Of a DNA stretch of 64,000 bases, positions 1 to 64,000 are shown in pieces. The DNA lies in the NCBI RefSeq assembly GCF_903970965.1, contig NZ_CAJCKW010000001.1:62001-126000 (forward strand). The letters run 5' to 3'. How positions within the stretch are numbered: the stretch's first letter is position 1; the number at the start of each line of letters is the position of its first letter. Below the pieces are notes generated by a model, which did no database searches, was not told the DNA's origin, and saw nothing but the letters and a program-made list of their open reading frames with translations. Both the position numbers and the translations under genes were made by a program. The DNA is from Aureimonas sp. ME7 (GTDB taxonomy: Bacteria; Pseudomonadota; Alphaproteobacteria; Rhizobiales; Rhizobiaceae).

Positions 1-1
1 C

Positions 2-394
2 CCGAACCACAAGATCGTCGTGACGGCGTTCGAGGATCCGAAGGTCAAGGGCATCAGTTGCTACGTCGCCCGGCCGCGCACGGGCGGTCTGAAGGGCGCC
101 GTGGGGCTGGCCGAGGATCCGTCGATCGCCAGCGTCTCCTGCGTCCAGACCGGACCCGTCACCTACGCCGAGGCGATCAGCGGGGACGAGGAGGGCGAGC
201 AGGTCTTCGACGAGAGCCGCTCCCTGATCTTCAAGTCGCTGGAGATCGACCGCATCCTCGACAAGGAGAACGGCAGCCTCGTCTATGTCGCGCGGACCAC
301 GCGGCTGATCGACGGGTCCCCCAGCACCTCGCTGTCGGTGGTCGCCCCGATGACATGGGAAGCCGTGCCGGCGGAGGCGCCCAAGGTTCGCTGA
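2..394 (+). CDS. creA: CreA family protein (C-terminal part, truncated by window edge)
   Basis: The reading frame is open from the first bases of the window and stops at TGA 392-394, so only the C-terminal ~130 residues are seen; the start and any signal peptide lie outside. The stretch reading NHKIVV, then DPKVKGISCYVARPRTGG and GLAEDPS, is typical of CreA, a small, usually exported protein of unknown biochemical role named from the E. coli creABCD region. Two cysteines (in ISCY and SVSC) are retained as in the family. The neighbouring gene is convergent. The GTG at position 20 is internal and is not the true start. The family call is firm; no function can be assigned. Confidence 0.85.
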   Translation, partial: PNHKIVVTAFEDPKVKGISCYVARPRTGGLKGAVGLAEDPSIASVSCVQTGPVTYAEAISGDEEGEQVFDESRSLIFKSLEIDRILDKENGSLVYVARTTRLIDGSPSTSLSVVAPMTWEAVPAEAPKVR

Positions 395-690
395 GAGCTC
401 AACCCAAAGCGCGGCTGTCGCTGGAGCCGCATCGTCCGGCAGCCGGGGACGGGAGGCTTTGTCGGTGTTGCACAGGAGGGAGTGTCGGCACCGGCAGCCA
501 GTCCCGCTGTCTGCCGGCGGCATGATGGGATGGCGTCCCCGGCAACGCTGGCCGCGATGACGCTTCGTACCCCCTTGCAGGCTCGATCCGTCCGGTGCGG
601 GACGCTCGCCGGCAAGTCCCGAGGGACCGGACGGGAGACCGTCGGGCTCGGGCGCAGCGCGCCGAGGCTCCGACATGGGATGCGGCAGTC
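395..690. other. Gap between convergent creA and ABC1 kinase gene
   Basis: About 300 bases separate two convergent gene ends. Open frames cross it on both strands, but none resembles a known protein and all continue into the flanking genes out of frame. I see no T-tract hairpin, repeat or RNA gene. Confidence 0.5.
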
Positions 691-2091
691 TCAGTCCGCG
701 CGTCCACCGGGTTCCAATCCGCTCCCGAGGGCCGATGGCACCGGGGAAGCGCCCCTTGGCTGGACGGCTCCCACATGCGCCGCGACCATCGACCGGACGT
801 CGACCCGAGCCTTCAGGCGTGCCGCAAGAAGCGCCATGCCGCTGATCTTGCGCTGGATGAAGAGCGTGTCCGTCGGCGGGACATGCCAGGTCTCGCGGTC
901 GCTCGCCACGGCGGCAGCCTGGTCGCGGATCACGGAGACCATGCGCCGGTCGGCGAAGTCGAACGGACCTGCCCGGGAGGCTTCCGTCACGATGAGTTCG
1001 ATCATCTGCCCGATCACAGCCTCGTGCCGCCGGACGGCCGCCTCGCCGAGAAAGCCTGCGTCCAGCGCGGCCCTCTTCACCGCCTCGCCATCTCCGGCAA
1101 GGCCTGCGGCAAGCAGTGTCCGGTAGCCTCGCGCGGTCGCCGTTGAAACCGTTCGCGTCGCCCCGAAGTCGAGAAGGACGACCCTTCCGGTCGAGGGCTG
1201 GTATCGGAAGTTCGCGAAGTTCGGATCGGTCTGCATCACCCGCAAGCGGAACAGTTCGTCGAGGGTGAGATCGATGAGGAGCGCCGCGATCCGGTCGCGC
1301 TCGTGTTGCGGGGCGCCGACCATGTCCTCGATCGGCACCCCCTCGACGAAGGACATGGCCAAGACGTTGTCGGTCGTGAAATCCGGCGCCATCGTCGGCA
1401 CCACGAAGGCGTCGTTGTCCGCCAGACGGTTCCGGTACGCTTCCATCTCGGCGCCCTCGCGCCGATAGTCGGTTTCCTCGTGGAGTTGCGCCTTCGCCTC
1501 GGCCAAGAGCGCGGCGATGTCGAGCCCGGGCGGCATAAGGCCGGATACGCGTAAGAGGGCCGCGACGTTGTCGACATCGGCGTCGATGCTTTCACGGACG
1601 CCGGGATACTGGATCTTGACCGCCAGCTCGCGTCCGTCGAGCGTCACCGCGCGGTGCACCTGCCCGATCGAGGCCGCGGCGATCGGCTTGCTGTCGAAGC
1701 GTTGGAAGCGAATGCGCCATTCCCGCCCCCATTCGCTCGTCAGCACCCGCTCGAGCTGGGCCGGGGGCATGGGATCGGCATCGGCGCGAAGCCGGGCCAT
1801 GATCTCCGACAGTTCGGCGGGCAGGGCGTCGCCCGCATCCAGCGAGATCATCTGCCCGAGTTTCATCGCCGCCCCGCGCAGGTGCGACAGGCGATCGGCA
1901 ACCCGCAGGAGGTTGCCGGGCGTCAGCAGCATGTCCCGCATCCGGGGCCGCTGGCCGTCCGCCATGCGCCTTGCGCCCTCGGCGAGCATGCCGCCCGCCA
2001 CGCCGCCGGCCAGCCGTCCGAACTGACCGAGCCGCGAAAGGCGCCCGCTCGGCACCGGACGACCGCTCGGGCCGTCGTCCCTTTTGCTCAT
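691..2091 (-). CDS. ABC1/AarF/UbiB-family atypical protein kinase-like protein
   Basis: A 466-residue protein of the ABC1 (AarF/UbiB/COQ8) family. The diagnostic KxGQ element (AAMKLGQ, residues ~74-80) is present. The alanine-rich loop that replaces the kinase glycine loop reads AAASIGQVHRA, a catalytic-type lysine follows in ELAVKIQYPG, and a metal-binding DFG is seen in VLLDFGATRT. Members are ATPases linked to ubiquinone biosynthesis or lipid homeostasis. This copy lacks the C-terminal membrane helices of true UbiB, so it is better called ABC1-family than UbiB. An ATG lies 72 bases upstream, but the chosen ATG at 2091 starts 4 bases after the DUF427 stop, as expected for the last gene of a three-gene operon. 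Confidence 0.85.
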   Translation of the reverse strand: MSKRDDGPSGRPVPSGRLSRLGQFGRLAGGVAGGMLAEGARRMADGQRPRMRDMLLTPGNLLRVADRLSHLRGAAMKLGQMISLDAGDALPAELSEIMARLRADADPMPPAQLERVLTSEWGREWRIRFQRFDSKPIAAASIGQVHRAVTLDGRELAVKIQYPGVRESIDADVDNVAALLRVSGLMPPGLDIAALLAEAKAQLHEETDYRREGAEMEAYRNRLADNDAFVVPTMAPDFTTDNVLAMSFVEGVPIEDMVGAPQHERDRIAALLIDLTLDELFRLRVMQTDPNFANFRYQPSTGRVVLLDFGATRTVSTATARGYRTLLAAGLAGDGEAVKRAALDAGFLGEAAVRRHEAVIGQMIELIVTEASRAGPFDFADRRMVSVIRDQAAAVASDRETWHVPPTDTLFIQRKISGMALLAARLKARVDVRSMVAAHVGAVQPRGASPVPSALGSGLEPGGRAD

Positions 2092-2095
2092 CCGC

Positions 2096-2590
2096 CTACC
2101 ATCCCGCGCTGCCCGGTCCGCCCTTGAAGGGACCTGCATATCCATCGGTGATCCAGCCGCCATAGAACGCGCCCGCCTGGGGCGTCACGGTCTGGCCGTC
2201 GACGGAGCAGCGATCGAACGGACCCGCATAGAAGGCGACGCGGTCCTTCAGGATGGCGAAGGAGGGGGTCGGCGAGGGATAGCTCCAGCCGACCCGCTCC
2301 AGCACGATGCCGTCCGTCACGACATCCCAATAGACCGCCGCGCCCTTCCATTCGCAGAAGGAGCTGCCCTGGGTTCGGCGCAGGGCGGCGGGCTCGATAT
2401 CCTCCCGCGGAACGTAGTAGCTCGGGGGATGGCTGGTCTCGAGCGTGCGGATCGTCCGACGGCTGTCGACGATCCGGCGGCCCCGATGCTCGATGACGAT
2501 ATGAGCCCCGGTTTCCCGGGCGATGGCGGGCCGAGGGAACGACCAGACGCTTTCCTGGCCGGGGGCGGTTGGCTCCGGTGTCGGTTTCAT
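2096..2590 (-). CDS. DUF427 domain protein
   Basis: A 164-residue protein matching DUF427. The N-terminal half carries SRRTIRTLETSHPPSYYVPR, then a WKGAAVYWDV segment, and the end reads FYGGWITDGYAGPFKG. These conserved aromatic and glycine blocks define the family, which is common in proteobacteria and actinobacteria; its biochemical role is not known. ATG 2590 was chosen because it overlaps the stop of the upstream DCC-family gene (ATGA overlap). The longer upstream reading frame is simply the shadow of that gene. The tight 4-base overlap upstream and the 4-base gap downstream indicate co-transcription with the DCC-family protein and the ABC1 kinase. Confidence 0.85.
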   Translation of the reverse strand: MKPTPEPTAPGQESVWSFPRPAIARETGAHIVIEHRGRRIVDSRRTIRTLETSHPPSYYVPREDIEPAALRRTQGSSFCEWKGAAVYWDVVTDGIVLERVGWSYPSPTPSFAILKDRVAFYAGPFDRCSVDGQTVTPQAGAFYGGWITDGYAGPFKGGPGSAGW

Positions 2591-2949
2591 GGGCGGTCCA
2601 GCCGACGGGCGACGCGCTGCAGGGCGGGGCGCACTCTCAGGAACGCGCGGTAGACCCGTTCGAGGAGGGCGAGCGCAGCCGGGTGGCTTGCCGCCATTCC
2701 CAACGGGCGCAGGAGCGGAACCGCACGCCACATGGCCGCAAAAGCCTCGGCGCCGCTGACGAGGCGCCCGTTCTCCGATGCGTGGAAGTGGGCGAGAAGG
2801 TCGCCGCGGTTCACCGGGCATCCCGTCGTCTCGCCCCGTGACGCATCGACGAAGCGGATCGAGCCGCGACGATCGAGCCTGCGGACGAGGGCTATCTCCC
2901 GCCGACACAAGGGGCACGCCCCGTCATACCAAACCGTCAGTTCTTCCAT
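2587..2949 (-). CDS. DCC-family (DUF393) thiol-disulfide oxidoreductase-like protein
   Basis: A 120-residue protein of the DUF393/DCC family. The signature DxxCPLC motif appears as VWYDGACPLCRREIALVRR at residues 5-23, giving a CxxC pair in a thioredoxin-like context. Members are predicted thiol-disulfide oxidoreductases; substrates are generally unknown. ATG 2949 puts the motif at the usual distance from the N-terminus, whereas the longer frame upstream adds 56 residues of non-family sequence. It is the first gene of the operon with the DUF427 and ABC1 genes, which may hint at a redox-linked quinone or lipid function, but that is inference only. Confidence 0.85.
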   Translation of the reverse strand: MEELTVWYDGACPLCRREIALVRRLDRRGSIRFVDASRGETTGCPVNRGDLLAHFHASENGRLVSGAEAFAAMWRAVPLLRPLGMAASHPAALALLERVYRAFLRVRPALQRVARRLDRP

Positions 2950-3537
2950 GGCGAAGAGATGGTGCACCCGCATCCCGAAGTCGCGTCCGGCGGCATGCGG
3001 CAGATCGCGCCGGGCATCGTGTTCGCGCGTGTTCGTGCCTGCGTCGATATCGGGGTCGCCGAACTCGGCGAGGACACGGGGAGACACATTCCGGGCCCCG
3101 TCGAAAGCGGCGCGCATGCCCTTCGAACGGTCGCCGGGATACCCTCACGCCTGCCATGCCGCGATCGAACGGACTGGAGGAATTCGGAACGCAACGGCGC
3201 CGCGATTTGGGCACCGGCGATCTTGGGCTCGACGAAATCGCTTGAGGGGGCCGGGTTCATACTCCGCCTCGTCGACCTCGCTCCGGAAAACGGACAGTCC
3301 CGTCTCCTGTCGAAGATCCCGCACGCGGAGCGTGGAACGGCAGGGCGGTCGCCCGAGCCGACCGTCCGGATCGTTCGGGTGGCGGCCGGCGCCATGTGCG
3401 CGAACATGGGAGCGGCCTCGCAGCACTGTCGGTGCGGCACCGGAATCCTCTCGCGAACTTCGGCTCTCTCGACGGCGATCGGCGAAGGCGCATGTCGAGT
3501 CCAGATCATGCGTCGGGAGTCCTGATCTTCGGCAGCA
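2950..3537. other. 588-base region without a recognised gene
   Basis: The interval lies upstream of the DCC-family gene and downstream of the endonuclease-III-like gene, both on the minus strand. It contains overlapping open frames on both strands (about 188 codons at 2959-3525 plus, 190 codons at 2937-3509 minus). Neither product shows a recognisable domain, hydrophobic segment or motif. High GC makes such long chance frames common. The promoter for the three-gene operon presumably lies near 2950-3050, but I see no convincing -35/-10 pair. Confidence 0.45.
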
Positions 3538-4215
3538 TCAGGAGGGCGCCTCCTTCGTGGCGGAGAACCAGCGGCAGAGGTCGTTCAGGAAGCAGGTTTC
3601 GCAGCGGGGGCGGCGGGACTGGCAGACGGCCTTGCCGAACTGGATCAGCCAGAAATGGCCGTCGTGCATCGCCCAAGGGGGCACGGTGCGCTCCAGCGCT
3701 TCCGCCGTCTTGTCGGCGGTGCGCTCGTTCGTGAGGCCGGTCCGGTTGGCGACGCGGAAGACGTGCGTGTCCACCGCGATCGTGTCTTCGTCGAAGGCGA
3801 AGCTCATGACGATGTCGGCGCATTTTCGCCCGATGCCGGGCAGGCTCATCAGCCCCGCCCGGTCGCGCGGCACGACCCGGCCGTGCTCCTCGATCAGGGC
3901 GTGACATAGGCGGCGGATACTTTTCGCCTTCATGTTGTAGAGGCCGCAGGGCTTGATCGCGCGCGCGATCTCCTCCTCGCTCAAAGTGAGCATCTCGTCG
4001 GGCGTTCGGGCCAGCGCGAAGAGGTTGCGGACGGCGGCGGCCGTGTTCACGTCGCGGCTTTGCGCCGACAGGAGGCAGGACACCACGGAGCGGAACGGGT
4101 CGGGCTGATCCTTCGGACCCTTTGCGTCTTTCGTTCGTCCCGGCATGTGCGCCGCGAGACGGCGAAATGTTTCCTCGCGCTCGGCCTCGCCCATTACCTC
4201 GCTTCGTTCCGCCAT
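3538..4215 (-). CDS. Endonuclease III-like HhH-GPD DNA glycosylase (divergent paralogue)
   Basis: A 225-residue iron-sulfur base-excision DNA glycosylase/AP lyase. The helix-hairpin-helix motif LPGIGRK is at residues 125-131, with Lys131 at the Schiff-base position, and the catalytic aspartate is Asp149 in TIAVDTHVFRV. The C-terminal 4Fe-4S loop has Cys198, Cys205, Cys208 and Cys214 (C-x6-C-x2-C-x5-C). It differs clearly from the canonical Nth encoded at 5888-6748, for example SAQSRDVNTA versus SAQMTDAGVN in the substrate-pocket helix, so substrate range may differ. ATG 4215 was chosen; a second ATG seven codons further in is possible. It is the last gene of a minus-strand group with DUF2244 and the Ada-like gene. 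Confidence 0.88.
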   Translation of the reverse strand: MAERSEVMGEAEREETFRRLAAHMPGRTKDAKGPKDQPDPFRSVVSCLLSAQSRDVNTAAAVRNLFALARTPDEMLTLSEEEIARAIKPCGLYNMKAKSIRRLCHALIEEHGRVVPRDRAGLMSLPGIGRKCADIVMSFAFDEDTIAVDTHVFRVANRTGLTNERTADKTAEALERTVPPWAMHDGHFWLIQFGKAVCQSRRPRCETCFLNDLCRWFSATKEAPS

Positions 4216-4286
4216 CGCCGCGTCCGCTTCCGTTTTCACGAGGCGGGGACGCGGCAAGGCGGTTTCGGGTTCCCGGCCCGCGACGA

Positions 4287-5234
4287 TCAGGCCGCCGCCT
4301 CGCTCCCGCCCTTCACGCCGAACTCCCAGCCCAGCATGGCGCGCTTGCGCGTCAGGCCCCAATGATAGCCCGTCAGCGCGCCGGACTTGCCGACCACGCG
4401 GTGGCAGGGCACCACGAAGGACAGGGGATTGCGCCCGACCGCCGCGCCCACGGCGCGCGATGCCTTCGGGCTGCCGATCTCGGCGGCGATGCCGGAATAG
4501 GTGTGCGAGGCGCCGAAGGGGATCGCCAGGAGCCGCTCCCAGACCTTGACCTCGAAATCGGTGCCGATCAGGACGACGCGCAGCGGCGCGGCTCCCGCCC
4601 AACTGTCCAGTCGGAACACGCGCTCGAGGCGGCGCCCGGCGCCCTCATCCGAGCGGGTGGCGGCCGCGCGCGGCCAGCGGCCGAGAAGATCGGCCAGCGC
4701 ATGGGCGTCGCCGCCCCGGTCCTCGTCGGAAAAGGCAAGACCCGCAAGGCCCCGCTCGGTCCACACGGCGAGTGCGCGGCCGAAGGGCGTGTCCCCGAAT
4801 CCGTAAGACAGGGCAAGGCCCTCCCCGCGCGTCTTGTGCGCGCCCGGGCTCATCGCCTCGTGTTTGACGAAGAGATCATGGAGGCGCGAAGGGCCGGACA
4901 GGCCGACCTCAATCGCCGTGTCGAGAAGCGGCAGGCCGCCCGCCAAATGCCGACGTGCATGGTCGATGGTGACCGCCTGGAGAAAGGCCTTGGGCGACAG
5001 GCCGGCCCAGCGCCGGAAGGTCGCTTCCAGATGGGCGGGCTCGGCGCCGCAGGCGAGCGCGATCTCGGCGAGCGACGGCTGCGCCCGGTAGCGATCGGAG
5101 ACGAACTCGATCACCCGGCGCACCAGGGCGTAGTCGGACGGGGGCGCCAGGGCTTCGAGGGGGCGGACCGGCGGCTCGGCGACGCTCGGTCCGAGGGCGG
5201 GAAGGGGGCCGGGGAAGGGGGCGTGAAGGGTCAT
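4287..5234 (-). CDS. Ada-like bifunctional AraC regulator / O6-methylguanine-DNA methyltransferase
   Basis: A 315-residue fusion of an AraC-type helix-turn-helix region (about residues 35-125) to a methylguanine-DNA methyltransferase domain (about 140-310). The suicidal acceptor motif PCHRV is at residues 276-280 with Cys277 as alkyl acceptor, and GIAAEIGSPKASRAVGAAVG is the DNA-binding wing and recognition helix. The N-terminal zinc and methylphosphotriester domain of E. coli Ada is missing, so it is the 'AdaB with HTH' architecture common in alphaproteobacteria. It repairs O6-alkylguanine and could regulate its own operon, although without the N-terminal sensor cysteines the inducing signal is unclear. 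It lies 71 bases before the Nth-like gene, which fits a repair operon. Confidence 0.9.
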   Translation of the reverse strand: MTLHAPFPGPLPALGPSVAEPPVRPLEALAPPSDYALVRRVIEFVSDRYRAQPSLAEIALACGAEPAHLEATFRRWAGLSPKAFLQAVTIDHARRHLAGGLPLLDTAIEVGLSGPSRLHDLFVKHEAMSPGAHKTRGEGLALSYGFGDTPFGRALAVWTERGLAGLAFSDEDRGGDAHALADLLGRWPRAAATRSDEGAGRRLERVFRLDSWAGAAPLRVVLIGTDFEVKVWERLLAIPFGASHTYSGIAAEIGSPKASRAVGAAVGRNPLSFVVPCHRVVGKSGALTGYHWGLTRKRAMLGWEFGVKGGSEAAA

Positions 5235-5319
5235 GGAAACGCTCTCGGGCCGTCTTGATCAACGGAACGATGAACCCTCCCGCGCGGCGCCGCCACCCGT
5301 TTTCCGGCAAGACGCGCCC

Positions 5320-5799
5320 TCAGCCGCGCTTGGCCTCGTTCAGAGCCCTGGTAAAGGCCTCGGCGAAGCTTTCGCGGTCGTCCGGATTGAGAAAGGCGCC
5401 GATCTCGGTCTGCCGCCCTTCCGCGGCCACGGCCATGTGGGTGACGCCGGCCAGCTGGTGGCGGCGCACCAGGAAGCGCGTCCAGAACGGATTGTAGCGC
5501 GCCTCGCTCCGGTGCCCCTTCGCCGACGTCTTGACGATGGCGAGCTCGGTGCGCGACACCAGCACCTCCTCGCTGGCCTTGGCCGAACGGAAGCTTGCCT
5601 TCAACGCCAGCCAGAGGAGGAACACGTCGAGCCCGAAGAAGCCGACCACCGGCCAGGCGCCGTTGGCGATGAAGATCGCGCACGACAGGACGCTGGCCCC
5701 GCCGAACAGGGCCATGGTCACGTTGAAGCCCCGCGTCCCCAGCGATCGGTAGGGGGTGAGCAGGGCGTGGAACAGGGGTGTCTCGGCGCTCTCCGGCAT
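5320..5799 (-). CDS. DUF2244 two-helix membrane protein
   Basis: A 159-residue protein of the DUF2244 family, typical of alphaproteobacteria. Two hydrophobic helices occupy roughly residues 25-70 (ASVLSCAIFIANGAWPVVGF then LDVFLLWLALKASF), followed by a soluble domain with TEIGAFLNPDDRESFAEAF near the end. The family has no established function; it is often found beside cytochrome oxidase or nth genes. It is divergent from the canonical nth gene (88-base gap) and 85 bases upstream of the Ada-like gene on the same strand. The ATG at 5799 gives the usual length. Confidence 0.85.
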   Translation of the reverse strand: MPESAETPLFHALLTPYRSLGTRGFNVTMALFGGASVLSCAIFIANGAWPVVGFFGLDVFLLWLALKASFRSAKASEEVLVSRTELAIVKTSAKGHRSEARYNPFWTRFLVRRHQLAGVTHMAVAAEGRQTEIGAFLNPDDRESFAEAFTRALNEAKRG

Positions 5800-5887
5800 C
5801 TCCGGCTTGCCTCATAGGCTGGATCCGTTCCAAAGAACCGGACGACGGATCGCGTGAAGACCTCGGCGGCCAGGATAGGCGAAAATC

Positions 5888-6748
5888 ATGGCGGAAACAG
5901 TCCCCGCGTCCAAACGCGCGCCCAGCCGGGCCAAGGCGGCTGCGGCCAAGGCGCCGGCGAAGGGCAAGGCGAAATCGGCCGTCGCCAAGGCGGTGCGGGC
6001 CAAGGCCGAAACGGCGGCGCCGCCCATCCCCTATTCGGCCGACGAGATCGCCGAGATCTTCCGCCGCTTCGCCGTGCAGCGTCCCCATCCGACGTCCGAG
6101 CTGGAGCATGTCAACACGTTCACACTGCTGGTGGCGGTGGTTCTGTCGGCGCAGATGACGGATGCCGGCGTCAACCGCGCGACGCGTGGCCTGTTCGCCC
6201 GAGCCTCGACGCCGGCCGCGATGGCCGCGCTCGGCGAGGACGAGATCCGCGAGGCGATCCGCTCCGTCGGCTTCTTCCGCACCAAGGCGAAGAACGTGCA
6301 GCGGCTTTCGGAGATCCTACGCGATGAGTTCGCGGGCGAGGTGCCGCATGACCGGGCCTCCCTGGAAAAGCTGCCGGGCGTCGGTCGCAAGACCGCCAAC
6401 GTCATCATGAACACGGCCTTCGGCGAGGAAACGCTGGCCGTCGACACCCATATCCTGCGCATCGGCAACCGGCTGAAGATCGCGCCCGGTAAGACGCCGG
6501 AAGCGGTGGAGGCGGGGTTCCTGCGGATTATTCCGGACGGGTTCCTGCGCCACGCCCATCACTGGCTGATCCTTCACGGCCGCTTCGTGTGCAAGGCACG
6601 AAAGCCCGATTGCGAGCATTGCGTCATCGCCGACCTTTGCCGCGCCGACGAGAAATGGTGCGAAACGCCCGCCCCGCTCGTCGCGCTTCCCGACGCCCCG
6701 CCCGGACCCCAGCCGCTGCCGCCGGGCGCCAAGCGCCCGGGCGGGTGA
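5888..6748 (+). CDS. nth: Endonuclease III (DNA-(apurinic or apyrimidinic site) lyase)
   Basis: A 286-residue canonical endonuclease III, which removes oxidised pyrimidines and cleaves at AP sites. HhH motif LPGVGRK is at 162-168 with catalytic Lys168; Asp186 lies in TLAVDTHILRI; the iron-sulfur loop cysteines are 235, 242, 245 and 251. It is longer than E. coli Nth (211 aa) because of a ~45-residue N-terminal extension rich in Lys, Ala and Arg, and a ~30-residue proline-rich tail. The basic extension looks like a nonspecific DNA-binding arm (inference). ATG 5888 is the only convincing start in frame. It is divergent from DUF2244 and is the second endonuclease III homologue within 3 kb. Confidence 0.95.
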   Translation: MAETVPASKRAPSRAKAAAAKAPAKGKAKSAVAKAVRAKAETAAPPIPYSADEIAEIFRRFAVQRPHPTSELEHVNTFTLLVAVVLSAQMTDAGVNRATRGLFARASTPAAMAALGEDEIREAIRSVGFFRTKAKNVQRLSEILRDEFAGEVPHDRASLEKLPGVGRKTANVIMNTAFGEETLAVDTHILRIGNRLKIAPGKTPEAVEAGFLRIIPDGFLRHAHHWLILHGRFVCKARKPDCEHCVIADLCRADEKWCETPAPLVALPDAPPGPQPLPPGAKRPGG

Positions 6749-6858
6749 GGCGGGACATGCGATCGGGCGATGACGCCGCCGATCGCGGGGGATAGGCTGG
6801 GGCATCCCCCCGGCCGAGACCTTCGAGGCCGGATCGCACGTGACGCGGGAGGCTGGCC

Positions 6859-7725
6859 ATGCGCCGGAAACCGAACGGAGCCGGCCTTCGTCGCGGCCTT
6901 GCCGCGACATCGTGCCGGCGCATGGGCTCGGCCGCGCTCGTTCTCGCGGGCCTCGCGTGTTTCGGCCTGCCTGCCCTGGCGGGGAACCCAGCCGAGCCGT
7001 CGCGGCCTCCTTACGCCGGGGAGAAGGCCGATTCCCCGTATCGAACCCTACGTTCCGAGGCGCGGTTCGCCTTTCCCGGCGCGCTGCCCGCTCGCGGGAT
7101 TCTGCTGGCGCGGGGAAACTTCCTTTCGCCGAAGGCGCACTGGATCGTGGTCGATCTCGACGCGGGGACCCTGCGCCGCGCGACGACGCACCTGTCGGGG
7201 CGAACGGCGGGCGGCGAGCCCGTCGCCGTCCTCGATGCCGACCGGACGCAGCGCCTCGCGCCCGCCGCGATCGAGGCCCTCGTCATCGGCGCCAACGCGA
7301 TCTGGAAGGGGGAACCGGTCGACCGGCCGCGGCTCGGCGAGCCGACCGACCAGACCTGCAGCCTCGCCCTCTTCGACGGCGACGAGGTTCTGCACGAGTT
7401 CGCCTCGGCCTGCCCGCGACCGGACTTCGCGAAGGCGCTGGACGCGGCGGCGAACCCCGAGCCAGCAGCCGACACGGTGGATCCCGCCGGCTCGCTCCCC
7501 GCCGCGATCGGCTCGGCGCACCGGGAGGCCGACGGCACGCTCGTCCTCCGGCTGCGGGCCGAAAGCGAGGACGGCTCGATCATCGGGGACGGCGAGCTGC
7601 GCACCCGGCCGGGCGATCCCGACTACGAGCGCGTCCGCCGCCATCTCGGACCCATTCCGCCCGGCGGCGAGGTCGCCGTTCGCCCCTTTCCGAAGACCTG
7701 GGACGCGGAGCCTTCGGACCCTTGA
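6859..7725 (+). CDS. Predicted secreted protein of unknown function
   Basis: A 288-residue protein I do not recognise. The N-terminus has a long basic n-region followed by a hydrophobic core (SAALVLAGLACFGLPALAG), which looks like a Sec signal peptide cleaved around residue 41. The mature part is mostly hydrophilic with no obvious catalytic motif; two cysteines (TCSLALF and ASACPRP) could form a disulfide. A GGGAGG ribosome-binding site ends about 7 bases before ATG 6859 and supports this start. The gene is convergent with queE, with only 14 bases between the stops. No homology-based function can be proposed. Confidence 0.65.
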   Translation: MRRKPNGAGLRRGLAATSCRRMGSAALVLAGLACFGLPALAGNPAEPSRPPYAGEKADSPYRTLRSEARFAFPGALPARGILLARGNFLSPKAHWIVVDLDAGTLRRATTHLSGRTAGGEPVAVLDADRTQRLAPAAIEALVIGANAIWKGEPVDRPRLGEPTDQTCSLALFDGDEVLHEFASACPRPDFAKALDAAANPEPAADTVDPAGSLPAAIGSAHREADGTLVLRLRAESEDGSIIGDGELRTRPGDPDYERVRRHLGPIPPGGEVAVRPFPKTWDAEPSDP

Positions 7726-7739
7726 ACCCGATCCGGAGG

Positions 7740-8462
7740 TCAGACCCCCTTGCGGTTGCCCCAAAGAAACACGTGGAGCTGGGGCAGGACGCGGGGCTGG
7801 AACCAGCCGTCGGCGACCACGGCGTCCACCAGCCAGCGCATGCAAGCGGCGAGCGCTTCGAGATCGGCCGGATCGTCCTCGCGGGCATGTTTACCCGCCG
7901 GGTTGCCGGGCTGGAGCACCAGCGGTAGATTGGGAAAGCGCCGGGCGGCACCCCGCGCGAAAGCGTAGTCCGCCTCGTCGAAGACCACGATCTTCATCAT
8001 CACACGGGCCGGGCCGGCCGCCGCGACGCAGGCCGCGAACGCGTCCCAGTCCGGCACCATGCCGCTCGACGGAGGCTTGGGGCTGAGCACCAGCGTGTCG
8101 AGATCCGTGAACCAGGGGCGGGCGATCGAGCCTTGCGTTTCCAGGGCGAAGCGATAGCCCTCGCGCCGGCCAAAAGCGATGAGGGGGCCGAGCGGCTGGA
8201 TCGCCGGGTTGCCGCCCGACAAGGACACGAGAAGCGGGCGCTCGCCGCTCAAAACTCGCACCCGTTCCCAGATTGCCTCCGCGCTCATCGGCGCCCAGGT
8301 GTCGCGGAACGCGCTATCCACCGCGTGCAGCGTGTCGCACCAGTCGCAGCGATAGTCGCACCCGCCGGTGCGCACGAACACGGTCGGCTCGCCGATCAAG
8401 GCGCCCTCGCCCTGGATCGTCGGCCCGAAGATTTCCGAAACGCGGATCACGTCCGCGCTCAC
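7740..8462 (-). CDS. queE: 7-carboxy-7-deazaguanine synthase QueE (radical SAM)
   Basis: A 240-residue radical SAM enzyme that converts 6-carboxytetrahydropterin to 7-carboxy-7-deazaguanine, the third committed step toward preQ0 and queuosine. The cluster-binding motif CDYRCDWCD (residues ~31-39) has the QueE spacing C-x3-C-x2-C, preceded by the family hallmark [19 protein letters not shown] and LETQGS are further QueE blocks that contact substrate and SAM. The start is GTG 8462, whose GTGA overlaps the TGA stop of queD by four bases; any earlier start would lie inside queD. It is the last gene of the queC-queD-queE operon. Confidence 0.94.
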
Positions 8463-8815
8463 GGCCGGTATTCCGCCCAGGTCTTCGGCGTTTCCGACAC
8501 GCGCACGGCGCTGACCTCGGGAAAGCGCGCCCGCGCCCATTCGAAAAGGTGCTGCGCCAGGACCTCGGCCGTCACCCGGTCGTGGCCGAGAACGTCGTTG
8601 AGGTGGCGGTGGTCGAACGTGTCGTCGAGATACGCCTTGAACACGCCGAGTTCGCGGTAGTCGCGCACGAAGCCGACGGCATCCAGCGTCGGGGAGGCGA
8701 GTTCCACCTCCACCGCGTAGTTGTGGCCATGAAGGCGCGCGCAAGGGTGGCCTTCGGGCAGCATCGGCAGGACGTGGGAGGCGGAAAACTCGAAGCGCTT
8801 GGCGATGCGAAACAT
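8459..8815 (-). CDS. queD: 6-carboxy-5,6,7,8-tetrahydropterin synthase QueD
   Basis: A 118-residue QueD/PTPS-I enzyme that turns dihydroneopterin triphosphate into 6-carboxytetrahydropterin for 7-deazaguanine synthesis. Zinc-ligand histidines lie in FSASHVL (residues ~10-16) and in the LHGHNY block (~29-34); the catalytic cysteine is in [19 protein letters not shown] and a C-terminal VRVSETPK are also typical. The ATG at 8815 shares its A with the TGA stop of queC (TGATG). That coupling, and the matching overlap with queE, show one translationally linked operon. Confidence 0.94.
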
Positions 8816-9513
8816 CAGACGCGCGCCCCCGCCACCGCCGCCTGCCAGAAGTCGGGGTCGTCGTAGCGGGTCGGGTCCCCGACGCCTGCCACCGCGAAGG
8901 CCTCGCGACGCTCGACGCAGGTGCCGCAGCGCCCGCAATGATGCACGCCGCCCCGGTAGCAGGACCAAGTGTCGGCGAAGGGCGCATCCACCTCCGCCCC
9001 GCGCCGCACGATGTCGGCCTTCGTGGCGTGGACGAAGGGGGCGAGAAGCGCCACCTCGGCATAGCCGTCGAGGGCTTCTTTCTGCATCGCCGCGAAGGCG
9101 TCGATGAAGGGCGGGCGGCAGTCGGGATAGATGAAATGGTCGCCGCCATGGACGGCGATGGCGACCGCATCGAGCTTCTGCGCGGCCGCGAGGCCGAAGG
9201 CGACGCTCAGCATGATGGCGTTGCGGTTGGGAACCACGGTCGAGCGCATCGTCTCCTCGGCATAGTGCCCGTCGGGCACCTCGACCGCATCCGTCAGCGC
9301 CGAGCCGGTGAGGACGCGGCCCAGCACCGACAGGTCGATCAGGTGATGCGGCACGCCGAGCCGACGGGCGGCCGCGGCCGCGAAGTCCAGTTCCTTGGCG
9401 TGGCGCTGGCCGTAGTCGAAGGAAACGAGAGCGGCGAGCTGGCCGTCGCGCTTCAGCGAATACGCCAGCACGACGCTGTCCAGTCCGCCGGAGCAGACGA
9501 CAAGTGTCTTCAT
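8815..9513 (-). CDS. queC: 7-cyano-7-deazaguanine (preQ0) synthase QueC
   Basis: A 232-residue ATP-dependent PP-loop enzyme that converts 7-carboxy-7-deazaguanine and ammonia to preQ0. The PP-loop [13 protein letters not shown] is at residues 5-17; a zinc-binding cysteine cluster [16 protein letters not shown] lies near residues 187-202 at the C-terminal end. ATG 9513 was preferred to an upstream ATG because it starts directly at the conserved [10 protein letters not shown] and is preceded by AAGGG inside a preQ1-I riboswitch. It is the first gene of queC-queD-queE, so the riboswitch likely controls the set by feedback from pathway product. queF is not in this window. Confidence 0.94.
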
Positions 9514-9522
9514 GGATGGGAT

Positions 9523-9555
9523 CCCTTGTTTTGACCGGGTGGGCTGCGACCGGAG
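9523..9555 (-). promoter_or_regulatory. preQ1-I riboswitch upstream of queC
   Basis: Read on the minus strand, the leader has a P1 stem CCGG/CCGG (9553-9550 with 9538-9535) enclosing a loop beginning UCGCAG and ending in an unpaired C (9539). It is followed by UCAAAACAAGGG running into the ribosome-binding site nine bases before the queC ATG. Both UCGCAG and CAAAACAAGG match the conserved core of the H-type pseudoknot preQ1-I aptamer (Thermoanaerobacter tengcongensis/Fusobacterium type). The A-rich tail is three bases shorter than in that example. Because the AGG of the aptamer tail is also the Shine-Dalgarno, translational control is the likely mechanism. The gene context (preQ0 synthesis) fits. 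Confidence 0.82.
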
Positions 9556-9615
9556 AACGGGGGTCTTAAGGGATCGGGGGGCCCCAAGCAAACCGGCCAG
9601 GCGGCCGGGCCGTCG

Positions 9616-10389
9616 TCAAAGCTTCGTGCGTTCGTCCGCCGCGCCGGTCGCGATCCGCTCGGCCTGCGTCGCCGGCGGCAGCGGCAGGCCGCCTTCGCGC
9701 TGCGACACGCGCTGATGGAGATGCACCATCAGCGCGGCGGCAAACAGCGGGGTCAGGAGGTTCAGGATCGGCACGGCGAGGAAGGCGGCGAGCAGGAGCC
9801 CGGCGAGGAAGATCGTGATCCCGTAGCGCCGGCGCAGTGCCCGCACCTCGTCCTCGGAGCGATAGCGCAGCGCGGCGAACTCGAAATATTCGCGCCCCAG
9901 GAGATAGCCGTTGATCACGAAGAAGGCGCCGAAGTTCACCACCGGCACGAAGAGAAGCGCGAAGGCCAAGAGATTGCCGAGGATCACGACGCCGAAGAAT
10001 TTGGCCGACAGAATGATCGAGCGCCCGAGCGGGATCGCGCGGCCCGCATGGCCGCCGGGATAGTCGTCGCGCTCCACCACCTCGGCGACGTCGTCGAGAA
10101 ACAGCCCGGCGATCACCGCGCTGACCGGCGCGATCAGGAAGGCGAGGAGAAAGGCGAGCGCGATCCCCGCCGCCCAGCCGGCGAAGGTGCCGGCGTTGTC
10201 GACCCAGGCCGGCATGTCGGGCGCCCAGCCGGCGAAGAACGGGATCGCCACGACCTCGAACAGCCAGCGCACCGCGAACCACAGCGCCACCAGAACCACC
10301 GCCGTCAGCCCGAGCGACTTCCACAGCGCCGCCCGGAAGGGCGGCGAAAAGAGGTCGCGAAGCGCGCGCGCGGCCGAGCCGAGGATCAT
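9616..10389 (-). CDS. CysZ/EI24-family inner-membrane protein
   Basis: A 257-residue multi-helix membrane protein of the EI24/CysZ family. Hydrophobic helices are visible around residues 25-50, 70-95, 130-165 (FFGVVILGNLLAFALLFVPV) and 195-220. The conserved block NFGAFFVINGYLLGREYFE is typical of the alphaproteobacterial branch. E. coli CysZ mediates sulfate uptake, but this branch has not been characterised, and sulfate transport should not be assumed. ATG 10389 follows the preceding intergenic region; the gene ends 102 bases before queC and the riboswitch sits in that gap. Confidence 0.8.
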   Translation of the reverse strand: MILGSAARALRDLFSPPFRAALWKSLGLTAVVLVALWFAVRWLFEVVAIPFFAGWAPDMPAWVDNAGTFAGWAAGIALAFLLAFLIAPVSAVIAGLFLDDVAEVVERDDYPGGHAGRAIPLGRSIILSAKFFGVVILGNLLAFALLFVPVVNFGAFFVINGYLLGREYFEFAALRYRSEDEVRALRRRYGITIFLAGLLLAAFLAVPILNLLTPLFAAALMVHLHQRVSQREGGLPLPPATQAERIATGAADERTKL

Positions 10390-10533
10390 CGGGGGTGAAC
10401 TCCGTTGGGTCGTGTCGCTCCTTCACATGGGACGGACGGATCGGCGCGGCAATGACGGGATCGGTGGACTTGGGGCGGGTTTCCCCCTACCTCGCCACGG
10501 AAGCTGAGATTTGAGAGAAAAGGGCAGGCCGCC

Positions 10534-11472
10534 ATGGCGCTTAAGGTCGCGGTCCAGATGGACCATGTGTCGGGGATCACGATCAAGGGCGATTCCACCT
10601 TCGCCCTGTGCCTGGAGGCGGAGCGGCGCGGGCACCAGCTCTTCCACTACACGCCCGACCGCCTGTCGCTTCGCGACGGCGTCGCCACCGCGCGCGTCGA
10701 GACGCTGAATCTTGTCGAGGAGCAGGGCCGGCACTTCACGCTCGGGCAGCCCGAGAAGGTGAATCTCGCCGAAATGGACGTGGTGCTCCTGCGCCAGGAC
10801 CCGCCCTTCGACATGAACTACATCACCTCGACCCACATCCTGGAGCGCGTCCAGCCGAAGACCCTGGTGGTGAACGACCCGGCCTGGGTGCGCAACATGC
10901 CGGAGAAGATCTTCGTCACCGAGTTCGCCGACCTGATGCCGGAGACAATCATCACCAAGGACCCGGCAGAGGTCGCGGCGTTCCGCGCCGAGTTCGGCGA
11001 GATCGTGATGAAGCCGCTCTACGGCAACGGCGGCGCCGGCGTGTTCCATCTGACGAAGGACGACCGCAACCTGTCCTCGTTCTTGGAAACCTTCGCGCTT
11101 CTCTTCCGTGAGCCCTTCATCGTCCAGCGCTATCTCAAGGACGTGCGCAAGGGCGACAAGCGCGTCATCCTGATCGACGGCGAGCCGGTGGGCGCGATCA
11201 ACCGCGTGCCGTCCGAAACCGACGCGCGCTCCAACATGCATGTCGGCGGGCGCGCCGAGCCGACCGAACTGACCGAGCGCGAGCGCGAGATCTGCGCCCG
11301 GATCGGCCCGACCTTGAAGGCGCGCGGCCAGGTCTTCGTCGGCATCGACGTGATCGGCGACTACCTGACGGAAATCAACGTCACCTCGCCGACCGGCATC
11401 CGCGAGGTCAAACGCTTCGGCGGCGCCGACATCGCCGCCCTGTTCTGGGACACGGTCGAGGCCAAGCGCTGA
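10534..11472 (+). CDS. gshB: Glutathione synthetase
   Basis: A 312-residue ATP-grasp ligase that joins gamma-glutamylcysteine and glycine to form glutathione. The N-terminal [20 protein letters not shown], the substrate-contact [17 protein letters not shown], the flexible loop [12 protein letters not shown] and the metal-binding [12 protein letters not shown] are all characteristic of bacterial GshB. Length is the usual ~310-320. ATG 10534 has a GGGCAGG element upstream. The gene stands alone between divergent EI24 and the downstream SH3 gene; in many Rhizobiales gshB follows rsmI-yraN, which here are 10 kb away. Confidence 0.96.
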
Positions 11473-11492
11473 AACGCGCAACCCGCGTCCGG

Positions 11493-11538
11493 GGTCCCGC
11501 GTTTCCTGAACGCCGCATGAACGGCGCGTTCGGGGACC
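11493..11538 (+). terminator. Possible hairpin terminator after gshB
   Basis: Twenty bases past the gshB stop, GGTCCC (11493-11498) can pair with GGGACC (11533-11538), with an inner imperfect stem GAACGCCG versus CGGCGCGTTC. There is no T-tract, so it may be a Rho-dependent pause or a 3' stabiliser rather than an intrinsic terminator. Confidence 0.35.
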
Positions 11539-11596
11539 GCTCACCTCGCGCGTGGTGAAATGCATTCCATCGAAGCCTTGTGACGGGACGGCTCCC

Positions 11597-12277
11597 ATGC
11601 CCCGACTGAATTCCATAAAGGCCCTCGCGCTCCTCGGAGCGCTCGCCGTTCCCGGCTCGGCGATGGCCGCGACCGCCATCGCCACCACCAACGTCAACCT
11701 GCGCGCCGGGCCTTCCACCGCCTATCCGCCGGTCAACGTCGTTCGCGGCGGCGAGGACGTGGAGGTTTTCGGGTGCCTCGCCAACCGCTCGTGGTGCGAT
11801 GTCGACTTCTACGGCCAGCGCGGCTGGATGTCGTCGAACTATCTCGCCTTCATCAGAGGCGGCGTTCGCTACACCGGCCCGCGCTCGGTCGGCTATATCG
11901 GCGCGCCGACGATCACCTACTCGTTCGGCAACTACTGGGACCGGCACTATCGAGGCCGCGACTTCTACCGCGACCGCCAGCGCTGGGATGGCATCTACGG
12001 CCCGCGCATCTTTGATCGCGGCCCGCCGCCGCGCGGGCGCGACTGGCGCGACGGTCCGCCGCCTCCGCCCTACGCCGGCCGCCCGGACCGCCGAGACGAT
12101 CGGCGCGAGCGCTGGGAGGAACGGCGCGAGGATCGCCGCGACCGCTTCGAGCGGGACCGCGACCGCTTCGAAGGCCGCCGCGACCGCGACCGCTTCGAGG
12201 ACGGCCCGCCGCGCTGGCAGCGCACCGACGCGCCGCCGCCCTACGGCCCGGACAGCGGCTACGACCGGGATTATTGA
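11597..12277 (+). CDS. Secreted SH3b-domain protein with Arg/Asp-rich tail
   Basis: A 226-residue exported protein. A signal peptide covers residues 1-24 (LALLGALAVPGSAMA, cleavage after AMA). A bacterial SH3 domain (SH3_3/SH3b) occupies about 31-83 with NVNLRAGPSTAYPPV and the closing GWMSSNYL. The rest is low-complexity: aromatic and glycine-rich, then a proline-rich patch and a run of Arg, Asp, Glu and Phe repeats. Such proteins usually bind the cell wall or envelope; no enzymatic domain is visible. ATG 11597 was chosen over GTG 11552 because it begins directly at the signal peptide. A strong intrinsic terminator follows the stop. Confidence 0.8.
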   Translation: MPRLNSIKALALLGALAVPGSAMAATAIATTNVNLRAGPSTAYPPVNVVRGGEDVEVFGCLANRSWCDVDFYGQRGWMSSNYLAFIRGGVRYTGPRSVGYIGAPTITYSFGNYWDRHYRGRDFYRDRQRWDGIYGPRIFDRGPPPRGRDWRDGPPPPPYAGRPDRRDDRRERWEERREDRRDRFERDRDRFEGRRDRDRFEDGPPRWQRTDAPPPYGPDSGYDRDY

Positions 12278-12283
12278 ATATCG

Positions 12284-12316
12284 AAAGGGCGGCTCGCGGG
12301 CCGCCCTTCTTTTTTT
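12284..12316 (+). terminator. Rho-independent terminator of the SH3 gene
   Basis: A GC stem GGGCGGC/GCCGCCC with a six-base loop lies seven bases after the stop codon and runs into TTCTTTTTTT, flanked by upstream A residues. It separates the SH3 gene from comM. Confidence 0.85.
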
Positions 12317-12431
12317 CGCGCCTGTGGAAGTCGTCTCCGCGTTCCGTATCCGTTCTTGCTCTGCGTGTGTCTGTCGTTCTAGTCTCGCCTGCCGGTTGGG
12401 GTGCCGGCTCGATTGGGGTTCAGAGTCGAGC

Positions 12432-13964
12432 ATGATTTCGCGCGTCAGGACGGTGGCGTTCCAAGGGGTCGACGCCATCCCGGTCGATGTCGAGGTCATG
12501 GTCGCGCCCGGCAAGATGGGCATGCAAATCGTTGGCCTCGCCGACAAGGCGGTGGCGGAAAGCCGCGAGCGCGTCCAGGCCGCTCTCCACGCCTCCGGCC
12601 TCGCGATGCCGCCCAAGCGCGTCACCGTCAATCTCGCGCCCGCCGATCTGCCCAAGGAAGGCTCCCACTACGACCTGCCCATCGCTCTCGGCCTGATGGC
12701 CGCGCTCGGCGCCCTGCCGGCCGATCGGCTCGCTGAATACCTCGTGCTCGGCGAACTCTCGCTCGGCGGCACCGTTTCCCCCGTCGCGGGCGTCCTGCCC
12801 GCCGCCATGGCCGCCCATGCCCTCGGGCTCGGCCTCGTCTGCCCGGAGGCGGGCGGCGCGGAAGCGGCCTGGGCGAGCCCCGACATGGCCATCGTCGCCG
12901 CCCGATCGCTGATCCAGATCGCCAATCATTTTCGCGGCACGCAAATCCTTGCCCGCCCCGAGCCCGCCATGCGCTCGGCCGCCGCCGACCTGCCCGACAT
13001 GGCCGAGATCCGCGGCCAGCTCGCCGCCCGGCGCGCGTTGGAAGTCGCGGCGGCTGGGTCGCACAACATGTGTATGGTCGGCCCCCCGGGTTCGGGCAAG
13101 TCGATGCTCGCCGCGCGCCTGCCCTCCATCCTGCCGCCGCTGACGCCGCCTGAAATCCTCGACGTGTCGCGCATCGCCTCCATTGCCGGCGAACTCTCCG
13201 ACGGGCGTCTGTCGGACCGCCGCCCGTTTCGCGCGCCCCACCATTCCGCCTCCATGGCCGCCATGGTCGGCGGCGGCCAGCGCACCCGCCCCGGCGAAGT
13301 CTCGCTCGCCCATCGCGGCGTCCTCTTCCTCGACGAACTCCCCGAATTCTCGCCCGCCGTTCTCGATTCCCTTCGTCAGCCCATCGAAAGCGGCCAGAGC
13401 GTCATCGCGCGCGCCAACTACCGCGTCACCTATCCCGCCCAGTTTCAGCTCGTCGCCGCCATGAACCCCTGCCGCTGCGGCATGGCCGGCGAGCCCGGCC
13501 ACACCTGCGCCAGAGGCCCGCGCTGCGCCACCGACTACCAGGCCCGCGTGTCCGGCCCGCTTCTCGACCGGATCGACATCCGCATCGAAGTCCCCGCCGT
13601 CTCCGCCGCCGAACTCCTGACCCTCAAGCCCTCCGAATCCTCCGAGACCGTCCGCGCCCGCGTCGAGGCGGCGCGCGCCATCCAGGCCGAGCGCTACCGC
13701 GCCCTCGGCCTGCCCCCCGCCACCCTCAACGCCCACTGCTCCGCCGCCCTCGTCGAACGCGTTGCCTCGCCCGACGCCGCCGGCACCAAGCTCCTGCGCG
13801 AGGCCGCCGAACGCATGGCCTTCTCCGCCCGGGCCTACCACCGCATCCTCAAGGTCGCCCGGACCCTCGCCGACCTCGCCGGCGCCGAAACCGTCGGCCG
13901 CCCCCACCTCGCCGAAGCCATCGCCTACCGCGTCGCCACCGAGCGCCCGGCCCAGGTGGCGTGA
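12432..13964 (+). CDS. comM: ComM/YifB-family Mg-chelatase-like AAA+ ATPase
   Basis: A 510-residue YifB/ComM protein. The N-terminal Lon-like/ChlI domain spans residues ~1-175 with MGMQIVGLADKAVAESRERV; the AAA+ domain has Walker A GPPGSGKS at 217-224 and Walker B-like VLFLDELPEF. A cysteine cluster in MNPCRCGMAGEPGHTC and the C-terminal Mg_chelatase_C region (FSARAYHRILKVARTLADL) complete the architecture. ComM is a hexameric helicase that promotes branch migration during natural transformation; a role here in recombination is inferred from the family. ATG 12432 begins at the conserved ISRVRTVAFQGVDA. It is followed by the first copy of the palindromic element and convergent grpE. Confidence 0.95.
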   Translation: MISRVRTVAFQGVDAIPVDVEVMVAPGKMGMQIVGLADKAVAESRERVQAALHASGLAMPPKRVTVNLAPADLPKEGSHYDLPIALGLMAALGALPADRLAEYLVLGELSLGGTVSPVAGVLPAAMAAHALGLGLVCPEAGGAEAAWASPDMAIVAARSLIQIANHFRGTQILARPEPAMRSAAADLPDMAEIRGQLAARRALEVAAAGSHNMCMVGPPGSGKSMLAARLPSILPPLTPPEILDVSRIASIAGELSDGRLSDRRPFRAPHHSASMAAMVGGGQRTRPGEVSLAHRGVLFLDELPEFSPAVLDSLRQPIESGQSVIARANYRVTYPAQFQLVAAMNPCRCGMAGEPGHTCARGPRCATDYQARVSGPLLDRIDIRIEVPAVSAAELLTLKPSESSETVRARVEAARAIQAERYRALGLPPATLNAHCSAALVERVASPDAAGTKLLREAAERMAFSARAYHRILKVARTLADLAGAETVGRPHLAEAIAYRVATERPAQVA

Positions 13965-13977
13965 GGGGCGCTGAGGG

Positions 13978-14143
13978 TATTGCGGGGCTGCCGCCCCGGC
14001 CCCCGCTCGGGAACGAATTCCCGAACCCTTCTTTTCTTTTGACAACAAAAAGGGGGCCAGCGGCCCCCTTTTTGTTGTCATGACAGATGAGGGGTCCAGG
14101 GGAAATCATTTCCCCTGGCGGGGTGCAGGGGTGGAACCCCTGC
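13978..14143. repeat. Palindrome-packed intergenic element, copy 1 (inverted partner at 23048-23209)
   Basis: A 166-base unit between the convergent ends of comM and grpE. It contains five consecutive palindromes: 13983-13998 (CGGGGC/GCCCCG), 14007-14024 (TCGGGAA/TTCCCGA), 14041-14079 (perfect 18-bp stem, 3-base loop), 14096-14118 (perfect 11-bp arms around one base) and 14125-14143 (GCAGGGGT/ACCCCTGC). The whole unit reappears in inverted orientation 9 kb away, nearly base for base; differences lie mainly in loops or are compensated within stems. It behaves like a REP/BIME-type mosaic repeat that includes a bidirectional terminator. Confidence 0.9.
14041..14079. terminator. Bidirectional intrinsic terminator for comM and grpE
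   Basis: Perfect 18-bp stem with loop AGC. Five A residues precede the GC core GGGGGCC and five T residues follow GGCCCCC, so it is an intrinsic terminator in both directions and can end both convergent transcripts. It is the central module of the repeat element. Confidence 0.9.
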
Positions 14144-14160
14144 TAAATCTCAAGCGCCTC

Positions 14161-14892
14161 TCAAGCGTCCTTGGTGCTCTCGTCCGGCACGCCGGGCTTG
14201 GTGTCGGGGCCGGGGGCGGGCGCGGCCTTGGGGCCGCCCTTGGAGACGCCGACGAGGGCGGGGCGCAGGACGCGCTCGCCGATGGCGTAGCCTTCCTGGA
14301 CGACCTGGACGACGGTGTTGGCGGGCAGGTCGGCGTTCGGGATTTCGAACATGGCCTGATGGAAGTTCGGGTCGAAGCGGGCGTTGAGGGGCTCAAGCTT
14401 CTTCACGCCGTGGCGTTCCATGGCGGACAGCATGGAGCGGCCGGTCATCTCGACGCCTTCGACGAGCGATGTGAAACCGGCGTCGCCGGATTCGCGTGCG
14501 CCTTCGGGCAGGGCCTGGATGGCGCGGTCGAGATTGTCGGAAACGGACAGCATGTCGCGGGCGAAGTTGGCGACGGCGAACTGGCGCGCGTCCTTGATCT
14601 CGCGCTCGGTGCGTCGGCGCAGATTTTCCATGTCGGCGGCGAGGCGCAGGAGGCGGTCCTTGACGTCGGCGTTCTCGGCTTCGAGCTCTGCGATGCGCGC
14701 GCGGTCGGCTTCGTTGGCGTTGTCGCCGCCCCAGGTGGGCACGGGCTCGTCGTCGATCGGGGCGTGGCCGGCGGGCGGGTTCATGTCGCCGGCGGCCGCT
14801 CCGGCGACGCCGCCGCCCTTGAAGTAGGCCTGGGCTGCGGGGCTGGCGTTGCGCTGGCTCTCGTTCGCGGTCTTGTCGGTCTCGCTCGTCAT
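14161..14892 (-). CDS. grpE: Nucleotide exchange factor GrpE
   Basis: A 243-residue GrpE, the nucleotide exchange factor that resets the DnaK chaperone. A long coiled-coil (about residues 60-110, [20 protein letters not shown] then [20 protein letters not shown]) precedes the beta-domain with [18 protein letters not shown] and [20 protein letters not shown], both GrpE hallmarks. N- and C-terminal tails are low-complexity. It follows hrcA by 125 bases on the same strand, the usual alphaproteobacterial heat-shock pairing. ATG 14892 gives the usual length; the gene ends at the repeat element. Confidence 0.96.
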
Positions 14893-15017
14893 CGAAGAGG
14901 GCGCTCCTTGGCTGTTCTACAGAAGTGGCCGGGCTGGCCGTCGCCGGAACAAGGCCGACGGATGCCCGCCGAGGCAAAAGGGGGTCGGGCCGGATATCGA
15001 ACGGGGAGGGGCGAAAA

Positions 15018-16145
15018 TCAAGGCCGGCGCGAGGGGGCCGTTCCCGACAGGAGGCGCGACACGAGGCGGGCGGTGTAGTCCACCATCGGCACGATCCGGC
15101 GATAGTTGAGGCGGGTCGGACCGATCACGCCGACGGCGCCGATCACCCGGTCGTCGCCGTCGCTATAGGGCGCGATGACGAGCGAGGAGCCGGACATGGA
15201 GAACAGCTTGTTTTCCGAGCCGATGAAGATGCGAACGCCGTTGCCCGATTCCGCCAGATCGATCAGCTCCATGATCGAGCTCTTCGATTCGAGGTCGTCG
15301 AAGAGGTGGCGCAGGCGTTCCAGATCCGGCGCGTCGTTGGCGCTGCCCAGAAGGTTGGCGCGCCCGCGCACGATGAGGCGCGAAGGCTGGCCCGCCCCTT
15401 CGCCCGACCAGACGGCGAGCCCCGCCTGCACCAGCTCCTGCGAGAGGGTGTCGAGGGCGCGGGCGGTGTCGTCCTTCAGGGCGGCGATGCGCACGCGCGC
15501 TTCGCTCAATGTGCGTCCGACGACATGGGCGTTGAGAAAATTCGTGGCTTCCACCAGCTGCGAGGCGGTGATGCCGGGGGTGAGCTCGAGGACGCGGTTT
15601 TCCACCTCGCCGTTTTCGCCCACCAGCACGACGAGCGCACGGGCGGCGTCGAGGCGCACGAACTCGATGTGCTTCAGGCGGATGTCGGTCTTGGAGGCGA
15701 GAACGATGCCCGCCCCGCGCGATAGGCCGGACAAGAGCTGGGAGGCTTCGGTCAGGAGCGCGTCCACCGGGCGCCGCTCGCCCTCGGCGCGCACCCGCTC
15801 CTCGATCTCGAGGCGCTCGCGCTCGGGCAGGTCGCCGGTTTCCAGAAACGCGTCGACGAAGAAGCGCAGGCCGATCTCGGTCGGCAGGCGGCCGGCCGAA
15901 ACGTGGGGCGCGTAGATGAGGCCGAGCGCCTCCAGATCCGACATGACGTTGCGGATGGAGGCAGGCGACAGGGCGCTGGTGAGAAGGCGCGACAGGTTGC
16001 GCGAGCCCACCGGCTCGCCGGAATCCAGATAGGTGTCGACGATGAGCCGGAAGATCTCGCGCGAACGCTCGTCGAGCGTCTGGCCGAGATCGAGGCTGCG
16101 GTCGAGGTGATCGCGGGAAAAGGACAGGTTGGTGCCGAGCTTCAT
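15018..16145 (-). CDS. hrcA: Heat-inducible transcriptional repressor HrcA
   Basis: A 375-residue HrcA, which represses chaperone operons by binding CIRCE elements. The N-terminal winged helix contains [20 protein letters not shown] and [39 protein letters not shown] and the GAF-like C-terminal domain with [20 protein letters not shown] are family signatures. ATG 16145 is used because no in-frame start closer to the first conserved block exists. There is no clear Shine-Dalgarno before it, and an RpoH-like promoter lies only 12-40 bases upstream, so the leader would be extremely short. No CIRCE inverted repeat was found in its own promoter. Followed by grpE. Confidence 0.95.
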
Positions 16146-16156
16146 CACGAGATGGA

Positions 16157-16185
16157 ATATATGGGGCTCGCCCGGCGCGGCCAAG
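16157..16185 (-). promoter_or_regulatory. RpoH (sigma-32) type promoter of hrcA-grpE
   Basis: On the minus strand CTTGGC (16185-16180) is followed, after 13 bases, by CCCCATATAT (16166-16157). This matches the heat-shock sigma consensus CTTGAAA-N(11-16)-CCCCATnT well in the -10 box and moderately in the -35 box. Transcription would begin near 16150, about six bases before the hrcA ATG. RpoH control of grpE is established in alphaproteobacteria. Confidence 0.6.
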
Positions 16186-16354
16186 CGGCGGGAGGGTTCA
16201 TGCGAGGCCTTCGCGCAAGCTCGGGCTCCCGGCATGCCGCCGCCGCGCTCCCGCCTGAAGGCCCGATCGGCATGGAGCGGCCCCCGGCAGCGGAGGCCGC
16301 CCCCCTAACCCGCGGCTGGGATGTTTATTCGACCACGGCTCGAGAGGCCGAAGC

Positions 16355-17392
16355 TCAAGCGATTCCGCGTTCGGCGACAGGCGCGGGCGCTCTGATGAGC
16401 TTGGGCAGGCGCATGGCTGGTCGCTCCACGAGTCGGTGAATCACGTAGGCCAAAAGAAGCGCCGCCAGTGTCGAAAGGACGAACAAGGCGACGATCCGAT
16501 ATCCCGTCTGATTCTCCGGCACCCAGGGCATGTTGCGAAATGCGAAGGCAATGCCCAAGCCATGCACGAGATAGAACGGATAGCTGACAAGGCCGAGGAA
16601 CTGCATGGGCCGGCTGAGCAGCCAGCGGGGTTGGGAGGCCCGGACATGGGCGACGATCAGAACGGCGCCCGCCATCTCCAGGAACCGCGCTTCCCAGCCA
16701 TGTCCCAGGAAGAGGCTGGAAACCAAGAGGATCGGCACGCCGACCAGAAGCAACAGGGGCGAGCGGGCCAGGGCGCCCGGCACGTTCGCAATCGCGGCGC
16801 CCAGAAGGAACGCGGGCAGGAAAAGGGCGTATTGCGACCCTGTATGGCGGAAGACCAGGAAGCTGGGAAAGGATAGAAGAAGCGCGAGAAGCGATCGCCC
16901 GCCTGTCGCGGCCCATATGCCGAAGAGCAGGATCGACGCCACGATCTCGACCTGGAGCGACCAAAGGACGCCGTTCGTGTCACGGCTGAGGATGAACATG
17001 GTGCGCAGAACCTCGGCCGGTTCCATCGGCGCCACATAGCCGATCCGCGTGGCCAGTCCGAACAGGATGCCGGCGACGATCGAGGTGGGAAGAAGCCGCC
17101 AAAGCCGCTCGGTGATGCAGCGAGGCAAGCTTTCGATGCCGGCGTAGCGGCGATCGAACATCGACCAGAGCACGTGTCCGCTCAGAACGAAGAACACCAT
17201 CACGGCGGCATCGCTCGGCGCCACGATGTAGCCGAGGCGAGCCATGACGTTTTCGAACGGCTGATCGGCGAATTGCCGATACGTCAGCATCCAGACGCCC
17301 ATGCCCGTGAACGCCAGGATGCTGTGCCCGCCGGCGACGGCCAGAGCGGCCAATCCGCGCAGGCCATCCAGCGCATAATCTCTCGGTGCCAT
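16355..17392 (-). CDS. Acyltransferase 3 family membrane protein (OafA/YrhL-like)
   Basis: A 345-residue integral membrane O-acyltransferase of the acyltransferase-3 family, which transfers acyl groups to sugars or lipids at the envelope. The N-terminal [18 protein letters not shown], the first-loop arginine region and [10 protein letters not shown] are family signatures; about ten hydrophobic helices follow. The expected histidine is present in the first helix (VAGGHS). Substrate unknown: O-antigen, exopolysaccharide or glucan are all possible. ATG 17392 begins at the conserved block. It is a single gene sitting between hrcA and rph, two genes that are usually direct divergent neighbours in Rhizobiales, so it is probably an insertion. 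Confidence 0.85.
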
Positions 17393-17755
17393 AAGCCTGA
17401 CCTTGCATCACCGTCATCGATGGATGGTGGAAGGTCGCCCACAGCACAACCTCAGCGAATGGTTTCGCGCGGTTCGTGTAGGGGTTGTGGCGCAATGGCC
17501 ACAGAGCGTGGTTGCTCGGCCAAGTCGAGCCGAACCATGGGGTGCCAGATCGGCGAAGCGATCCGCTCAGGCCTGCGATCGAGCATCCCTGATCCAACCT
17601 GGGGTTCAAGTTCGGTCGGCCGACATGCAGGCATGGGCGCGGGTCATGTGCCGCGCCGCCCGCTCCGCGAGCCGCTGCCGACAGCCACCGCTTTCGGTCC
17701 CAGTCCTGATGCGTTAAGGAGACCGCAACATCTTCCCGAATTGAGCGGACATCTC
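17393..17755. other. Divergent intergenic region between acyltransferase and rph
   Basis: 363 bases carrying the promoters of both genes. An open frame runs through it into rph, but its product upstream of the rph ATG is not protein-like. A TTCAAGTTC string near 17605 recalls a tRNA T-loop, but no stems pair around it. I see no transposon ends or recognised RNA. Confidence 0.5.
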
Positions 17756-18475
17756 ATGCGGCCTTCCAAACGCCAGAACGACGAATTGCGGCTTGTGACG
17801 CTGGAGCGCGGTCCTTCGCGCCATGCGGAAGGCTCGTGCCTCGTGCGGTTCGGCGACACCCATGTCCTGTGCACGGCGAGCCTCGAGGAGCGCGTGCCGG
17901 GCTGGCTGAAGAACACCGGCAAGGGCTGGGTCACGGCCGAATACGGCATGCTGCCGCGCGCCACGGGCGAGCGCATGCGCCGCGAGGCGGCGTCGGGCAA
18001 GCAGTCCGGCCGCACGCAGGAGATCCAGCGCCTGATCGGCCGCTCGCTTCGCGCCGTGGTCGATCTCCAGGCGCTCGGCGAGCGCCAGATCACGGTGGAC
18101 TGCGACGTGATCCAGGCGGACGGGGGCACGCGCACGGCGGCTATCACCGGCGCCTTCGTCGCCCTGTCGGACTGCCTTGCCTGGATGGAAGCGCGCGGCA
18201 TGGTCAAGCGCGACGCCGTCCTGAAGGACCACGTGGCGGCGATCTCCTGCGGCATCCATGGGGGGACGCCCGTGCTAGATCTCGACTATCTCGAGGATTC
18301 GGCCGCAGAGACCGACGCCAACTTCGTGATGACCGGGCGCGGCGGCATCGTCGAGATCCAGGGGACTGCCGAGGGCGAGCCCTTCTCCAAGGACGAGCTG
18401 GCGGCACTCTTGAGCCTTGCCGAAGGCGGCATCGCCACGCTGGTGGAAAAGCAGCGCGCGGTGCTGGCGGGCTGA
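17756..18475 (+). CDS. rph: Ribonuclease PH
   Basis: A 239-residue phosphorolytic 3'-to-5' exoribonuclease that trims tRNA 3' ends. [19 protein letters not shown] begins the protein directly at ATG 17756. The phosphate- and RNA-binding block [19 protein letters not shown], then [19 protein letters not shown], and the catalytic [19 protein letters not shown] segment are all RNase PH hallmarks. Length matches the family (238-240 aa). Longer in-frame starts upstream add only intergenic sequence. It is followed by rdgB 61 bases later, the usual rph-rdgB-hemW order. Confidence 0.97.
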
Positions 18476-18536
18476 TCCGCCCCCGCGAAAGCCTCGCCCC
18501 GTAACCTCCAACCGAACCCGAAGCGCTCCCGAACCC

Positions 18537-19190
18537 ATGGCCAACGATCTGCCCCTCGATCCGAACCGCGGCCCGCTTCTGGTCGCCAGCCACAACGGCG
18601 GCAAGATCGCGGAATTCCGCGAGCTTCTCGGACCCCTCGGCTTCCAGGTCGTCTCGGCGGCCGACAAGGGGCTGCCCGAGCCGGAGGAAACCGGCTCGAC
18701 CTTCGAGGAAAACGCCCGGATCAAGGCGCTGGCGGCCGCGCGCGCCACCGGGCTGCCCGCCCTGTCGGACGATTCCGGGCTCGCGGTCGATGCGCTGGGC
18801 GGTGATCCCGGCATCTATTCCGCCCGCTGGGCCGGGCCGGGCAAGGACTTCACGATGGCGATGCGCAACGTGGAAGAGAAGCTGCAGACGGCGGGCGCCA
18901 CCGACCCGTCGCGCCGCACGGGGCGCTTCGTCGCCGTTCTCTGCCTCGCCTTTCCGGATGGGCAGACGCGCGAGTTCCGCGGCGAGATCGAGGGAACGAT
19001 CGTCTGGCCGCCCCGAGGCCAGCTCGGCTTCGGCTACGATCCGTGCTTCCTGCCCGAGGGCGAGACGCGGACCTTCGGCGAGATGAGCTCCCATGAGAAG
19101 CACGGCTGGGTGCCGGGGCAGGAAACCGCGCTGTCGCACCGCGCCCGGGCCTTCCGCCTGTTTGCGGGGGAAGCCTTGGGCGTCTCGTGA
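18537..19190 (+). CDS. rdgB: Non-canonical purine NTP pyrophosphatase RdgB (XTP/dITP)
   Basis: A 217-residue house-cleaning enzyme of the Ham1/RdgB family that hydrolyses dITP and XTP to keep deaminated purines out of [20 protein letters not shown] at residues 14-30 is the nucleotide-binding entry; [40 protein letters not shown] and the C-terminal SHRARAF are diagnostic. ATG 18537 gives the usual length. The stop overlaps a GTG that could start hemW (GTGA), so the genes are translationally adjacent. Confidence 0.96.
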
Positions 19191-19192
19191 AC

Positions 19193-20386
19193 ATGGCTGT
19201 CCGCCAGCTCGCCGCGATCCGCCCCTATACGCCCCCTGAAGGCGATCCGGGCTTCGGCGTCTATGTCCACTGGCCGTTCTGCGCGGCCAAATGCCCCTAT
19301 TGCGACTTCAACAGCCACGTGCGGCACGAGCCGGTGGATCAGGCGCGCTTCGTCGCCGCCTTCCGGCGTGAGATCGCGGCGCAAGGCGCGCGCTCGCGTG
19401 GGCAAACTGTCACCTCGATCTTCCTAGGCGGCGGCACGCCGAGCCTGATGGAGCCCGAAACGGTGGCCGCGATCCTCGACACGGTCGCCGCCACCTGGAC
19501 CGTCGCGGACGGCGCCGAGATCACGCTGGAGGCGAACCCCTCCTCCGTCGAGGCGACGCGCTTTCGGGGCTACCGGGCGGCCGGCGTCAACCGCATCTCG
19601 CTCGGCGTCCAAGCGCTGAACGACGCGGACCTGCGCCGGCTCGGTCGCCTGCACGACACGGCCCAGGCGCTCGGCGCGATCCGCCTCGCGCGCGAAATCT
19701 TCCCGCGCCTGTCCTTCGACCTGATCTATGCCCGCCCCGGCCAGGGCGTCGAAGCCTGGGAGCGCGAGATCGTCCAGGCGATCGATCTCGCCGCAGACCA
19801 CCTGTCGCTCTACCAGCTCACCATCGAGGAAGGCACCGTGTTCCACGCCCTTCACAAGGCGGGCAAGCTCGTGGTGCCGGACGGCGAACTCTCGGCCGAG
19901 CTCTACGAGGCGACGCAGGCCATCACCCGCGCCCACGGCCTGCCGGCCTACGAGATTTCCAACCACGCGGTGCCGGGCGCAGAATCGCGCCACAACCTGA
20001 CCTATTGGCGCTACGGCCTTTATGCGGGCGTCGGCCCCGGCGCGCATGGGCGGCTGCCGGGGGCGGACGGGCGCCGCCACGCGGTCGCCAACGAGAAGCA
20101 TCCCGAAACCTGGCTGCGCATGGTGGAGGACTGGGAGACCGGCTCGGTGGAGGACGTGGCGCTCGCCGACCACGAGCAGGCGGACGAACTGATGCTCATG
20201 GGCCTTCGCCTCACTGAGGGCATCGACCTTCTTCGCTGGAGCGCCCTGTCGGGCCGCCCCATCGACGCCGATGTGGAAAGCGATCTCGTGGGCCACGGCA
20301 TGCTGGAGCGCCTGGGTAACCACCGCATCCGCGCCACCCCCGCCGGCATGCTGGTTCTCGACGCCGTGGTGGCGGACCTCGCGTGA
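19193..20386 (+). CDS. hemW: Radical SAM heme chaperone HemW
   Basis: A 397-residue radical SAM protein of the HemW family (formerly called oxygen-independent coproporphyrinogen oxidase-like). The cluster motif [10 protein letters not shown] is at about residues 28-37; it has CxxxCxxC followed by F rather than the fourth cysteine that distinguishes true HemN, which supports the chaperone assignment. [20 protein letters not shown] and the C-terminal HemN_C region ([13 protein letters not shown]) are present. HemW inserts heme into apo-cytochromes. ATG 19193 is used; GTG 19187, overlapping the rdgB stop, is an equal alternative. Standard rph-rdgB-hemW gene order. Confidence 0.95.
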
Positions 20387-20709
20387 GCGCCTTGCCGGTC
20401 TATGCGCTGGCGGCGCTGGCCGAGATCGCCGGCTGCTTCGCGTTCTTCGCCGTTCTGCGCGGCGGAGCCTCGCGGCTCTGGCTCGTGGCCGGCATCCTGG
20501 CGCTCGCGGTCTTCGCTCTCGCGCTCACGCGCGTCGAGACGGAGTTCGCCGGGCGCGCCTATGCCGCCTATGGCGGGGTCTACATCCTCGCCTCGCTTCT
20601 TTGGATGTGGGGCGCGGAAGGGGCGCGGCCGGATCGGTTCGATCTCGTGGGCGCGGCGCTTTGCTTGAGTGGTGCCGCCGTGATCCTCTGGGCGCCGAGG
20701 GGCGCATGA
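20383..20709 (+). CDS. YnfA family inner-membrane protein
   Basis: A 108-residue protein with four predicted transmembrane helices, matching the YnfA/UPF0060 family. The blocks [20 protein letters not shown], then [20 protein letters not shown] and [20 protein letters not shown], are diagnostic. Members are related to small multidrug resistance transporters and E. coli YnfA has been linked to efflux; the substrate here is unknown. The start is GTG 20383, overlapping the hemW stop, and the stop overlaps the ATG of rsmI, so it is embedded in a coupled gene chain. Confidence 0.9.
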
Positions 20710-21626
20710 GCGAGGACGATCGCGATCTACCGGAAACGACGGAGCGCACAGGCTTCACCCTGCGCGGTGCCCCCCTTTCCGCGTCCCGCCCCGAGCCGGG
20801 CCTTTATCTTGTGGCCACGCCCATCGGCAACCTGTCCGACATCACGCTGCGCGCGCTCGAGATTATCGCCGGCGCCGATGTCCTCGCCTGCGAGGACACG
20901 CGCCAGACCGGCAAGCTTCTCCAGCGCTACGGCATCCGCCGGCGCACCTTTTCCTACCACGAGCACAACGCGACGAGTGCGGGCGAGGCGCTTCTGGCCG
21001 AACTGGAAGCCGGGCGCTCCGTCGCTCTCGTGTCCGACGCCGGCACGCCGCTTGTTTCCGACCCCGGCTTTCCGCTGGGCGCAGAGGCCATCGCGCGCGG
21101 CATTCCCGTCGTCCCCATTCCCGGCGCTTCCGCGCCGCTCGCCGCCCTTCTCGCCTCAGGCCTGCCCTCGGACGCCTTCTTCTTCGCCGGCTTTCTGCCG
21201 CCGAAGGAAAGCGCCCGGCGCACCCGCCTCGAAGCGCTGGCCCGCGTGCCCGGAACGCTCCTGTTCTTCGAGGCGCCGCACCGCATCGCCGAAAGCCTCG
21301 CCGACATGGCCGCCGTCTTGGGGCCGCGCTCCGGCGCCGTCTGCCGCGAGCTGACCAAGGCCTTCGAGACGATCTATCGCGGCCCGCTGCCGGATCTGGC
21401 TGCCGAGTTCGCCGCGATGGAGCGCGTGCGCGGCGAGATCGTCGTTTGCGTCGGCGGCCCGGCGGACGAGGCGGCCCCGTCCGCCGACGATGCCGACGCG
21501 ATCCTGCGCGGGCTCCTCGCCGAGATGAAGCCCGCGAAAGCCGCCCAGGAGGCGGTGAAGCTCACCGGTCTCACGCGGCGCGAGCTCTACGCCCGCGCCC
21601 TTGCCTTGAAATCCGATGGCGGCTGA
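20706..21626 (+). CDS. rsmI: 16S rRNA (cytidine1402-2'-O)-methyltransferase RsmI
   Basis: A 306-residue SAM-dependent methyltransferase that 2'-O-methylates C1402 in the 16S rRNA decoding centre. [20 protein letters not shown] near residues 33-52 is the family opening; [48 protein letters not shown] and [14 protein letters not shown] are all canonical. A ~30-residue unconserved N-terminal tail precedes the domain. ATG 20706 overlaps the ynfA stop by four bases. It is followed by yraN with an 11-base overlap, the conserved rsmI-yraN pair. Confidence 0.96.
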
Positions 21627-22002
21627 CCGCGCCACCGAGCGTTTGACGGAACGCCGCGCCCGCTTCGCCAAGGGGCATCGCGGCGAATGGCTGGCCGGTT
21701 GGGCGCTGCGCCTCAAGGGCTACCGCATCCTCGCCATACGCCACCGCACCAGGGTCGGCGAGATCGACATCATCGCCCGGCGAGGCAACACGATTGCTGT
21801 CGTTGAGGTCAAGGCGCGCGCCACCCTGGAGGCCGCGATGGACGCCGTCTCGCCCGCCAGCCAGCGCCGCATCGAGAACGCCGCCGATCTCTGGCTCGCG
21901 CGCCAGCGCGACCACGCGGCCCTGTCGCTCCGCTTCGACATCGTCGCCGTCCTCCCCCGCCGCTGGCCCGTCCACATCCCCAATGCCTGGGCTCCCGCCT
22001 GA
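21616..22002 (+). CDS. yraN: YraN family (UPF0102) putative endonuclease
   Basis: A 128-residue protein of the UPF0102/YraN family, structurally related to Holliday-junction-type and restriction-like nucleases. The core [20 protein letters not shown] (residues ~48-67) contains the E/D-x(n)-ExK metal-binding pattern (GEIDII and VEVKA). Its cellular role is not established. ATG 21616 lies inside the 3' end of rsmI, giving an 11-base overlap, and this pairing is conserved across proteobacteria. Confidence 0.92.
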
Positions 22003-22031
22003 TCTCCAAAGCAAAGGTTCCGACCCGCTCC

Positions 22032-23030
22032 ATGGCCGAATACGACCTCCTGACGATCGGCAACGCCATCGTCGACATCATCGCGCGCACCGACGACGCC
22101 TTCCTGAAGGACGCCGGCATCGAGAAGGGCGCGATGACGCTGATCGACGCCAAGCGCGCCGAAGACCTCTATGCGCGCATGGGGCCGGCCACGGAAATGT
22201 CGGGCGGCAGCGCCGGAAACACGGTCGCCGGCCTCGTCTCGCTCGGCGGCCGGGGCGCCTATTTCGGCAAGGTGTCGAGCGACCAGTTGGGCGGCATCTT
22301 CACCCACGACATCCAGGCGCTCGGCATCCACTACGAGACCGCGCCTCTTCCCGCCGAGCCGCCCACCGCCCGGTCCATGATCCTCGTCACCCCCGATGGC
22401 GAGCGCTCGATGAACACCTATCTCGGCGCCTGCGTCGAGCTTTCGACTGATGACATCGACGAGGCCGTCGTCGCCGCCTCGCGCGTCACCTATTTCGAAG
22501 GCTATCTCTGGGATCCGCCCCGCGCCAAGGACGCCATCCTCCAGGCCGCGCGCATCGCCCACGCGGCGGGGCGCGAGGTCGCCATGACCCTGTCGGACCC
22601 GTTCTGCGTCCACCGCTACCGCGCCGAGTTCCTCGACCTCCTGCGCTCGCGCACCGTCGATATCGTCTTCGCCAACGAAGCCGAGGCCCTCGCCCTCTAC
22701 GAGACCGAAATCCTCAAGGAAGCCCTCCACCACCTGGGGCAGGACACCGCCCGCCTCGCCGTCGTCACGAGAGGCTCGGACGGCTGCGTCGTCGTCGAAG
22801 GCGGCACCCGCACCGCCCATCCCGCCACCTTCGTCCCCCACGTCGTCGACACGACCGGTGCCGGAGACCTCTTCGCCGCCGGCTTCCTGCGCGGCTACAC
22901 CCAAGGCCTCGACCACGCCCAAAGCGCGCGCCTCGGCGCCATCGCCGCCGGTCACATCATCTCCCAAATCGGCCCCCGCCCGCAGACGCCCCTCGCCGAC
23001 CTGCCGGAGGCGAAGGCGATCCTGGGGTGA
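22032..23030 (+). CDS. PfkB-family carbohydrate kinase (adenosine kinase-like)
   Basis: A 332-residue ribokinase/PfkB kinase. The N-terminal YDLLTIGNAIVDIIART, the substrate-site GGSAGNTVAGLVSLGGRGAY, and the ATP-site signature DTTGAGDLFAAGFLRGYTQG (Asp in the DTTGAGD motif as catalytic base) are clear. Alphaproteobacterial proteins with this exact opening are usually annotated adenosine kinase, and that is the best guess, but other nucleosides or sugars cannot be excluded. ATG 22032 lies 29 bases after yraN. The gene ends 17 bases before the second palindromic element. Confidence 0.88.
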   Translation: MAEYDLLTIGNAIVDIIARTDDAFLKDAGIEKGAMTLIDAKRAEDLYARMGPATEMSGGSAGNTVAGLVSLGGRGAYFGKVSSDQLGGIFTHDIQALGIHYETAPLPAEPPTARSMILVTPDGERSMNTYLGACVELSTDDIDEAVVAASRVTYFEGYLWDPPRAKDAILQAARIAHAAGREVAMTLSDPFCVHRYRAEFLDLLRSRTVDIVFANEAEALALYETEILKEALHHLGQDTARLAVVTRGSDGCVVVEGGTRTAHPATFVPHVVDTTGAGDLFAAGFLRGYTQGLDHAQSARLGAIAAGHIISQIGPRPQTPLADLPEAKAILG

Positions 23031-23047
23031 GGGGCGCTTGGGGCATC

Positions 23048-23209
23048 GCAGGGGTTCCACCCCTGCACCCCGCCAGGGGAATGATTCCCCTGGACCCTCA
23101 TCCTGGTGACAACAAAAAGGGGGCCGGCGGCCCCCTTTTTGTTGTCAAAAGAAAAGAAGGGTTCGGGAATTCCTTCCCGAGCGGGGACCGGGGCGGCAGC
23201 CCCGCAATA
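23048..23209. repeat. Palindrome-packed intergenic element, copy 2 (inverted relative to 13978-14143)
   Basis: A 162-base unit between convergent pfkB-type and folD ends. In this orientation the palindromes run 23048-23066, 23073-23093, 23108-23146, 23163-23180 and 23189-23204, the mirror of copy 1. Compared with copy 1 the 18-bp terminator stem is identical and only its loop differs. The single-base-centred palindrome is one pair shorter on both arms, and the TCGGGAA stem is kept with a changed loop. Such paired changes show that structure is conserved, not only sequence. Confidence 0.9.
23108..23146. terminator. Bidirectional intrinsic terminator for the PfkB-type gene and folD
   Basis: Perfect 18-bp stem with loop GGC, A5 before GGGGGCC and T5 after GGCCCCC. 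It can terminate both converging transcripts. Stem bases are identical to the terminator at 14041-14079. Confidence 0.9.
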
Positions 23210-23223
23210 GCCCCACGTACTCC

Positions 23224-24126
23224 TCAGAACCGAGGCGCCGTCTCGCCGGCGGCGCGGAAGGCGGCGGAGACGGTGTTGGCCATGAGCATGGCGATGGTCA
23301 TCGGGCCGACGCCGCCGGGGACGGGGGTGATGGCGGATGCGGTCTCCGCGGCGGGGGCGTAGGCGACGTCGCCGACGAGGCGGGTTTTGCCCTCGCCCTT
23401 GTCGGGGGCGGGCACGCGGTTGATGCCGACGTCGATGACGAGGGCGCCGGGCTTGACGTGGTCGGGGCCGAGCGTTTCGGGGCGGCCGATGGCGGCGACG
23501 AGGATGTCGGCCTCGCGGCAGAGGGCGGCGAGGTCTTTCGTGCGCGAATGGGCTGTGGTGACTGTGGCGTTGGCGAGCAGCAGGAGCTGGGCCATCGGCT
23601 TGCCGACGAGGTTGGAGCGGCCGACGACGACGGCACGCTTGCCGGAAAGATCGTCGCCGAGGGTTCGGCGGATCAGCACCATGCAGCCGGCGGGGGTGCA
23701 GGGGACGAAGGCTTCCCCCACGAGGCCGGAGGCGAGGCGGCCGGCATTGACGACGGTGAGGCCGTCGACGTCCTTGTCGGGATGGATGCGCCCGACGACG
23801 GTGTCCGTGTCGAGGCCGTTCGGCAGGGGGAGCTGCTGGAGGATGCCGTGGATCGCGGGGTCGGCGTTGAGCCGGTCGATCAGGGCGAGGAGGTCGGCCT
23901 GGGGCACGTCGGCGGGCAGGCGGTGGGTCACGGAATGGAAGCCGCATTCGCTCGCCATGCGGCTCTTGGAGCCGACATAGACCTGGCTGGCGGGGTCTTC
24001 GCCGACGAGGATCACGGCGAGGCCCGGCTGGGTGCCGGTGCGGGCCTGGAGGTCGGCGGCGGCGCGCTTCACCTCGGCCAGAACGTCCTCGGCCACGGCC
24101 TTGCCGTCGATTCTCGTCGCCACCAT
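23224..24126 (-). CDS. folD: Bifunctional methylenetetrahydrofolate dehydrogenase / methenyl-THF cyclohydrolase FolD
   Basis: A 300-residue FolD, which interconverts 5,10-methylene-, methenyl- and 10-formyl-tetrahydrofolate using [18 protein letters not shown] contains the catalytic lysine; [48 protein letters not shown] (dinucleotide-binding loop) and [20 protein letters not shown] are hallmarks. ATG 24126 gives normal length. Single gene, divergent from the downstream dehydrogenase and convergent with the PfkB-type kinase. Confidence 0.97.
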
Positions 24127-24275
24127 CGATCCGCCTCGCGTTCTCGGGATTGCTGCGCTGCTTATAGGGCGGGTGCGCGCGGCGTGCGAGCGAGAAAAGC
24201 CGTAAGCCCGCCCTGTCTTTCGGCGTGTCGACGCCTATCCTTGGGTGGGACGAGGACTGCCGGCGGGGACCATTC

Positions 24276-25055
24276 ATGCAGCTTGCGGATCAGGCCGCGA
24301 TCGTGACGGGAGCCGGTTCGGGGATCGGGCGCGCGATCGCGCTGGCTTTCGCGCGCGAGGGCGCCAGCGTCGGGGTGGCGGACATCAACGCCGCGAGCGC
24401 CCAGAAGGTCGCCGCCGAGATCGAGGCGACGGGCGGCCGGGCGATCGCGCTTGCCATGGACGTCACCGACGAGGCGATGGTCAACGCGGGCGTCGAGAAG
24501 GTGGTGGACCGCTTCGGGCGCCTGGACGCGATGGTGGCCAATGCGGGCATCCAGATCGTGCATCCGATCGAGGAGTTTCCCTACGAGGAGTTCCGCCGCG
24601 TGGTAGACATCCATCTCGGCGGCTCGTTCCTTCTGACCAAGGCGGCGGTCAAGCACATGTATCCGCGCCGCTCCGGCTCGCTGATCTACATGGGCTCGGT
24701 GCACAGCCACGAGGCCTCGCCGCTGAAAAGCGCCTATGTCGCGGCCAAGCACGCGATCCTCGGCCTCGCCCGGACGATGGCCAAGGAAGGCGGACGGCAC
24801 GGCGTTCGCTCCAACGTGATCTGCCCCGGCTTCGTGCGCACGCCGCTCGTGGAGAAGCAGATCCCCGAGCAGGCGCGCGACCTCGGCATTTCGGAAGAGG
24901 ACGTGGTGAGCCGCGTCATGCTGGGCCGCACGGTGGACGGCGAGTTCACGACGCTGGAGGACGTGGCCGATATCGCCGTGTTCCTGGCCGGCTTCGGCTC
25001 GAGCGCGCTCACCGGCCAATCGATGACCGCCAGCCACGGCTGGTACATGGGCTGA
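24276..25055 (+). CDS. Short-chain dehydrogenase, 3-hydroxybutyrate dehydrogenase-like
   Basis: A 259-residue classical SDR. The NAD-binding GAGSGIG is at residues 13-19, VANAGIQ and the catalytic Ser-Tyr-Lys set (MGSVHSHEASPLKSAYVAAK) are intact, and CPGFVRTPLVEKQIPEQA is the substrate-lid region typical of D-3-hydroxybutyrate dehydrogenases (BdhA). It probably oxidises 3-hydroxybutyrate to acetoacetate in polyhydroxybutyrate turnover, although other hydroxyacids are possible. ATG 24276 was chosen because it begins at the Rossmann fold; the earlier ATG adds 17 non-family residues. The next two genes on the strand are DUF3096 and an NDH-2-type oxidoreductase. Confidence 0.85.
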   Translation: MQLADQAAIVTGAGSGIGRAIALAFAREGASVGVADINAASAQKVAAEIEATGGRAIALAMDVTDEAMVNAGVEKVVDRFGRLDAMVANAGIQIVHPIEEFPYEEFRRVVDIHLGGSFLLTKAAVKHMYPRRSGSLIYMGSVHSHEASPLKSAYVAAKHAILGLARTMAKEGGRHGVRSNVICPGFVRTPLVEKQIPEQARDLGISEEDVVSRVMLGRTVDGEFTTLEDVADIAVFLAGFGSSALTGQSMTASHGWYMG

Positions 25056-25090
25056 ACGGCCCGAAGACACTGCAGAGAAAGAACCACCCG

Positions 25091-25234
25091 ATGGAAATCA
25101 TCACCCTTCAGCCGATCGTCGCCTTGATCGCCGGGATCCTGATCCTCGTGATGCCGCGCCTTCTGAACTACATCGTCGCCTTCTACCTGATCGTGGTCGG
25201 TCTCACAGGATTGATCGGAACCGCCGGCGTCTGA
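25091..25234 (+). CDS. DUF3096 small membrane protein
   Basis: A 47-residue, strongly hydrophobic peptide with two short helices (QPIVALIAGILILVM and YIVAFYLIVVGLTGLIG) separated by PRLLN. This pattern is DUF3096, a family of tiny membrane proteins of unknown role. ATG 25091 follows the dehydrogenase stop by 35 bases. It is 18 bases upstream of the NDH-2-like gene, so it may be co-transcribed; an association with the respiratory membrane is a guess from context. Confidence 0.8.
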   Translation: MEIITLQPIVALIAGILILVMPRLLNYIVAFYLIVVGLTGLIGTAGV

Positions 25235-25252
25235 GCGCATCTTTCAGGGGAG

Positions 25253-26566
25253 ATGATGGCGCGAGGGCGAACGGTGGCGAGTGCGGATGCGGGACGGAGG
25301 GTACTGATCCTGGGCGGGGGCGCGGGTGGGCTGGAACTCGCCTCGCAGCTCGCCAAGCGAAGCGACGTGGCGGTCACTCTGGTGGACCGCGAGATGGCCC
25401 ATCTCTGGAAGCCGCGCCTCCACGAGTTCGCCGCGGGCACCGTGTCCTCGACGCTCGCCGAAGTGTCCTTCTATCTCCTCGCCAAGATGCGCGGCTTCCA
25501 CTTCGAGCAGGGTGAGGTCGCCGGGATCGATCGTGGCGCGCGCGAGGTCGAGCTTGGCCCCATGCGGGACGGAGAAGGGCGCGAACTGGCGCCGGCCCGG
25601 CGCCTCCCATACGACCTTTGCGTCGTCGCGCTCGGCGGCGTGACGCCGGACTTCGGGATCGAGGGCGTCGCCGAAAACGCCATCCGACTGGACGGGCCGG
25701 CGGACGCCGAAGCCTTCCGCACCCGCTTTGCCGGCGCGATGATCCGCGCGCGCGCCAGCGGCATTCCCGCCGAGATCGTGATCGTCGGGTCGGGCGCGAC
25801 GGGCACGGAGCTTGCCGCGCACCTGCGAAACTCGGAAAGCGGGTTCCTGGCGCGCGAGCCGGGCACGAACGGGCCAAAGCTCCTCGGCATCACCATCCTG
25901 GAATCGGCGCCCGAGATCATGCCCGGCATCGACGCGGACCTGCGTGCCAAGCTGGTGGAGCGGCTGCGCTCGCTCGACGTGAAGACCGTGACGGATGCCA
26001 AGATCGCGGCGATCGAGCCGGACGGCGTGCGCTCGGAATCGGGCGAGCGCTGGCCGTCCGATGTGGCGGTCTGGGCGGCAGGCCTCGTCGGCAACCCACT
26101 CCTGAAGGAGTTGGCCGACTTCGAGCTCGACGACAAAGGGCGCATTCGGGTGGACCGGACGCTGCGATCCACCGTGGACGAGCGGATCGTGGCGATGGGC
26201 GATTCCGCCAGCGTCGTGACCAAGGGTGCCGACAAGCCTTTGCCGCCGACGGCGCAGGCCGCCGCGCAGGAGGCAGCCTATCTCGTCGACACGGTTTCCC
26301 ATCTCCTGAAGGGCCAGCCGGTGGAGCCCTTCGCGTTCCAGAACCGGGGCCGGCTCGTTTCGCTCGGCCGTGCCGGGGCGGTCGGTCGCATCGGCTCAGG
26401 GAACGGCGACGACTTCCTGATCCACGGTCAGTTCGCGGTCGCCGCCTATCACGCGCTCCAGCGCCAGCACCAATGGCGCGTCCTCGGAACCCTTCGCGGC
26501 TCCGTCGCGATCTTCGCCGACATGCTGTCCCCGGCCAAGGGCCCGGCGCTGAAGCTTCACGGGTAG
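25253..26566 (+). CDS. Type II NADH dehydrogenase-like FAD oxidoreductase
   Basis: A 437-residue flavoprotein of the NDH-2 family, peripheral membrane enzymes that pass electrons from NADH to quinone without pumping protons. The FAD Rossmann motif VLILGGGAGGLELA is at residues 17-30, the second NAD(H) motif IVIVGSGATGTELAAHL near 179-195, and the FAD-contact VAMGDSASV plus LPPTAQAAAQEAAYL near the C-terminal third. A C-terminal hydrophobic/amphipathic stretch around VAIFADML may anchor it. ATG 25253 or the next codon is the start. It closes the group with the SDR and DUF3096 genes. Confidence 0.88.
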   Translation: MMARGRTVASADAGRRVLILGGGAGGLELASQLAKRSDVAVTLVDREMAHLWKPRLHEFAAGTVSSTLAEVSFYLLAKMRGFHFEQGEVAGIDRGAREVELGPMRDGEGRELAPARRLPYDLCVVALGGVTPDFGIEGVAENAIRLDGPADAEAFRTRFAGAMIRARASGIPAEIVIVGSGATGTELAAHLRNSESGFLAREPGTNGPKLLGITILESAPEIMPGIDADLRAKLVERLRSLDVKTVTDAKIAAIEPDGVRSESGERWPSDVAVWAAGLVGNPLLKELADFELDDKGRIRVDRTLRSTVDERIVAMGDSASVVTKGADKPLPPTAQAAAQEAAYLVDTVSHLLKGQPVEPFAFQNRGRLVSLGRAGAVGRIGSGNGDDFLIHGQFAVAAYHALQRQHQWRVLGTLRGSVAIFADMLSPAKGPALKLHG

Positions 26567-26714
26567 CGTAGGGCGCCTTCCGGGGGACGCGGGGAGCATC
26601 CAGCTCGAGGCCGCCGCTCTCGCCGGCGTCGTTCGGCGCGGAAGGGTGGTTCTCGAAGGGTCCGCTCATGTCCGAGATCAGGCTGGGGCAGACGGGTGAG
26701 ACCGTCGGTTGCCG

Positions 26715-27461
26715 TTAGAACAAGGGCCGTGACGCCATCTCCAGTCCGAGAAGGAGCAGGAAGACCAGGAACACGCGGCGGAAGACGAGCGGACTGATCC
26801 GGGTTCGGACGAGCTGACCGACCTGCATCCCGGCGAGAGCCGGGATGACGGCTAAGACGGAGGCGAGCCAGCCGTCGCCTGCGATCGCGCCGTTCCAGCC
26901 GAGGCCGAGACCGAGTGCGATCGTCGAGACCGTGAAGGACAGGCCGAGCGCCTGGACCAGATCGTCTTTATCGAGCCCGAGGGACTGGAGATAGGGGACG
27001 GCGGGAATGACGAAGACCCCGGTTCCCCCCGTCACGATCCCCGTGATGAGGCCGACGAGGGGCGAGGCGACGCGCTCCCACCGTTCGGGGACACGAAGCG
27101 GGCGCGCGAAGAGCGTATAGACCGCGTAGACGACGAGGGCGACGCCGAGCGCGGTCGTCGTCCGCTGTGTGTCGCCTCCGGTCAGCAGTGCCGAGCCGAG
27201 GACCGTCCCCGCGACGATCGTCAGCATCATCGGCCAGAGGCGAAGCGCCAGCGCTCCGAAGCGGGGCCCCGCCAGAAGCTGCCAGACGTTCGTCACGAAG
27301 GACGGCGCGAGGAGAAGCGAGGCCGCCGCGAGCGGCGACAGGAAGGCGCCGAGCACCCCCATGGCGACGGTTGGCAGCCCCATGCCGGTGACGCCCTTGA
27401 CGATCCCGGCGGCGAAGAAGGTCGCCGTGATGGCGGCGAGGAGAAGAAGGTTCTGTTCCAT
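26715..27461 (-). CDS. TSUP family (TauE/SafE) membrane transporter
   Basis: A 248-residue membrane protein of the TauE/SafE sulfite-exporter superfamily (DUF81), with about eight hydrophobic helices. The first repeat has FFAAGIVKGVTGMGLPTVAM and the second GLITGIVTGGTGVFVIPAVP, the duplicated G-x-x-x-G signature of the family. Members move sulfite, sulfoacetate and other organosulfur anions; the substrate here is not evident. ATG 27461 was chosen because the 120 upstream codons are not family sequence. It is divergent from a LysR regulator that probably controls it. Confidence 0.85.
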   Translation of the reverse strand: MEQNLLLLAAITATFFAAGIVKGVTGMGLPTVAMGVLGAFLSPLAAASLLLAPSFVTNVWQLLAGPRFGALALRLWPMMLTIVAGTVLGSALLTGGDTQRTTTALGVALVVYAVYTLFARPLRVPERWERVASPLVGLITGIVTGGTGVFVIPAVPYLQSLGLDKDDLVQALGLSFTVSTIALGLGLGWNGAIAGDGWLASVLAVIPALAGMQVGQLVRTRISPLVFRRVFLVFLLLLGLEMASRPLF

Positions 27462-27495
27462 TCGGCCATTCCACCGATCGGGCGAGCCGGCGCAA

Positions 27496-27532
27496 TTCGG
27501 AAGAGGCGGCGTCACCCTTCTGCTGTTCCGAA
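27496..27532. promoter_or_regulatory. Candidate LysR operator (TTCGGAA/TTCCGAA inverted repeat)
   Basis: In the 96-base divergent spacer between the TSUP gene and the LysR gene, TTCGGAA (27496-27502) and TTCCGAA (27526-27532) form a perfect inverted repeat with 23 bases between. The spacing is longer than the usual T-N11-A half-site pair, so the arms could belong to two half-sites. Confidence 0.4.
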
Positions 27533-27557
27533 ACCTCAGCCCGTGCCACGATCCGTC

Positions 27558-28442
27558 ATGCGCTTCGATCTGCCCGACCTTCGCCTGTTCCTCGCCGTCG
27601 TGGATGCCGGGAGCATCACGCACGGAGCCGGTGCGGCGAACCTGTCCCTGGCGGCGGCGAGCGAACGGTTGCGGGACATGGAGATCGCGTCCGGCGTGCC
27701 CCTGCTCCTTCGCAACCGACGAGGCGTCGTGCCGACACGGGCGGGCGACACGCTCGCGCATCATGCCCGCCTCGTCCTGCGGCAGGTCGGCGCGATGCAG
27801 GCCGAACTCTCCGACCATGCGAAGGGGTTCCGGGGCTCGGTCCGCGTATTGGCGAACTCGGCCGCGATCGTCGGGCTGCTGCCCGAGCGTCTCGGGCCGT
27901 TCCTAGCAAGGCACCCAGGAGCGGACATCGACTTGGAGGAGCGACCGAGCCCCGACATCGCGAAGGCGGTGGCGGGTGGGCTGGCCGAGATCGGGATCGT
28001 TTCCGATGCGGTCGACACCAGCGGGCTCCGGACCTTGCCCTTCGCGATCGATCGGCTGGTTCTCGTCGCGGCCCGCGATCATCCGCTCGCTGGCGCCGAT
28101 CGCGTCGCCTTCACTGAGGTCGCCGCGGAGCCGATGATCGGGTTCGAGGGGGCCCTTCAGGTGCAGCTTCGGGACCAGGCCGAGCGGGTCGGCGTGCGCC
28201 TGCGTCCGCGCGTGCTCCTTCGCACCTTCGACGGCATCGCCCGAATGGTTGCCGACGGTGCCGGGATCGCCGTCATGCCCGAGTTCGCCGCGCGTCGTGC
28301 CCGGCGCTCCGTGCCATTATCGAGCCTGCGGCTGACGGATCCATGGGCAACGCGGCGTCTCCTGCTTTGCACGGGGGAGCGGGCCGAGCTGGAGCCGTTG
28401 GCTTTGAACCTGTTTCAGCATCTGGCATCGACCGCAAGCTAG
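27558..28442 (+). CDS. LysR-family transcriptional regulator
   Basis: A 294-residue LTTR. The winged HTH covers residues ~3-62 (DLRLFLAVVDAGSITHGAG, LSLAAASERLRDMEIASGVP, LLLRNRRGVVPTRAG) and a periplasmic-binding-like effector domain follows (~90-290). ATG 27558 begins the canonical MRFDLPDLRLF; the GTG five codons upstream is less likely. It is transcribed divergently from the TSUP exporter with a 96-base shared promoter, the classical LTTR arrangement, so the exporter is the likely target. The effector is unknown, but may be the transported anion. Confidence 0.9.
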   Translation: MRFDLPDLRLFLAVVDAGSITHGAGAANLSLAAASERLRDMEIASGVPLLLRNRRGVVPTRAGDTLAHHARLVLRQVGAMQAELSDHAKGFRGSVRVLANSAAIVGLLPERLGPFLARHPGADIDLEERPSPDIAKAVAGGLAEIGIVSDAVDTSGLRTLPFAIDRLVLVAARDHPLAGADRVAFTEVAAEPMIGFEGALQVQLRDQAERVGVRLRPRVLLRTFDGIARMVADGAGIAVMPEFAARRARRSVPLSSLRLTDPWATRRLLLCTGERAELEPLALNLFQHLASTAS

Positions 28443-28534
28443 AGCCAGTCCAGATCGGCGCGGCGGATCACCGACCGCTTCGACGGCCGGTCGTCACTGT
28501 CGCGAACGTCCAAGCCTCCGGTCGATAGCGGACC

Positions 28535-28939
28535 TTATGCGCGCGTTCGGGGCGGCAGGGCCGCTTCCGCCTTTTGGAGAAGGCCGGCCAGCGCTTCCTG
28601 CAGGGCGTCGGCCGTGGGCACGCGCCATGCGAGCGGATGTGACCCGCCGACTTGAAACGTGTCCACGCCCACGCCTTGCCAGACCCGCGCCCGCCACCGG
28701 CCCTCGAATCGTCCCGACTCGCCCGTCTCGGAGGCGTGCAAGGTGACCGTCGCCGTCACGCGGCGGGTTTGCGAGCCGCAAGTTTGGCTTCGTTCGATCT
28801 GCACACCCCACCAGGGCCCATCCCGGCTCGAGCGGTTGGAGGCGTCGCGCACGACGCCTGTTGCGAACGGGCCCTGATCGACGCAGAGCGCGACGATCTC
28901 ATCCAACTCCTTCATGCGCAGATCGAACGAACGGTTCAT
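28535..28939 (-). CDS. Hypothetical protein
   Basis: A 134-residue protein I do not recognise. It is hydrophilic, with one cysteine in IVALCVDQGP and another in SQTCGSQ, a charged middle, and a C-terminal helix-like segment DALQEALAGLLQKAEAALP. No signal peptide or membrane helix is visible. Start ATG 28939 (MNRSF) is proposed; a second ATG eight codons later (MKELDE) is equally plausible, and a longer frame to 29083 adds unlikely residues. It lies downstream of, and convergent with, the LysR gene and is on the same strand as, but 195 bases after, the cobO stop. Confidence 0.5.
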   Translation of the reverse strand: MNRSFDLRMKELDEIVALCVDQGPFATGVVRDASNRSSRDGPWWGVQIERSQTCGSQTRRVTATVTLHASETGESGRFEGRWRARVWQGVGVDTFQVGGSHPLAWRVPTADALQEALAGLLQKAEAALPPRTRA

Positions 28940-29134
28940 CGATTCGGCTTTCCCGGAAGCATGGCCCAAGGGGCGATCGAGCGGAACGCTCGAAGCGATC
29001 GTTCCCGAATGACCGGCTCGCAAGACGACGAGGGAGGCGCGGACCTGATCGCCAGGGGTCGAAGACCGACCTGGCTTTCGCACGTCGCCTCTTCCGGATC
29101 TCTCATCTCCGCCGCCGTGCGCATGGCGTCGGCC

Positions 29135-29776
29135 TCAGAACTCGATCCCGCGCTGCGCCTTCACGCCGGAGCGGAACGGGTGCTTGACCATTTCCATCTC
29201 GGTGACGAGGTCGGCGAACTCGATCAATTCCTCGCGCGCGTTGCGGCCGGTGACGACGACGTGCTTCATCGCCGGCTTGTGCTCTCGCAGAAACTCCACC
29301 ACCTCGGCGACGTCGAGATATTCGTAGCGCAGGACGATGTTGAGCTCGTCCAAGAGAACCATCTGGTGCTCCTCGTCGAGGATCAGCGCCTTGGCGCGCT
29401 CCCAGGCTGCCCGGGCGGCCGCGATGTCGCGCTGGCGGTCCTGCGTTTCCCAGGTGAAGCCGTCGCCCATCGCCGTGATCGTCACTTCGCCGGGAAAGCG
29501 CTCCAGCGCCTGACGCTCGCCGGTGTCCCACTTGCCCTTCACGAACTGGACGATGCCGACCCGCATGCCGTTGCCGAGCGCCCGGAAGACGAGGCCGAAG
29601 GCGGCGGTGGACTTGCCCTTGCCCTTGCCCGTGTGGACGATGACGAGGCCCTTTTCCTGCGTCTTCGTCGCCAGGATCTTGTCGCGCGCCGCCTTCTTCT
29701 TCTTCATCTTCTCGGCGTGGCGGGCGTCGAGTTCTTCTTCGCTCATCTCAGCGACGAGGGCGGATTTCTCGCTCAT
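29135..29776 (-). CDS. cobO: Cob(I)yrinic acid a,c-diamide adenosyltransferase (CobO)
   Basis: A 213-residue CobO/BtuR-type corrinoid adenosyltransferase, which attaches the 5'-deoxyadenosyl ligand to cob(I)yrinic acid a,c-diamide or cobinamide. The P-loop is VHTGKGKGKSTAAFGL (residues ~47-62); VQFVKGKWDTGER, ILDEEHQMVLLDELNIVLRY and VVVTGRNAREELIEFADLVT are diagnostic. ATG 29776 overlaps the cobN TGA by four bases. It is the last gene of the riboswitch-led cbtB-cbtA-cobU-cobW-cobN-cobO operon. Confidence 0.96.
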   Translation of the reverse strand: MSEKSALVAEMSEEELDARHAEKMKKKKAARDKILATKTQEKGLVIVHTGKGKGKSTAAFGLVFRALGNGMRVGIVQFVKGKWDTGERQALERFPGEVTITAMGDGFTWETQDRQRDIAAARAAWERAKALILDEEHQMVLLDELNIVLRYEYLDVAEVVEFLREHKPAMKHVVVTGRNAREELIEFADLVTEMEMVKHPFRSGVKAQRGIEF

Positions 29777-32700
29777 GGGGTGGCTTCCTCCGGTTCGAGG
29801 GCAAAGGTGGCGGAGTTGGAGCGCGGGCGCCAGAGGCCGCGCCGGATGGCGTCGAGGAGCTTCGCCTTCATCTCGGCGAAGGCGGCGGGGTTGTTGGCCC
29901 GCATGAACGCCGACACCGTCTCGTCCTCGACGAAGGCAGCGTGGACGGCGTCGAAATGCCGGTCGGCGACGGCGTTGGTGGTGGCGGCGAAGGCGAAGAG
30001 ATAGTCGACGCTCGCCGCGATCTCGAAGGCGCCCTTGTAGCCGTGGCGCATGACGCCGGCGATCCATTTCGGGTTGACGACGCGGGCGCGAACGACGCGG
30101 GCGATCTCCTCGTCCAGCGTGCGGATCAGCGGGCGCTCGGGGCGCGAATGGTCGGAATGATAGGTCGCGGGCGCCGCGCCGCGAAGGTGCTCCACCGCCG
30201 CGCTCATGCCGCCGTGAAACTGGTAGTAGTCGTCCGAATCCAGAAGGTCGTGCTCGCGGTTGTCCTGGGTCTGGACCACGGCTTCGAGTTGGCCAAGCCG
30301 CGCGGCGAAGGCGTCGCGCTCGGACATGCCTTCCGTGTCCGCGCCGTAGGCGTATCCGCCCCAATGGAGATAGGACTCCGCCAGATCGGCGCGCGCGTCC
30401 CAGCCGCCCTCGTCGATCAGCGCCTGCAGCCCCGCCCCGTAGGCGCCGGGCTTGGAGCCGAAGACGCGGAAGCCCGCGCGCTTCATCGCATCCGCCTCGC
30501 TCGAACCCTCGGCACGCAAGGCTTGGCCCTCCGCGCGCATGCGCGCGGCGATCGGGTTGTCCTCGGCGTCCTCGTCCAGCGCGCCGACGGCCCGCGCGGC
30601 GCGGTCGAACAGGGCGATCTGGTCGGGAAAGGCGTCGCGGAAGAAGCCGGACACGCGAAGCGTGACGTCGACGCGCGGGCGCCCGAGGGCGGCGGGCGGC
30701 AGGATCTCGAAGCCGGTGACGCGGCCCGACGCCCGGTCCCAGACCGGCCGCGCGCCGATCAGCGCGAGGGCCTGCGCGATGTCGTCGCCGCCCGTCCGCA
30801 TGTTGGCCGTGCCCCAGCAGGTGAGCCCGACGCTGCGCAGCCATTCGCCGTGGTCCTGGAGATGGCGCGTCAGCAGCAGGGTGGCGGATTTCGAGCCCAG
30901 CGCCCAGGCGGTCTCGGTCGGCACGGCGCGCGTGTCGACGGAAAAGAAGTTGCGGCCCGTCGGCAGGACGCCCGGCCGCCCGCGCGTCGGCGCGCCGGAC
31001 GGGCCGGGCGGCACGAAGCGACCATCGAGGCCGGCGAGAAGCCCCGCGATCTCCGCCCGCCCACAGGCCTCAATCGAGGGGCGCAGCCGCGCGTCGATCT
31101 CGGCGAGGACGGCGGCGGTGGCCGGCCAGCCCTCGCTCAAGCTCCGCTCGCCCGACACGAGCGCGGTGCTCAAAAGCTCCAGCCGCTCCACCGTGTCGCC
31201 GTGGGAGCGCCAGGGATCGGCGGTGAGGTCTTGGAGAACGGCGGGGCGCGGGACTGCCCAAGGCGCGGCGAAGTCGCAGGCGAGCGGGTCGAAGCCGTCG
31301 AGGCCGAGATCGCGAGCCAAGGCACGCAGAAGGGATTCGTCGGGCGGCTCGGTTCCGCGCGGCAGGCGGGCGAGCGCCACTGTCAGGTCGGTCAGAAGCC
31401 GGCCGTCCGGCGCGCGGCCAAAGATGTGGAGCCCGTCGCGGATCTGCATCTCCTTGAGATCGCAGAGCCAGGCGTCGAGCTTTTCGAGCGCGCTGTCGCC
31501 CGCCTCCGCCGCGTCGATCCCGGCATCGGCGCCCAAGCCGGAATCGGCGGCAAGCTCGAGGATCTGGCGCCGGAGAAGCGCGGCGCGGCGGGGATCGCCG
31601 TTTGAGGCCTCGTAGTATTCATCCACCAGCCGTTCGAGGTCGCGCGCGGGGCCGTGGCTTTCGGCGCGCGTCAAGGGCGGGGTCAGGTGGTCGACGATCA
31701 CGGCCGCCGCGCGGCGCTTGGCCTGGGAGCCCTCGCCGGGGTCGTTGACGATGAACGGGTAGAGATGGGGCAGGGGGCCGAGCACGGCTTCCGGAAAGCA
31801 GCCTTCCGACAGCGCCAGCGCCTTGCCGGGCAGCCATTCCAGATTGCCGTGCTTGCCCATGTGGACGATCGCCTGCGCGCCGAAGGTTTGGCGCAGCCAT
31901 GCGTAGAAGGCGAGATAGTTGTGCGGGGGCACGAGGTCGGGCGAGTGGTAGCTCGCCTTCGGGTCGATGTTGTAGCCGCGCGCCGGCTGGATGCCGACCA
32001 CGACACGGCCGAAGCGCGCGAGCGGCAGGGCGAAGCCGTGCGCCGGATCGAAGAACGGATCCGTTTCCGGTGCGCCCCAGCGCTCCGTCACCGCATCGCG
32101 CACCGAAGGGGGAAGGCCTGCGAAGAAGCGGCGGTAGTCGGCGAGGGCCAGGGTTTCGCGGATCTCGCGCCCCTCCACGCCGGCGTTCGTCACCCCGCGC
32201 TGGAGATGCTCCACCAGGGCGTTACCGTCCGTGGGAAGCGCCGCGAGACCGTAGCCCTCGTCCCGCATCGCCCGCAGGACCTCCAGCGTCCCGGCCGGCG
32301 TGTCGAGGCCGACGCCGTTGCCGAGCCGGCCGTCGCGATTGGGATAGTTGGCGAGGACGACCGCGACCCGGCGCTCGGGCGCCGGCGTCGCCCGAAGCCG
32401 TGCCCAGGCGCCTGCAAGATCCGCCGCAAAGGTGATGCGCGAGGGCTCGGGCCGGTGCGCGACGATGTCGGTCTCGGTCAGTTCGTGCCATTCGCCCGCC
32501 GACTTGAAAGCGAGCGCGCGGGTGAGCACTCGCCCGTCCACCTCCGGCAGGGCGACGTTCATCGCGAGATCGCGCGCCGACAGGCCTTGGGCGGATGCCT
32601 CCCAGGCGTCTCGCGTCGAGCCGGACAGAACGCCCTGGAGCACCACGGCGCCCGCCTCGTCGAGAACGGTCGGCCGGAAGGGGCGGCCGGGCGAGGACAC

Positions 32701-33483
32701 GGCAAAACCGGTAAGGTTGACGACGACGGCCGGCGGGCGGGGGCCGAACAGGACGCGCACGGTCTCGACGCTGACAGGGTCCTTGAGGCTCGACACGAAG
32801 ACCGGGAGCGCATCCACGCCCCGCGCTTCCAGGGCGGTCGCCAGCGCCTCCACCGCCTCCGTCTGCCCGCTCTGGACGAGGGCGCGGTAGAAGACGATCG
32901 CGGCGAGCGGGCGCGCCGGATCGGGCGGGAGGCGGGAGGGGCGGTCGAGGATGCCGGCCTTCAGGAGCGGGCGCGCCTCGCCCTCCGCCGCGCGCCCGTC
33001 CGCGATGGCTTCCGCAGCCTGCAGGAACGCGTCGGCATTGGCCGCCCCACCCTCGCGCAGGAAGGCCCACAGGCGTTCGCGCTCGGGCGCGGGGAGCGTC
33101 GAGTAGCGGTCGAGCCCCGGGTCCGGCCGGTCGTCGCCCGGCAGGATCGCGAGGGGGAAGCCGAAGCGCTGGGCGGCCGAGGCCCAGGCCTCGCAGCCGT
33201 GCGGCCAATAGGCCGAACCGCCGAGAAGCCGGATCACCACCAGACGCGCGCCGGGGGCCATACGCTCCGCATGCGTATCGACCGACATCGGATGGGCGAG
33301 GCGCAGGAGGTTGGCGAGGCGCAGCGCGTCCGGCCCGAGCCCCAGCCGCGAGGCGGCGGCGGCCAGCGAGGCGAGCTCGGTGTCGGCCGCCGACAGGACG
33401 AGGATGCGCCCCGGCGTCTGCCCGAGGTCCACCGCCTCGCGCCCGTCCGCGATCGTGCCGCGCTGGAGGCTGAGGAGATGCAC
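29773..33483 (-). CDS. cobN: Aerobic cobaltochelatase subunit CobN
   Basis: A 1236-residue CobN, the large subunit of the ATP-dependent CobNST chelatase that inserts Co(II) into hydrogenobyrinic acid a,c-diamide. The CobN/Mg-chelatase H core is clear: VVLANYPNRDGRLGNGVGLD, ARGYNIDPKASYHSPDLVPP, VHMGKHGNLEWLPGKALALS, YPFIVNDPGEGSQAKRRAAA, and near the C-terminus KPGAYGAGLQALIDEGGW. Length is normal. The start is taken as GTG 33483 (reading VHLLSLQRG), one base past the cobW stop; the longer frame to 33537 would run inside cobW. The small subunits CobS and CobT are not in this window, so they must be elsewhere if the enzyme works. Confidence 0.95.
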   Translation of the reverse strand: MHLLSLQRGTIADGREAVDLGQTPGRILVLSAADTELASLAAAASRLGLGPDALRLANLLRLAHPMSVDTHAERMAPGARLVVIRLLGGSAYWPHGCEAWASAAQRFGFPLAILPGDDRPDPGLDRYSTLPAPERERLWAFLREGGAANADAFLQAAEAIADGRAAEGEARPLLKAGILDRPSRLPPDPARPLAAIVFYRALVQSGQTEAVEALATALEARGVDALPVFVSSLKDPVSVETVRVLFGPRPPAVVVNLTGFAVSSPGRPFRPTVLDEAGAVVLQGVLSGSTRDAWEASAQGLSARDLAMNVALPEVDGRVLTRALAFKSAGEWHELTETDIVAHRPEPSRITFAADLAGAWARLRATPAPERRVAVVLANYPNRDGRLGNGVGLDTPAGTLEVLRAMRDEGYGLAALPTDGNALVEHLQRGVTNAGVEGREIRETLALADYRRFFAGLPPSVRDAVTERWGAPETDPFFDPAHGFALPLARFGRVVVGIQPARGYNIDPKASYHSPDLVPPHNYLAFYAWLRQTFGAQAIVHMGKHGNLEWLPGKALALSEGCFPEAVLGPLPHLYPFIVNDPGEGSQAKRRAAAVIVDHLTPPLTRAESHGPARDLERLVDEYYEASNGDPRRAALLRRQILELAADSGLGADAGIDAAEAGDSALEKLDAWLCDLKEMQIRDGLHIFGRAPDGRLLTDLTVALARLPRGTEPPDESLLRALARDLGLDGFDPLACDFAAPWAVPRPAVLQDLTADPWRSHGDTVERLELLSTALVSGERSLSEGWPATAAVLAEIDARLRPSIEACGRAEIAGLLAGLDGRFVPPGPSGAPTRGRPGVLPTGRNFFSVDTRAVPTETAWALGSKSATLLLTRHLQDHGEWLRSVGLTCWGTANMRTGGDDIAQALALIGARPVWDRASGRVTGFEILPPAALGRPRVDVTLRVSGFFRDAFPDQIALFDRAARAVGALDEDAEDNPIAARMRAEGQALRAEGSSEADAMKRAGFRVFGSKPGAYGAGLQALIDEGGWDARADLAESYLHWGGYAYGADTEGMSERDAFAARLGQLEAVVQTQDNREHDLLDSDDYYQFHGGMSAAVEHLRGAAPATYHSDHSRPERPLIRTLDEEIARVVRARVVNPKWIAGVMRHGYKGAFEIAASVDYLFAFAATTNAVADRHFDAVHAAFVEDETVSAFMRANNPAAFAEMKAKLLDAIRRGLWRPRSNSATFALEPEEATP

Positions 33484-33484
33484 C

Positions 33485-34564
33485 CTATTCGGCCGCCTGG
33501 GACGCGGCGGGCGCGCCGAGGCCCGCGATCGCCGCACGGATTGCCGCTTCCCCGTCGTCGATCGCGTCGTGCAGGCCGATCACCACGAGGCGCGTTTCGC
33601 GCGCCTCGCCCGGACCCCAAGGCCGGTCGAAATAGGTCTCGATCCGCCCGCCGACGGCCTGGACGATGAGGCGCATCGGCTTGCCCCGAACGCAAGCGAA
33701 GCCCTTGAGGCGCAGAACGCCGTGGTCCGCGATCACCGCGCGCAAACCTTCCACGAACGCCTCGACGTTCTCGATCTCGCCCGTCTCTGCGACGAAGCTC
33801 TCGAAATCCTCGTGGTCGTGGCTGTGGCCGTCCGCATGGTGGATCTCGTGATGCGAGCGGCGGGTGGCTATGAGGTCTTCAGTGCCGGCCTTGAGGCCGA
33901 GAAGCACGTCGGCGGGCAGCTTGCCGTTCTCGGCCGAGACCACAGTGAGCTTGCGGCCCGCCTCCGCTTCGACCTGCGATTTCACCCGCGCCAGCGTGTC
34001 GGCGTCCACGAGATCCGCCTTGTTGAGGACGAGAAGGTCGGCGGCGCGGATCTGGTCCTCGAACAGCTCTTCCAGTGGGTTGTCGTGGTCGAGGCTTAGG
34101 TCGGCTTCGCGCGCGGCCTGCACCTTCTCCTCGTCGTCGGCGAAGCGCCCGGCCGCCACTGCGGCCGCGTCGATCACGGTGACGACGCCGTCGACGGTCA
34201 CGCGCGCCTTGACTTCGGGCCAGTTGAAGGCGGCGACCAGCGGCTGGGGCAGGGCGAGGCCAGAGGTCTCGATGACGATGTGGTCGAGGCGGTCGGATCG
34301 CTCAAGGAGCTTTTCCATCGTCGGGATGAAGTCGTCGGCCACCGTGCAGCAGATGCAGCCGTTGGTGAGTTCGACGACGTCCTCCTCGCGGCAGGTCTCG
34401 ACGCCGCACCCTTTCAGGATGTCGCCGTCGACGCCGAGATCCCCGAACTCGTTGATGACGAGCGCGATGCGCCGTCCGTCGGCGTTCTGGAGGAGGTTGC
34501 GGATCAGCGTCGTCTTGCCGGCGCCGAGGAAGCCGGTGATCACGGTCGCGGGAATCTTCTGCAT
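33485..34564 (-). CDS. cobW: Cobalamin biosynthesis GTPase / metallochaperone CobW
   Basis: A 359-residue G3E-family GTPase thought to deliver cobalt to the CobNST chelatase. Walker A GFLGAGKTT is at residues 11-19, the metal-binding GCICC (CxCC) at 69-73, NKAD in LLVLNKADLV, and IETSGLALP as switch region. A histidine-rich loop (RRSHHEIHHADGHSHDHEDF, about residues 236-255) adds further metal ligands. The C-terminal CobW_C domain ends with a short Ala-rich tail. ATG 34564 is six bases after the cobU stop. Placement between cobU and cobN fits a dedicated cobalt chaperone. Confidence 0.95.
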   Translation of the reverse strand: MQKIPATVITGFLGAGKTTLIRNLLQNADGRRIALVINEFGDLGVDGDILKGCGVETCREEDVVELTNGCICCTVADDFIPTMEKLLERSDRLDHIVIETSGLALPQPLVAAFNWPEVKARVTVDGVVTVIDAAAVAAGRFADDEEKVQAAREADLSLDHDNPLEELFEDQIRAADLLVLNKADLVDADTLARVKSQVEAEAGRKLTVVSAENGKLPADVLLGLKAGTEDLIATRRSHHEIHHADGHSHDHEDFESFVAETGEIENVEAFVEGLRAVIADHGVLRLKGFACVRGKPMRLIVQAVGGRIETYFDRPWGPGEARETRLVVIGLHDAIDDGEAAIRAAIAGLGAPAASQAAE

Positions 34565-34570
34565 GGGCGT

Positions 34571-35083
34571 CTAGCCTTTCAAAGTCAGGGGCAGGCCGGC
34601 GGCGACCAAGGTGACGTGTGACGCCACGGCCGCGACCCTTTGGTGGAGAAGGCCGGCATGGTCGCGAAATTCGCGCGCCATGGCGTTCTCCGGCACGATG
34701 GAAAGCCCGACCTCGCTCGACACGAGAACCACGAGGCCGGGCAGGGGCGTTGCCAGCGTTTCGAGAAGCCTGGCGAAGGCGGCTTCGACGTCGTGGCCCC
34801 CGAGCATCAAGTTGGTGAGCCACAGGGTCAGGCAGTCGCCGAGGATCGCCCGGTCCGGGGCGGCCTCGCGGTGGAGCGCCTCTGCCAAGTGCAGCGGCTC
34901 CTCGACGGTTTCCCAGGGCGGCGGGCGGCGCTCGCGGTGGAGCGCGATGCGCGCGGTCATCTCGGCGTCGAAGGCCTGCCCGCTTGCCAGGTACAGGGGG
35001 CGGAGCCCGCTTGCGAGCACCAGCCCTTCGGCGAACGCGCTCTTGCCCGAGCGCGCCCCGCCCAGAACGAAATGGAGGCTCAT
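34571..35083 (-). CDS. cobU: Bifunctional adenosylcobinamide kinase / guanylyltransferase (CobU/CobP)
   Basis: A 170-residue enzyme that phosphorylates adenosylcobinamide and then forms adenosylcobinamide-GDP in the nucleotide loop assembly. The P-loop LGGARSGKSAFAE is at residues 7-19; GDCLTLWLTNLML and VVLVSSEVGLSIVPENAMAR are hallmarks (CobP in Pseudomonas denitrificans naming). ATG 35083 overlaps the cbtA stop by four bases. Length is normal. Confidence 0.94.
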   Translation of the reverse strand: MSLHFVLGGARSGKSAFAEGLVLASGLRPLYLASGQAFDAEMTARIALHRERRPPPWETVEEPLHLAEALHREAAPDRAILGDCLTLWLTNLMLGGHDVEAAFARLLETLATPLPGLVVLVSSEVGLSIVPENAMAREFRDHAGLLHQRVAAVASHVTLVAAGLPLTLKG

Positions 35084-35799
35084 GCCGGCCGGGGCAGGGC
35101 GCGTCGATCCCGGTCGAGGATCAGCCCGGCGAACGCGCCGACCAGCACCCAGAACAGGACGGACAGCCCAAGCGAGGCCACGGCGAACTCCGCCGCGAGC
35201 GTCGCCGGAACGGGACTGGCGATCTCTGCGGGATGGGGCGCGCCGACGAGATGGGGCACGAGAAGCAGCGCCAGCCCCAGAAGGCGCGCGGCGGTGGATG
35301 CCTGGAACGCCAGCAAGTAAAGTCCGCCCGCCGAAAGCGCCACGGTGGCGAGCCACCAGAGCTGGCGTGCCTCAAGGTCGGCCGCCGGCATGGCGGGGAG
35401 TTCCGGGGGCAGGCCGAGCGCCGGCGCCAGCGACAGGACGGCGAAGCCCGCCAGACCCCAGAGCGCCCCGTTCGCCGCCGTGATCGGATGCCCGAGGAGA
35501 AGGCTCGCGCCCAGAAGCAGAAGCGAGAACGCGGCGCCGATCACGAGATTGGCCAGAAGCGTTCCACTGACGCGCGCGGCGTCGAAGCCCTCCGCCGCCG
35601 GCGCTCCTTCGGCATGCGCGTGGGCCGGCGACACGAGCGAGGGAAGCGACGCCGCGTGGTCGTGACCCCCGCCCTCGCCCGTTTCATAGGTTTCCGCCGC
35701 CAGGATCAGCGGCGTGGTCTTCCAGGACTGGACCGGGGTGATCACCACGCCGGCCAGGATGCCGGCCAGAAGCGCGGCGAAGAGATATCGAACGATCAT
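35080..35799 (-). CDS. cbtA: Cobalt transporter subunit CbtA
   Basis: A 239-residue integral membrane protein of the CbtA family, proposed to take up cobalt together with the small partner CbtB. The N-terminal helix MIVRYLFAALLAGILAGVVI is followed by a histidine-bearing loop (GGGHDHAASLPS and PAHAHAEG), then four more helices. The conserved LWGLAGFAVLSLAPALGLPP block is typical. ATG 35799 starts at the first helix. It overlaps cobU by four bases and lies 157 bases after cbtB in the riboswitch-led operon, a known B12-regulated arrangement in proteobacteria. Confidence 0.92.
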   Translation of the reverse strand: MIVRYLFAALLAGILAGVVITPVQSWKTTPLILAAETYETGEGGGHDHAASLPSLVSPAHAHAEGAPAAEGFDAARVSGTLLANLVIGAAFSLLLLGASLLLGHPITAANGALWGLAGFAVLSLAPALGLPPELPAMPAADLEARQLWWLATVALSAGGLYLLAFQASTAARLLGLALLLVPHLVGAPHPAEIASPVPATLAAEFAVASLGLSVLFWVLVGAFAGLILDRDRRALPRPA

Positions 35800-35956
35800 G
35801 GACTCGGAATGCCCCTCGAAGGCCGCCGCGCGCGGGTGCTGCCGCTCGCGGACGCAAAGCCTTTCAAACCACGGAAGAACGTCGGGCCGGTGCCTCGGAG
35901 GAGCACTCGGCCGACGCGAAACGAACCCTGGCGGCGCTATGCCGCCCGAAGAGGGA

Positions 35957-36133
35957 TCAGTGGCAGGGAAGGCCCATGGCGTGGCGCGCGTCGTGCGCAG
36001 CGTCGTGCAGCGCGTCGGCGCTGGCAAAGCCCGCGCCCCAAAGAAAGAAGGCGCCGAGAACGAGCGAGAAGACGGCCGCCGGCAGGCGTGCGGAAACGGG
36101 CAAGGGGGCGACGAGCGCCTTGGAACGGGTCAT
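35957..36133 (-). CDS. cbtB: Cobalt transporter subunit CbtB
   Basis: A 58-residue single-helix membrane protein. The helix is at about residues 15-35 (LPAAVFSLVLGAFFLWGAGF), followed by the histidine-rich C-terminus HDAAHDARHAMGLPCH, the CbtB signature predicted to bind cobalt. ATG 36133 is preceded by GGAGG at eight bases and a GC hairpin further upstream. It is the first gene after the cobalamin riboswitch, so uptake of cobalt and the downstream cob genes share B12 feedback. Confidence 0.92.
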   Translation of the reverse strand: MTRSKALVAPLPVSARLPAAVFSLVLGAFFLWGAGFASADALHDAAHDARHAMGLPCH

Positions 36134-36151
36134 CGGTTCAACCTCCGTGAG

Positions 36152-36170
36152 GGCGGCCGGAATGGCCGCC
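36152..36170 (-). promoter_or_regulatory. GC hairpin between cobalamin aptamer and cbtB ribosome-binding site
   Basis: GGCGGCC/GGCCGCC with loop ATTCC (as read on the minus strand) sits four bases upstream of the GGAGG of cbtB and 12 bases downstream of the aptamer. It has no T-tract. It may form part of the riboswitch expression platform. Confidence 0.5.
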
Positions 36171-36182
36171 TTGGCAACGGAT

Positions 36183-36384
36183 GGCAGGTCTCCTGGCTCA
36201 CGGGTCGTCGGCACTCCTCCTGCCTTCCCGGACGAAAACCGTCCAGTGGCGTTTCCGATGGGTGAAAACCCATCGGCGGAGGCGCCTCGCCGCTCTACAG
36301 TCGCGGGGTCGGCTGCGATACGGGCCCCGAATTCGGTCGGCCCTTCGCATTCCCTCTTAGCCCGCACCCGACACTGCCGGAGCG
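36183..36384 (-). promoter_or_regulatory. Cobalamin (AdoCbl) riboswitch
   Basis: Reading the minus strand, the conserved B12-box elements occur in order: GGTGCGGGCTAAGAGGGAAT at the 5' end, CCGCGACTGTAG in the middle, then a hairpin GCCGATGGG/CCCATCGG, GCCACTGG, CCGGGAAGGC, GACGACCCGTGAGCC and AGGAGACCTGCC at the 3' end. These match the established cobalamin riboswitch consensus. The aptamer ends 49 bases upstream of cbtB and should repress cbtB-cbtA-cobU-cobW-cobN-cobO when adenosylcobalamin is plentiful. The 178 bases further upstream (to 36562) hold the promoter and no gene. Confidence 0.95.
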
Positions 36385-36562
36385 GGACCATCCGCCGCCC
36401 AGGATAAACGGGTTCGGCCCGCAGTCAATCGGAGCGAAGCGGCAGGTGGCCTCCTTCGCGGACTGCGACCCAGACTGGGCGGACTCCGGACACGCGCCTC
36501 GACGGCGCACGTTCGTCATCGATGCGATGGGTCTCGCATGGGATCGTCCGCCGCTCCCATGT

Positions 36563-37480
36563 TCACGACGCCATGTGCAGGACGATCTTGCCTCTGGGGC
36601 GACCGTTCTCCGACAGGTCCAGAGCGTCGGCGACGTTCGCCAGCGGCAGCACCTGTGCCACACGTGCCCGGATCTTGCCGGCTTCCGCCAGGTCCCGGAT
36701 GGAAGCCAGTTGCGGGCCGTTCGGCTGGCACTGCACCCGCGCCACGCCCGGGCCTTTCTGGCGATCGGCGTCGCTGGGGAACGCGACGGCGGTCGCGAGG
36801 AAGCCTTCGGGCTTGAGGACGGCGAAGGCACGCTCATAAATCTCGCCGCCCACCGTATCGAACACGACATCCACGTCTCCGGCGACGTCCTCGAACCGCT
36901 GAGCGGTGTGGTCGATGAAGGCGTCCGCGCCCAGGCTGCGGACATAAGCCTCGTTCGCAGCCGATGCCATGGCGATCACATGCGCGCCCGTGGCCTTCGC
37001 GATCTGAACCGCGAGCGAGCCGACGCCGCCCGATCCGTTCGTGATCAGAAGGGACTGGCCAGGCATCAGATGGGCGACGTCGAAGAGAGCCTGCCAAGCC
37101 GTCAAGGCACCGAGCGGGATCGCGGCGGACTGGACGAAATCCAGCGTTGCGGGCTTGTGCGCGAGGTCCGCAGCCCTCGCGAGCGCATATTCGGCGAACC
37201 CGCCCGCATCGATGATGCCGAACACGTCGTCGCCGACCCGGAAATTTTCGACCCCGTCGCCGATACTTTCGACCTTGCCGGCGATCTCGCCGCCCAGATG
37301 GATGGGCAGGGTCTTTCCCATCCGCGCGCCCGCGCCGTTCCGAATCTTCCAGTCCACCGGATTCACCCCGGCAGCCTCGACCCGCACGAGCACCTCGCCC
37401 GGTCCAGGTGACGGCTGCTCGATATCCGCGAGCCGTACCACCTCGTTGCCGCCATAGGCGTCGATGACCACTGCCTTCAT
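36563..37480 (-). CDS. NADP-dependent zinc-less quinone oxidoreductase-type dehydrogenase
   Basis: A 305-residue medium-chain dehydrogenase of the quinone oxidoreductase (zeta-crystallin) branch. MKAVVIDAYGG opens the GroES-like domain; GVNPVDWKIRNGAG and GGEIAGKVESIGDGVENFRV follow; the NADP Rossmann motif is ITNGSGGVGSLAVQIAKATG. The catalytic and structural zinc cysteines of alcohol dehydrogenases are absent, so it is a zinc-independent reductase of quinones or enones. ATG 37480 was chosen at the conserved start. It is divergent from an AraC regulator (104 bases apart). Confidence 0.87.
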   Translation of the reverse strand: MKAVVIDAYGGNEVVRLADIEQPSPGPGEVLVRVEAAGVNPVDWKIRNGAGARMGKTLPIHLGGEIAGKVESIGDGVENFRVGDDVFGIIDAGGFAEYALARAADLAHKPATLDFVQSAAIPLGALTAWQALFDVAHLMPGQSLLITNGSGGVGSLAVQIAKATGAHVIAMASAANEAYVRSLGADAFIDHTAQRFEDVAGDVDVVFDTVGGEIYERAFAVLKPEGFLATAVAFPSDADRQKGPGVARVQCQPNGPQLASIRDLAEAGKIRARVAQVLPLANVADALDLSENGRPRGKIVLHMAS

Positions 37481-37584
37481 TGCCTTGCTCCGCTTCATCA
37501 GGCTTCGCCCGTCGATGCTCGCTGTGATAACGAAATGCGTCAGCGACGAAGCGCCAATCGTCATCGCGCAAAGGCCAAAGCGAT

Positions 37585-38331
37585 ATGCCACCGCCCTTTC
37601 GCCTTTCCCGCGGCCGCAAGCCTTGCGGCGCGGGCCTTCCCTTGCACGTTCACGACGATGCGCAACTCACCTTCGTGGTGTCGGGCGTCGTGCAGGTCCA
37701 GACAAGCGAGGGGCGGTGGTTCGTGCCGCCGCAACTCGCGGTCTGGATCCCGCCGAACGTCATGCATACGATCGAGGTCCTGACCGATGCGGAGCTCTGG
37801 CTGGTTCACTGGCAACCCACCGCGATCTCGGATTGGGCGCCGCGGAGCCTTCCCGACCGCACCTTCGCCCTGCATGTCACATCGCTTCTCGGAAGCCTTC
37901 TGAACACCGCCTTCGCCGACGATACGTCGGCGGAAAAGGCGGAACTGGTGGTGCGGCTCATGCTGCACGAACTCGTCGAGGCGCCCGACGCTCCCACGTT
38001 CCTGCCGCTTCCCTCCAGCCCGGTGGGCCGGCGCATTGCCAAGGTCGCGCTCGGCGACCCGCAGAACAGGCTGAGCGCGGCGGAAACGGCCTTTCGCGCG
38101 GCGACCTCCGTTCGCTCGATGAGCCGGCTCTTCCCGACGGAGACCGGATTGACGTTCAAGGCTTGGCGTCAGCGAGCCCGCATCATGCAGGCTATGGAAC
38201 GTCTGGCACACGATCAACCGATCGCGCAGGTTTCGAGCGCCGCCGGCTTCGCCAGTACGGCCGCCTTCTCATGCGCCTTCCGACAGGTGACGGGGACGAC
38301 ACCCTCGGCCTTCCTGGGGCGACCGCGCTGA
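37585..38331 (+). CDS. AraC-family transcriptional regulator with cupin-like sensor
   Basis: A 248-residue regulator. The N-terminal half is a cupin-type effector domain (LHVHDDAQLTFVVSGVVQVQ, WFVPPQLAVWIPPNVMH), with histidines in HVHDD and MHTI that may bind metal or ligand. The C-terminal half is the AraC double HTH (SAAETAFRAATSVRSMSRLF, then GLTFKAWRQRARIMQAMERL and QVSSAAGFASTAAFSCAFRQ). ATG 37585 is the best start. It is divergent from the quinone-oxidoreductase gene, which is the probable target; the following SDR may also be. Confidence 0.9.
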   Translation: MPPPFRLSRGRKPCGAGLPLHVHDDAQLTFVVSGVVQVQTSEGRWFVPPQLAVWIPPNVMHTIEVLTDAELWLVHWQPTAISDWAPRSLPDRTFALHVTSLLGSLLNTAFADDTSAEKAELVVRLMLHELVEAPDAPTFLPLPSSPVGRRIAKVALGDPQNRLSAAETAFRAATSVRSMSRLFPTETGLTFKAWRQRARIMQAMERLAHDQPIAQVSSAAGFASTAAFSCAFRQVTGTTPSAFLGRPR

Positions 38332-38562
38332 ATGCCGGCCACAAACCGAAGGGATCTTGCCGACGATCGTCCTCACCCCTTTGCTTTCGATAAGCAGACC
38401 GTCCAGCAACCATCCTTATCCCGATACGCTGCCGGTCGGGTTGACGAAGCGCACCAGACGATACCCGAACCCGCGCCCGGCAACGCCCGTCCGCCTTCCC
38501 TCGCGCCGCCGTGCGGCTATCTCCCCGGATCCAAGCGACACTGCCCGAGGACGAGACCCGCT

Positions 38563-39414
38563 ATGCATCATCCCGCCATCGCGCCGCTCCACACCGCCGT
38601 CGTGATCGGCGGGGCCGCCGGCATCGGGCTGGCCGCTGCGCGCCATTTCGCCAGGAACGGGCTGAAGGTCGCGATCGTCGATCGCCGGATGGAGGATCTG
38701 GCGAGCGCGCACGAGGAACTCGTCAGCCTTGCCGACGGCGAGGAAGGGCGGATCGTCGCGGCCGCCTGCGACGTCAGCGACCGGGCGGGCCTCCAGAAGA
38801 CCGCCGAGCATATCGCCGAGCGGCTCGGCAAGGTGCATGTCCTCATGAACAACGCCGGCATCCAGCCGGGATCCTCGATCTTCGGGACCCAGGCCAACTG
38901 GGACGCCGTCCTGTCGATCAATCTCGGCGGCGTCGTCAACGGAACGCGTGCCTTCGGCCCCGACATGATCGCGCACGGCGAGCCGGCCTTGATCGTCAAC
39001 ACCGGCTCCAAGCAGGGCATCACGACGCCGCCCGGCGATCCGGCCTACAACGTCTCCAAGGCGGGGGTGAAGGCCTTCACCGAGGCGCTGGCGCACGAAT
39101 TGCGGCAAACGCCGGGGCATCAGGTGTCGGCCGCGCTCCTCATTCCCGGCTTCGTCTTCACCGGGCTGACCGCCCGGGGGCGCACCGAGAAGCCCGAAGG
39201 CGCCTGGACGCCGGAGGAAACGGTCGGCTTCATGATTGAGCGCCTGGAAGCGGGCGACTTCTACATCCTCTGCCCGGACGGGGAAACCACGCGCCGGACC
39301 GACGAGAAGCGCATCCTCTGGGCCGCCGGCGACATCGTGGAAAACCGTCCGCCCCTGTCGCGCTGGCACCCCGACTGGGCCGAGCGGTTCCGCGAATACG
39401 CCGCGAAGGGCTGA
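38563..39414 (+). CDS. SDR family oxidoreductase
   Basis: A 283-residue short-chain dehydrogenase. The cofactor motif VIGGAAGIGLAAARHFA is at residues 14-30, MNNAGIQ near 102-108, and the Ser-Tyr-Lys triad is present (NTGSKQG, PAYNVSKAGVKAF). A ~45-residue C-terminal extension (ILWAAGDIVENRPPLSRW) distinguishes it from BdhA-type SDRs. Substrate unknown. ATG 38563 has a GAGG upstream; the longer frame to 38332 is not protein-like. It is convergent with cobQ (8 bases apart). Confidence 0.85.
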   Translation: MHHPAIAPLHTAVVIGGAAGIGLAAARHFARNGLKVAIVDRRMEDLASAHEELVSLADGEEGRIVAAACDVSDRAGLQKTAEHIAERLGKVHVLMNNAGIQPGSSIFGTQANWDAVLSINLGGVVNGTRAFGPDMIAHGEPALIVNTGSKQGITTPPGDPAYNVSKAGVKAFTEALAHELRQTPGHQVSAALLIPGFVFTGLTARGRTEKPEGAWTPEETVGFMIERLEAGDFYILCPDGETTRRTDEKRILWAAGDIVENRPPLSRWHPDWAERFREYAAKG

Positions 39415-39422
39415 AAACGGCT

Positions 39423-40919
39423 TCACCCCCGGCCGAGACCGGCGATCCGGGCCAGCGCCCCGATGTCGAGATGGCGCTCCAGCTCGGCCGCGATCGCATC
39501 CAAAGCCGCCTCGACGCCCGCTCGGTGCCCATAGGCCGAAGGGGACACGCCGAACCCTTCGAGAAAGCGCTCGCGCCAGGGATCGCCGGCGAAGAGGCCG
39601 TGCAGATAGGTGCCGCTGACCCGCCCGTCGGTGGAGCGCGCCCCTTCCGGCTCGCCCCCGACATGGGCGAAGGGGCGGGCCCGGTCGGCGCCCTCGCTCG
39701 ATCCCATGTGGATCTCGTAGGCCTCGAAGCCGACGCCCTCCGGCGACATGGCGCGGACCTCGCTCACGCGCTTCTCCCCCGCCATCCGCGTCTCGACGTC
39801 GAGAAGCCCGAGCCCGTCGGCCTCGCGCACGTCGCCTTCGATGCCTTCGGGATCGAGAATGCGCCGGCCCAGCATCTGGTAGCCGCCGCAAAGCCCGAGG
39901 ACATGGCCGCCCTGCCGGTGGTGGTCGAGGATCGCCCGGTCCCAGCCTTGCGCGCGAAGCGCGGTGAGATCGGCGATCGTGGACTTCGAGCCCGGCAGGA
40001 GAACGAGCCCGACGCCCTCGGGCCACGGCTCGCCCGGCCTGATGAAGGCGAGATGGACGCCGGGGCTGGCCATAAGCGGGTCGAGATCGTCGAAATTGGC
40101 GATATGGGGCAGGCGCGGCACGGCGACGACGAGATCGCCGGGGGCGGCCCGCCCGTTCGCCATCCGCTCCAGCGCCACCGAGTCCTCGGCCGGCAGGCGC
40201 GCGGCCGCGCCGAGCCAGGGCACGACGCCCAGACTCGGCCAGCCGGTGAAGCGTGTGACGGCGGCGAGCCCCTCGTCGAAGAGCGACGGGTCGCCCCGGA
40301 ACTTGTTGATCAGGAAGCCGCGGACGGGCGCGCGATCGTCGTCCGGCAGGATGGCATGGGTGCCGACGAGGGAGGCGATCACGCCGCCCCGGTCGATGTC
40401 GCCGACCAGCACGACGGGCACGCCGGCCGCGCGCGAGAACCCCATGTTGGCGATGTCGCCGGCCCGAAGGTTGATCTCGGCGGGCGAGCCGGCGCCCTCG
40501 ACGAGAACGAGATCCGCGCCTTTGCCGACCTCGGCGTAGCTTTCGAGCACCTTGGCGAGGAGCTGCGGTTTCAGGCGCTGGTAGTCGCGCCCGCGCGCCG
40601 AGCCCGCCACCCGCCCCTGCACCACGATCTGCGATCCGGTCTCGGACTGGGGTTTCAGGAGAACCGGGTTCATGTGGACGCTAGGGGCGACGCGGCAGGC
40701 GAGCGCCTGGAGCCATTGCGCGCGCCCGATCTCGCCCCATTCGCCGGTTTCGGGAATGGTGGCGACGGCCGCGTTGTTGCTCATGTTCTGCGGCTTGAAC
40801 GGGCGCACCTGGAGACCGCGGTTAGCGAATAGGCGACAGAGCCCGGCCGCGAGAACGCTCTTGCCGACGTCCGACCCCGTGCCCTGCAGCATCAGCGCGG
40901 GCGGGCGCGCAGCGCTCAC
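39423..40919 (-). CDS. cobQ: Cobyric acid synthase CobQ
   Basis: A 498-residue glutamine-dependent amidotransferase that amidates adenosylcobyrinic acid a,c-diamide at positions b, d, e and g. The dethiobiotin-synthetase-like P-loop [20 protein letters not shown] is at residues 10-29, followed by [14 protein letters not shown]; the GATase domain has [13 protein letters not shown] with the catalytic cysteine, and [11 protein letters not shown]. The start is GTG 40919, overlapping the TGA of the upstream TSUP gene (GTGA). The ATG further upstream would lie inside that gene. Confidence 0.95.
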
Positions 40920-41662
40920 GACCAGAGAAGGCGCAGCGCCAGCGCGATGCACACGAGAACGAGAAGCGGGCGGATCAGCCCGGCGCCGAAGCGCATGGCG
41001 ACGCCCGCCCCGGCGCGCGCGCCGAGGAACTGGGCGACCCCCATGCACAGGCCGAGCTTCCAATGGATGGAGCCGACGGTCGCGAAGACCGCGAAGCCGC
41101 CGATGTTGGAGGCCAGATTCAGGAGCTTGGTGTGCGCCGTCGCCTTGAGGACGCCGTAGCCGGCGAGCGACACGAAGGCGAGCATGAAGAACGACCCGGT
41201 GCCCGGCCCGAACAACCCGTCATAGGCGCCGATCAGCGGCACGAGGAGAAGCGCGAAGGTGCGCGGGCTCATGCGCCGCTCGCGGTCCACGTCCGACAGG
41301 CCCGGCTTCAACGCGAAGTAGATCGCGATGGCGATCAGGAGGAAGGGCAGGAGGCGCTGGAGGAATTCGAGCGGCAGGGCGGCGGCCAGAAGCGCCCCGG
41401 CTGCCGAGCCGGCGCAGGACAGGGCCGCCGCCGGCAGGAGCGGGCCGAGCTTCACATGGCCCTTGCGGGCATAGGAGATCGTCGCCGAGCTGGAGCCGAA
41501 CATCGACTGCAGCTTGTTGGTGCCGAGCGCCGTCAGCGGATCGAGACCGCCCAGAAGAAGGGCGGGCACGGTGATCATGCCCCCGCCTCCGGCGATCGCG
41601 TCGATCAGTCCCGCGACGAAGGCGGCGGCGACCAGCATGAGGAAAACGGGATCGAAGTCCAT
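40916..41662 (-). CDS. TSUP family (TauE/SafE) membrane transporter linked to cobQ
   Basis: A 248-residue membrane protein of the DUF81/TSUP family with about eight helices. [20 protein letters not shown] in the first repeat and [20 protein letters not shown] in the second are the duplicated signature. ATG 41662 begins at [10 protein letters not shown]; the longer frame is not family sequence. It is translationally coupled to cobQ by a four-base overlap. Whether it exports sulfite or something related to corrinoid or cobalt metabolism cannot be told from sequence. It is a different subgroup from the TSUP protein at 26715-27461. Confidence 0.87.
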
Positions 41663-42131
41663 GGGATGTCCGGCATCGGCAAAGGAATGCCAGCGGCATA
41701 AGCCCCCGGGCGGCGAATGTCCAAGCGCCTCGCGCGCATGGAAGCGGGGACGCACGACGACCTGGGGCCCGAGCGGGGCCGGCTGTGCGTTTCGGCTCCG
41801 CCTTTCACGCCCTGCCGGGCGACGCAAGGCCGGAGCCCCTGTTCCGCCGCCCTTTCCGGCATCTGCGCGGACGACTATGGGCACGCTCTATCGGCGCCGG
41901 AATGTCGAGCCCCGACCATGCCGACCGGCGTCCCGTCCGGCCCGCCCGGTTTGACGCGGCGGCCCGGCTCGGGCATGACGCTTGCGCCTGACGGTGCCCG
42001 AACGGGCTCTCGAAACGATTTTGCGATGCTCCGACCCAAGCCGGGGGACGCGCGCGAAAACTGTCGGAACGATTCGCCGCCGGGTGTCCCGCGGCGCCTC
42101 CTCCGGCGCGATAAGGATGGAGGACGCCTTG
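41663..42131. other. Divergent promoter region between TSUP-cobQ and the cbiX operon
   Basis: 469 bases with no recognised gene. I looked for a second cobalamin riboswitch and found none of the B12-box elements. An open frame runs through into cbiX, but its upstream part is not protein-like. GGAGG at 42119-42123 is the ribosome-binding site that favours GTG 42132 for cbiX. The region must carry both promoters; no consensus boxes stand out. Confidence 0.5.
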
Positions 42132-43319
42132 GTGAAGGCCTTGATGCTGTGCGGCCATGGCAGCCGCGATCGCGGCGCGGTGGAGGAATTCCGGGGTCTG
42201 GCCGAAAAGATGGCCCGGCGCCTGCCCGACTGGGCGGTGGACTACGGCTATCTCGAATTCGCGACCCCGATCATCCGTGAAGGGCTCGACGCCCTGCGAG
42301 ACAAGGGCGCGCGCGAGATCCTGGCGCTGCCCGGCATGCTGTTTGCCGCCGGCCATGCCAAGAACGACATACCCTCCGTTCTCAACACCTACGCCGCCGG
42401 CTCGGACGTTTCGATCACCTACGGGCGCGAGCTCGGCATCGACCCGAAGATGATCCGCGCCGCGGGGACACGCATCCGCGAGGCGTTGCGGGCGGACGGC
42501 TGGCGCGACGGCGAGCCGCTGCACGACACGATGCTGGTGGTGGTCGGGCGCGGGGCGTCCGACCCGGACGCCAATTCCAACGTCGCCAAGGTGATGCGTC
42601 TTCTTTGGGAAGGGCTCGGCTTCGGCTGGGGCGAGACGGCCTATTCCGGCGTCACCTTTCCCCTGGTGGAGCCGGGCCTCGCCCACGCCGCCCGGCTCGG
42701 CTACCGGCGCATCGTCGTGTTTCCCTATTTCCTCTTCACCGGCATTTTGGTGGACCGGATCTATGCCGGCGTCGACAAGGCGGCCGCCGCCCATCCGGGT
42801 ATCCGCTTCCTGAAGGCGGGGTATCTCGGCGCCCACGACCTCGTGGTGGAAACCTTCGTGGACCGGCTGGAGGAGATTCTCCAGGGCACCAACGTGATGA
42901 ACTGCCAGATGTGCAAGTATCGCGAGCAGGTGCTCGGCTTCGAGACCGAGGTCGGCCTGCCCCAGGAAAGCCACCACCACCACGTCGAAGGCATCGGCAC
43001 TGGGCCGGCGGCGGGCGAGGGCGTGCACGACCACGGCGAGCATGGGCATTCTCATGAACACCCGCATCATCACCATGGGCACAATGGACACGAACATCAT
43101 GGACACGAACATCATGGCCATGAGCACCGGCCCCATGGGGACCACCATCACGACGGTGGCCACCACCATGGCGAAGACGGGCACCACCATCACCACAAGC
43201 ACGGCGCGCATGGGGATCACGCACATTCCCACGACCACGGGCATTCGCACGGCCACACCCATCATCCCTATCCGCATGCCGACCACCCGCTGGGTCCGCG
43301 CACGCTGAAGGGGCACTGA
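42132..43319 (+). CDS. cbiX: Sirohydrochlorin cobaltochelatase CbiX with long histidine-rich tail
   Basis: A 395-residue protein that inserts cobalt into sirohydrochlorin, the early cobalt step. Two CbiX chelatase units are visible: the first opens MLCGHGSRDRGAVEEF (His9) and has LFAAGHAKNDIP (His75); the second spans about 130-245 (LVVVGRGASDPDANSNVAKV, VFPYFLFTGILVDRIYAGVD). A MxCxxC motif (MNCQMC, 256-261) can hold an iron-sulfur cluster, as in Bacillus megaterium CbiX. Residues 279-395 contain 49 histidines in 117 positions, a very large metal-binding tail. GTG 42132 is preferred because GGAGG lies eight bases upstream; ATG 42117 would add five residues. First gene of cbiX-cobH-cobL-cobI-cobJ-cobM. 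Confidence 0.94.
   Translation: MKALMLCGHGSRDRGAVEEFRGLAEKMARRLPDWAVDYGYLEFATPIIREGLDALRDKGAREILALPGMLFAAGHAKNDIPSVLNTYAAGSDVSITYGRELGIDPKMIRAAGTRIREALRADGWRDGEPLHDTMLVVVGRGASDPDANSNVAKVMRLLWEGLGFGWGETAYSGVTFPLVEPGLAHAARLGYRRIVVFPYFLFTGILVDRIYAGVDKAAAAHPGIRFLKAGYLGAHDLVVETFVDRLEEILQGTNVMNCQMCKYREQVLGFETEVGLPQESHHHHVEGIGTGPAAGEGVHDHGEHGHSHEHPHHHHGHNGHEHHGHEHHGHEHRPHGDHHHDGGHHHGEDGHHHHHKHGAHGDHAHSHDHGHSHGHTHHPYPHADHPLGPRTLKGH
43086..43115 (+). repeat. 15-base tandem repeat in the cbiX histidine tail
   Basis: GGACACGAACATCAT occurs twice head to tail, encoding G-H-E-H-H twice, and the neighbourhood is composed of near-repeats of CAC/CAT codons. Slippage at this repeat could change tail length without shifting frame. 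Confidence 0.8.
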
Positions 43320-43323
43320 CACC

Positions 43324-43974
43324 TTGCCCGTCCCCGCGTACCTGCGCGATCCCGACGCGATCTACGAGGCGAGCTTCCGCACCATCCGCGAGGAGGGCGC
43401 CGCCGCGCTCGCGCGGCTGGAGGCGGACGCGCACGACCTCGCCATCCGCATCGCCCATGCCTGCGGCATGGTGGACGCGATCGAGGATCTCGAAATCTCC
43501 CCCGATGCGGTGGCGGTGGGACGCGCGGCTCTTGCGAGTGGTGCGCCGATCCTGGTGGATGCACAGATGGTGGCGCACGGGATCGTCGGCGCGCGCCTGC
43601 CGCGAAACAACGCCGTGGTTTGCCGGCTTAACGAGCCGGACATTCCTGAGCGTGCAAGGGCCCTTGCCACCACCCGTTCCGCCGCGCAGGTCGATCTCTG
43701 GGACGCCGATCTGGCGGGCGCCGTGGTGGCGATCGGCAACGCCCCGACCGCCCTGTTCCGCCTCCTCGAACGGCTGGACGAGGGCGCGCCGAAACCTGCC
43801 GTGATCCTTGGCTTCCCCGTCGGCTTCGTCGGCGCCGCCGAATCCAAGGTGGAACTGGCCGCCAACCCGCGTGCTGTCCCCTTCGCGACGCTGCATGGCA
43901 GGCGCGGAGGCAGCGCGGTCGCCGCCGCCGCCGTCAACGCGCTCGCCGCCGGTCTGCAAGGCGCGCCGGCATGA
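43324..43974 (+). CDS. cobH: Precorrin-8X methylmutase CobH/CbiC
   Basis: A 216-residue enzyme that moves the C-11 methyl to C-12 to give hydrogenobyrinic (or cobyrinic) acid. YLRDPDAIYEASFRTIREE opens the protein; the catalytic histidine is in DAQMVAHGIVGARLPRNN; AVVAIGNAPTALFRLLE and GFPVGFVGAAESKVELA are diagnostic. The apparent start is TTG 43324, four bases after the cbiX stop; no ATG or GTG is near the conserved N-terminus. ATG 43971 of cobL overlaps its stop. Confidence 0.95.
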   Translation: MPVPAYLRDPDAIYEASFRTIREEGAAALARLEADAHDLAIRIAHACGMVDAIEDLEISPDAVAVGRAALASGAPILVDAQMVAHGIVGARLPRNNAVVCRLNEPDIPERARALATTRSAAQVDLWDADLAGAVVAIGNAPTALFRLLERLDEGAPKPAVILGFPVGFVGAAESKVELAANPRAVPFATLHGRRGGSAVAAAAVNALAAGLQGAPA

Positions 43975-45179
43975 CGCCCTGGCTCCATGTGATCGGGATC
44001 GGAGACGGCGGGCTCGGGGGCCTGACGCCGGAGCAATCCGCGATTCTGACTCGGGCGGAAATCGTCTTCGGCGGCGCGCGCCATCTCGCGATGCTGCCCG
44101 AAGGCCATCCCGCCGAGCGCCGCCCCTGGCGCTCGCCCTTCGCCGAATCCGCACCGGATATCCTCGCCGCGCGGGGCCGGCCGTCCGCAGTTCTCGCGAC
44201 CGGCGACCCATCCTGGTTCGGGCCGGCGAAATGGCTGGCGAGTGTTCTCGACCCGTCCGAATTCCGCGTCCTTGCCTCGCCGTCCGCCTTTTCGCTCGCC
44301 GCCGCCCGTCTCGGCTGGGCGCTGGAGGACGTGCGGTGCCTGTCCGTCCACGGTCGCCCGCTCGGCGCTGTGGCGCCCGAGCTTCGCGATGGGGCGCGGC
44401 TTCTGATCCTGTCGGAAGACGGATCGTCCCCCGCCGCGCTCGCTGCGCTTCTGGCCGCTCGCGGCTTCGGCCCGAGCCGGCTCCACGTCCTGGAGCATCT
44501 GGGCGGCGCGGCCGAGCGCGTGCGCGCGGCGGAGGCGGCCAGCTTCGATCTTCAAGGCATCGCCGCCCTCAACACGGTCGCCGTCGAATGTCGGCTTGGC
44601 GATGGTGCGCGCGTCTATTCCAGCGTCCCCGGCCTGCCCGACGCCGCCTTTCGGCACGACGGCAAGATGACCAAGCGCACGCTACGCGCGCTGGCGCTTG
44701 CCGCGCTCGAACCCATGCCGGGCTCGCTTCTCTGGGATGTCGGCGCTGGTTCCGGCTCGATCTCGGTGGAATGGCTGCGCGCCGTGCCGGGCGCCCGCGC
44801 GGTCGCCATCGAGCCGAACCCCGCGCGCCGCGCGCTGATCGCCGAGAACGTCGCGGCCCTCAACGTCCACGGGATCGAACTCGTCGAAGCGCCCGCCCCA
44901 CAAGCCTTCGACGGCCTTCCCCCGCCGGACGCCGTGTTCATCGGCGGCGGGCTGACGGACGGCGTCTTCGTGACGGCCTTCAATGCCCTGAAGCCGGGCG
45001 GGCGCCTCGTCGCCCATGCCGTGACGCTGGAATCGGAGGCGATCCTCCTTCATCTCCACGAGGTGCACGGCGGCGAGCTCCTGCGCGTGTCCACCGCGAC
45101 GGCCGAGCCCGTCGGCCCTTATCGCGGCTGGCGCCCCGCCATGCCCGTCACTCACTGGCACCTCACCAAACGCGCATGA
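43971..45179 (+). CDS. cobL: Precorrin-6B C5,15-methyltransferase (decarboxylating) CobL (CbiE-CbiT)
   Basis: A 402-residue fusion. Residues ~1-205 form the CbiE-type tetrapyrrole methylase (WLHVIGIGDGGLGGLTPEQ, SEDGSSPAALAALLAARG); ~215-402 form CbiT with the SAM-binding LWDVGAGSGSISVEWLRA (~258-275). It methylates C-5 and C-15 and decarboxylates the C-12 acetate side chain. ATG 43971 overlaps the cobH stop, and its own stop overlaps cobI, so the locus is a tightly coupled operon. Confidence 0.95.
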   Translation: MTPWLHVIGIGDGGLGGLTPEQSAILTRAEIVFGGARHLAMLPEGHPAERRPWRSPFAESAPDILAARGRPSAVLATGDPSWFGPAKWLASVLDPSEFRVLASPSAFSLAAARLGWALEDVRCLSVHGRPLGAVAPELRDGARLLILSEDGSSPAALAALLAARGFGPSRLHVLEHLGGAAERVRAAEAASFDLQGIAALNTVAVECRLGDGARVYSSVPGLPDAAFRHDGKMTKRTLRALALAALEPMPGSLLWDVGAGSGSISVEWLRAVPGARAVAIEPNPARRALIAENVAALNVHGIELVEAPAPQAFDGLPPPDAVFIGGGLTDGVFVTAFNALKPGGRLVAHAVTLESEAILLHLHEVHGGELLRVSTATAEPVGPYRGWRPAMPVTHWHLTKRA

Positions 45180-45907
45180 CCGGCACGCTCTACGGCATCG
45201 GCCTCGGGCCGGGCGATCCCGAACTCCTGACGGTGAAGGCCGCGCGCCTGATCGGCGCGGCGGATGTCGTCGCCTATCCGCTCGCGGAAGGATCCCCAAG
45301 CCTCGCCCGCACCATTGCCGCGCCGTATCTCACCGGCCGAGCCGAGGAGATCGCGATCCCGCTCTGCATGTCGGCCGACCGGGCGCCGGGGCAGGGCGCC
45401 TACGACGAGGCGGCTCCGCTCATTGCCGCCCATCTCGAAGCCGGCCGCGACGTCGCGGTCTTATGCGAGGGCGACCCGTTCTTCTACGGCTCGTTTCTCC
45501 AGCTCTTCGCGCGTCTCGGGCGAAGCTTCCCGACCGAGATCGTGCCGGGCGTCTCCTCCGTCATGGCCGCCGCCGCCAAGGCCAAGGCGCCGCTCGTCGC
45601 CCGCTCCGATCGCTTCGTCGTTCTGCCCGCCACTTTGCCGGACGAGGTGCTGCGCAGCGCCCTTCTAGCCTGCGAGGGCGCCGCGATCCTCAAGCTCGGC
45701 CGCCACTTTCCGCGCATCAAGGCGCTTCTCGCCGAGATGGGCCTTCTCCATGGCGCGATCTATGCCGAGCGCGTCGACCAGCCGGGCGAGCGCATCCTGC
45801 CGCTCACTGAATCGGGGCCGAGCGCTCCCTATTTCGCGCTGATCCTCCTGTATCGCGGCACCGAACCGGCGATCGCGAGCACCCGAACCACGAGCATGGC
45901 CTTATGA
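45176..45907 (+). CDS. cobI: Precorrin-2 C20-methyltransferase CobI/CbiL
   Basis: A 243-residue SAM-dependent methylase that methylates C-20 of precorrin-2 or cobalt-factor II. TLYGIGLGPGDPELLTVKAA starts the protein, LCEGDPFFYGSFLQLFARL and IVPGVSSVMAAAAKAKAPLV are family blocks. ATG 45176 overlaps the cobL stop by four bases, and the stop overlaps the cbiG-cobJ fusion start. The sequence alone does not tell whether the substrate carries cobalt. Confidence 0.95.
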   Translation: MTGTLYGIGLGPGDPELLTVKAARLIGAADVVAYPLAEGSPSLARTIAAPYLTGRAEEIAIPLCMSADRAPGQGAYDEAAPLIAAHLEAGRDVAVLCEGDPFFYGSFLQLFARLGRSFPTEIVPGVSSVMAAAAKAKAPLVARSDRFVVLPATLPDEVLRSALLACEGAAILKLGRHFPRIKALLAEMGLLHGAIYAERVDQPGERILPLTESGPSAPYFALILLYRGTEPAIASTRTTSMAL

Positions 45908-47709
45908 GCGCCCCCGCGATCCTTTGTCTCGGCCCCGCCGCCCTGCCGCTTGCGCGCCGGCTGGCCGATCATCTCGGCGGCGAGGTCCACGGCACCGCGC
46001 GCGTCTCCGGCGCCGATGTCACGGTCGCCGATACGGGCGCCCATCTTCGCGACCTGTTCGCGGAAGGCCGCCCTATCGTCGCCCTGATGGCGACCGGCGC
46101 GCTGATCCGCATCCTGGCGCCGCTTCTCGCCGACAAGCGCGCCGAGCCGCCGGTCCTCGCGATCGCCGAGGACGGCTCGGCCGTGGTGCCCTTTCTCGGC
46201 GGCCATCACGGCGCCAACGATCTCGCCCGGCGCATCGGTGCGCTTCTCGGCACGCCCGCCGCCGTCACCACCGCCGGAGACCTGCGCTTCGGCGTCGCGC
46301 TGGACGACCCGCCGGCCGGCTTCGCCCTTCAGAACTCGGAAGATGCCAAGCCCGTCATGGCCGAGCTTCTGGCCGGCGAATATGCCTGGGTCGAGGGCGA
46401 GGCGGATTGGCTGATGGCGTCCGCGATCCCGCTCTCCGACGACGGGCGGGTAACGCTGCGCGTCTCGGACGTCGCCGGCGAGCCCGGTCCGCTCGAACTC
46501 CTGTATCGCCCGCAAACGCTGGTGCTGGGCCTCGGCGCCGAGCGCGGCGCGCCGCCGGCGGAAGCCATCGCTCTGGCGGAGGAGGCGCTCACCCAAGCCG
46601 GCCTCAGCCCGCTTTCGGTGGCCTGCGTCGCCTCGCTGGACCTCAAGGCCGACGAGCCTGCGGTTCATGCCGTCGCCGCTCGATTTCAGGTGCCTGCCCG
46701 CTTCTTCGACGCCGCCCGGCTTGAATGCGAAGCGCCCCGCCTCGCCAACCCGTCCGAGGTGGTGTTCCGCGAAACCGGCTGCCACGGCGTTGCCGAAGGC
46801 GCGGCGCTCGCCGCCGTCGGCGAGGAGGGGGCGCTGGTTCTGCCGAAGCGCAAGTCGGCCCGCGCGACGGTCGCCATCGCGAAGGCCCCTCGTCCGGTGG
46901 ACCCGGAGACGGTCGGCCGCGCGCGCGGCCGCCTCTTCGTCGTCGGCATCGGGCCGGGCGCCGCGCATTGGCGCTCGCCCGAAGTCTCCCGCATGGTGGG
47001 CGAAGCCACCGATCTCGTCGGCTATTCGCTCTATCTCGACCTCCTCGGACCCCTCGCGAAGGGCAAGGCGCGCCACGACTTCGACCTCGGCGCGGAGGAG
47101 GCGCGGGTGCGCTTCGCCATGGAACTCGCCGCAAAAGGCCGCGACGTCGCCCTCGTCTGCTCGGGGGATGCGGGCATCTACGCCATGGCGACGCTGGTGT
47201 TCGAGCTGATGGAGCGCGGCGACATCACGGACGGCGCGCGCCGCATCGCCGTCGAGGTGTCGCCCGGCATCTCGGCGCTCCAGGCGGCGGCCGCGCGCGT
47301 CGGCGCCCCGCTCGGCCACGACTTCTGCACGATCTCGCTCTCCGACCTCCTGACCCCTTGGGAGGACATCCAGCGCCGCGTGCGCGCGGCGGCGGAGGGT
47401 GACTTCGTGATCGCCTTCTACAATCCCGTTTCGCGCCGCCGCCGCACCCAGCTCGCCTTCGCGCGCGACGTTCTTCTCCAGCATCGCCCGGCGCAAACGC
47501 CCGTGGTGATCGCCGCCAATCTCGGGCGCGAAGGGGAAAGCGTTCGCGTGGTCGAACTGGCTGCGCTCGACGTCGACGAGGTCGACATGCTCACCGTCGT
47601 GATCGTCGGCTCCTCCAACACGCGCAGCTTCACCAGCGGCGAGGGGCGCACCTTCGCCTATACGCCGCGCGGCTACGCGGCCAAGCCAGGAACGGGGATC
47701 GGCTCGTGA
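45904..47709 (+). CDS. cobJ: CbiG-CobJ fusion: cobalt-precorrin-5A hydrolase / precorrin-3B C17-methyltransferase
   Basis: A 601-residue two-domain protein. Residues 1 to ~328 are CbiG (ALMATGALIRILAPLLADKR and AVVPFLGGHHGANDLARRIG in the N-terminal part, then the CbiG C-terminal segment VVFRETGCHGVAEGAAL). A linker near 315-340 leads to CobJ/CbiH at ~341-601 (LFVVGIGPGAAHWRSPEVSR, ALVCSGDAGIYAMA, AFYNPVSRRRR). CbiG opens the delta-lactone and loses acetaldehyde in the anaerobic route; CobJ methylates C-17 with ring contraction. Such fusions occur in several alphaproteobacteria. No CobG monooxygenase is seen in this window. ATG 45904 and the GTGA overlap with cobM mark coupling. Confidence 0.94.
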   Translation: MSAPAILCLGPAALPLARRLADHLGGEVHGTARVSGADVTVADTGAHLRDLFAEGRPIVALMATGALIRILAPLLADKRAEPPVLAIAEDGSAVVPFLGGHHGANDLARRIGALLGTPAAVTTAGDLRFGVALDDPPAGFALQNSEDAKPVMAELLAGEYAWVEGEADWLMASAIPLSDDGRVTLRVSDVAGEPGPLELLYRPQTLVLGLGAERGAPPAEAIALAEEALTQAGLSPLSVACVASLDLKADEPAVHAVAARFQVPARFFDAARLECEAPRLANPSEVVFRETGCHGVAEGAALAAVGEEGALVLPKRKSARATVAIAKAPRPVDPETVGRARGRLFVVGIGPGAAHWRSPEVSRMVGEATDLVGYSLYLDLLGPLAKGKARHDFDLGAEEARVRFAMELAAKGRDVALVCSGDAGIYAMATLVFELMERGDITDGARRIAVEVSPGISALQAAAARVGAPLGHDFCTISLSDLLTPWEDIQRRVRAAAEGDFVIAFYNPVSRRRRTQLAFARDVLLQHRPAQTPVVIAANLGREGESVRVVELAALDVDEVDMLTVVIVGSSNTRSFTSGEGRTFAYTPRGYAAKPGTGIGS

Positions 47710-48485
47710 CGGTTCACTTCATCGGCGCCGGACCCGGCGCGCCCGACCTCATCACCCTGCGCGGTCTTCGCCTGATCGAGCGCTGCCCGGTCTGCCTTTA
47801 TGCCGGCTCGCTGGTGCCGGAGGAGATCGTGCGTTCGGCCCCCAGCAGCGCCCGCGTCCTCGACACCGCGCCGATGCATCTCGACGAGATCGTCGCCGAA
47901 ATGGAAGCCGCTCATAGGGCGGGCCTTGACGTCGCGCGCGTCCATTCGGGCGATCCGTCGATCTACGGCGCGACAGCCGAGCAGATGCGGCGTCTCGATG
48001 CGCTCGCCATTCCCTACGACGTGACGCCCGGCGTTCCAGCCTTCGCCGCCGCCGCCGCCGCGCTGAAGCAGGAACTGACGATCCCCGAGGTCTGCCAGAC
48101 GATCGTCGTCACCCGCACGGCGATGAAGTCCTCCTCCATGCCGCCCGGCGAGGATCTGGCGACGCTGGGCATGAGCGGTGCGACGCTTGCCATCCACCTG
48201 TCGATCCGCAACCTCGCCCATATCGAGCGCGAGCTGTCGCCCCTGGCGGCCTACGGCCCGGACTGTCCGGTGATCGTCGCCTACCGCGTCGGCTGGCCGG
48301 ACGAGGCCTTCATCCGCGCGACGCTCTCGACCGTCGCCGCCGAGGTGCGCCGGGCGAAGCTGACGCGCACCGCGCTCCTCTTCGTCGGGCGCGCGCTGAG
48401 CGCACAAGGCTTCGTCGATTCCAAGCTCTACGACGCCGCCCACCCCCATATCCTGCGCCCGGCGGCGAGGAAGTCAGCCGGCTAA
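47706..48485 (+). CDS. cobM: Precorrin-4 C11-methyltransferase CobM/CbiF
   Basis: A 259-residue SAM-dependent methylase acting at C-11. VHFIGAGPGAPDLITLRGLR opens the protein; CLYAGSLVPEEIVR, VHSGDPSIYGATAEQMRRLD and VTPGVPAFAAAAAALKQELT are the family blocks. The start is GTG 47706, overlapping the stop of the cbiG-cobJ fusion. The 3' end overlaps the convergent cobK gene by 12 bases. Confidence 0.95.
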   Translation: MTVHFIGAGPGAPDLITLRGLRLIERCPVCLYAGSLVPEEIVRSAPSSARVLDTAPMHLDEIVAEMEAAHRAGLDVARVHSGDPSIYGATAEQMRRLDALAIPYDVTPGVPAFAAAAAALKQELTIPEVCQTIVVTRTAMKSSSMPPGEDLATLGMSGATLAIHLSIRNLAHIERELSPLAAYGPDCPVIVAYRVGWPDEAFIRATLSTVAAEVRRAKLTRTALLFVGRALSAQGFVDSKLYDAAHPHILRPAARKSAG

Positions 48486-49211
48486 CCACGCCAACGCCTC
48501 ATCCACGCTCGCCGCCAGCGGCCCGGGCGGGGCGGGGGGGCGGTCGATCAGCACCACGGGGAGCCTGAGTTCGCGCGCGGCGGCGATCTTGGCGTAGGAC
48601 CTCGTGCCGCCCGAGTTGCGGCACAGGAGATGGGTGATGCCGAGGTTGCGGAACAGGTCCGCCTCCGCTTCCCTGCTGCCCGGCTTGCCGAGGATGACGC
48701 GGGCCGGAAAGGGCAGCGCCTCAGGCGCGTCCACCATGCGCAAGGCGATGGCGAGATCGGGCCGGTGGCGGAACGGGGCGATGTGCTGCGCGCCGAGCGC
48801 CAGGAACGGCCGGCTGCCCGCCGGCAGCGCGTCGCGCGCCGCGCCGAGGCACGACACGCGCACCCAGCGGTCGCCCGGAACGGGCTCCCAGGGAGGGCGC
48901 CACAGCGCGAGGCGCGGAACGCCCGCTTGCGTGGCGGCTTCTGCGGCGTTGCGCGACATGCCGACGGCGAACGGGTGGGTGGCGTCCAGGATCCGGGTGA
49001 ACTTCTCCCGTTTCAGGAACGAGACCAACCCGGCCGCGCCGCCGAACCCACCGATGCGCGTTTCGACGCCCTCCAGTAGGTCCGGCGCGCGGGTCCGCCC
49101 GGCCAGCGACAGGACGAGCCGACCCCGATGTTTCACGTGAAACCTTTTGGCAAGGATTGCGGCCTCGGCCGTGCCGCCGAGAAGGAGAACGGCCGGCGGA
49201 TCACTCGGCAC
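48474..49211 (-). CDS. cobK: Precorrin-6A reductase CobK/CbiJ
   Basis: A 245-residue NAD(P)H-dependent reductase of precorrin-6A (or its cobalt form). VLLLGGTAEAAILAKRF is the family opening (residues 8-24); DATHPFAVGMSRNAAEAA and LCRNSGGTRSYAKIAAAREL are diagnostic. ATG 49211 lies 11 bases inside the end of cbiD, upstream on the same strand. Codons 24-28 (FHVKH) carry a 14-base perfect palindrome matching parS, which may constrain this otherwise variable segment. Confidence 0.94.
   Translation of the reverse strand: MPSDPPAVLLLGGTAEAAILAKRFHVKHRGRLVLSLAGRTRAPDLLEGVETRIGGFGGAAGLVSFLKREKFTRILDATHPFAVGMSRNAAEAATQAGVPRLALWRPPWEPVPGDRWVRVSCLGAARDALPAGSRPFLALGAQHIAPFRHRPDLAIALRMVDAPEALPFPARVILGKPGSREAEADLFRNLGITHLLCRNSGGTRSYAKIAAARELRLPVVLIDRPPAPPGPLAASVDEALAWLAG
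49129..49144. promoter_or_regulatory. parS-like ParB binding site inside cobK
   Basis: TGTTTCACGTGAAACC contains a perfect 14-base palindrome GTTTCACGTGAAAC (49130-49143) and matches 15 of 16 positions of the conserved bacterial parS TGTTTCACGTGAAACA. It is the only such match I see in the window. parS sites usually cluster near the replication origin. Confidence 0.75.
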
Positions 49212-50331
49212 GGGCGATCACCTCGCCGCTCCGGTCGGTCACCACGACCTCGATCCGGCAGGGCGCCTTGCCCACCGCCTCCCGTGCGGTTTCGAGCGCG
49301 CCCGTCGCCACCGAGGCGGCGAGGTCGATGCCCCGTTCCGAGGCGATGTCCAGCACCTCCTTGGCCGTGTTGGCTCCAAGGATGCGGGCTTCGAGCGTGC
49401 CCGCCGCCGCCGCGTCGATGGAGCGCACGCGCTCCAGCAGGAAGGCGAGGTCCACCTGGCTTCGGCCGGAGTGGAGGTCGAGCGAGCCTTGCGCGAGCTT
49501 GGTGAACTTGGCGAAACCGCCGGCGAGCGTCAGGTGCGGCACCGGGTGCCGGCGCAGATATTTGAGGACGCCGCCCGCGAAGTCGCCCATGTCGAGATAG
49601 GCGATCTCAGGCAAGGCGGGGTAGAGCCGGCGCGCCGCCGCCTCGCTCGCCGATCCCGTCGCCCCGACGACGCGGGAAAGGCGGCAAGCGCGCGCCACGT
49701 CGATGCCGCGATGGATGGAGTGGATCCAGGCCGAGCAGGAGAAGGGATGGACGATCCCGGTGGTGCCGAGGATCGACAGCCCGCCGAGAATGCCGAGGCG
49801 CGGGTTCCAGGTGAGCGCCGCCAGCCGCTCGCCGTCCGCGACCTCGATCGCGATCTCGACGTCGGGGGTGAGCCCGTGCTCGGCGCACAGCGCCTCCACC
49901 ACCTCGCGCATCATCGCGCGCGGCACCGGATTGATCGCGGGCTCGCCGGGCGGGATCGGCAGGCCGGGCTTCGTCACCGTGCCGACGCCTGGCCCGGCTT
50001 GGAATACGATGCCAGACCCCGCCGCGCCGAAGCGCACGCGCGCCCCGATCTCGGCCAGATGCGTCACGTCCGGGTCGTCGCCCGCGTCCTTGACGATGGC
50101 GGCAAAGGCTTGGGGTCCGTCGAGGCGCGTGCGGTTCAGGGCGAAGGCTGGTGTCTCGCCTTTGGGCAGGCGGATCGTCACCGGGTCTTCGAACCGGCCG
50201 GTCAGAAGGGCGCCGAGCGCCGCCTTCGTGGCGGCGGTCGCGCAGGCGCCCGTGGTCCAGCCGCGCCGGAGCGGCACGCCGTCACGCGCCTCCTGCGATT
50301 TGGTCCGGCGCTGCCCGAGATCGACACCCAT
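49201..50331 (-). CDS. cbiD: Cobalt-precorrin-5B C1-methyltransferase CbiD
   Basis: A 376-residue CbiD, the C-1 methyltransferase of the anaerobic-type corrin pathway, in place of aerobic CobF. LRRGWTTGACATAATKAAL (near residues 21-39), GDDPDVTHLAEIGA, GVGTVTKPGLPIPPGEPAIN, GLSILGTTGIVHPFS and LAGGFAKFTKLAQGSLDLH are canonical. ATG 50331 is used; the longer frame to 50397 adds non-family residues. cobK overlaps its 3' end by 11 bases; it is divergent from cobB with only 47 bases between the starts. Confidence 0.96.
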   Translation of the reverse strand: MGVDLGQRRTKSQEARDGVPLRRGWTTGACATAATKAALGALLTGRFEDPVTIRLPKGETPAFALNRTRLDGPQAFAAIVKDAGDDPDVTHLAEIGARVRFGAAGSGIVFQAGPGVGTVTKPGLPIPPGEPAINPVPRAMMREVVEALCAEHGLTPDVEIAIEVADGERLAALTWNPRLGILGGLSILGTTGIVHPFSCSAWIHSIHRGIDVARACRLSRVVGATGSASEAAARRLYPALPEIAYLDMGDFAGGVLKYLRRHPVPHLTLAGGFAKFTKLAQGSLDLHSGRSQVDLAFLLERVRSIDAAAAGTLEARILGANTAKEVLDIASERGIDLAASVATGALETAREAVGKAPCRIEVVVTDRSGEVIARAE

Positions 50332-50378
50332 GAAGGGGCTTATAGAGGGGCGTGATCCGTGCGAAAAGCGCCCGCACC

Positions 50379-51680
50379 ATGACGATCCCGAACCCATCCT
50401 CCGGCCTTCTCGTCGCGGCTCCCCGATCGGGCAGCGGCAAGACGCTGTTCACGCTGGCACTCCTGCGCTGGGCGCGCGGTCAAGGCTTGCGCGTCGCGCC
50501 CGCCAAGGCGGGGCCGGACTATATCGACCCCGGCTTCCATGCGCATGCGCTCGGGCAGCCGTCCGTCAACCTCGACCCGCATGCGATGCGCCCCGCGTTG
50601 ATCCGGTCGCTCGCCGCGACGGACGGGCGCCCGCTCGTGGTGGAGGGGATGATGGGCCTCTTCGACGGGGCGGCGGACGGCAGCGGGTCCTCGGCCGACC
50701 TCGCCGTGCTTCTTCGGCTTCCCGTCGTCCTCGTCGTCGACTGCGCCAAGCAATCGCATTCGGTGGCCGCGCTCGTTCGCGGGTTTCGCGACCATCGAGG
50801 CGATGTGCATCTGGCCGGCGTCGTCCTCAACCGCGTCGGCAGCCCGCGCCACGAGGCGATGCTGCGCGGGGCGCTGGAGTCGCTCGGGGTGAGGGTCCTC
50901 GGCGCGCTGCCGAACGCGCCGGATCTGGCGCTTCCCGAGCGCCATCTCGGCCTCGTGCCGGCGGGCGAGCACGGCGATCTCGACCGCACGCTCGACCACG
51001 CCGCCGCTTGGTTCGCCGGCGGCATGGACTTAGCAGTGATGGAAGCCTTGCTCGCGCCCCGAGCCGTATCGGTCCCGCCGACCGTCTCCACGCTTCCTCC
51101 GCTCGGGCGCCGGGTCGCGGTGGCGCGCGACGAGGCCTTCGCCTTCCTTTACCCGCATCTCCTGGCCGGATGGCGGGCGGCGGGCACCGAACTCGCCCTC
51201 TTCTCGCCGCTGGCGGACGAAGGGCCGGAGCCGGGTTGCGACGCGGTGTTCCTGCCGGGCGGCTACCCGGAGCTTCACGCCGGGCGCATCGCGGCCGCGT
51301 CGGGGTTTCGCGCCGGGATGGAGGCCGCGCGAAACCGGGGCGCCGCGATCTACGGCGAATGCGGGGGCTACATGGTGCTGGGGGAAAGCCTGGAGGACGC
51401 GCAGGGGATCGCCCACCCGATGCTGGGCTTCCTGCCGCTGCGCACGAGCTTTCGCCGGCGCCGGCTGCATCTCGGCTATCGCCGCCTCCGTCCGCTCTCC
51501 GGCGCGCCTTGGGCCGCGCCGCTGGCGGCCCACGAATTCCATTATTCCACGGTATCCTCGGAGGGCGAGGCGGACCGCCTTTTTGCGGCGATCGACGCGC
51601 TGGGGGAGGATCTTGGGGTGATCGGCCTCCGACGCGAGCGCGTGTCCGGCTCCTATGCCCACGTGATCGACCTCGCATGA
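50379..51680 (+). CDS. cobB: Cobyrinate a,c-diamide synthase CobB/CbiA
   Basis: A 433-residue glutamine-dependent amidotransferase that amidates the a and c carboxylates. The P-loop LLVAAPRSGSGKTLFTLALL lies at residues 10-29; KAGPDYIDPGFHA and VEGMMGLFDGAADGSGSSAD follow; the GATase domain has AIYGECGGYMVLGESLED with the catalytic cysteine and HEFHYSTV. ATG 50379 was chosen because family members begin a few residues before the P-loop; GTG 50352 is an alternative. cobC overlaps its stop. Confidence 0.95.
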   Translation: MTIPNPSSGLLVAAPRSGSGKTLFTLALLRWARGQGLRVAPAKAGPDYIDPGFHAHALGQPSVNLDPHAMRPALIRSLAATDGRPLVVEGMMGLFDGAADGSGSSADLAVLLRLPVVLVVDCAKQSHSVAALVRGFRDHRGDVHLAGVVLNRVGSPRHEAMLRGALESLGVRVLGALPNAPDLALPERHLGLVPAGEHGDLDRTLDHAAAWFAGGMDLAVMEALLAPRAVSVPPTVSTLPPLGRRVAVARDEAFAFLYPHLLAGWRAAGTELALFSPLADEGPEPGCDAVFLPGGYPELHAGRIAAASGFRAGMEAARNRGAAIYGECGGYMVLGESLEDAQGIAHPMLGFLPLRTSFRRRRLHLGYRRLRPLSGAPWAAPLAAHEFHYSTVSSEGEADRLFAAIDALGEDLGVIGLRRERVSGSYAHVIDLA

Positions 51681-52693
51681 CGACCCATCTCGTCCATGGC
51701 GGCGCGCTCGGGGCCGCGATCGCCCGCTTCGGCGGCGCCCTGGAAACGTGGCTGGATCTCTCTACCGGCATCAATCCGGTGCCGCCGCCGATGCCGGCGC
51801 TGTCTCCGGCGGTCTTCGCCCGCCTGCCGGAACGGGCGGCTGAGGAGGCGCTGATCGCGAGCGCCTGCTGCTTCTTCGGCGCGGGCGAGAGCGCCGCGAT
51901 CGCCATCGCACCCGGCAGCCAGGCGCTGATCTCGCTTCTGCCGCATCTCCTCCCCCCCGCCGAGGCCGCGATCCTCGCCCCTGCCTATGCCGAGCACGCG
52001 CGCGCGTTTCGAGCCGCCGGGCACCGCGTGCGGGCGATGCCGGGGCTCGGCGATTTGGGCGCGAATACGCAAACCGTCGTGATGGTGAACCCGAACAACC
52101 CGGACGGACGGCGCTTCGCCCGCGCCGAGCTTCTCGCGCTTGCCGACCAACTGGCCGAGGGCGGCGGGCTTCTCGTCGTCGACGAGGCGTTCATGGACGC
52201 CGACCCATGTGAAACGCTGAGTGGCGACGCGGGGCGTCCGGGTCTCGTGGTCCTCCGCTCCTTCGGCAAGTTCTTCGGTCTGGCGGGCCTGCGTCTCGGC
52301 TTTGCGCTCGGCGAGCCAAGGCTTATGGCCGCGATCGCCGAGCGTCTCGGCCCCTGGGCGGTCTCCGGGCCGGCGCTGGCCGTCGGCGCGGCGCTGATGG
52401 GCGATGCGGCGCTGGTGGCGACACTTCGCCGCGACATCGCCCTGCGCGCCGATCTGACCCGTGGCGCCATCGGGGGCGCCGGCCTCGAGGCCTTCGGCGA
52501 CGCCGCCTTGTTCGCGCTGGTGGAGGTGCCCGGCGCCCACGCCCTGTTCGAAGCCTTGGCGCGCCGGCACATCCTGACGCGCCCCTTCGCGGACCAGCCG
52601 AACTGGCTTCGCATCGGCCAAGTGCGGGACGAGGCGGAGGCGGAGCGCCTGCGAACGGCGCTTGGCGACGCGCTTGCCGAGATCGGCGCGTGA
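51677..52693 (+). CDS. cobC: Threonine-phosphate decarboxylase CobC (CobD in Salmonella naming)
   Basis: A 338-residue PLP enzyme of aminotransferase fold class I that supplies (R)-1-amino-2-propanol phosphate for the nucleotide loop. LVHGGALGAAIARFGG and WLDLSTGINPVPPP are typical of the N-terminus; VMVNPNNPDGRRFARAELLA, VVDEAFMDADP and LRSFGKFFGLAGLRLGFALG (with the PLP-binding lysine in SFGK) are clear. ATG 51677 overlaps the cobB stop by four bases and the stop overlaps cbiB. Confidence 0.93.
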   Translation: MTTHLVHGGALGAAIARFGGALETWLDLSTGINPVPPPMPALSPAVFARLPERAAEEALIASACCFFGAGESAAIAIAPGSQALISLLPHLLPPAEAAILAPAYAEHARAFRAAGHRVRAMPGLGDLGANTQTVVMVNPNNPDGRRFARAELLALADQLAEGGGLLVVDEAFMDADPCETLSGDAGRPGLVVLRSFGKFFGLAGLRLGFALGEPRLMAAIAERLGPWAVSGPALAVGAALMGDAALVATLRRDIALRADLTRGAIGGAGLEAFGDAALFALVEVPGAHALFEALARRHILTRPFADQPNWLRIGQVRDEAEAERLRTALGDALAEIGA

Positions 52694-53658
52694 GCGCGGT
52701 TCTGGCGCTGGCCGCGCTTCTGATCGATCGCCTCGTCGGCGACCCCGACTGGTTGTGGCGCCGTCTGCCCCATCCCGTCGTCGGTTTCGGCGCCCTGATC
52801 CGCTGGGCCGAGCGAGGTGGCAACCGGCCGCAGTGGCCGGCCGGCCGGCGCCGTGTGGCCGGCGTATTCGCTACTCTCGTGCTTCTCGTCTTGGCCGGCG
52901 CGGCAGGCTTCGCGCTGCATCGGCTGCTGGCGCCGCTCGGGATCGCGGGCTTCGCCATGGAAGCCGTGATCGCCTCCATCCTCCTGGCGCAGCGGAGCCT
53001 TGCGGATCATGTGCGCCGCGTCGCCGACGCGCTTCGGCGCGAGGGGCTTCCCGCCGGGCGGCGGGCGGTCTCGATGATCGTCGGGCGCGACCCGGAGGCG
53101 CTGGACGAGCCGGCGGTGTGCCGCGCGGCGATCGAGAGCCTCGCCGAAAACGCCTCGGACGGTGTCGTCGCGCCTTGGCTCTATCTCCTCCTCTTCGGCT
53201 TGCCCGGCCTCTTCGCCTACAAGATGCTGAATACGGCCGATTCCATGATCGGCCACATGAACGAGCGATATCGCGCCTTCGGCTGGGCCGCCGCCCGGCT
53301 CGACGATCTCGCCAACTGGCCGGCCGCGCGCCTCGGCGCGATCCTGTTCGCGCTCGTCGCCTCCGCTCGGGTCGGGCGCGTCGGCGCCGTGCGGGCTTGG
53401 GGCATCGCCCGACGCGACGCCCCGCAGCATCGATCGCCCAATGCCGGCTGGCCGGAAGGGGCGGTGGCGGGCGCGCTCGGTCTCGCGCTCGGCGGACCCC
53501 GGCGCTACGGCGAACTCGTGGTCGAGGCGCCGATGCTTAACGAGACGGGGCGGCGCGAGGCGACCGTTTCCGACATCGGCAGGGGCCTTCGCCTGTTCGC
53601 CAGCCTGTGCGACGCCCTTCTTGCACTCACCCTGGCGCTGGCACTCCTCACCCTTTGA
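52690..53658 (+). CDS. cbiB: Adenosylcobinamide-phosphate synthase CbiB/CobD
   Basis: A 322-residue inner-membrane protein that attaches the aminopropanol arm to adenosylcobyric acid. ALLIDRLVGDPDWLWRRLPH, PVVGFGALIRWAER, ESLAENASDGVVAPWLYLLL and YKMLNTADSMIGHMNERYRA are hallmarks; four to five hydrophobic helices are visible. The start is GTG 52690, overlapping the cobC stop. The 3' end overlaps the convergent cobV gene by 11 bases. Confidence 0.94.
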   Translation: MSAVLALAALLIDRLVGDPDWLWRRLPHPVVGFGALIRWAERGGNRPQWPAGRRRVAGVFATLVLLVLAGAAGFALHRLLAPLGIAGFAMEAVIASILLAQRSLADHVRRVADALRREGLPAGRRAVSMIVGRDPEALDEPAVCRAAIESLAENASDGVVAPWLYLLLFGLPGLFAYKMLNTADSMIGHMNERYRAFGWAAARLDDLANWPAARLGAILFALVASARVGRVGAVRAWGIARRDAPQHRSPNAGWPEGAVAGALGLALGGPRRYGELVVEAPMLNETGRREATVSDIGRGLRLFASLCDALLALTLALALLTL

Positions 53659-54424
53659 GAAGGGCGAGGCCGAGAAGGCAGGCGATCTCGACGATCTGCT
53701 GGCAGGCGCCGAGCGCGTCGCCGGTCTGCCCGCCGAGGCGCCGCCGGAGAACGCTGCGCAGCCAGAGGTAGGCGAGGGCGGTGAGGATCGGGGGAAGCAG
53801 AAGCGCGCCCCAGCCGAAGACGGAAGCGGTCAATACCGCGCCTGAGCCCCAGCCGATCAGCGCGGCAAGTCGGCCGGCGCGCGGGGAGGGCCGACCCATC
53901 CGGTCCGCGAGCCCGCCGGGGTCGGCGGAGGGGAGCTCAGACCACAGGAGCGCCATCGCCCCCCGGCTCGCGGCCGCCGAGCCCATGAGCGCAAGGGCGC
54001 CTGCGAGTGGCGAGATGGCCGCGATCTCGGCCAGCGCGGCGACGCGTAGGAGAAGCGAGCCGACGAGTGCAAGCGCGCCATAGGTGCCGATCCGGCTGTC
54101 CTTCATGATAGCGAGCGCGCGGGACCTGTCGGCGTGGCCGAACAGCCCATCCGCCGTGTCGCCGAGCCCGTCCTCGTGGAGCGCCCCGGTCAACGCGACG
54201 AGCGCGAGGACGGCGATCGCGGCCGTGGTGAGCGGCGAAAGGCCCCATGTGCCGAGGAGCCAAAGGAGAAGCGCCGGCGGCGCGGCGACGAGGAGGCCGA
54301 CCGCGGGAAAGGCCGCCGCGTCCCCGCCCAGCGGCCATGGGCCGCCATGAAAGGCGCCGGGCGCGGCCGGCAGGCGCGTCAGAAAGGCGGCGGCGCGCAG
54401 CAGGGGGCGGATCGGGCGAATCAT
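53648..54424 (-). CDS. cobV: Adenosylcobinamide-GDP ribazoletransferase CobV (CobS in Salmonella naming)
   Basis: A 258-residue multi-helix membrane enzyme that joins alpha-ribazole (phosphate) to adenosylcobinamide-GDP, completing cobalamin. The metal/phosphate motif LHEDGLGDTADGLFG is in the N-terminal third; FLTRLPAAPGAFHGG near the start and MKDSRIGTYGALALVGSLLL are family blocks. It is divergent from cobT, the enzyme that makes its alpha-ribazole-phosphate substrate, with a 274-base spacer. Confidence 0.94.
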   Translation of the reverse strand: MIRPIRPLLRAAAFLTRLPAAPGAFHGGPWPLGGDAAAFPAVGLLVAAPPALLLWLLGTWGLSPLTTAAIAVLALVALTGALHEDGLGDTADGLFGHADRSRALAIMKDSRIGTYGALALVGSLLLRVAALAEIAAISPLAGALALMGSAAASRGAMALLWSELPSADPGGLADRMGRPSPRAGRLAALIGWGSGAVLTASVFGWGALLLPPILTALAYLWLRSVLRRRLGGQTGDALGACQQIVEIACLLGLALLKG

Positions 54425-54698
54425 CGAGGCGAGCCTATACGAAGCTTGGGCTGCCCGGGCGAGCGGTCACATCCCGGTTCGCCGCGCCCCAGCGCGCTCA
54501 ACGGAGCCGAAGGTGGCTTCGCATCCGGATTCTCGGCCTGGAGAGGAACCCGCTCCGGTGGGTGAAGGGGCAAAGGACGGTGCCGTCCGCGTGGCGTCGT
54601 GCCTCGGAGCACATAGGCGGGCTCGGAGATTTGCGAAGCCCCCGCTTTCCCCCTATCACCCGGCCGACCCTCGTTATTGCCCATCGGAGCGCCCATCC

Positions 54699-55715
54699 AT
54701 GTCCGCCACCGGCCTTCCCTTCGACGATATCCGCGCCCTTCTTCGCCAGATGCCGGCGGCGGACGCGAAGGCCCGGCACGACGCACGCCACCGGCAGGAG
54801 GAACTGACCAAGCCATCGGGCAGCCTCGGGCGGCTGGAGGAGATCGCCGAATGGATGGCGGCCTGGCAGGGGCGCAAGCCGACGGTCGACCGGCCGGTGG
54901 TGGCCGTGTTCGCCGGCAACCACGGGATCGCTGAGAAGGGCGTCTCGGCCTATCCCGCGTCGGTGACGCAGGCGATGGTGGAGAACTTCGCGGCCGGCGG
55001 GGCGGCGATCAACCAGATCTGCGCGACCTTCGACCTCGGCCTGAAGATCTTCGACCTCGCGCTCGACTATCCGACGGCCGATATATCCGAGGAGGCGGCG
55101 TTCGGTGAAAAGGACTGCGCCGCCACCATGGCCTTCGGCATGGAGTGCCTGGCGGGCGAGCCCGATCTCCTGTGCATCGGCGAAATGGGCATCGGCAACA
55201 CGGCGGTAGCCTCAGCGCTCCTGGCGGCGCTGTTCGGTGGCACGGCGGCGGACTGGGTCGGGCCCGGCACGGGCCAGGACGCGGCCGGCATGGAGCGCAA
55301 GATCGCCGTCGTCCAACAGGCGCTCGACCTTCATCGCCCGCATTTCGGCGACCCGCTGGAGGTGCTGCGCCGGCTCGGCGGGCGCGAGATCGCGGCGATG
55401 GCGGGCGCGATCCTCGCCGCCCGGCTCCAGCGCGTACCGGTGATCGTCGACGGGTTCGTCGCCACTTCCGCGGCGGCCGTTCTCTACGCGCTGGACCCGC
55501 AAGCGCTCGACCATTGCCTGTTCGGGCACGTTTCCGCCGAGCCCGGGCATCGCCAGGCGCTGGAGCGGATGGGCAAGGTGCCGGTCCTGGCGCTCGGCAT
55601 GCGGCTCGGCGAGGGCACGGGCGCCGCGCTGGCGGCCGCGATCGTCAAGGCGGCGGTCGCCTGCCACAACGGCATGGCGACCTTCGAGCAGGCGGGCGTC
55701 GCCGGCCGGGCCTGA
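54699..55715 (+). CDS. cobT: Nicotinate-nucleotide-dimethylbenzimidazole phosphoribosyltransferase
   Basis: A 338-residue enzyme that makes alpha-ribazole phosphate from dimethylbenzimidazole and nicotinate mononucleotide. LTKPSGSLGRLEEIAEWMA, VAVFAGNHGIAEKGVSAYP, CIGEMGIGNTAVASALLAAL, GFVATSAAAVLYALDP and MRLGEGTGAALAAAIV (with the catalytic glutamate) are diagnostic. This is the Salmonella CobT (CobU in P. denitrificans), not the chelatase subunit of the same name. ATG 54699 gives normal length; the longer upstream frame is not family sequence. Confidence 0.95.
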   Translation: MSATGLPFDDIRALLRQMPAADAKARHDARHRQEELTKPSGSLGRLEEIAEWMAAWQGRKPTVDRPVVAVFAGNHGIAEKGVSAYPASVTQAMVENFAAGGAAINQICATFDLGLKIFDLALDYPTADISEEAAFGEKDCAATMAFGMECLAGEPDLLCIGEMGIGNTAVASALLAALFGGTAADWVGPGTGQDAAGMERKIAVVQQALDLHRPHFGDPLEVLRRLGGREIAAMAGAILAARLQRVPVIVDGFVATSAAAVLYALDPQALDHCLFGHVSAEPGHRQALERMGKVPVLALGMRLGEGTGAALAAAIVKAAVACHNGMATFEQAGVAGRA

Positions 55716-55718
55716 CGG

Positions 55719-55934
55719 CTACTCGCCCGGCGTCGTCGCTGGACCCTCGTCCGGGGCGGCGGGCTTGTAGTTGAGAAGAAAGACCCAGGCGCCATAGGCG
55801 CCGATGGCGCCCGTCATCACGCCGAACATCGGATCGCCCACCGCGAACTCCACCCCGGCCCAGACCACGCATGTCGCCACCACGGCGACGCGCCGCCAGA
55901 GGGGGCGGAAGAAGGGATGCTGGGCGTCTTTCAA
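55719..55934 (-). CDS. Small membrane protein, DUF3329-like
   Basis: A 71-residue protein with two hydrophobic helices (VAVVATCVVWAGVEFAVG and MFGVMTGAIGAYGAWVFLLN). The opening KDAQHPFFRPLWRRV is a pattern I recall from small Rhizobiales proteins, possibly DUF3329. No ATG or GTG lies near the conserved start; TTG 55934, with GGGAGC upstream, is proposed. A longer frame to 56213 overlaps opgC and is unlikely. Function unknown. It is convergent with cobT, the stops being three bases apart. Confidence 0.65.
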   Translation of the reverse strand: MKDAQHPFFRPLWRRVAVVATCVVWAGVEFAVGDPMFGVMTGAIGAYGAWVFLLNYKPAAPDEGPATTPGE

Positions 55935-56184
55935 GGGCGGGCTCCCGGGCAGACCGGATAACCCGGCCGCTCTTTGTAGCCGAAAGGGCAGGGCCGGCGC
56001 CATCCGTGCGCGTCTGACGCTTTCGGGAGCGCACCGGCGTTTTGAAGCCCGTTTCTGCGCCAAGGGCCGGGCGGGCTCGGGCATTCTTTCCGCCCGGCCG
56101 CCCCGTTGCATCGCAAACTCCCCGTCCGGCCCGCATTCGAGGAGCCGCGAAGCGCCTTTCGCCGTTTGCGGCAGCACCCGTTCT

Positions 56185-57372
56185 TCAGGCCTGCGCCCGG
56201 CCTGTGCGTGCATGCGCGGGCTTCCAGCCGGCGGGCGCGGGGACGGCCGCGGCGGCCGGTGCCGGCTGGTTCACGGCGCGCCACCAGTCCAGGAACAGGG
56301 CGAGCGCGAAGTGGAGCGCGATCCCGAGCGCGATCAGCGCGGTGTCGAGTGCCAGCGAAGGCTCGCGGTTGAGACGCGCCATCTGGAAGGCGAGCGACAG
56401 GACGGTGCCGGTCGCGAAGACGGGCAGCGAATGGCGGCCGAGCAGCGTGAACGGGTTGAAGCGGCCGACGCGCTGCAGCGGCGAATGGGCCGGCGCATGG
56501 GCGAAGACGTAGACCAGCGCCAGGACGTGGAGAAGGCGCGGCAGGGTGGCATAGGTCTTGTCGAAGTCGCGCAGGAGGTCGGGCAGCGGCAGCGCGCGCT
56601 CCCAGCCCCAGAGCGAAAAGGCGACGAAGACGAGCGACAGCGCGAGATAGGCTGATGCCGCGACGTAGAGCGGGCGCGAATAGGCGACCAGCGCCCGGCC
56701 CCCGGCCTTGGCGAGCCCTGCCGCCAGACCGATGGCGAAAATGAACTGCCAGGCGAAGGGGTTGAATTGCCAGCCGCCGGGATTGGGGTGGTTCGGCAGG
56801 TTGAAGCGCCACATGCCGCATAGCGCCCAGAGCGCGCCCGAAACCAGAAGCAGTCCCGGCAGCCCGAAGCGGCGCACGATCGCCAGCATGGCCGGCACCA
56901 TGAGAAGCAGCACCGAATACATCGGCAGGATGTTGAGATAGGCGAGCTGATGGCCGAGCGTGGCGATGCCGGCGAGCGTGTCCACCGGCCGGGACATGAA
57001 GTAGCCGATGCCCAGCTGCATGAGATAGCGCCCGTCGCCGCTGGCGAGCGCGGTAAAGGCATAAAGGCTGACGACGATCATCGTCAGCGCGATATGGACG
57101 AGGTAGAGGACGCCCGAACGGCGGAGCGCCCGGATCGAGGCGATCAGCGGCGAGGCCTGGAGGAAGCTGCGGCCATAGGCGAAGGCGCAGGAAAAGCCGG
57201 CCAGGAACACGAACACCTCGGCCGAATCGGAAAAGCCGAAATTGCGCGAGGTGAACCGCTCCCACAGGACGCCGGGAACGTGGTTCACGAAGATCATCAG
57301 GAGTGCCAGCCCCCGGTAGAAGTCGACCCGGTGGTCGCGACCGGGGGTCGGCTGGCGGATGGATGCTGCCAT
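56185..57372 (-). CDS. opgC: OpgC-family membrane protein (glucan succinyl/acyl modification)
   Basis: A 395-residue membrane protein of the OpgC family, with about ten helices. DHRVDFYRGLALLMIFVNHV opens it, with the catalytic-type histidine, and FSDSAEVFVFLAGFSCAFAY and the Phe-Ala-rich C-terminal helices follow. OpgC proteins succinylate osmoregulated periplasmic glucans. It ends with a proline/alanine-rich tail. It lies 167 bases downstream of the 112-residue hypothetical and of the opgG/opgD-type gene on the same strand; opgH, the glucan synthase partner, is not seen here. Confidence 0.88.
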   Translation of the reverse strand: MAASIRQPTPGRDHRVDFYRGLALLMIFVNHVPGVLWERFTSRNFGFSDSAEVFVFLAGFSCAFAYGRSFLQASPLIASIRALRRSGVLYLVHIALTMIVVSLYAFTALASGDGRYLMQLGIGYFMSRPVDTLAGIATLGHQLAYLNILPMYSVLLLMVPAMLAIVRRFGLPGLLLVSGALWALCGMWRFNLPNHPNPGGWQFNPFAWQFIFAIGLAAGLAKAGGRALVAYSRPLYVAASAYLALSLVFVAFSLWGWERALPLPDLLRDFDKTYATLPRLLHVLALVYVFAHAPAHSPLQRVGRFNPFTLLGRHSLPVFATGTVLSLAFQMARLNREPSLALDTALIALGIALHFALALFLDWWRAVNQPAPAAAAVPAPAGWKPAHARTGRAQA

Positions 57373-57539
57373 CGGATGTTCCGGCTCGATACGCTACGAA
57401 GCCCGCCGGCCGTAACGAATCGGCCGGCGACACTCCCATGTCCCTGCCGACCCATATCTCGCCCGGATGGGGCAAGGGCAAGGCGCGGGGGGTGTTTTCC
57501 CGAGGGAATGAACCGATAGGCGGGAAGCGACGGGCGGCG

Positions 57540-57878
57540 TCAGTGTGCCGGATCGCCTCCTTCGTGCTCGCGCAGGATCGGGCGGACAGGCATGGTGAGG
57601 GGCGCGCGGGGCGGGGGCAGGAGGAGCTTGCGCAGGAAGGCCAGCGCCTTGCGCTTGCCGAGGCGCGCCGCCTCGATCACGACCTGCGGATCGGGGCCGG
57701 TGCGGCCCTCGAACACCAGACGCTCGGCGATCGCCAGGAGCAGATCCTCTTCCGACAGATCGGGCCGGTCCACCAGCATGCCGGCGGGACGCGCGTCGAA
57801 GAAGCGTTCGTGCGGCTCGGGGGCGGGCGCCATGGTCGGCGGCGCGACGGGGGGCGCTCTCACGGGCGTCCGGTCCAT
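57540..57878 (-). CDS. Hypothetical protein overlapping the 3' end of the opgG-type gene
   Basis: A 112-residue hydrophilic protein I do not recognise. The first ~25 residues are proline-rich; the centre LSEEDLLLAIAERLVFEGRT and VVIEAARLGKRKALAFLRKL looks helical and protein-like; the tail is basic. ATG 57878 lies 19 bases inside the end of the glucan gene, which suggests translational coupling. Its function is open; a role with OpgC/OpgG is only suggested by position. Confidence 0.5.
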   Translation of the reverse strand: MDRTPVRAPPVAPPTMAPAPEPHERFFDARPAGMLVDRPDLSEEDLLLAIAERLVFEGRTGPDPQVVIEAARLGKRKALAFLRKLLLPPPRAPLTMPVRPILREHEGGDPAH

Positions 57879-59500
57879 TGATAGAGCCAGGTTTCGGAGA
57901 TGATGCGCTGGTTGAAGGAAAGCTTGGCCTTCAGCTCCACCGGCGAGGCATCGAGCTTTTCGAGCTCGATCGACAGGCGCCAGCCGCCGCCCGGCAGCCG
58001 GCTCATGCCGCTATGGACGAGGCGCGCCGTGTCCGGGATCTCGAGAATGGGGACCACTACCGCGTCGCCCGACAGGTTTTCCGCCGTGCCGCCGACGAAG
58101 TTGATCTCGAAGCGGCGCAGGTTGGTCTCGTTCGTGTCCGCGCCGTTGCCACCGAGCCCGGCATAGGTCGCGCCCACTGTCGCCTGCGAGCTTTCCATCT
58201 CGTCGACGAAGCCCCAGTGCATGCGGTAGCGGAACTCGAACTGCGAACCGGCGGCCGGCTTCTCCTCCGGCACCCAGAAGGCGACGATGTTGTCGTTGAC
58301 CTCCGAATCGGTGGGGATCTCGACGAGCTGGATGATGCCGCGCCCCCAGTCCCCCATCGGCTCGATCAGGAGCGAGGGGCGAAGCTCGTAATGGGCCTCG
58401 ACGTCCTGATAGTGCGAGAAGTCGCGGTCGCGCTGGAGAAGGCCGAAGAGCTTGGGCGAGTTCTCGCCGAAATAGGAAAGGGCGAGTTCGTCCGGGTTCT
58501 TGAGCGGTCGCCACAGGCGCTCACCCGTTGGTCGCAGGATGAACAGGCCATCGCTGTCGTGGACCTCGGGCCGGAAGTCCTCGCGCACGTTGTGGTCGTT
58601 TTCGCCGAAATGATACATCGACGTCAGCGGGGCGACGCCGAGCCGCTCCACTTCCGAGCGGAAGAACAGGCGCGCGGTCACCTCGATTTGCGTCTTCACG
58701 CCCGGCCGCAGGAGGAAGGAATAGGCACCCGCCAGGCTCGGGCCTTCCAGCTCGGCGTAGAGCTGGATCGTTTCCTGGCCCGGCTGCGGCTTGACGATGT
58801 AGAAGGCGGTGAAGCGCGGGAACTCCTCGGCCGTGGCCGTCGCCGTGTTGATGGCGAGGCCCCGCGCCGACAGGCCGTAGCGGTTGTCCTTGCCGAGCGC
58901 GCGGAAATAGCTGGCGCCCAGAAACGAGACGAGCTCGTCGTAGAGGTCGGGCCGGTCGAGCGGATAATTCAGGCGGAAGCCCGCGACGCCCGGCAACTGT
59001 AGGTTCTGGAAGGCGGACGGGTCGAGCGGGGCAAGGAACTCGAAGTTCGCGCCCGAGAAGATCTGCGGCTGGAAATGGGCGCCGTCGCCGATGAAGAGGC
59101 GCGTCGTGTCCTTGTAGAGGAAGCCGGGAAAATAGGCCTGGAGGTGGAAGTTCAGCGGCTCATTGGCCCAAACCGTTTGGTCGCGCCGGTAGAGGATGCG
59201 CCGGTATCCGTCGTAGTCGAGATCGGCGATCGGCTGCGGCAGGTCGCGCGCCGGCTCGGCGAAGGGCTGGGCGGCGCGCGCGCGCATCGCGCTCGACAGG
59301 GCGTCGAAGGAAAAGGCGTTGAGATCCACCACGGTGGGCGGCACGGCCGGGGGCGGAGTGGGAGCGGCGGGTACCGGGGCGCCGGCGGGAGCCGGAGCGG
59401 GCTCCTGCGCCCGCGTGCGCTCGGCCCACAGGAGGGCCAGCGTGCCTCCCAATCCGTATTTCAAGGCCGTGCGGCGGGAGAACTGGGAGGATGTCGTCAC
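57860..59500 (-). CDS. Glucan biosynthesis protein, OpgG/OpgD family, with Tat-type signal
   Basis: A 546-residue periplasmic protein of the MdoG/OpgG-OpgD family involved in osmoregulated periplasmic glucan synthesis. The N-terminus FSRRTALKYGLGGTLALLWA carries twin arginines and a mild hydrophobic core, as for Tat export, which is characteristic of OpgD rather than OpgG. A proline/alanine linker (residues 30-60) leads to the MdoG domain with FNFDALSSAMRARA-like FSFDALSSAMRARAAQPF, YDGYRRILYRRDQTVW, YHFGENDHNVREDFRPEVHD and LNPDELALSYFGENSPK-like KNPDELALSYFGE. The start is GTG 59500. It is followed by a hypothetical gene and opgC. Confidence 0.9.
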   Translation of the reverse strand: MTTSSQFSRRTALKYGLGGTLALLWAERTRAQEPAPAPAGAPVPAAPTPPPAVPPTVVDLNAFSFDALSSAMRARAAQPFAEPARDLPQPIADLDYDGYRRILYRRDQTVWANEPLNFHLQAYFPGFLYKDTTRLFIGDGAHFQPQIFSGANFEFLAPLDPSAFQNLQLPGVAGFRLNYPLDRPDLYDELVSFLGASYFRALGKDNRYGLSARGLAINTATATAEEFPRFTAFYIVKPQPGQETIQLYAELEGPSLAGAYSFLLRPGVKTQIEVTARLFFRSEVERLGVAPLTSMYHFGENDHNVREDFRPEVHDSDGLFILRPTGERLWRPLKNPDELALSYFGENSPKLFGLLQRDRDFSHYQDVEAHYELRPSLLIEPMGDWGRGIIQLVEIPTDSEVNDNIVAFWVPEEKPAAGSQFEFRYRMHWGFVDEMESSQATVGATYAGLGGNGADTNETNLRRFEINFVGGTAENLSGDAVVVPILEIPDTARLVHSGMSRLPGGGWRLSIELEKLDASPVELKAKLSFNQRIISETWLYQWTGRP

Positions 59501-59588
59501 GGAAAGGCAGAATCTTTTCTATCAACCGGCAAGGCCCTTAGCATAGGCAAAAAGCCGGCGCCTGCCTAGATTGGCTCGCTCGTCGTGC

Positions 59589-60083
59589 CTAACGCAGCCG
59601 GCGCAGTTTGGCGGATAGGAGCGTGTCGGCCTCGCCGAGCGAGCGAAGGAGCGCCTCGCGCTTTTCGGGCGGCACCGCGCTCGAAAGCTCTACCTCCAGC
59701 TTGTCCCAAAGCTCGGTCACGCGCCTGCGCAGCGCCTCGCCGGCGGGCGTCAGCATCACCATGGTGCGCCGGGCGTCTTCCCGGTGCGAGGCGCGCTCCA
59801 CCAGTTTCTTCTCCATCAGCCGGTCCAGCATCTTGGACACGGTGGAAGGGCGCACGGCCAGCTGGTCGGCCAGCGCCGAGACGCTGATCGGCACGCCCGG
59901 CTCGACACGGGCCAGAAGCTGGTCCTGACCGGGATGGAGGTCGAGCTCCATCAGAAGAAGGGACAGAAAGGCCCGTGTGGACTTGGAGATGGACAGAAGG
60001 TGCTGCACCAGGCCGACCTGCCCGTTCGGCAGCACGGGGGCGGGCAGGGCATCGTCTGCGGACCGAAGAAGGGGTTCGTTCAT
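59589..60083 (-). CDS. MarR-family transcriptional regulator
   Basis: A 164-residue winged-helix regulator. Helix 1 is LSISKSTRAFLSLLLMELDL; the HTH is VSALADQLAVRPSTVSKMLD (residues ~69-88) and the wing RLMEKKLVERASHREDARRT with the conserved D-x-R. A C-terminal helix follows. It is divergent from an EmrB-type MFS gene, with an AT-rich palindrome 42-62 bases upstream of its ATG, the typical layout for a MarR/EmrR repressor of a drug efflux pump. ATG 60083 is the only reasonable start. Confidence 0.92.
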   Translation of the reverse strand: MNEPLLRSADDALPAPVLPNGQVGLVQHLLSISKSTRAFLSLLLMELDLHPGQDQLLARVEPGVPISVSALADQLAVRPSTVSKMLDRLMEKKLVERASHREDARRTMVMLTPAGEALRRRVTELWDKLEVELSSAVPPEKREALLRSLGEADTLLSAKLRRLR

Positions 60084-60404
60084 CTTCCATCTTGTGAGGG
60101 AAGGAAGCGACCGGCGTCTTTAAACTATTTGTAAGTTGGGCAAATAAATTTAACCTTTCCAACCGCGACGGATCGCGCGCCTCGGGTTCCGATCGATACC
60201 GCGCGGCGGATCGTCTCCGTTCGAGGAACGGTCGGTCGCCCTTCCGATCGCGCGCCCGGACGGCATATAGGAGCGGAAAGCTCCGGCGTGTCGGCTCCTG
60301 GCCACGCGGCGGCGCGCGACGATGCCGAGAGCGTCCGCGACGCAAGGCGGGGCGGTCAGGTGGGCCTGCCGGCCTCGTCCGGTCCCGACGGGAAGCGACA
60401 TGCC
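60084..60404. other. Divergent regulatory region of marR and the efflux operon
   Basis: 321 bases without a gene. The first ~70 bases next to marR are unusually AT-rich and hold the operator-like palindrome and probable promoters; on the plus strand TTGTAA (60129-60134) and TAACCT (60151-60156) are 16 bases apart. The remaining 250 bases are GC-rich and would be a long leader for the MFS gene. Confidence 0.5.
60126..60146. promoter_or_regulatory. Candidate MarR operator (TATTTG-N9-CAAATA)
   Basis: A perfect 6-base inverted repeat with nine bases between, in AT-rich DNA in the marR-emrB spacer. Size and symmetry match MarR-family sites, and it overlaps the plausible promoter of the efflux genes. 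Confidence 0.6.
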
Positions 60405-62051
60405 ATGAGGTCGATCGAGTATATCGAGCCGCCGCCGAACTGGACGCCGGACGAGCGACCGACGCTTCCCGGCTCTCCGGCCACGCCCTATCACCGCCCG
60501 CCGGTGCGGCTCGCCTATATGGCGGTGGGGCTTCTCGTCGGCATCACCGGGGGGCTCGGCAACGCGCTCGTGACCGCCAACCTCCCGCAGATCCAGGGCG
60601 ATCTCGGGCTGACGCCGGCGGAAGGCGCCTGGCTGCCGGCCGCCTACTTCATGGTCAACGTGTCCTCCAACCTCCTCTTGTTCAAATGCCGCCAGCAGTT
60701 CGGCATCCGGCGCTTCGCGGAGGTCGGGATCATCGCCTATGTGCTCGTCACGGTGCTGCACCTCCTGGCCAACGACTACGCGACCGCGCTCTTCGCACGC
60801 GCGGCGAGCGGCTTTGCCGCAGCGCCCTTGAGTTCGCTCGGCTTCTACTACACGCTCCAGGCCTTTCCGAAGCGCTTCGTCGGCGCGGCGCTGTGCATCG
60901 GCTTCGTCCTGTCCCAACTCGCGACCCCGATCGCCTGGATCGTGTCGCCGCCCCTTCTCGACATCGCCGATTGGCGTGGGCTGTATCTCTTCGAGCTCGG
61001 CATGGCGCTCCTGTCCATGGCGGCGGTGGTGGTGCTGAAGCTGCCGCCGGGCATGCGCATCCGCGTCTTCGAGCCGCTCGACATCCTGACCTTCGCGCTG
61101 GCCGCGCCCGCCTTCGCGTGCCTCGCCGCGGTCCTCTCGCAGTGGCGGGTGGAATGGTGGGCGGACCAGCCGTGGATGGCCTATGCGCTGATCGCGGCCA
61201 TCCTGCTTCTGGCCGCTGCCTTCTTCGTGGAGCACCACCGGCGCTTTCCGATGATCCAGACGCGCTGGCTCGGCGCGTCCGAGGTGCTGCGCTTCACCTT
61301 CGGCGCCCTGATGCTGCGCTTTCTCCTGTCGGAGCAGACCTATGCGGCCACGGGCCTCCTGCGCACGCTCGGCATGGGGCCCGACCAGCTTCGCCCGCTT
61401 TATGTCGTGATCCTCGCCGGAACGGCGATGGGTGCGCTGACATCCGCGGTGCTGTTTTCGCCCAAGCGGATCCTGTGGCTCCTCGCCGCCTCCGTGGTGC
61501 TGATCGTCGCGGCGAGCTGGATGGACCAGAGCGCGACGAGCCAGACGCGCCCGCACGACCTGTTCGCCAGCCAGTTCGTCATTTCGCTCGCCGCCGGGAT
61601 GTTCGTCGGGCCGCTCCTACTCACGGGAATGACGCGCGCGCTGGCCAGGGGCGCGGACTACGTGATCACCTTCGTGATCCTGTTTTCCCTGACGCAGAGC
61701 CTCGGCGGTCTCCTCGGCCCGGCCGTCTACGGAACGTTCCAGCAGTATCGCGAACACGAATATTCCGCCGCCATCACGGCCGGCGTCGATCCGACCGATC
61801 CCGTAGTCGCCCAGCGTCTGCAGCGCCAGAACCAGATCTATGCCGCGACGATCACCGATCCGGTGCTGCGCGCGGCGCAGGGGCGCGCGCAACTGGCACA
61901 GACCGCCACGCGCGAGGCCAACGTGCGCGCCTACAACGATGTCGTCACCCTGAACACCGCGATCGCCGTGGCCTTTCTCGGCTGGTCGATCTTCCGCATT
62001 CTTGCCGTGCGCCGCCAGGAACGCCTGGCCGCGCGCGCGAACCCCGCTTGA
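60405..62051 (+). CDS. DHA2-family MFS drug transporter (EmrB-like)
   Basis: A 548-residue multi-helix permease, length and layout as for the 14-helix DHA2 family. The first helix begins near residue 37 (LAYMAVGLLVGITGGLGNAL), followed by ANLPQIQGDLGLTPAEGAWL, and the region ends with a long periplasmic loop (QQYREHEYSAAITAGVDPTD to ANVRAYNDV) before the last helix, which is typical of EmrB. ATG 60405 was chosen; longer in-frame starts add an unlikely leader. It is followed 14 bases later by an EmrA-type membrane fusion protein; the pair should form a tripartite pump with an outer-membrane TolC. MarR repression is likely. Confidence 0.92.
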   Translation: MRSIEYIEPPPNWTPDERPTLPGSPATPYHRPPVRLAYMAVGLLVGITGGLGNALVTANLPQIQGDLGLTPAEGAWLPAAYFMVNVSSNLLLFKCRQQFGIRRFAEVGIIAYVLVTVLHLLANDYATALFARAASGFAAAPLSSLGFYYTLQAFPKRFVGAALCIGFVLSQLATPIAWIVSPPLLDIADWRGLYLFELGMALLSMAAVVVLKLPPGMRIRVFEPLDILTFALAAPAFACLAAVLSQWRVEWWADQPWMAYALIAAILLLAAAFFVEHHRRFPMIQTRWLGASEVLRFTFGALMLRFLLSEQTYAATGLLRTLGMGPDQLRPLYVVILAGTAMGALTSAVLFSPKRILWLLAASVVLIVAASWMDQSATSQTRPHDLFASQFVISLAAGMFVGPLLLTGMTRALARGADYVITFVILFSLTQSLGGLLGPAVYGTFQQYREHEYSAAITAGVDPTDPVVAQRLQRQNQIYAATITDPVLRAAQGRAQLAQTATREANVRAYNDVVTLNTAIAVAFLGWSIFRILAVRRQERLAARANPA

Positions 62052-62065
62052 GGACCGGTCCCATC

Positions 62066-63391
62066 ATGGACGATATGCAGACCCCGACGAAACCCAGCCA
62101 AGCCGACGAGGCCGCGCGGCAGGAGGCGGCGGAGCGCGAGGCCATGCAGGGACGCGTCAGCGAACTGGCCACCGACGCGACGCCGGTGGTCGCACGCACG
62201 GCCGAGCCCCCCGCGCCCGCGCCGGAGCCCGCTTCCACCTCGGCGCCCGCTGCCGTGCCCGTCGAGGCCCCCAAGAAGCTGAAGCCGAAGCGCGCCACCG
62301 TGTTCTGGATGGCGCTGGTGGCCTTGGTCGCCGTCGGCATCATCCTCTACGCCTGGCGCCTCGGCCCCTTCGCCGGCCCGGTGGTCTCGACCGAGAACGC
62401 CTATGTGCGCGGGCAGATCACCGTTCTCGCGCCGCAGGTCAACGGCTATGTCACCGACGTCCTGGTGCGCGACTTCGCCCATGTGAAGGCGGGCGACCCC
62501 TTGGTGAAGATCGACGACCGGATCTATGCGCAGGCCGTGGCTCAGGCGGAAGCCGCCTTCGCCCAGGCCGAGGCCGCGCTCGACAACAACCGGCAGACCG
62601 TGGCGCAGAACCGGGCCGAGATCGTCGCCAAGCAGGCCGCGCGCGCCCAGGCCGGCGCCGAGCTGGAGCGCGCCAAGGCCGATGCCGCGCGCGCGGGCGC
62701 CCTGTCACGCGACGGGTTGAAGCCCCAGTCGGAAACCGACCAGGTCGTGGCGACCTTGCGCACCGCCGAGGCCGGCATCGCCTCGGCGGACGCGGCCGTG
62801 TCCATCGCAAGGGAGGTGCTCCGCTCGACGGAGGTGTCGCGAAAGGGGCTGGAAGCCAGCGTCCAATCCGCGCAGGCGCAGATCGATCTCGCCCGCATCA
62901 ACTTCGGCAACACGGTGGTCCATGCCCCACGCGACGGGCAGATCAGCGAGGCCTCCGTTCGCCCGGGGCAATACGTGTCCGCCGGCTCGCAGCTGATGTT
63001 CCTGGTGCCCGACACGCTGTGGGTGGTGGCGAACTTCAAGGAAACGCAGGTGCACTACGTCGCCGTCGGGCAGCCGGCGAGCTTCAGCGTGGATGCGCTC
63101 GGCAGGCGCCTGTTCCGGGGCCGCGTCGTCGAGATCGCACCGGCCACGGGCTCGGAGTTCAGCGTGCTTCGGGCCGACAATGCCAGCGGCAACTTCACCA
63201 AGGTGGTGCAGCGCCTGCCCGTTCGCATCGCGATCGACGGGGGCCAGGGTGAGGCGGAACGGCTGCGCCCGGGCATGTCGGTGGTGGCCCATGTGGACAC
63301 GACCGGCGCCGCCCCCGAGGCCGGGTCCGGCTGGGCGGAGCGCGGGCTGCAGGCCTTGCGGGAATGGAAGACGGACGCGTTCGGTCGGTAG
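62066..63391 (+). CDS. HlyD/EmrA-family membrane fusion protein
   Basis: A 441-residue periplasmic adaptor. A charged, Pro/Ala-rich cytoplasmic N-terminus (~75 residues, unusually long) precedes one membrane helix at 79-97. The lipoyl domain has VSTENAYVRGQITVLAPQVN and GYVTDVLVRDFAHVKAGDPL, the coiled-coil hairpin runs ~150-270 (Ala/Glu-rich), and the beta-barrel has VHAPRDGQISEASVRPGQYV. ATG 62066 lies 14 bases after the MFS stop. It links the EmrB-like permease to an outer-membrane factor, which is not in the window. Confidence 0.92.
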   Translation: MDDMQTPTKPSQADEAARQEAAEREAMQGRVSELATDATPVVARTAEPPAPAPEPASTSAPAAVPVEAPKKLKPKRATVFWMALVALVAVGIILYAWRLGPFAGPVVSTENAYVRGQITVLAPQVNGYVTDVLVRDFAHVKAGDPLVKIDDRIYAQAVAQAEAAFAQAEAALDNNRQTVAQNRAEIVAKQAARAQAGAELERAKADAARAGALSRDGLKPQSETDQVVATLRTAEAGIASADAAVSIAREVLRSTEVSRKGLEASVQSAQAQIDLARINFGNTVVHAPRDGQISEASVRPGQYVSAGSQLMFLVPDTLWVVANFKETQVHYVAVGQPASFSVDALGRRLFRGRVVEIAPATGSEFSVLRADNASGNFTKVVQRLPVRIAIDGGQGEAERLRPGMSVVAHVDTTGAAPEAGSGWAERGLQALREWKTDAFGR

Positions 63392-63486
63392 CCGGCGCCC
63401 GATCGAGGCTGGAACACCGGTAGCGATCCCGGCATTGCGCTCTCGAACTGCCCCTGGCGGGCAGCATCCGTTTCCGGGAGAGATTC

Positions 63487-63981
63487 ATGAAGACCCTATT
63501 GGCAGCGGCCGCGCTGACGATGTTGTCCACGGCCGCCTTCGCGCAGGCCTCGCCGCAGGATTTTGCCAAGATGGCCGCGTCCGGCGGCCTCTACGAGATC
63601 CAGTCGAGCGAGATGATCCTGAAGGACGGGTCGGCAAGCGCCGAGGTGAAGGCCTTCGCCGAGCAGATGGTGGCCGACCACACCAAGGCGGGGGCCGACC
63701 TGAAGGCGGCCGCGCAAAAGGCCGGCGTCGACGTGCCTGCGGCCCCGGCTTCCAAGGAAGCCACCAAACTGAAGCAGCTCGGCGAGGCGCCGGCGGCCGA
63801 GCGCGAAAAGCTCTACCTGACGCAGCAGCGGCTGGCCCACAACGACGCGGTGGTCCTTCACCGCGCCTATGCGGCGTCGGGCACCGACCCGAACCTCAAG
63901 GCCTATGCCGAGAAGGTCGTGCCGATCATGGAAGAGCATTCCACCCATGTCGACAAGCTGCAGGCCGACATGGCGAAATAG
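63487..63981 (+). CDS. Secreted DUF4142 protein
   Basis: A 164-residue protein with a Sec signal peptide (LLAAAALTMLSTAAFAQ, cleaved near residue 21). The mature part is a DUF4142 ferritin-like helical bundle (FAKMAASGGLYEIQSSEMIL, AFAEQMVADHTKAGADLKAA, LAHNDAVVLHRAYAASG). Its histidines are in the usual bundle positions. Biochemical role is not established, though many members occur in stress-related contexts. GGGAGAG precedes ATG 63487. The gene is complete; 19 bases remain to the window end. Confidence 0.9.
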   Translation: MKTLLAAAALTMLSTAAFAQASPQDFAKMAASGGLYEIQSSEMILKDGSASAEVKAFAEQMVADHTKAGADLKAAAQKAGVDVPAAPASKEATKLKQLGEAPAAEREKLYLTQQRLAHNDAVVLHRAYAASGTDPNLKAYAEKVVPIMEEHSTHVDKLQADMAK

Positions 63982-64000
63982 GCCTTCGATCGAGAAGACC

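Follow-up and report, generated by a model that had tools for sequence, protein, structure and literature searches.

Nested palindromic elements recur at orthologous intergenic sites in Aureimonas and bound an inverted 9-kb gene block

The two inverted elements that bracket a 9-kb gene block in Aureimonas sp. ME7 are members of a low-copy family of nested palindromes, which we find in 14 of 21 Aureimonas genomes. Different species carry the elements at orthologous intergenic sites, in most cases some 13 bp from a stop codon, with an orientation that varies from species to species. To account for these observations we somewhat favour a model in which nested palindromes occupy lasting sites, have their arms kept by template switching and flip in place, and in which recombination between two elements inverted the block. 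The window referred to below is the whole stretch of 64,000 nucleotides that was analysed.

The first-pass annotation had placed two near-identical inverted copies at 13978-14143 (copy 1) and 23048-23209 (copy 2). Both are present in opposite orientation, and their likeness extends further than it had claimed: a blastn comparison of the window with itself aligns 13972-14163 with 23215-23028 at 90% identity over 192 bp (E 2e-65), 178 of 201 columns are identical when the full intergenic spaces are aligned, and the longest exact common run is 44 bp. Each copy contains five palindromes in identical order, as had been described. At E values up to 1e-3, the pairs listed in the self-comparison are those of copy 1 with copy 2, in either relative orientation, and those of each copy with its own reverse complement (71% over 229 bp and 205 bp); hence each copy as a whole forms a larger palindrome that encloses the smaller ones, a feature the annotation had missed. 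The layout of the unit is outer stem-P1-S1[P2-S2[P3]-P4]-P5, which spans about 195 bp between the flanking stop codons, and the convergent stops lie at 13964 (yifB) and 14161 (grpE) around copy 1 and at 23030 (pfkB) and 23224 (folD) around copy 2. This nested form can fold on either strand of each copy, the two strands of the element yielding RNA fold z values of -10.3 and -10.1. The central palindrome P3, previously reported as a perfect 18-bp bidirectional terminator, has a stem of 19 bp and a 3-nt loop; the terminator-like A/T tracts are indeed present in copy 1. The sequence differences that the annotation had described are confirmed: P4 differs between copies 1 and 2 (GGGGAAATCATTTCCCC versus GGGGAATCATTCCCC) and the P2 loop is CGAA in copy 1 and GGAA in copy 2.

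Table 1. Positions of both elements and of the intervening block in the window; names of block genes were assigned by reading the proteins.
Feature	Position	Strand	Remark
Copy 1 with outer stem	13965..14160	+	Whole yifB/grpE convergent intergenic space; 90% match to copy 2, self-reverse-complement match 229 bp
Copy 1 core P1-P5	13978..14143	+	
P1 hairpin CGGGGC-TGCC-GCCCCG	13983..13998	+	
S1 5' strand CCCCGC	14001..14006	+	Partner 14118-14123
P2 hairpin TCGGGAA-CGAA-TTCCCGA	14007..14024	+	
S2 5' strand ACCCTTC	14025..14031	+	Partner 14089-14095
P3 41-bp palindrome, 19-bp stem, 3-nt loop	14040..14080	+	Bidirectional terminator-like (A tract/T tract) in copy 1
S2 3' strand GAGGGGT	14089..14095	+	
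P4 hairpin CAGGGGAAA-TCA-TTTCCCCTG	14097..14117	+	
S1 3' strand GCGGGG	14118..14123	+	
P5 hairpin GCAGGGGTGGAACCCCTGC	14125..14143	+	
Block grpE(-) hrcA(-) acyltransferase(-) rph(+) rdgB(+) hemW(+) SMR(+) rsmI(+) yraN(+) pfkB(+)	14161..23030	.	Inverted versus sister species
Copy 2 with outer stem	23031..23223	-	Whole pfkB/folD convergent intergenic space
Copy 2 core P1-P5	23048..23209	-	P1 adjoining folD

The ME7 genome holds 13 copies, the window pair included. Among the matches listed, at least 125 copies occur in the 14 element-bearing genomes (4-16 per genome); this number, counted by hand, is a minimum, and 120 of the 125 copies were retrieved for analysis. The 13 copies rule out a simple local duplication, the reading that the annotation had tied to the existence of only two copies. 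The 182-position unit is recovered whole, and partial matches occur too. An element search (R1) of 121 genomes from the order, run with stricter filters, gave three matching genomes, its own included. In a tree of 12 proteins from one region, the split between the 14 element-bearing and the 7 element-less genomes has a support of 1.000; the 14 form a clade depending on midpoint rooting, and G002 was judged on short contigs only. An Rfam search of the window and of 20 family loci gave no match above gathering score within the element, so that no known RNA family was found there.

Both window copies lie exactly between convergent genes, as first noted, but this placement does not hold for the family: the 119 copies that could be classified comprise 37 convergent, 63 tandem and 19 divergent ones. 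Gene ends were taken from our own codon-usage caller, with predicted genes situated within 60 bp of the element dropped and an overlap of 25 bp tolerated. The median distance to a stop codon is 13 bp, and 60 of the 63 tandem copies are closer to the upstream stop than to the next gene. In the ME7 sub-clade, a P3 with A/T tracts is carried by 15 of 21 convergent copies versus 2 of 36 elsewhere (p 2.5e-7; the copies are not independent, and three copies lacking P3 and one contig-edge copy were excluded). Outside this sub-clade the link fails, with tracts in 2 of 16 convergent copies.

Pairing is maintained while the sequence changes. In the family alignment fitted to a model, 97.2% of 5183 cells are paired and both partners have changed in 29 of the 56 pairs, with 555 such cells compared with 141 in shuffles; on each of five measures, none of 500 shuffles reached the observed value. 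When 32 copies are aligned with MAFFT, 96.2% of cells are paired, with 17 two-sided pairs and 143 cells versus 45 shuffled, although one of the five measures, further pair types, did not rise above the shuffles (90/500). In 4 of these 32 copies, for example, A-U replaces G-C at one S1 pair. The annotation had read the pattern as selection on, or copying through, structure, and had named a lack of compensatory changes in further copies as grounds for dropping the idea; the compensatory changes in the family support it. The change of sequence under kept pairing is most marked in P3. Whereas P1, P2, P4 and P5 are more conserved in sequence, the P3 arms are variable yet near-perfectly paired: P3 is exactly 41 bp long in 97 of 120 copies, and these 97 have on average 0.58 mismatches per 19 pairs (53 are perfect) with 81 distinct 5' arms. 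Among G010, G016 and G002, P3 has strongly changed with few mismatches within each copy. In 53 tandem copies, the P3 mismatches as read on the transcribed strand comprise 15 G-U, 15 A-C and 7 others. Since G-U and A-C are equally frequent, P3 pairing seems to be kept at the DNA level.

Beyond the core, the outer 20 nt of both sides are mutually complementary (7.34 versus 5.88 shuffled, 0/300 as high) in a copy-specific sequence, while the stretch 40-60 nt out displays no mutual complementarity. Between close species (22 pairs), agreement ranged from 0.61 to 1.00 for the left part, from 0.70 to 1.00 for the right part and from 0.66 to 1.00 for P3, so that parts beyond P3 differ too. Of their 19 positions, P3 arms differ on average at 6.27 within a genome, 5.83 between orthologues and 7.44 between unrelated pairs. 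Because arms from the same genome are on average no more alike than orthologues, ectopic conversion can be only partial, and it is clear in one group only, five ME7 copies. In line with some conversion, two G000 copies each match their G004 orthologue at 87%, whereas against G000 paralogues identity rises to 89-96% in seven of eight comparisons.

Relative to G004, G008, G010 and G016, four species with an element at each of the two orthologous sites, the grpE...pfkB block is reversed exactly between the two elements. Gene order together with parsimony thus shows that the block was inverted on the ME7 lineage with both breakpoints at the inverted pair; a wrong-frame rsmI protein used in the comparison lowered identities but left gene order unaffected. 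As the ME7 assembly consists of 60 contigs, the inversion may be apparent and due to misassembly, against which stands the short exact run of 44 bp common to both copies. The suggestion that the pair is a substrate for recombination inverting the block is supported by this one event. An inverted pair around a block whose orientation differs between species would also suit a programmed inversion switch. However, all four relatives with both elements share the alternative gene order, parsimony favours a single event, the block content is housekeeping and the pair forms direct repeats in G004, G010 and G016. With a single event and a direct pair in three of four species, there is no hint of a switch, and we consider this explanation very improbable.

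Across the genus, 33 sites are defined by both flanks, and 25 of them are common to at least two genomes. All 14 element-bearing genomes have an element between a proteasome-family gene and hisB, where the 7 element-less genomes have a shorter space with no element. Over the 12 sites with three or more genomes, orientation flipped at least 21 times and occupancy changed at least 27 times, unseen copies being counted as absent; at two-genome sites, orientation differs in 6 of 13. Orthologous copies do not count as independent of one another, and the flip count is somewhat soft, given a close orientation call (margin of up to 6 edits) in 8 of 120 copies. In all 51 flipped pairs of the ME7 sub-clade, the DNA 25-70 bp outside remains collinear. 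For their immediate flanks, the direct match exceeds the inverted one in 24 versus 19 of the 51 pairs at 12 nt, and in 29 versus 10 at 16 nt, which leans against flank inversion along with the element, and at one flipped site the flank lengths differ between genomes. Since the flanks are not clearly turned and can be of unequal length, some flips may represent replacement or reinsertion. No target site duplication was readable by eye, empty and filled sites being strongly diverged. One copy, flanked by genes for a solute-binding protein and a permease, has a single orientation in 11 of 11 genomes. Within the unit, 60 of 120 copies are forward on all four modules; in the remaining 60 at least one module is diverged, tied or weakly reversed, the largest reversal amounting to 4 edits. 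Unrestricted template switching would be expected to swap P2 and P4 inside S1, unless such swaps are selected against, and no clear swap was seen among the 120 copies.

Selection at the RNA level alone, acting on a terminator or structured 3'-UTR RNA with stems that drift through ordinary compensatory changes, would agree with the covariation throughout the helices, with the proximity to stop codons, in tandem copies to the upstream one, and with the invariant orientation at the solute-binding-protein/permease site. It is harder to reconcile with the 15:15 ratio of G-U to A-C on the transcribed strand, the 19 copies at divergent sites, the frequent flips and the large P3 change among G010, G016 and G002 at few mismatches, and we regard it as rather unlikely. 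A MITE-like unit mobilised by a transposase, for which flips would mean that a copy was excised and then reinserted where it had been, is judged unlikely: filled and empty orthologous sites, complementary outer ends, unequal flank lengths and flanks not clearly turned speak in its favour, whereas the many shared sites, the low copy number per genome, the lack of a Y1 transposase (the only type surveyed) in all 21 genomes and the absence of matches in plasmid and phage collections speak against it. The last result also gives no sign of plasmid or phage carriage. We further considered an integron attC-like site, suggested by the folded structure and the closeness to stop codons.

The annotation had compared the pair with a REP/BIME-type mosaic possibly mobilised by a RAYT-like transposase. 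The comparison stands insofar as the element works like an intergenic palindromic repeat of this type with a mosaic appearance; mobilisation by RAYT is not supported, as a PF01797 search for the Y1 (RAYT-type) transposase, which a diverged RAYT might escape, was positive in 0 of 21 genus genomes and in 5 of 14 controls. Moreover, where REPs are palindromes of 20-40 bp, each copy here forms one nested unit of ~165-195 bp, and we give a RAYT-mobilised repeat hardly any credence.

We thus return to nested palindromes at lasting sites. Template switching is described in PMC8604942 and PMC8794818 as homogenising arms and inverting spacers. During replication it could copy one arm onto the other and so keep complementarity at the DNA level, and it may invert whatever lies between the arms. 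Ectopic gene conversion may spread some P3 variants among copies, and homologous recombination between the inverted element pair would have flipped the 9-kb block. As to function, the element may provide an orientation-independent transcript end or insulating structure, and at convergent sites of the ME7 sub-clade, where P3 has A/T tracts, it could serve as a bidirectional terminator. That it is a DNA-level structural element, neither RNA gene nor transposon, which stays at lasting chromosomal sites and has its pairing renewed by template switching during replication, so that most copies have a near-perfectly paired 41-bp core of their own and the whole unit inverts in place, is a proposal we advance with considerable reserve. 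At about two dozen shared sites, the family makes it possible to trace in nature how arms are homogenised and spacers inverted, together with ectopic conversion and inversion mediated by repeats. Covariation, usually taken as proof of RNA structure, here seems at least partly the product of a DNA-level process, and the elements allow a direct test of their role as orientation-independent transcript ends or insulators. Should G047 and G197, from another family of the order, and G420, from another order, have this architecture with little sequence in common, the elements would represent a wider alphaproteobacterial class.

In titles and abstracts of the open-licence literature we found no description of such a repeat in Aureimonas. 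Brucella belongs to the same bacterial order, as do the hosts of RIME and Sm, which are intergenic mosaic repeats; for RIME, we know of neither copy-specific cores nor in-place flips. Like these, the Aureimonas element is intergenic and from the same order, a comparison made by description rather than sequence. RIME and Sm repeats of rhizobia are mentioned in PMC2245857, and Bru-RS1/2 of Brucella are 103-118-bp palindromic intergenic repeats according to PMC2267715; the Aureimonas element, set apart by description, is longer, with five hairpins nested in two long-range stems. REPs measure 20-40 bp and reach high copy number, and the GTAG and CGTC classes of REP/BIME are intergenic palindromic repeats, many of them downstream of genes (PMC3733652). 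The Aureimonas element is likewise intergenic and palindromic, yet it forms a 165-195-bp nested unit with 4-16 copies per genome among the matches listed and no Y1 transposase found; GTAG or CGTC occurs anywhere in the unit in 53/120 copies on the element strand and 58/120 on the other, foot position not being distinguished. With bidirectional intrinsic terminators it shares the P3 A/T tracts beside a G/C stem in the 15 of 21 convergent sub-clade copies, but differs in that P3 is, with few exceptions, devoid of a tract in other contexts and clades. Arm homogenisation and spacer inversion are common to it and the template-switch-maintained inverted repeats treated in PMC8604942 and PMC8794818; those cases are events in single genes, whereas the Aureimonas repeat family apparently evolves in this way at many sites. 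Compared with REP and, by description only, with RIME and Bru-RS, the element resembles these repeats, yet is a new family with an unusual mode of evolution.

Two element copies lie on opposite strands of the window (see table), near-identical and inverted as the first-pass annotation had described them, with a match of 90% over 192 bp. Their likeness spans nearly stop codon to stop codon; aligned as complete intergenic spaces, they share 178 identical columns of 201. Both copies are also self-complementary, matching their own reverse complements at 71% (over 229 bp in copy 1 and over 205 bp in copy 2), and therefore the five palindromes described at the first pass are indeed present but form parts of a single nested palindrome. 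The nested order is an outer stem, P1, S1 enclosing P2 and P4, S2 inside S1, P3 at the apex and P5 last, where P1-P5 are hairpins and S1 and S2 long-range stems. As RNA, copy 1 has a folding energy of -113.6 kcal/mol on one strand (z -10.3) and -108.2 kcal/mol on the other (z -10.1), and the P1 region pairs mostly with the P5 region; when DNA parameters are used, these two regions form independent hairpins and the remainder folds as in RNA.

Coordinates of the element copies and of two further features in the window
Feature	Position	Strand	Basis
Element copy 1	13978-14143	+	repeat match
Element copy 2	23048-23209	-	repeat match
Acyltransferase-like gene, between hrcA and rph	16355-17392	-	
Cobalamin riboswitch	36166-36407	-	101.6 bits

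The structure of the element is conserved, its sequence is not. When 32 copies were aligned with MAFFT, 96.2% of cells were paired and 17 of 56 pairs had changed on both sides, with 143 two-sided-change cells versus 45 in shuffles; by one measure, further pair types, this alignment did not exceed the shuffles (90/500). A model-guided alignment, biased toward structure and yielding 95 matches from 100 loci supplied, gave 97.2% paired cells, two-sided changes in 29/56 pairs and 555 such cells versus 141, and none of 500 shuffles reached the observed level by any measure. Fewer of these changes than elsewhere fall in S1 (3/6 pairs, 89.5-96.3% of cells paired) and S2 (2/7 pairs, 93.2%). The extreme case is P3: of 120 copies, 97 carry it at a length of precisely 41 bp, and these 97 have 81 distinct 5' arms and a mean of 0.58 mismatches per 19 pairs, 53 being perfect. 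Three copies without P3 were found (L116 and L117 in the own genome, G000, and L162 in G008), so that detection is independent of this hairpin. L116 and L117 retain a single P3 arm joined to the run preceding P4, resembling a slippage deletion. At six loci (L126, L163, L171, L186, L199 and L200) another palindromic repeat, GACGGGCGAG...CTCGCCCGTCC, perhaps a CGTC-type REP, replaces P1 or is inserted. The 20 nt just outside the element on the left and right are mutually complementary (7.34 versus 5.88 shuffled, 0/300 shuffles), equally at convergent, tandem and divergent copies; no mutual complementarity was detected in the 40-60-nt zone outside the element. The outer stem would account for the median distance of 13 bp to stop codons (137 stop-side flanks).

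Selection on the sense transcript only should tolerate G-U above A-C in P3. Among the tandem copies, 53 have a P3 of 41 bp, and its mismatches on the transcribed strand number 15 G-U, 15 A-C and 7 other. These equal counts speak for pairing that is maintained in the DNA itself, or for a constraint that acts equally on the two strands. Replication template switching is reported in two papers (PMC8604942, PMC8794818) to homogenise inverted-repeat arms and to invert the intervening spacer. Patterns of both kinds are seen in the family: P3 loops occur in either orientation relative to the element (AGC 25, GCT 12; GCC 10, GGC 9), and whole units are flipped.

The search of the genome and its relatives suggested at the first pass revealed a family. 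The own genome has 21 matches at 13 places, and a covariance model trained on 32 copies located the element in 14 of 21 Aureimonas genomes altogether. By hand count these hold at least 125 copies, 4 to 16 per genome among the matches listed. In a tree of 12 proteins of this region, a split with support 1.000 divides the 14 from the other seven; when the tree is rooted at its midpoint, the 14 are a clade. A DNA search of 61 genomes was positive in 15, own included, namely 14 Aureimonas genomes and one from another genus, where the match was a lone stretch of 29 bases; an exact pattern scan of a species collection had two hits, Aureimonas sp. SK2 and A. phyllosphaerae. Beyond the genus, the covariance model identified three positives in 121 genomes sampled from the order (the own genome and, weakly, G047 and G197) and two in 190 from the class (the own genome and, weakly, G420). 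G047 and G197 belong to another family of the order and G420 to another order; their elements (L098-L103 and L225-L230) have a similar hairpin-stem-hairpin architecture, judged by eye and from single-sequence folds, with little sequence in common. Copies may cluster near dnaA in two genus genomes: of the 13 copies listed for G011, 7 sit on its 391-kb dnaA contig (C2), and all 8 listed for G013 fall within a part of its 3.74-Mb contig (C1) that extends from -0.25 to +1.25 Mb relative to dnaA.

Clustering the flanking genes of 119 copies, with one contig-edge copy excluded and the two hybrid sites of the own genome counted separately, gave 33 two-flank sites, 25 common to at least two genomes and 8 in one. 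The space between hisB and a proteasome-family gene (Pfam), which we infer to be hslV, carries the element in 14/14 element-bearing genomes; it is shorter in the seven element-less ones (243-277 versus 403-462 bases, same measure). At the 12 sites represented in at least three genomes, orientation changed between species at least 21 times and occupancy, taking unseen as absent, at least 27 times; at two-genome sites, orientation differs in 6/13. The assigned orientation was the better fit in 120/120 copies, by a margin of at most 6 edits in 8. In the own sub-clade, the DNA 25-70 bp outside the element is collinear in 51/51 flipped pairs, and thus the element turns while its neighbourhood does not. 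Whether the nearest flank turns with it is ambiguous (direct versus inverted 24 to 19 at 12 nt and 29 to 10 at 16 nt in the 51 flipped pairs; 60 to 6 and 62 to 4 in 74 same-orientation pairs). In comparisons of the closely related G010, G016 and G002, P3 identity is at most 0.80 in at least one pair at 7/10 common sites, and over 22 pairs the regions outside P3 differ too (left 0.61-1.00, right 0.70-1.00). One copy, flanked by the genes of a solute-binding protein and a permease (L114, L122, L136, L164 and orthologues), keeps its orientation in 11/11 genomes, in contrast to other sites common to at least five. REP hairpins occur between binding-protein and permease genes, of which this copy is reminiscent.

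The proposal that the pair is a substrate for inverting the 9-kb block between the copies is supported by gene order. The own genome reads yifB> element <grpE ... pfkB> element <folD, whereas G004, G008, G010 and G016 read folD> element <grpE ... pfkB> element <yifB; hence grpE...pfkB is inverted with both breakpoints at elements. Neither a yifB-grpE nor a pfkB-folD junction occurs in the stretches read of 20 other genomes, a survey in which short contigs represent G002, not every stretch reaches as far as yifB or pfkB, and folD lies outside the stretch in the seven element-less genomes. More distant genomes have an arrangement that a single inversion separates from that of the sister species, while two separate it from that of the own genome; reasoning from gene order and the tree, we therefore place the event on the own lineage by parsimony. 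The element pair is inverted in G008, as such an event requires, and direct in G004, G010 and G016. Misassembly is a residual risk, but the longest exact run common to copies 1 and 2 is only 44 bp. Within the own sub-clade, flank partners are exchanged only at the block's sites among the 33, so such inversions are rare. The acyltransferase-like gene inside the block was not found in the fetched stretches of 20 other genomes (tblastn, E 1e-8), and the 625-bp folD-grpE space of G001 (L050) holds a tandem array of the 7-bp unit GGAGCAC.

Five copies of the own genome have one P3 type in common. Two of them each match their G004 orthologue at 87%, and exceed this value against the other four of the group in 7/8 comparisons (89-96%; one at 85%). 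Averaged over every copy whose P3 is 41 bp long, the number of the 19 arm positions that differ is 5.83 for orthologues, 6.27 for copies at different sites within a genome and 7.44 for unrelated copies. Inter-copy exchange is therefore visible but partial, and may proceed by ectopic gene conversion.

With our own codon-usage gene caller, 0/119 copies fall inside a gene. The convergent setting described at first holds for 37 copies and is not general, as 63 are tandem and 19 divergent; other neighbouring gene pairs at these loci number 39, 314 and 64, respectively. Tandem copies have the upstream stop closer in 60/63 cases (median 12 versus 54 bp). In the own sub-clade, an A/T-tract P3, terminator-like on either strand, marks 15/21 convergent copies versus 2/36 in other contexts (P=2.5e-7, assuming an independence that the copies do not have; three copies without P3 and one at a contig edge excluded); at convergent copies of other genomes the link fails (2/16). 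The element may provide an orientation-independent transcript end or insulation; it could also be purely structural or selfish.

A RAYT-like transposase had been considered as mobiliser, but no Y1 transposase was found in the 21 genus genomes. No Rfam family matches the element, nor does any entry of the plasmid and phage collections. The element works like intergenic repeats of the REP, ERIC, RIME and Bru-RS type. We rate it as a probable new family and an unusual variant of such repeats.
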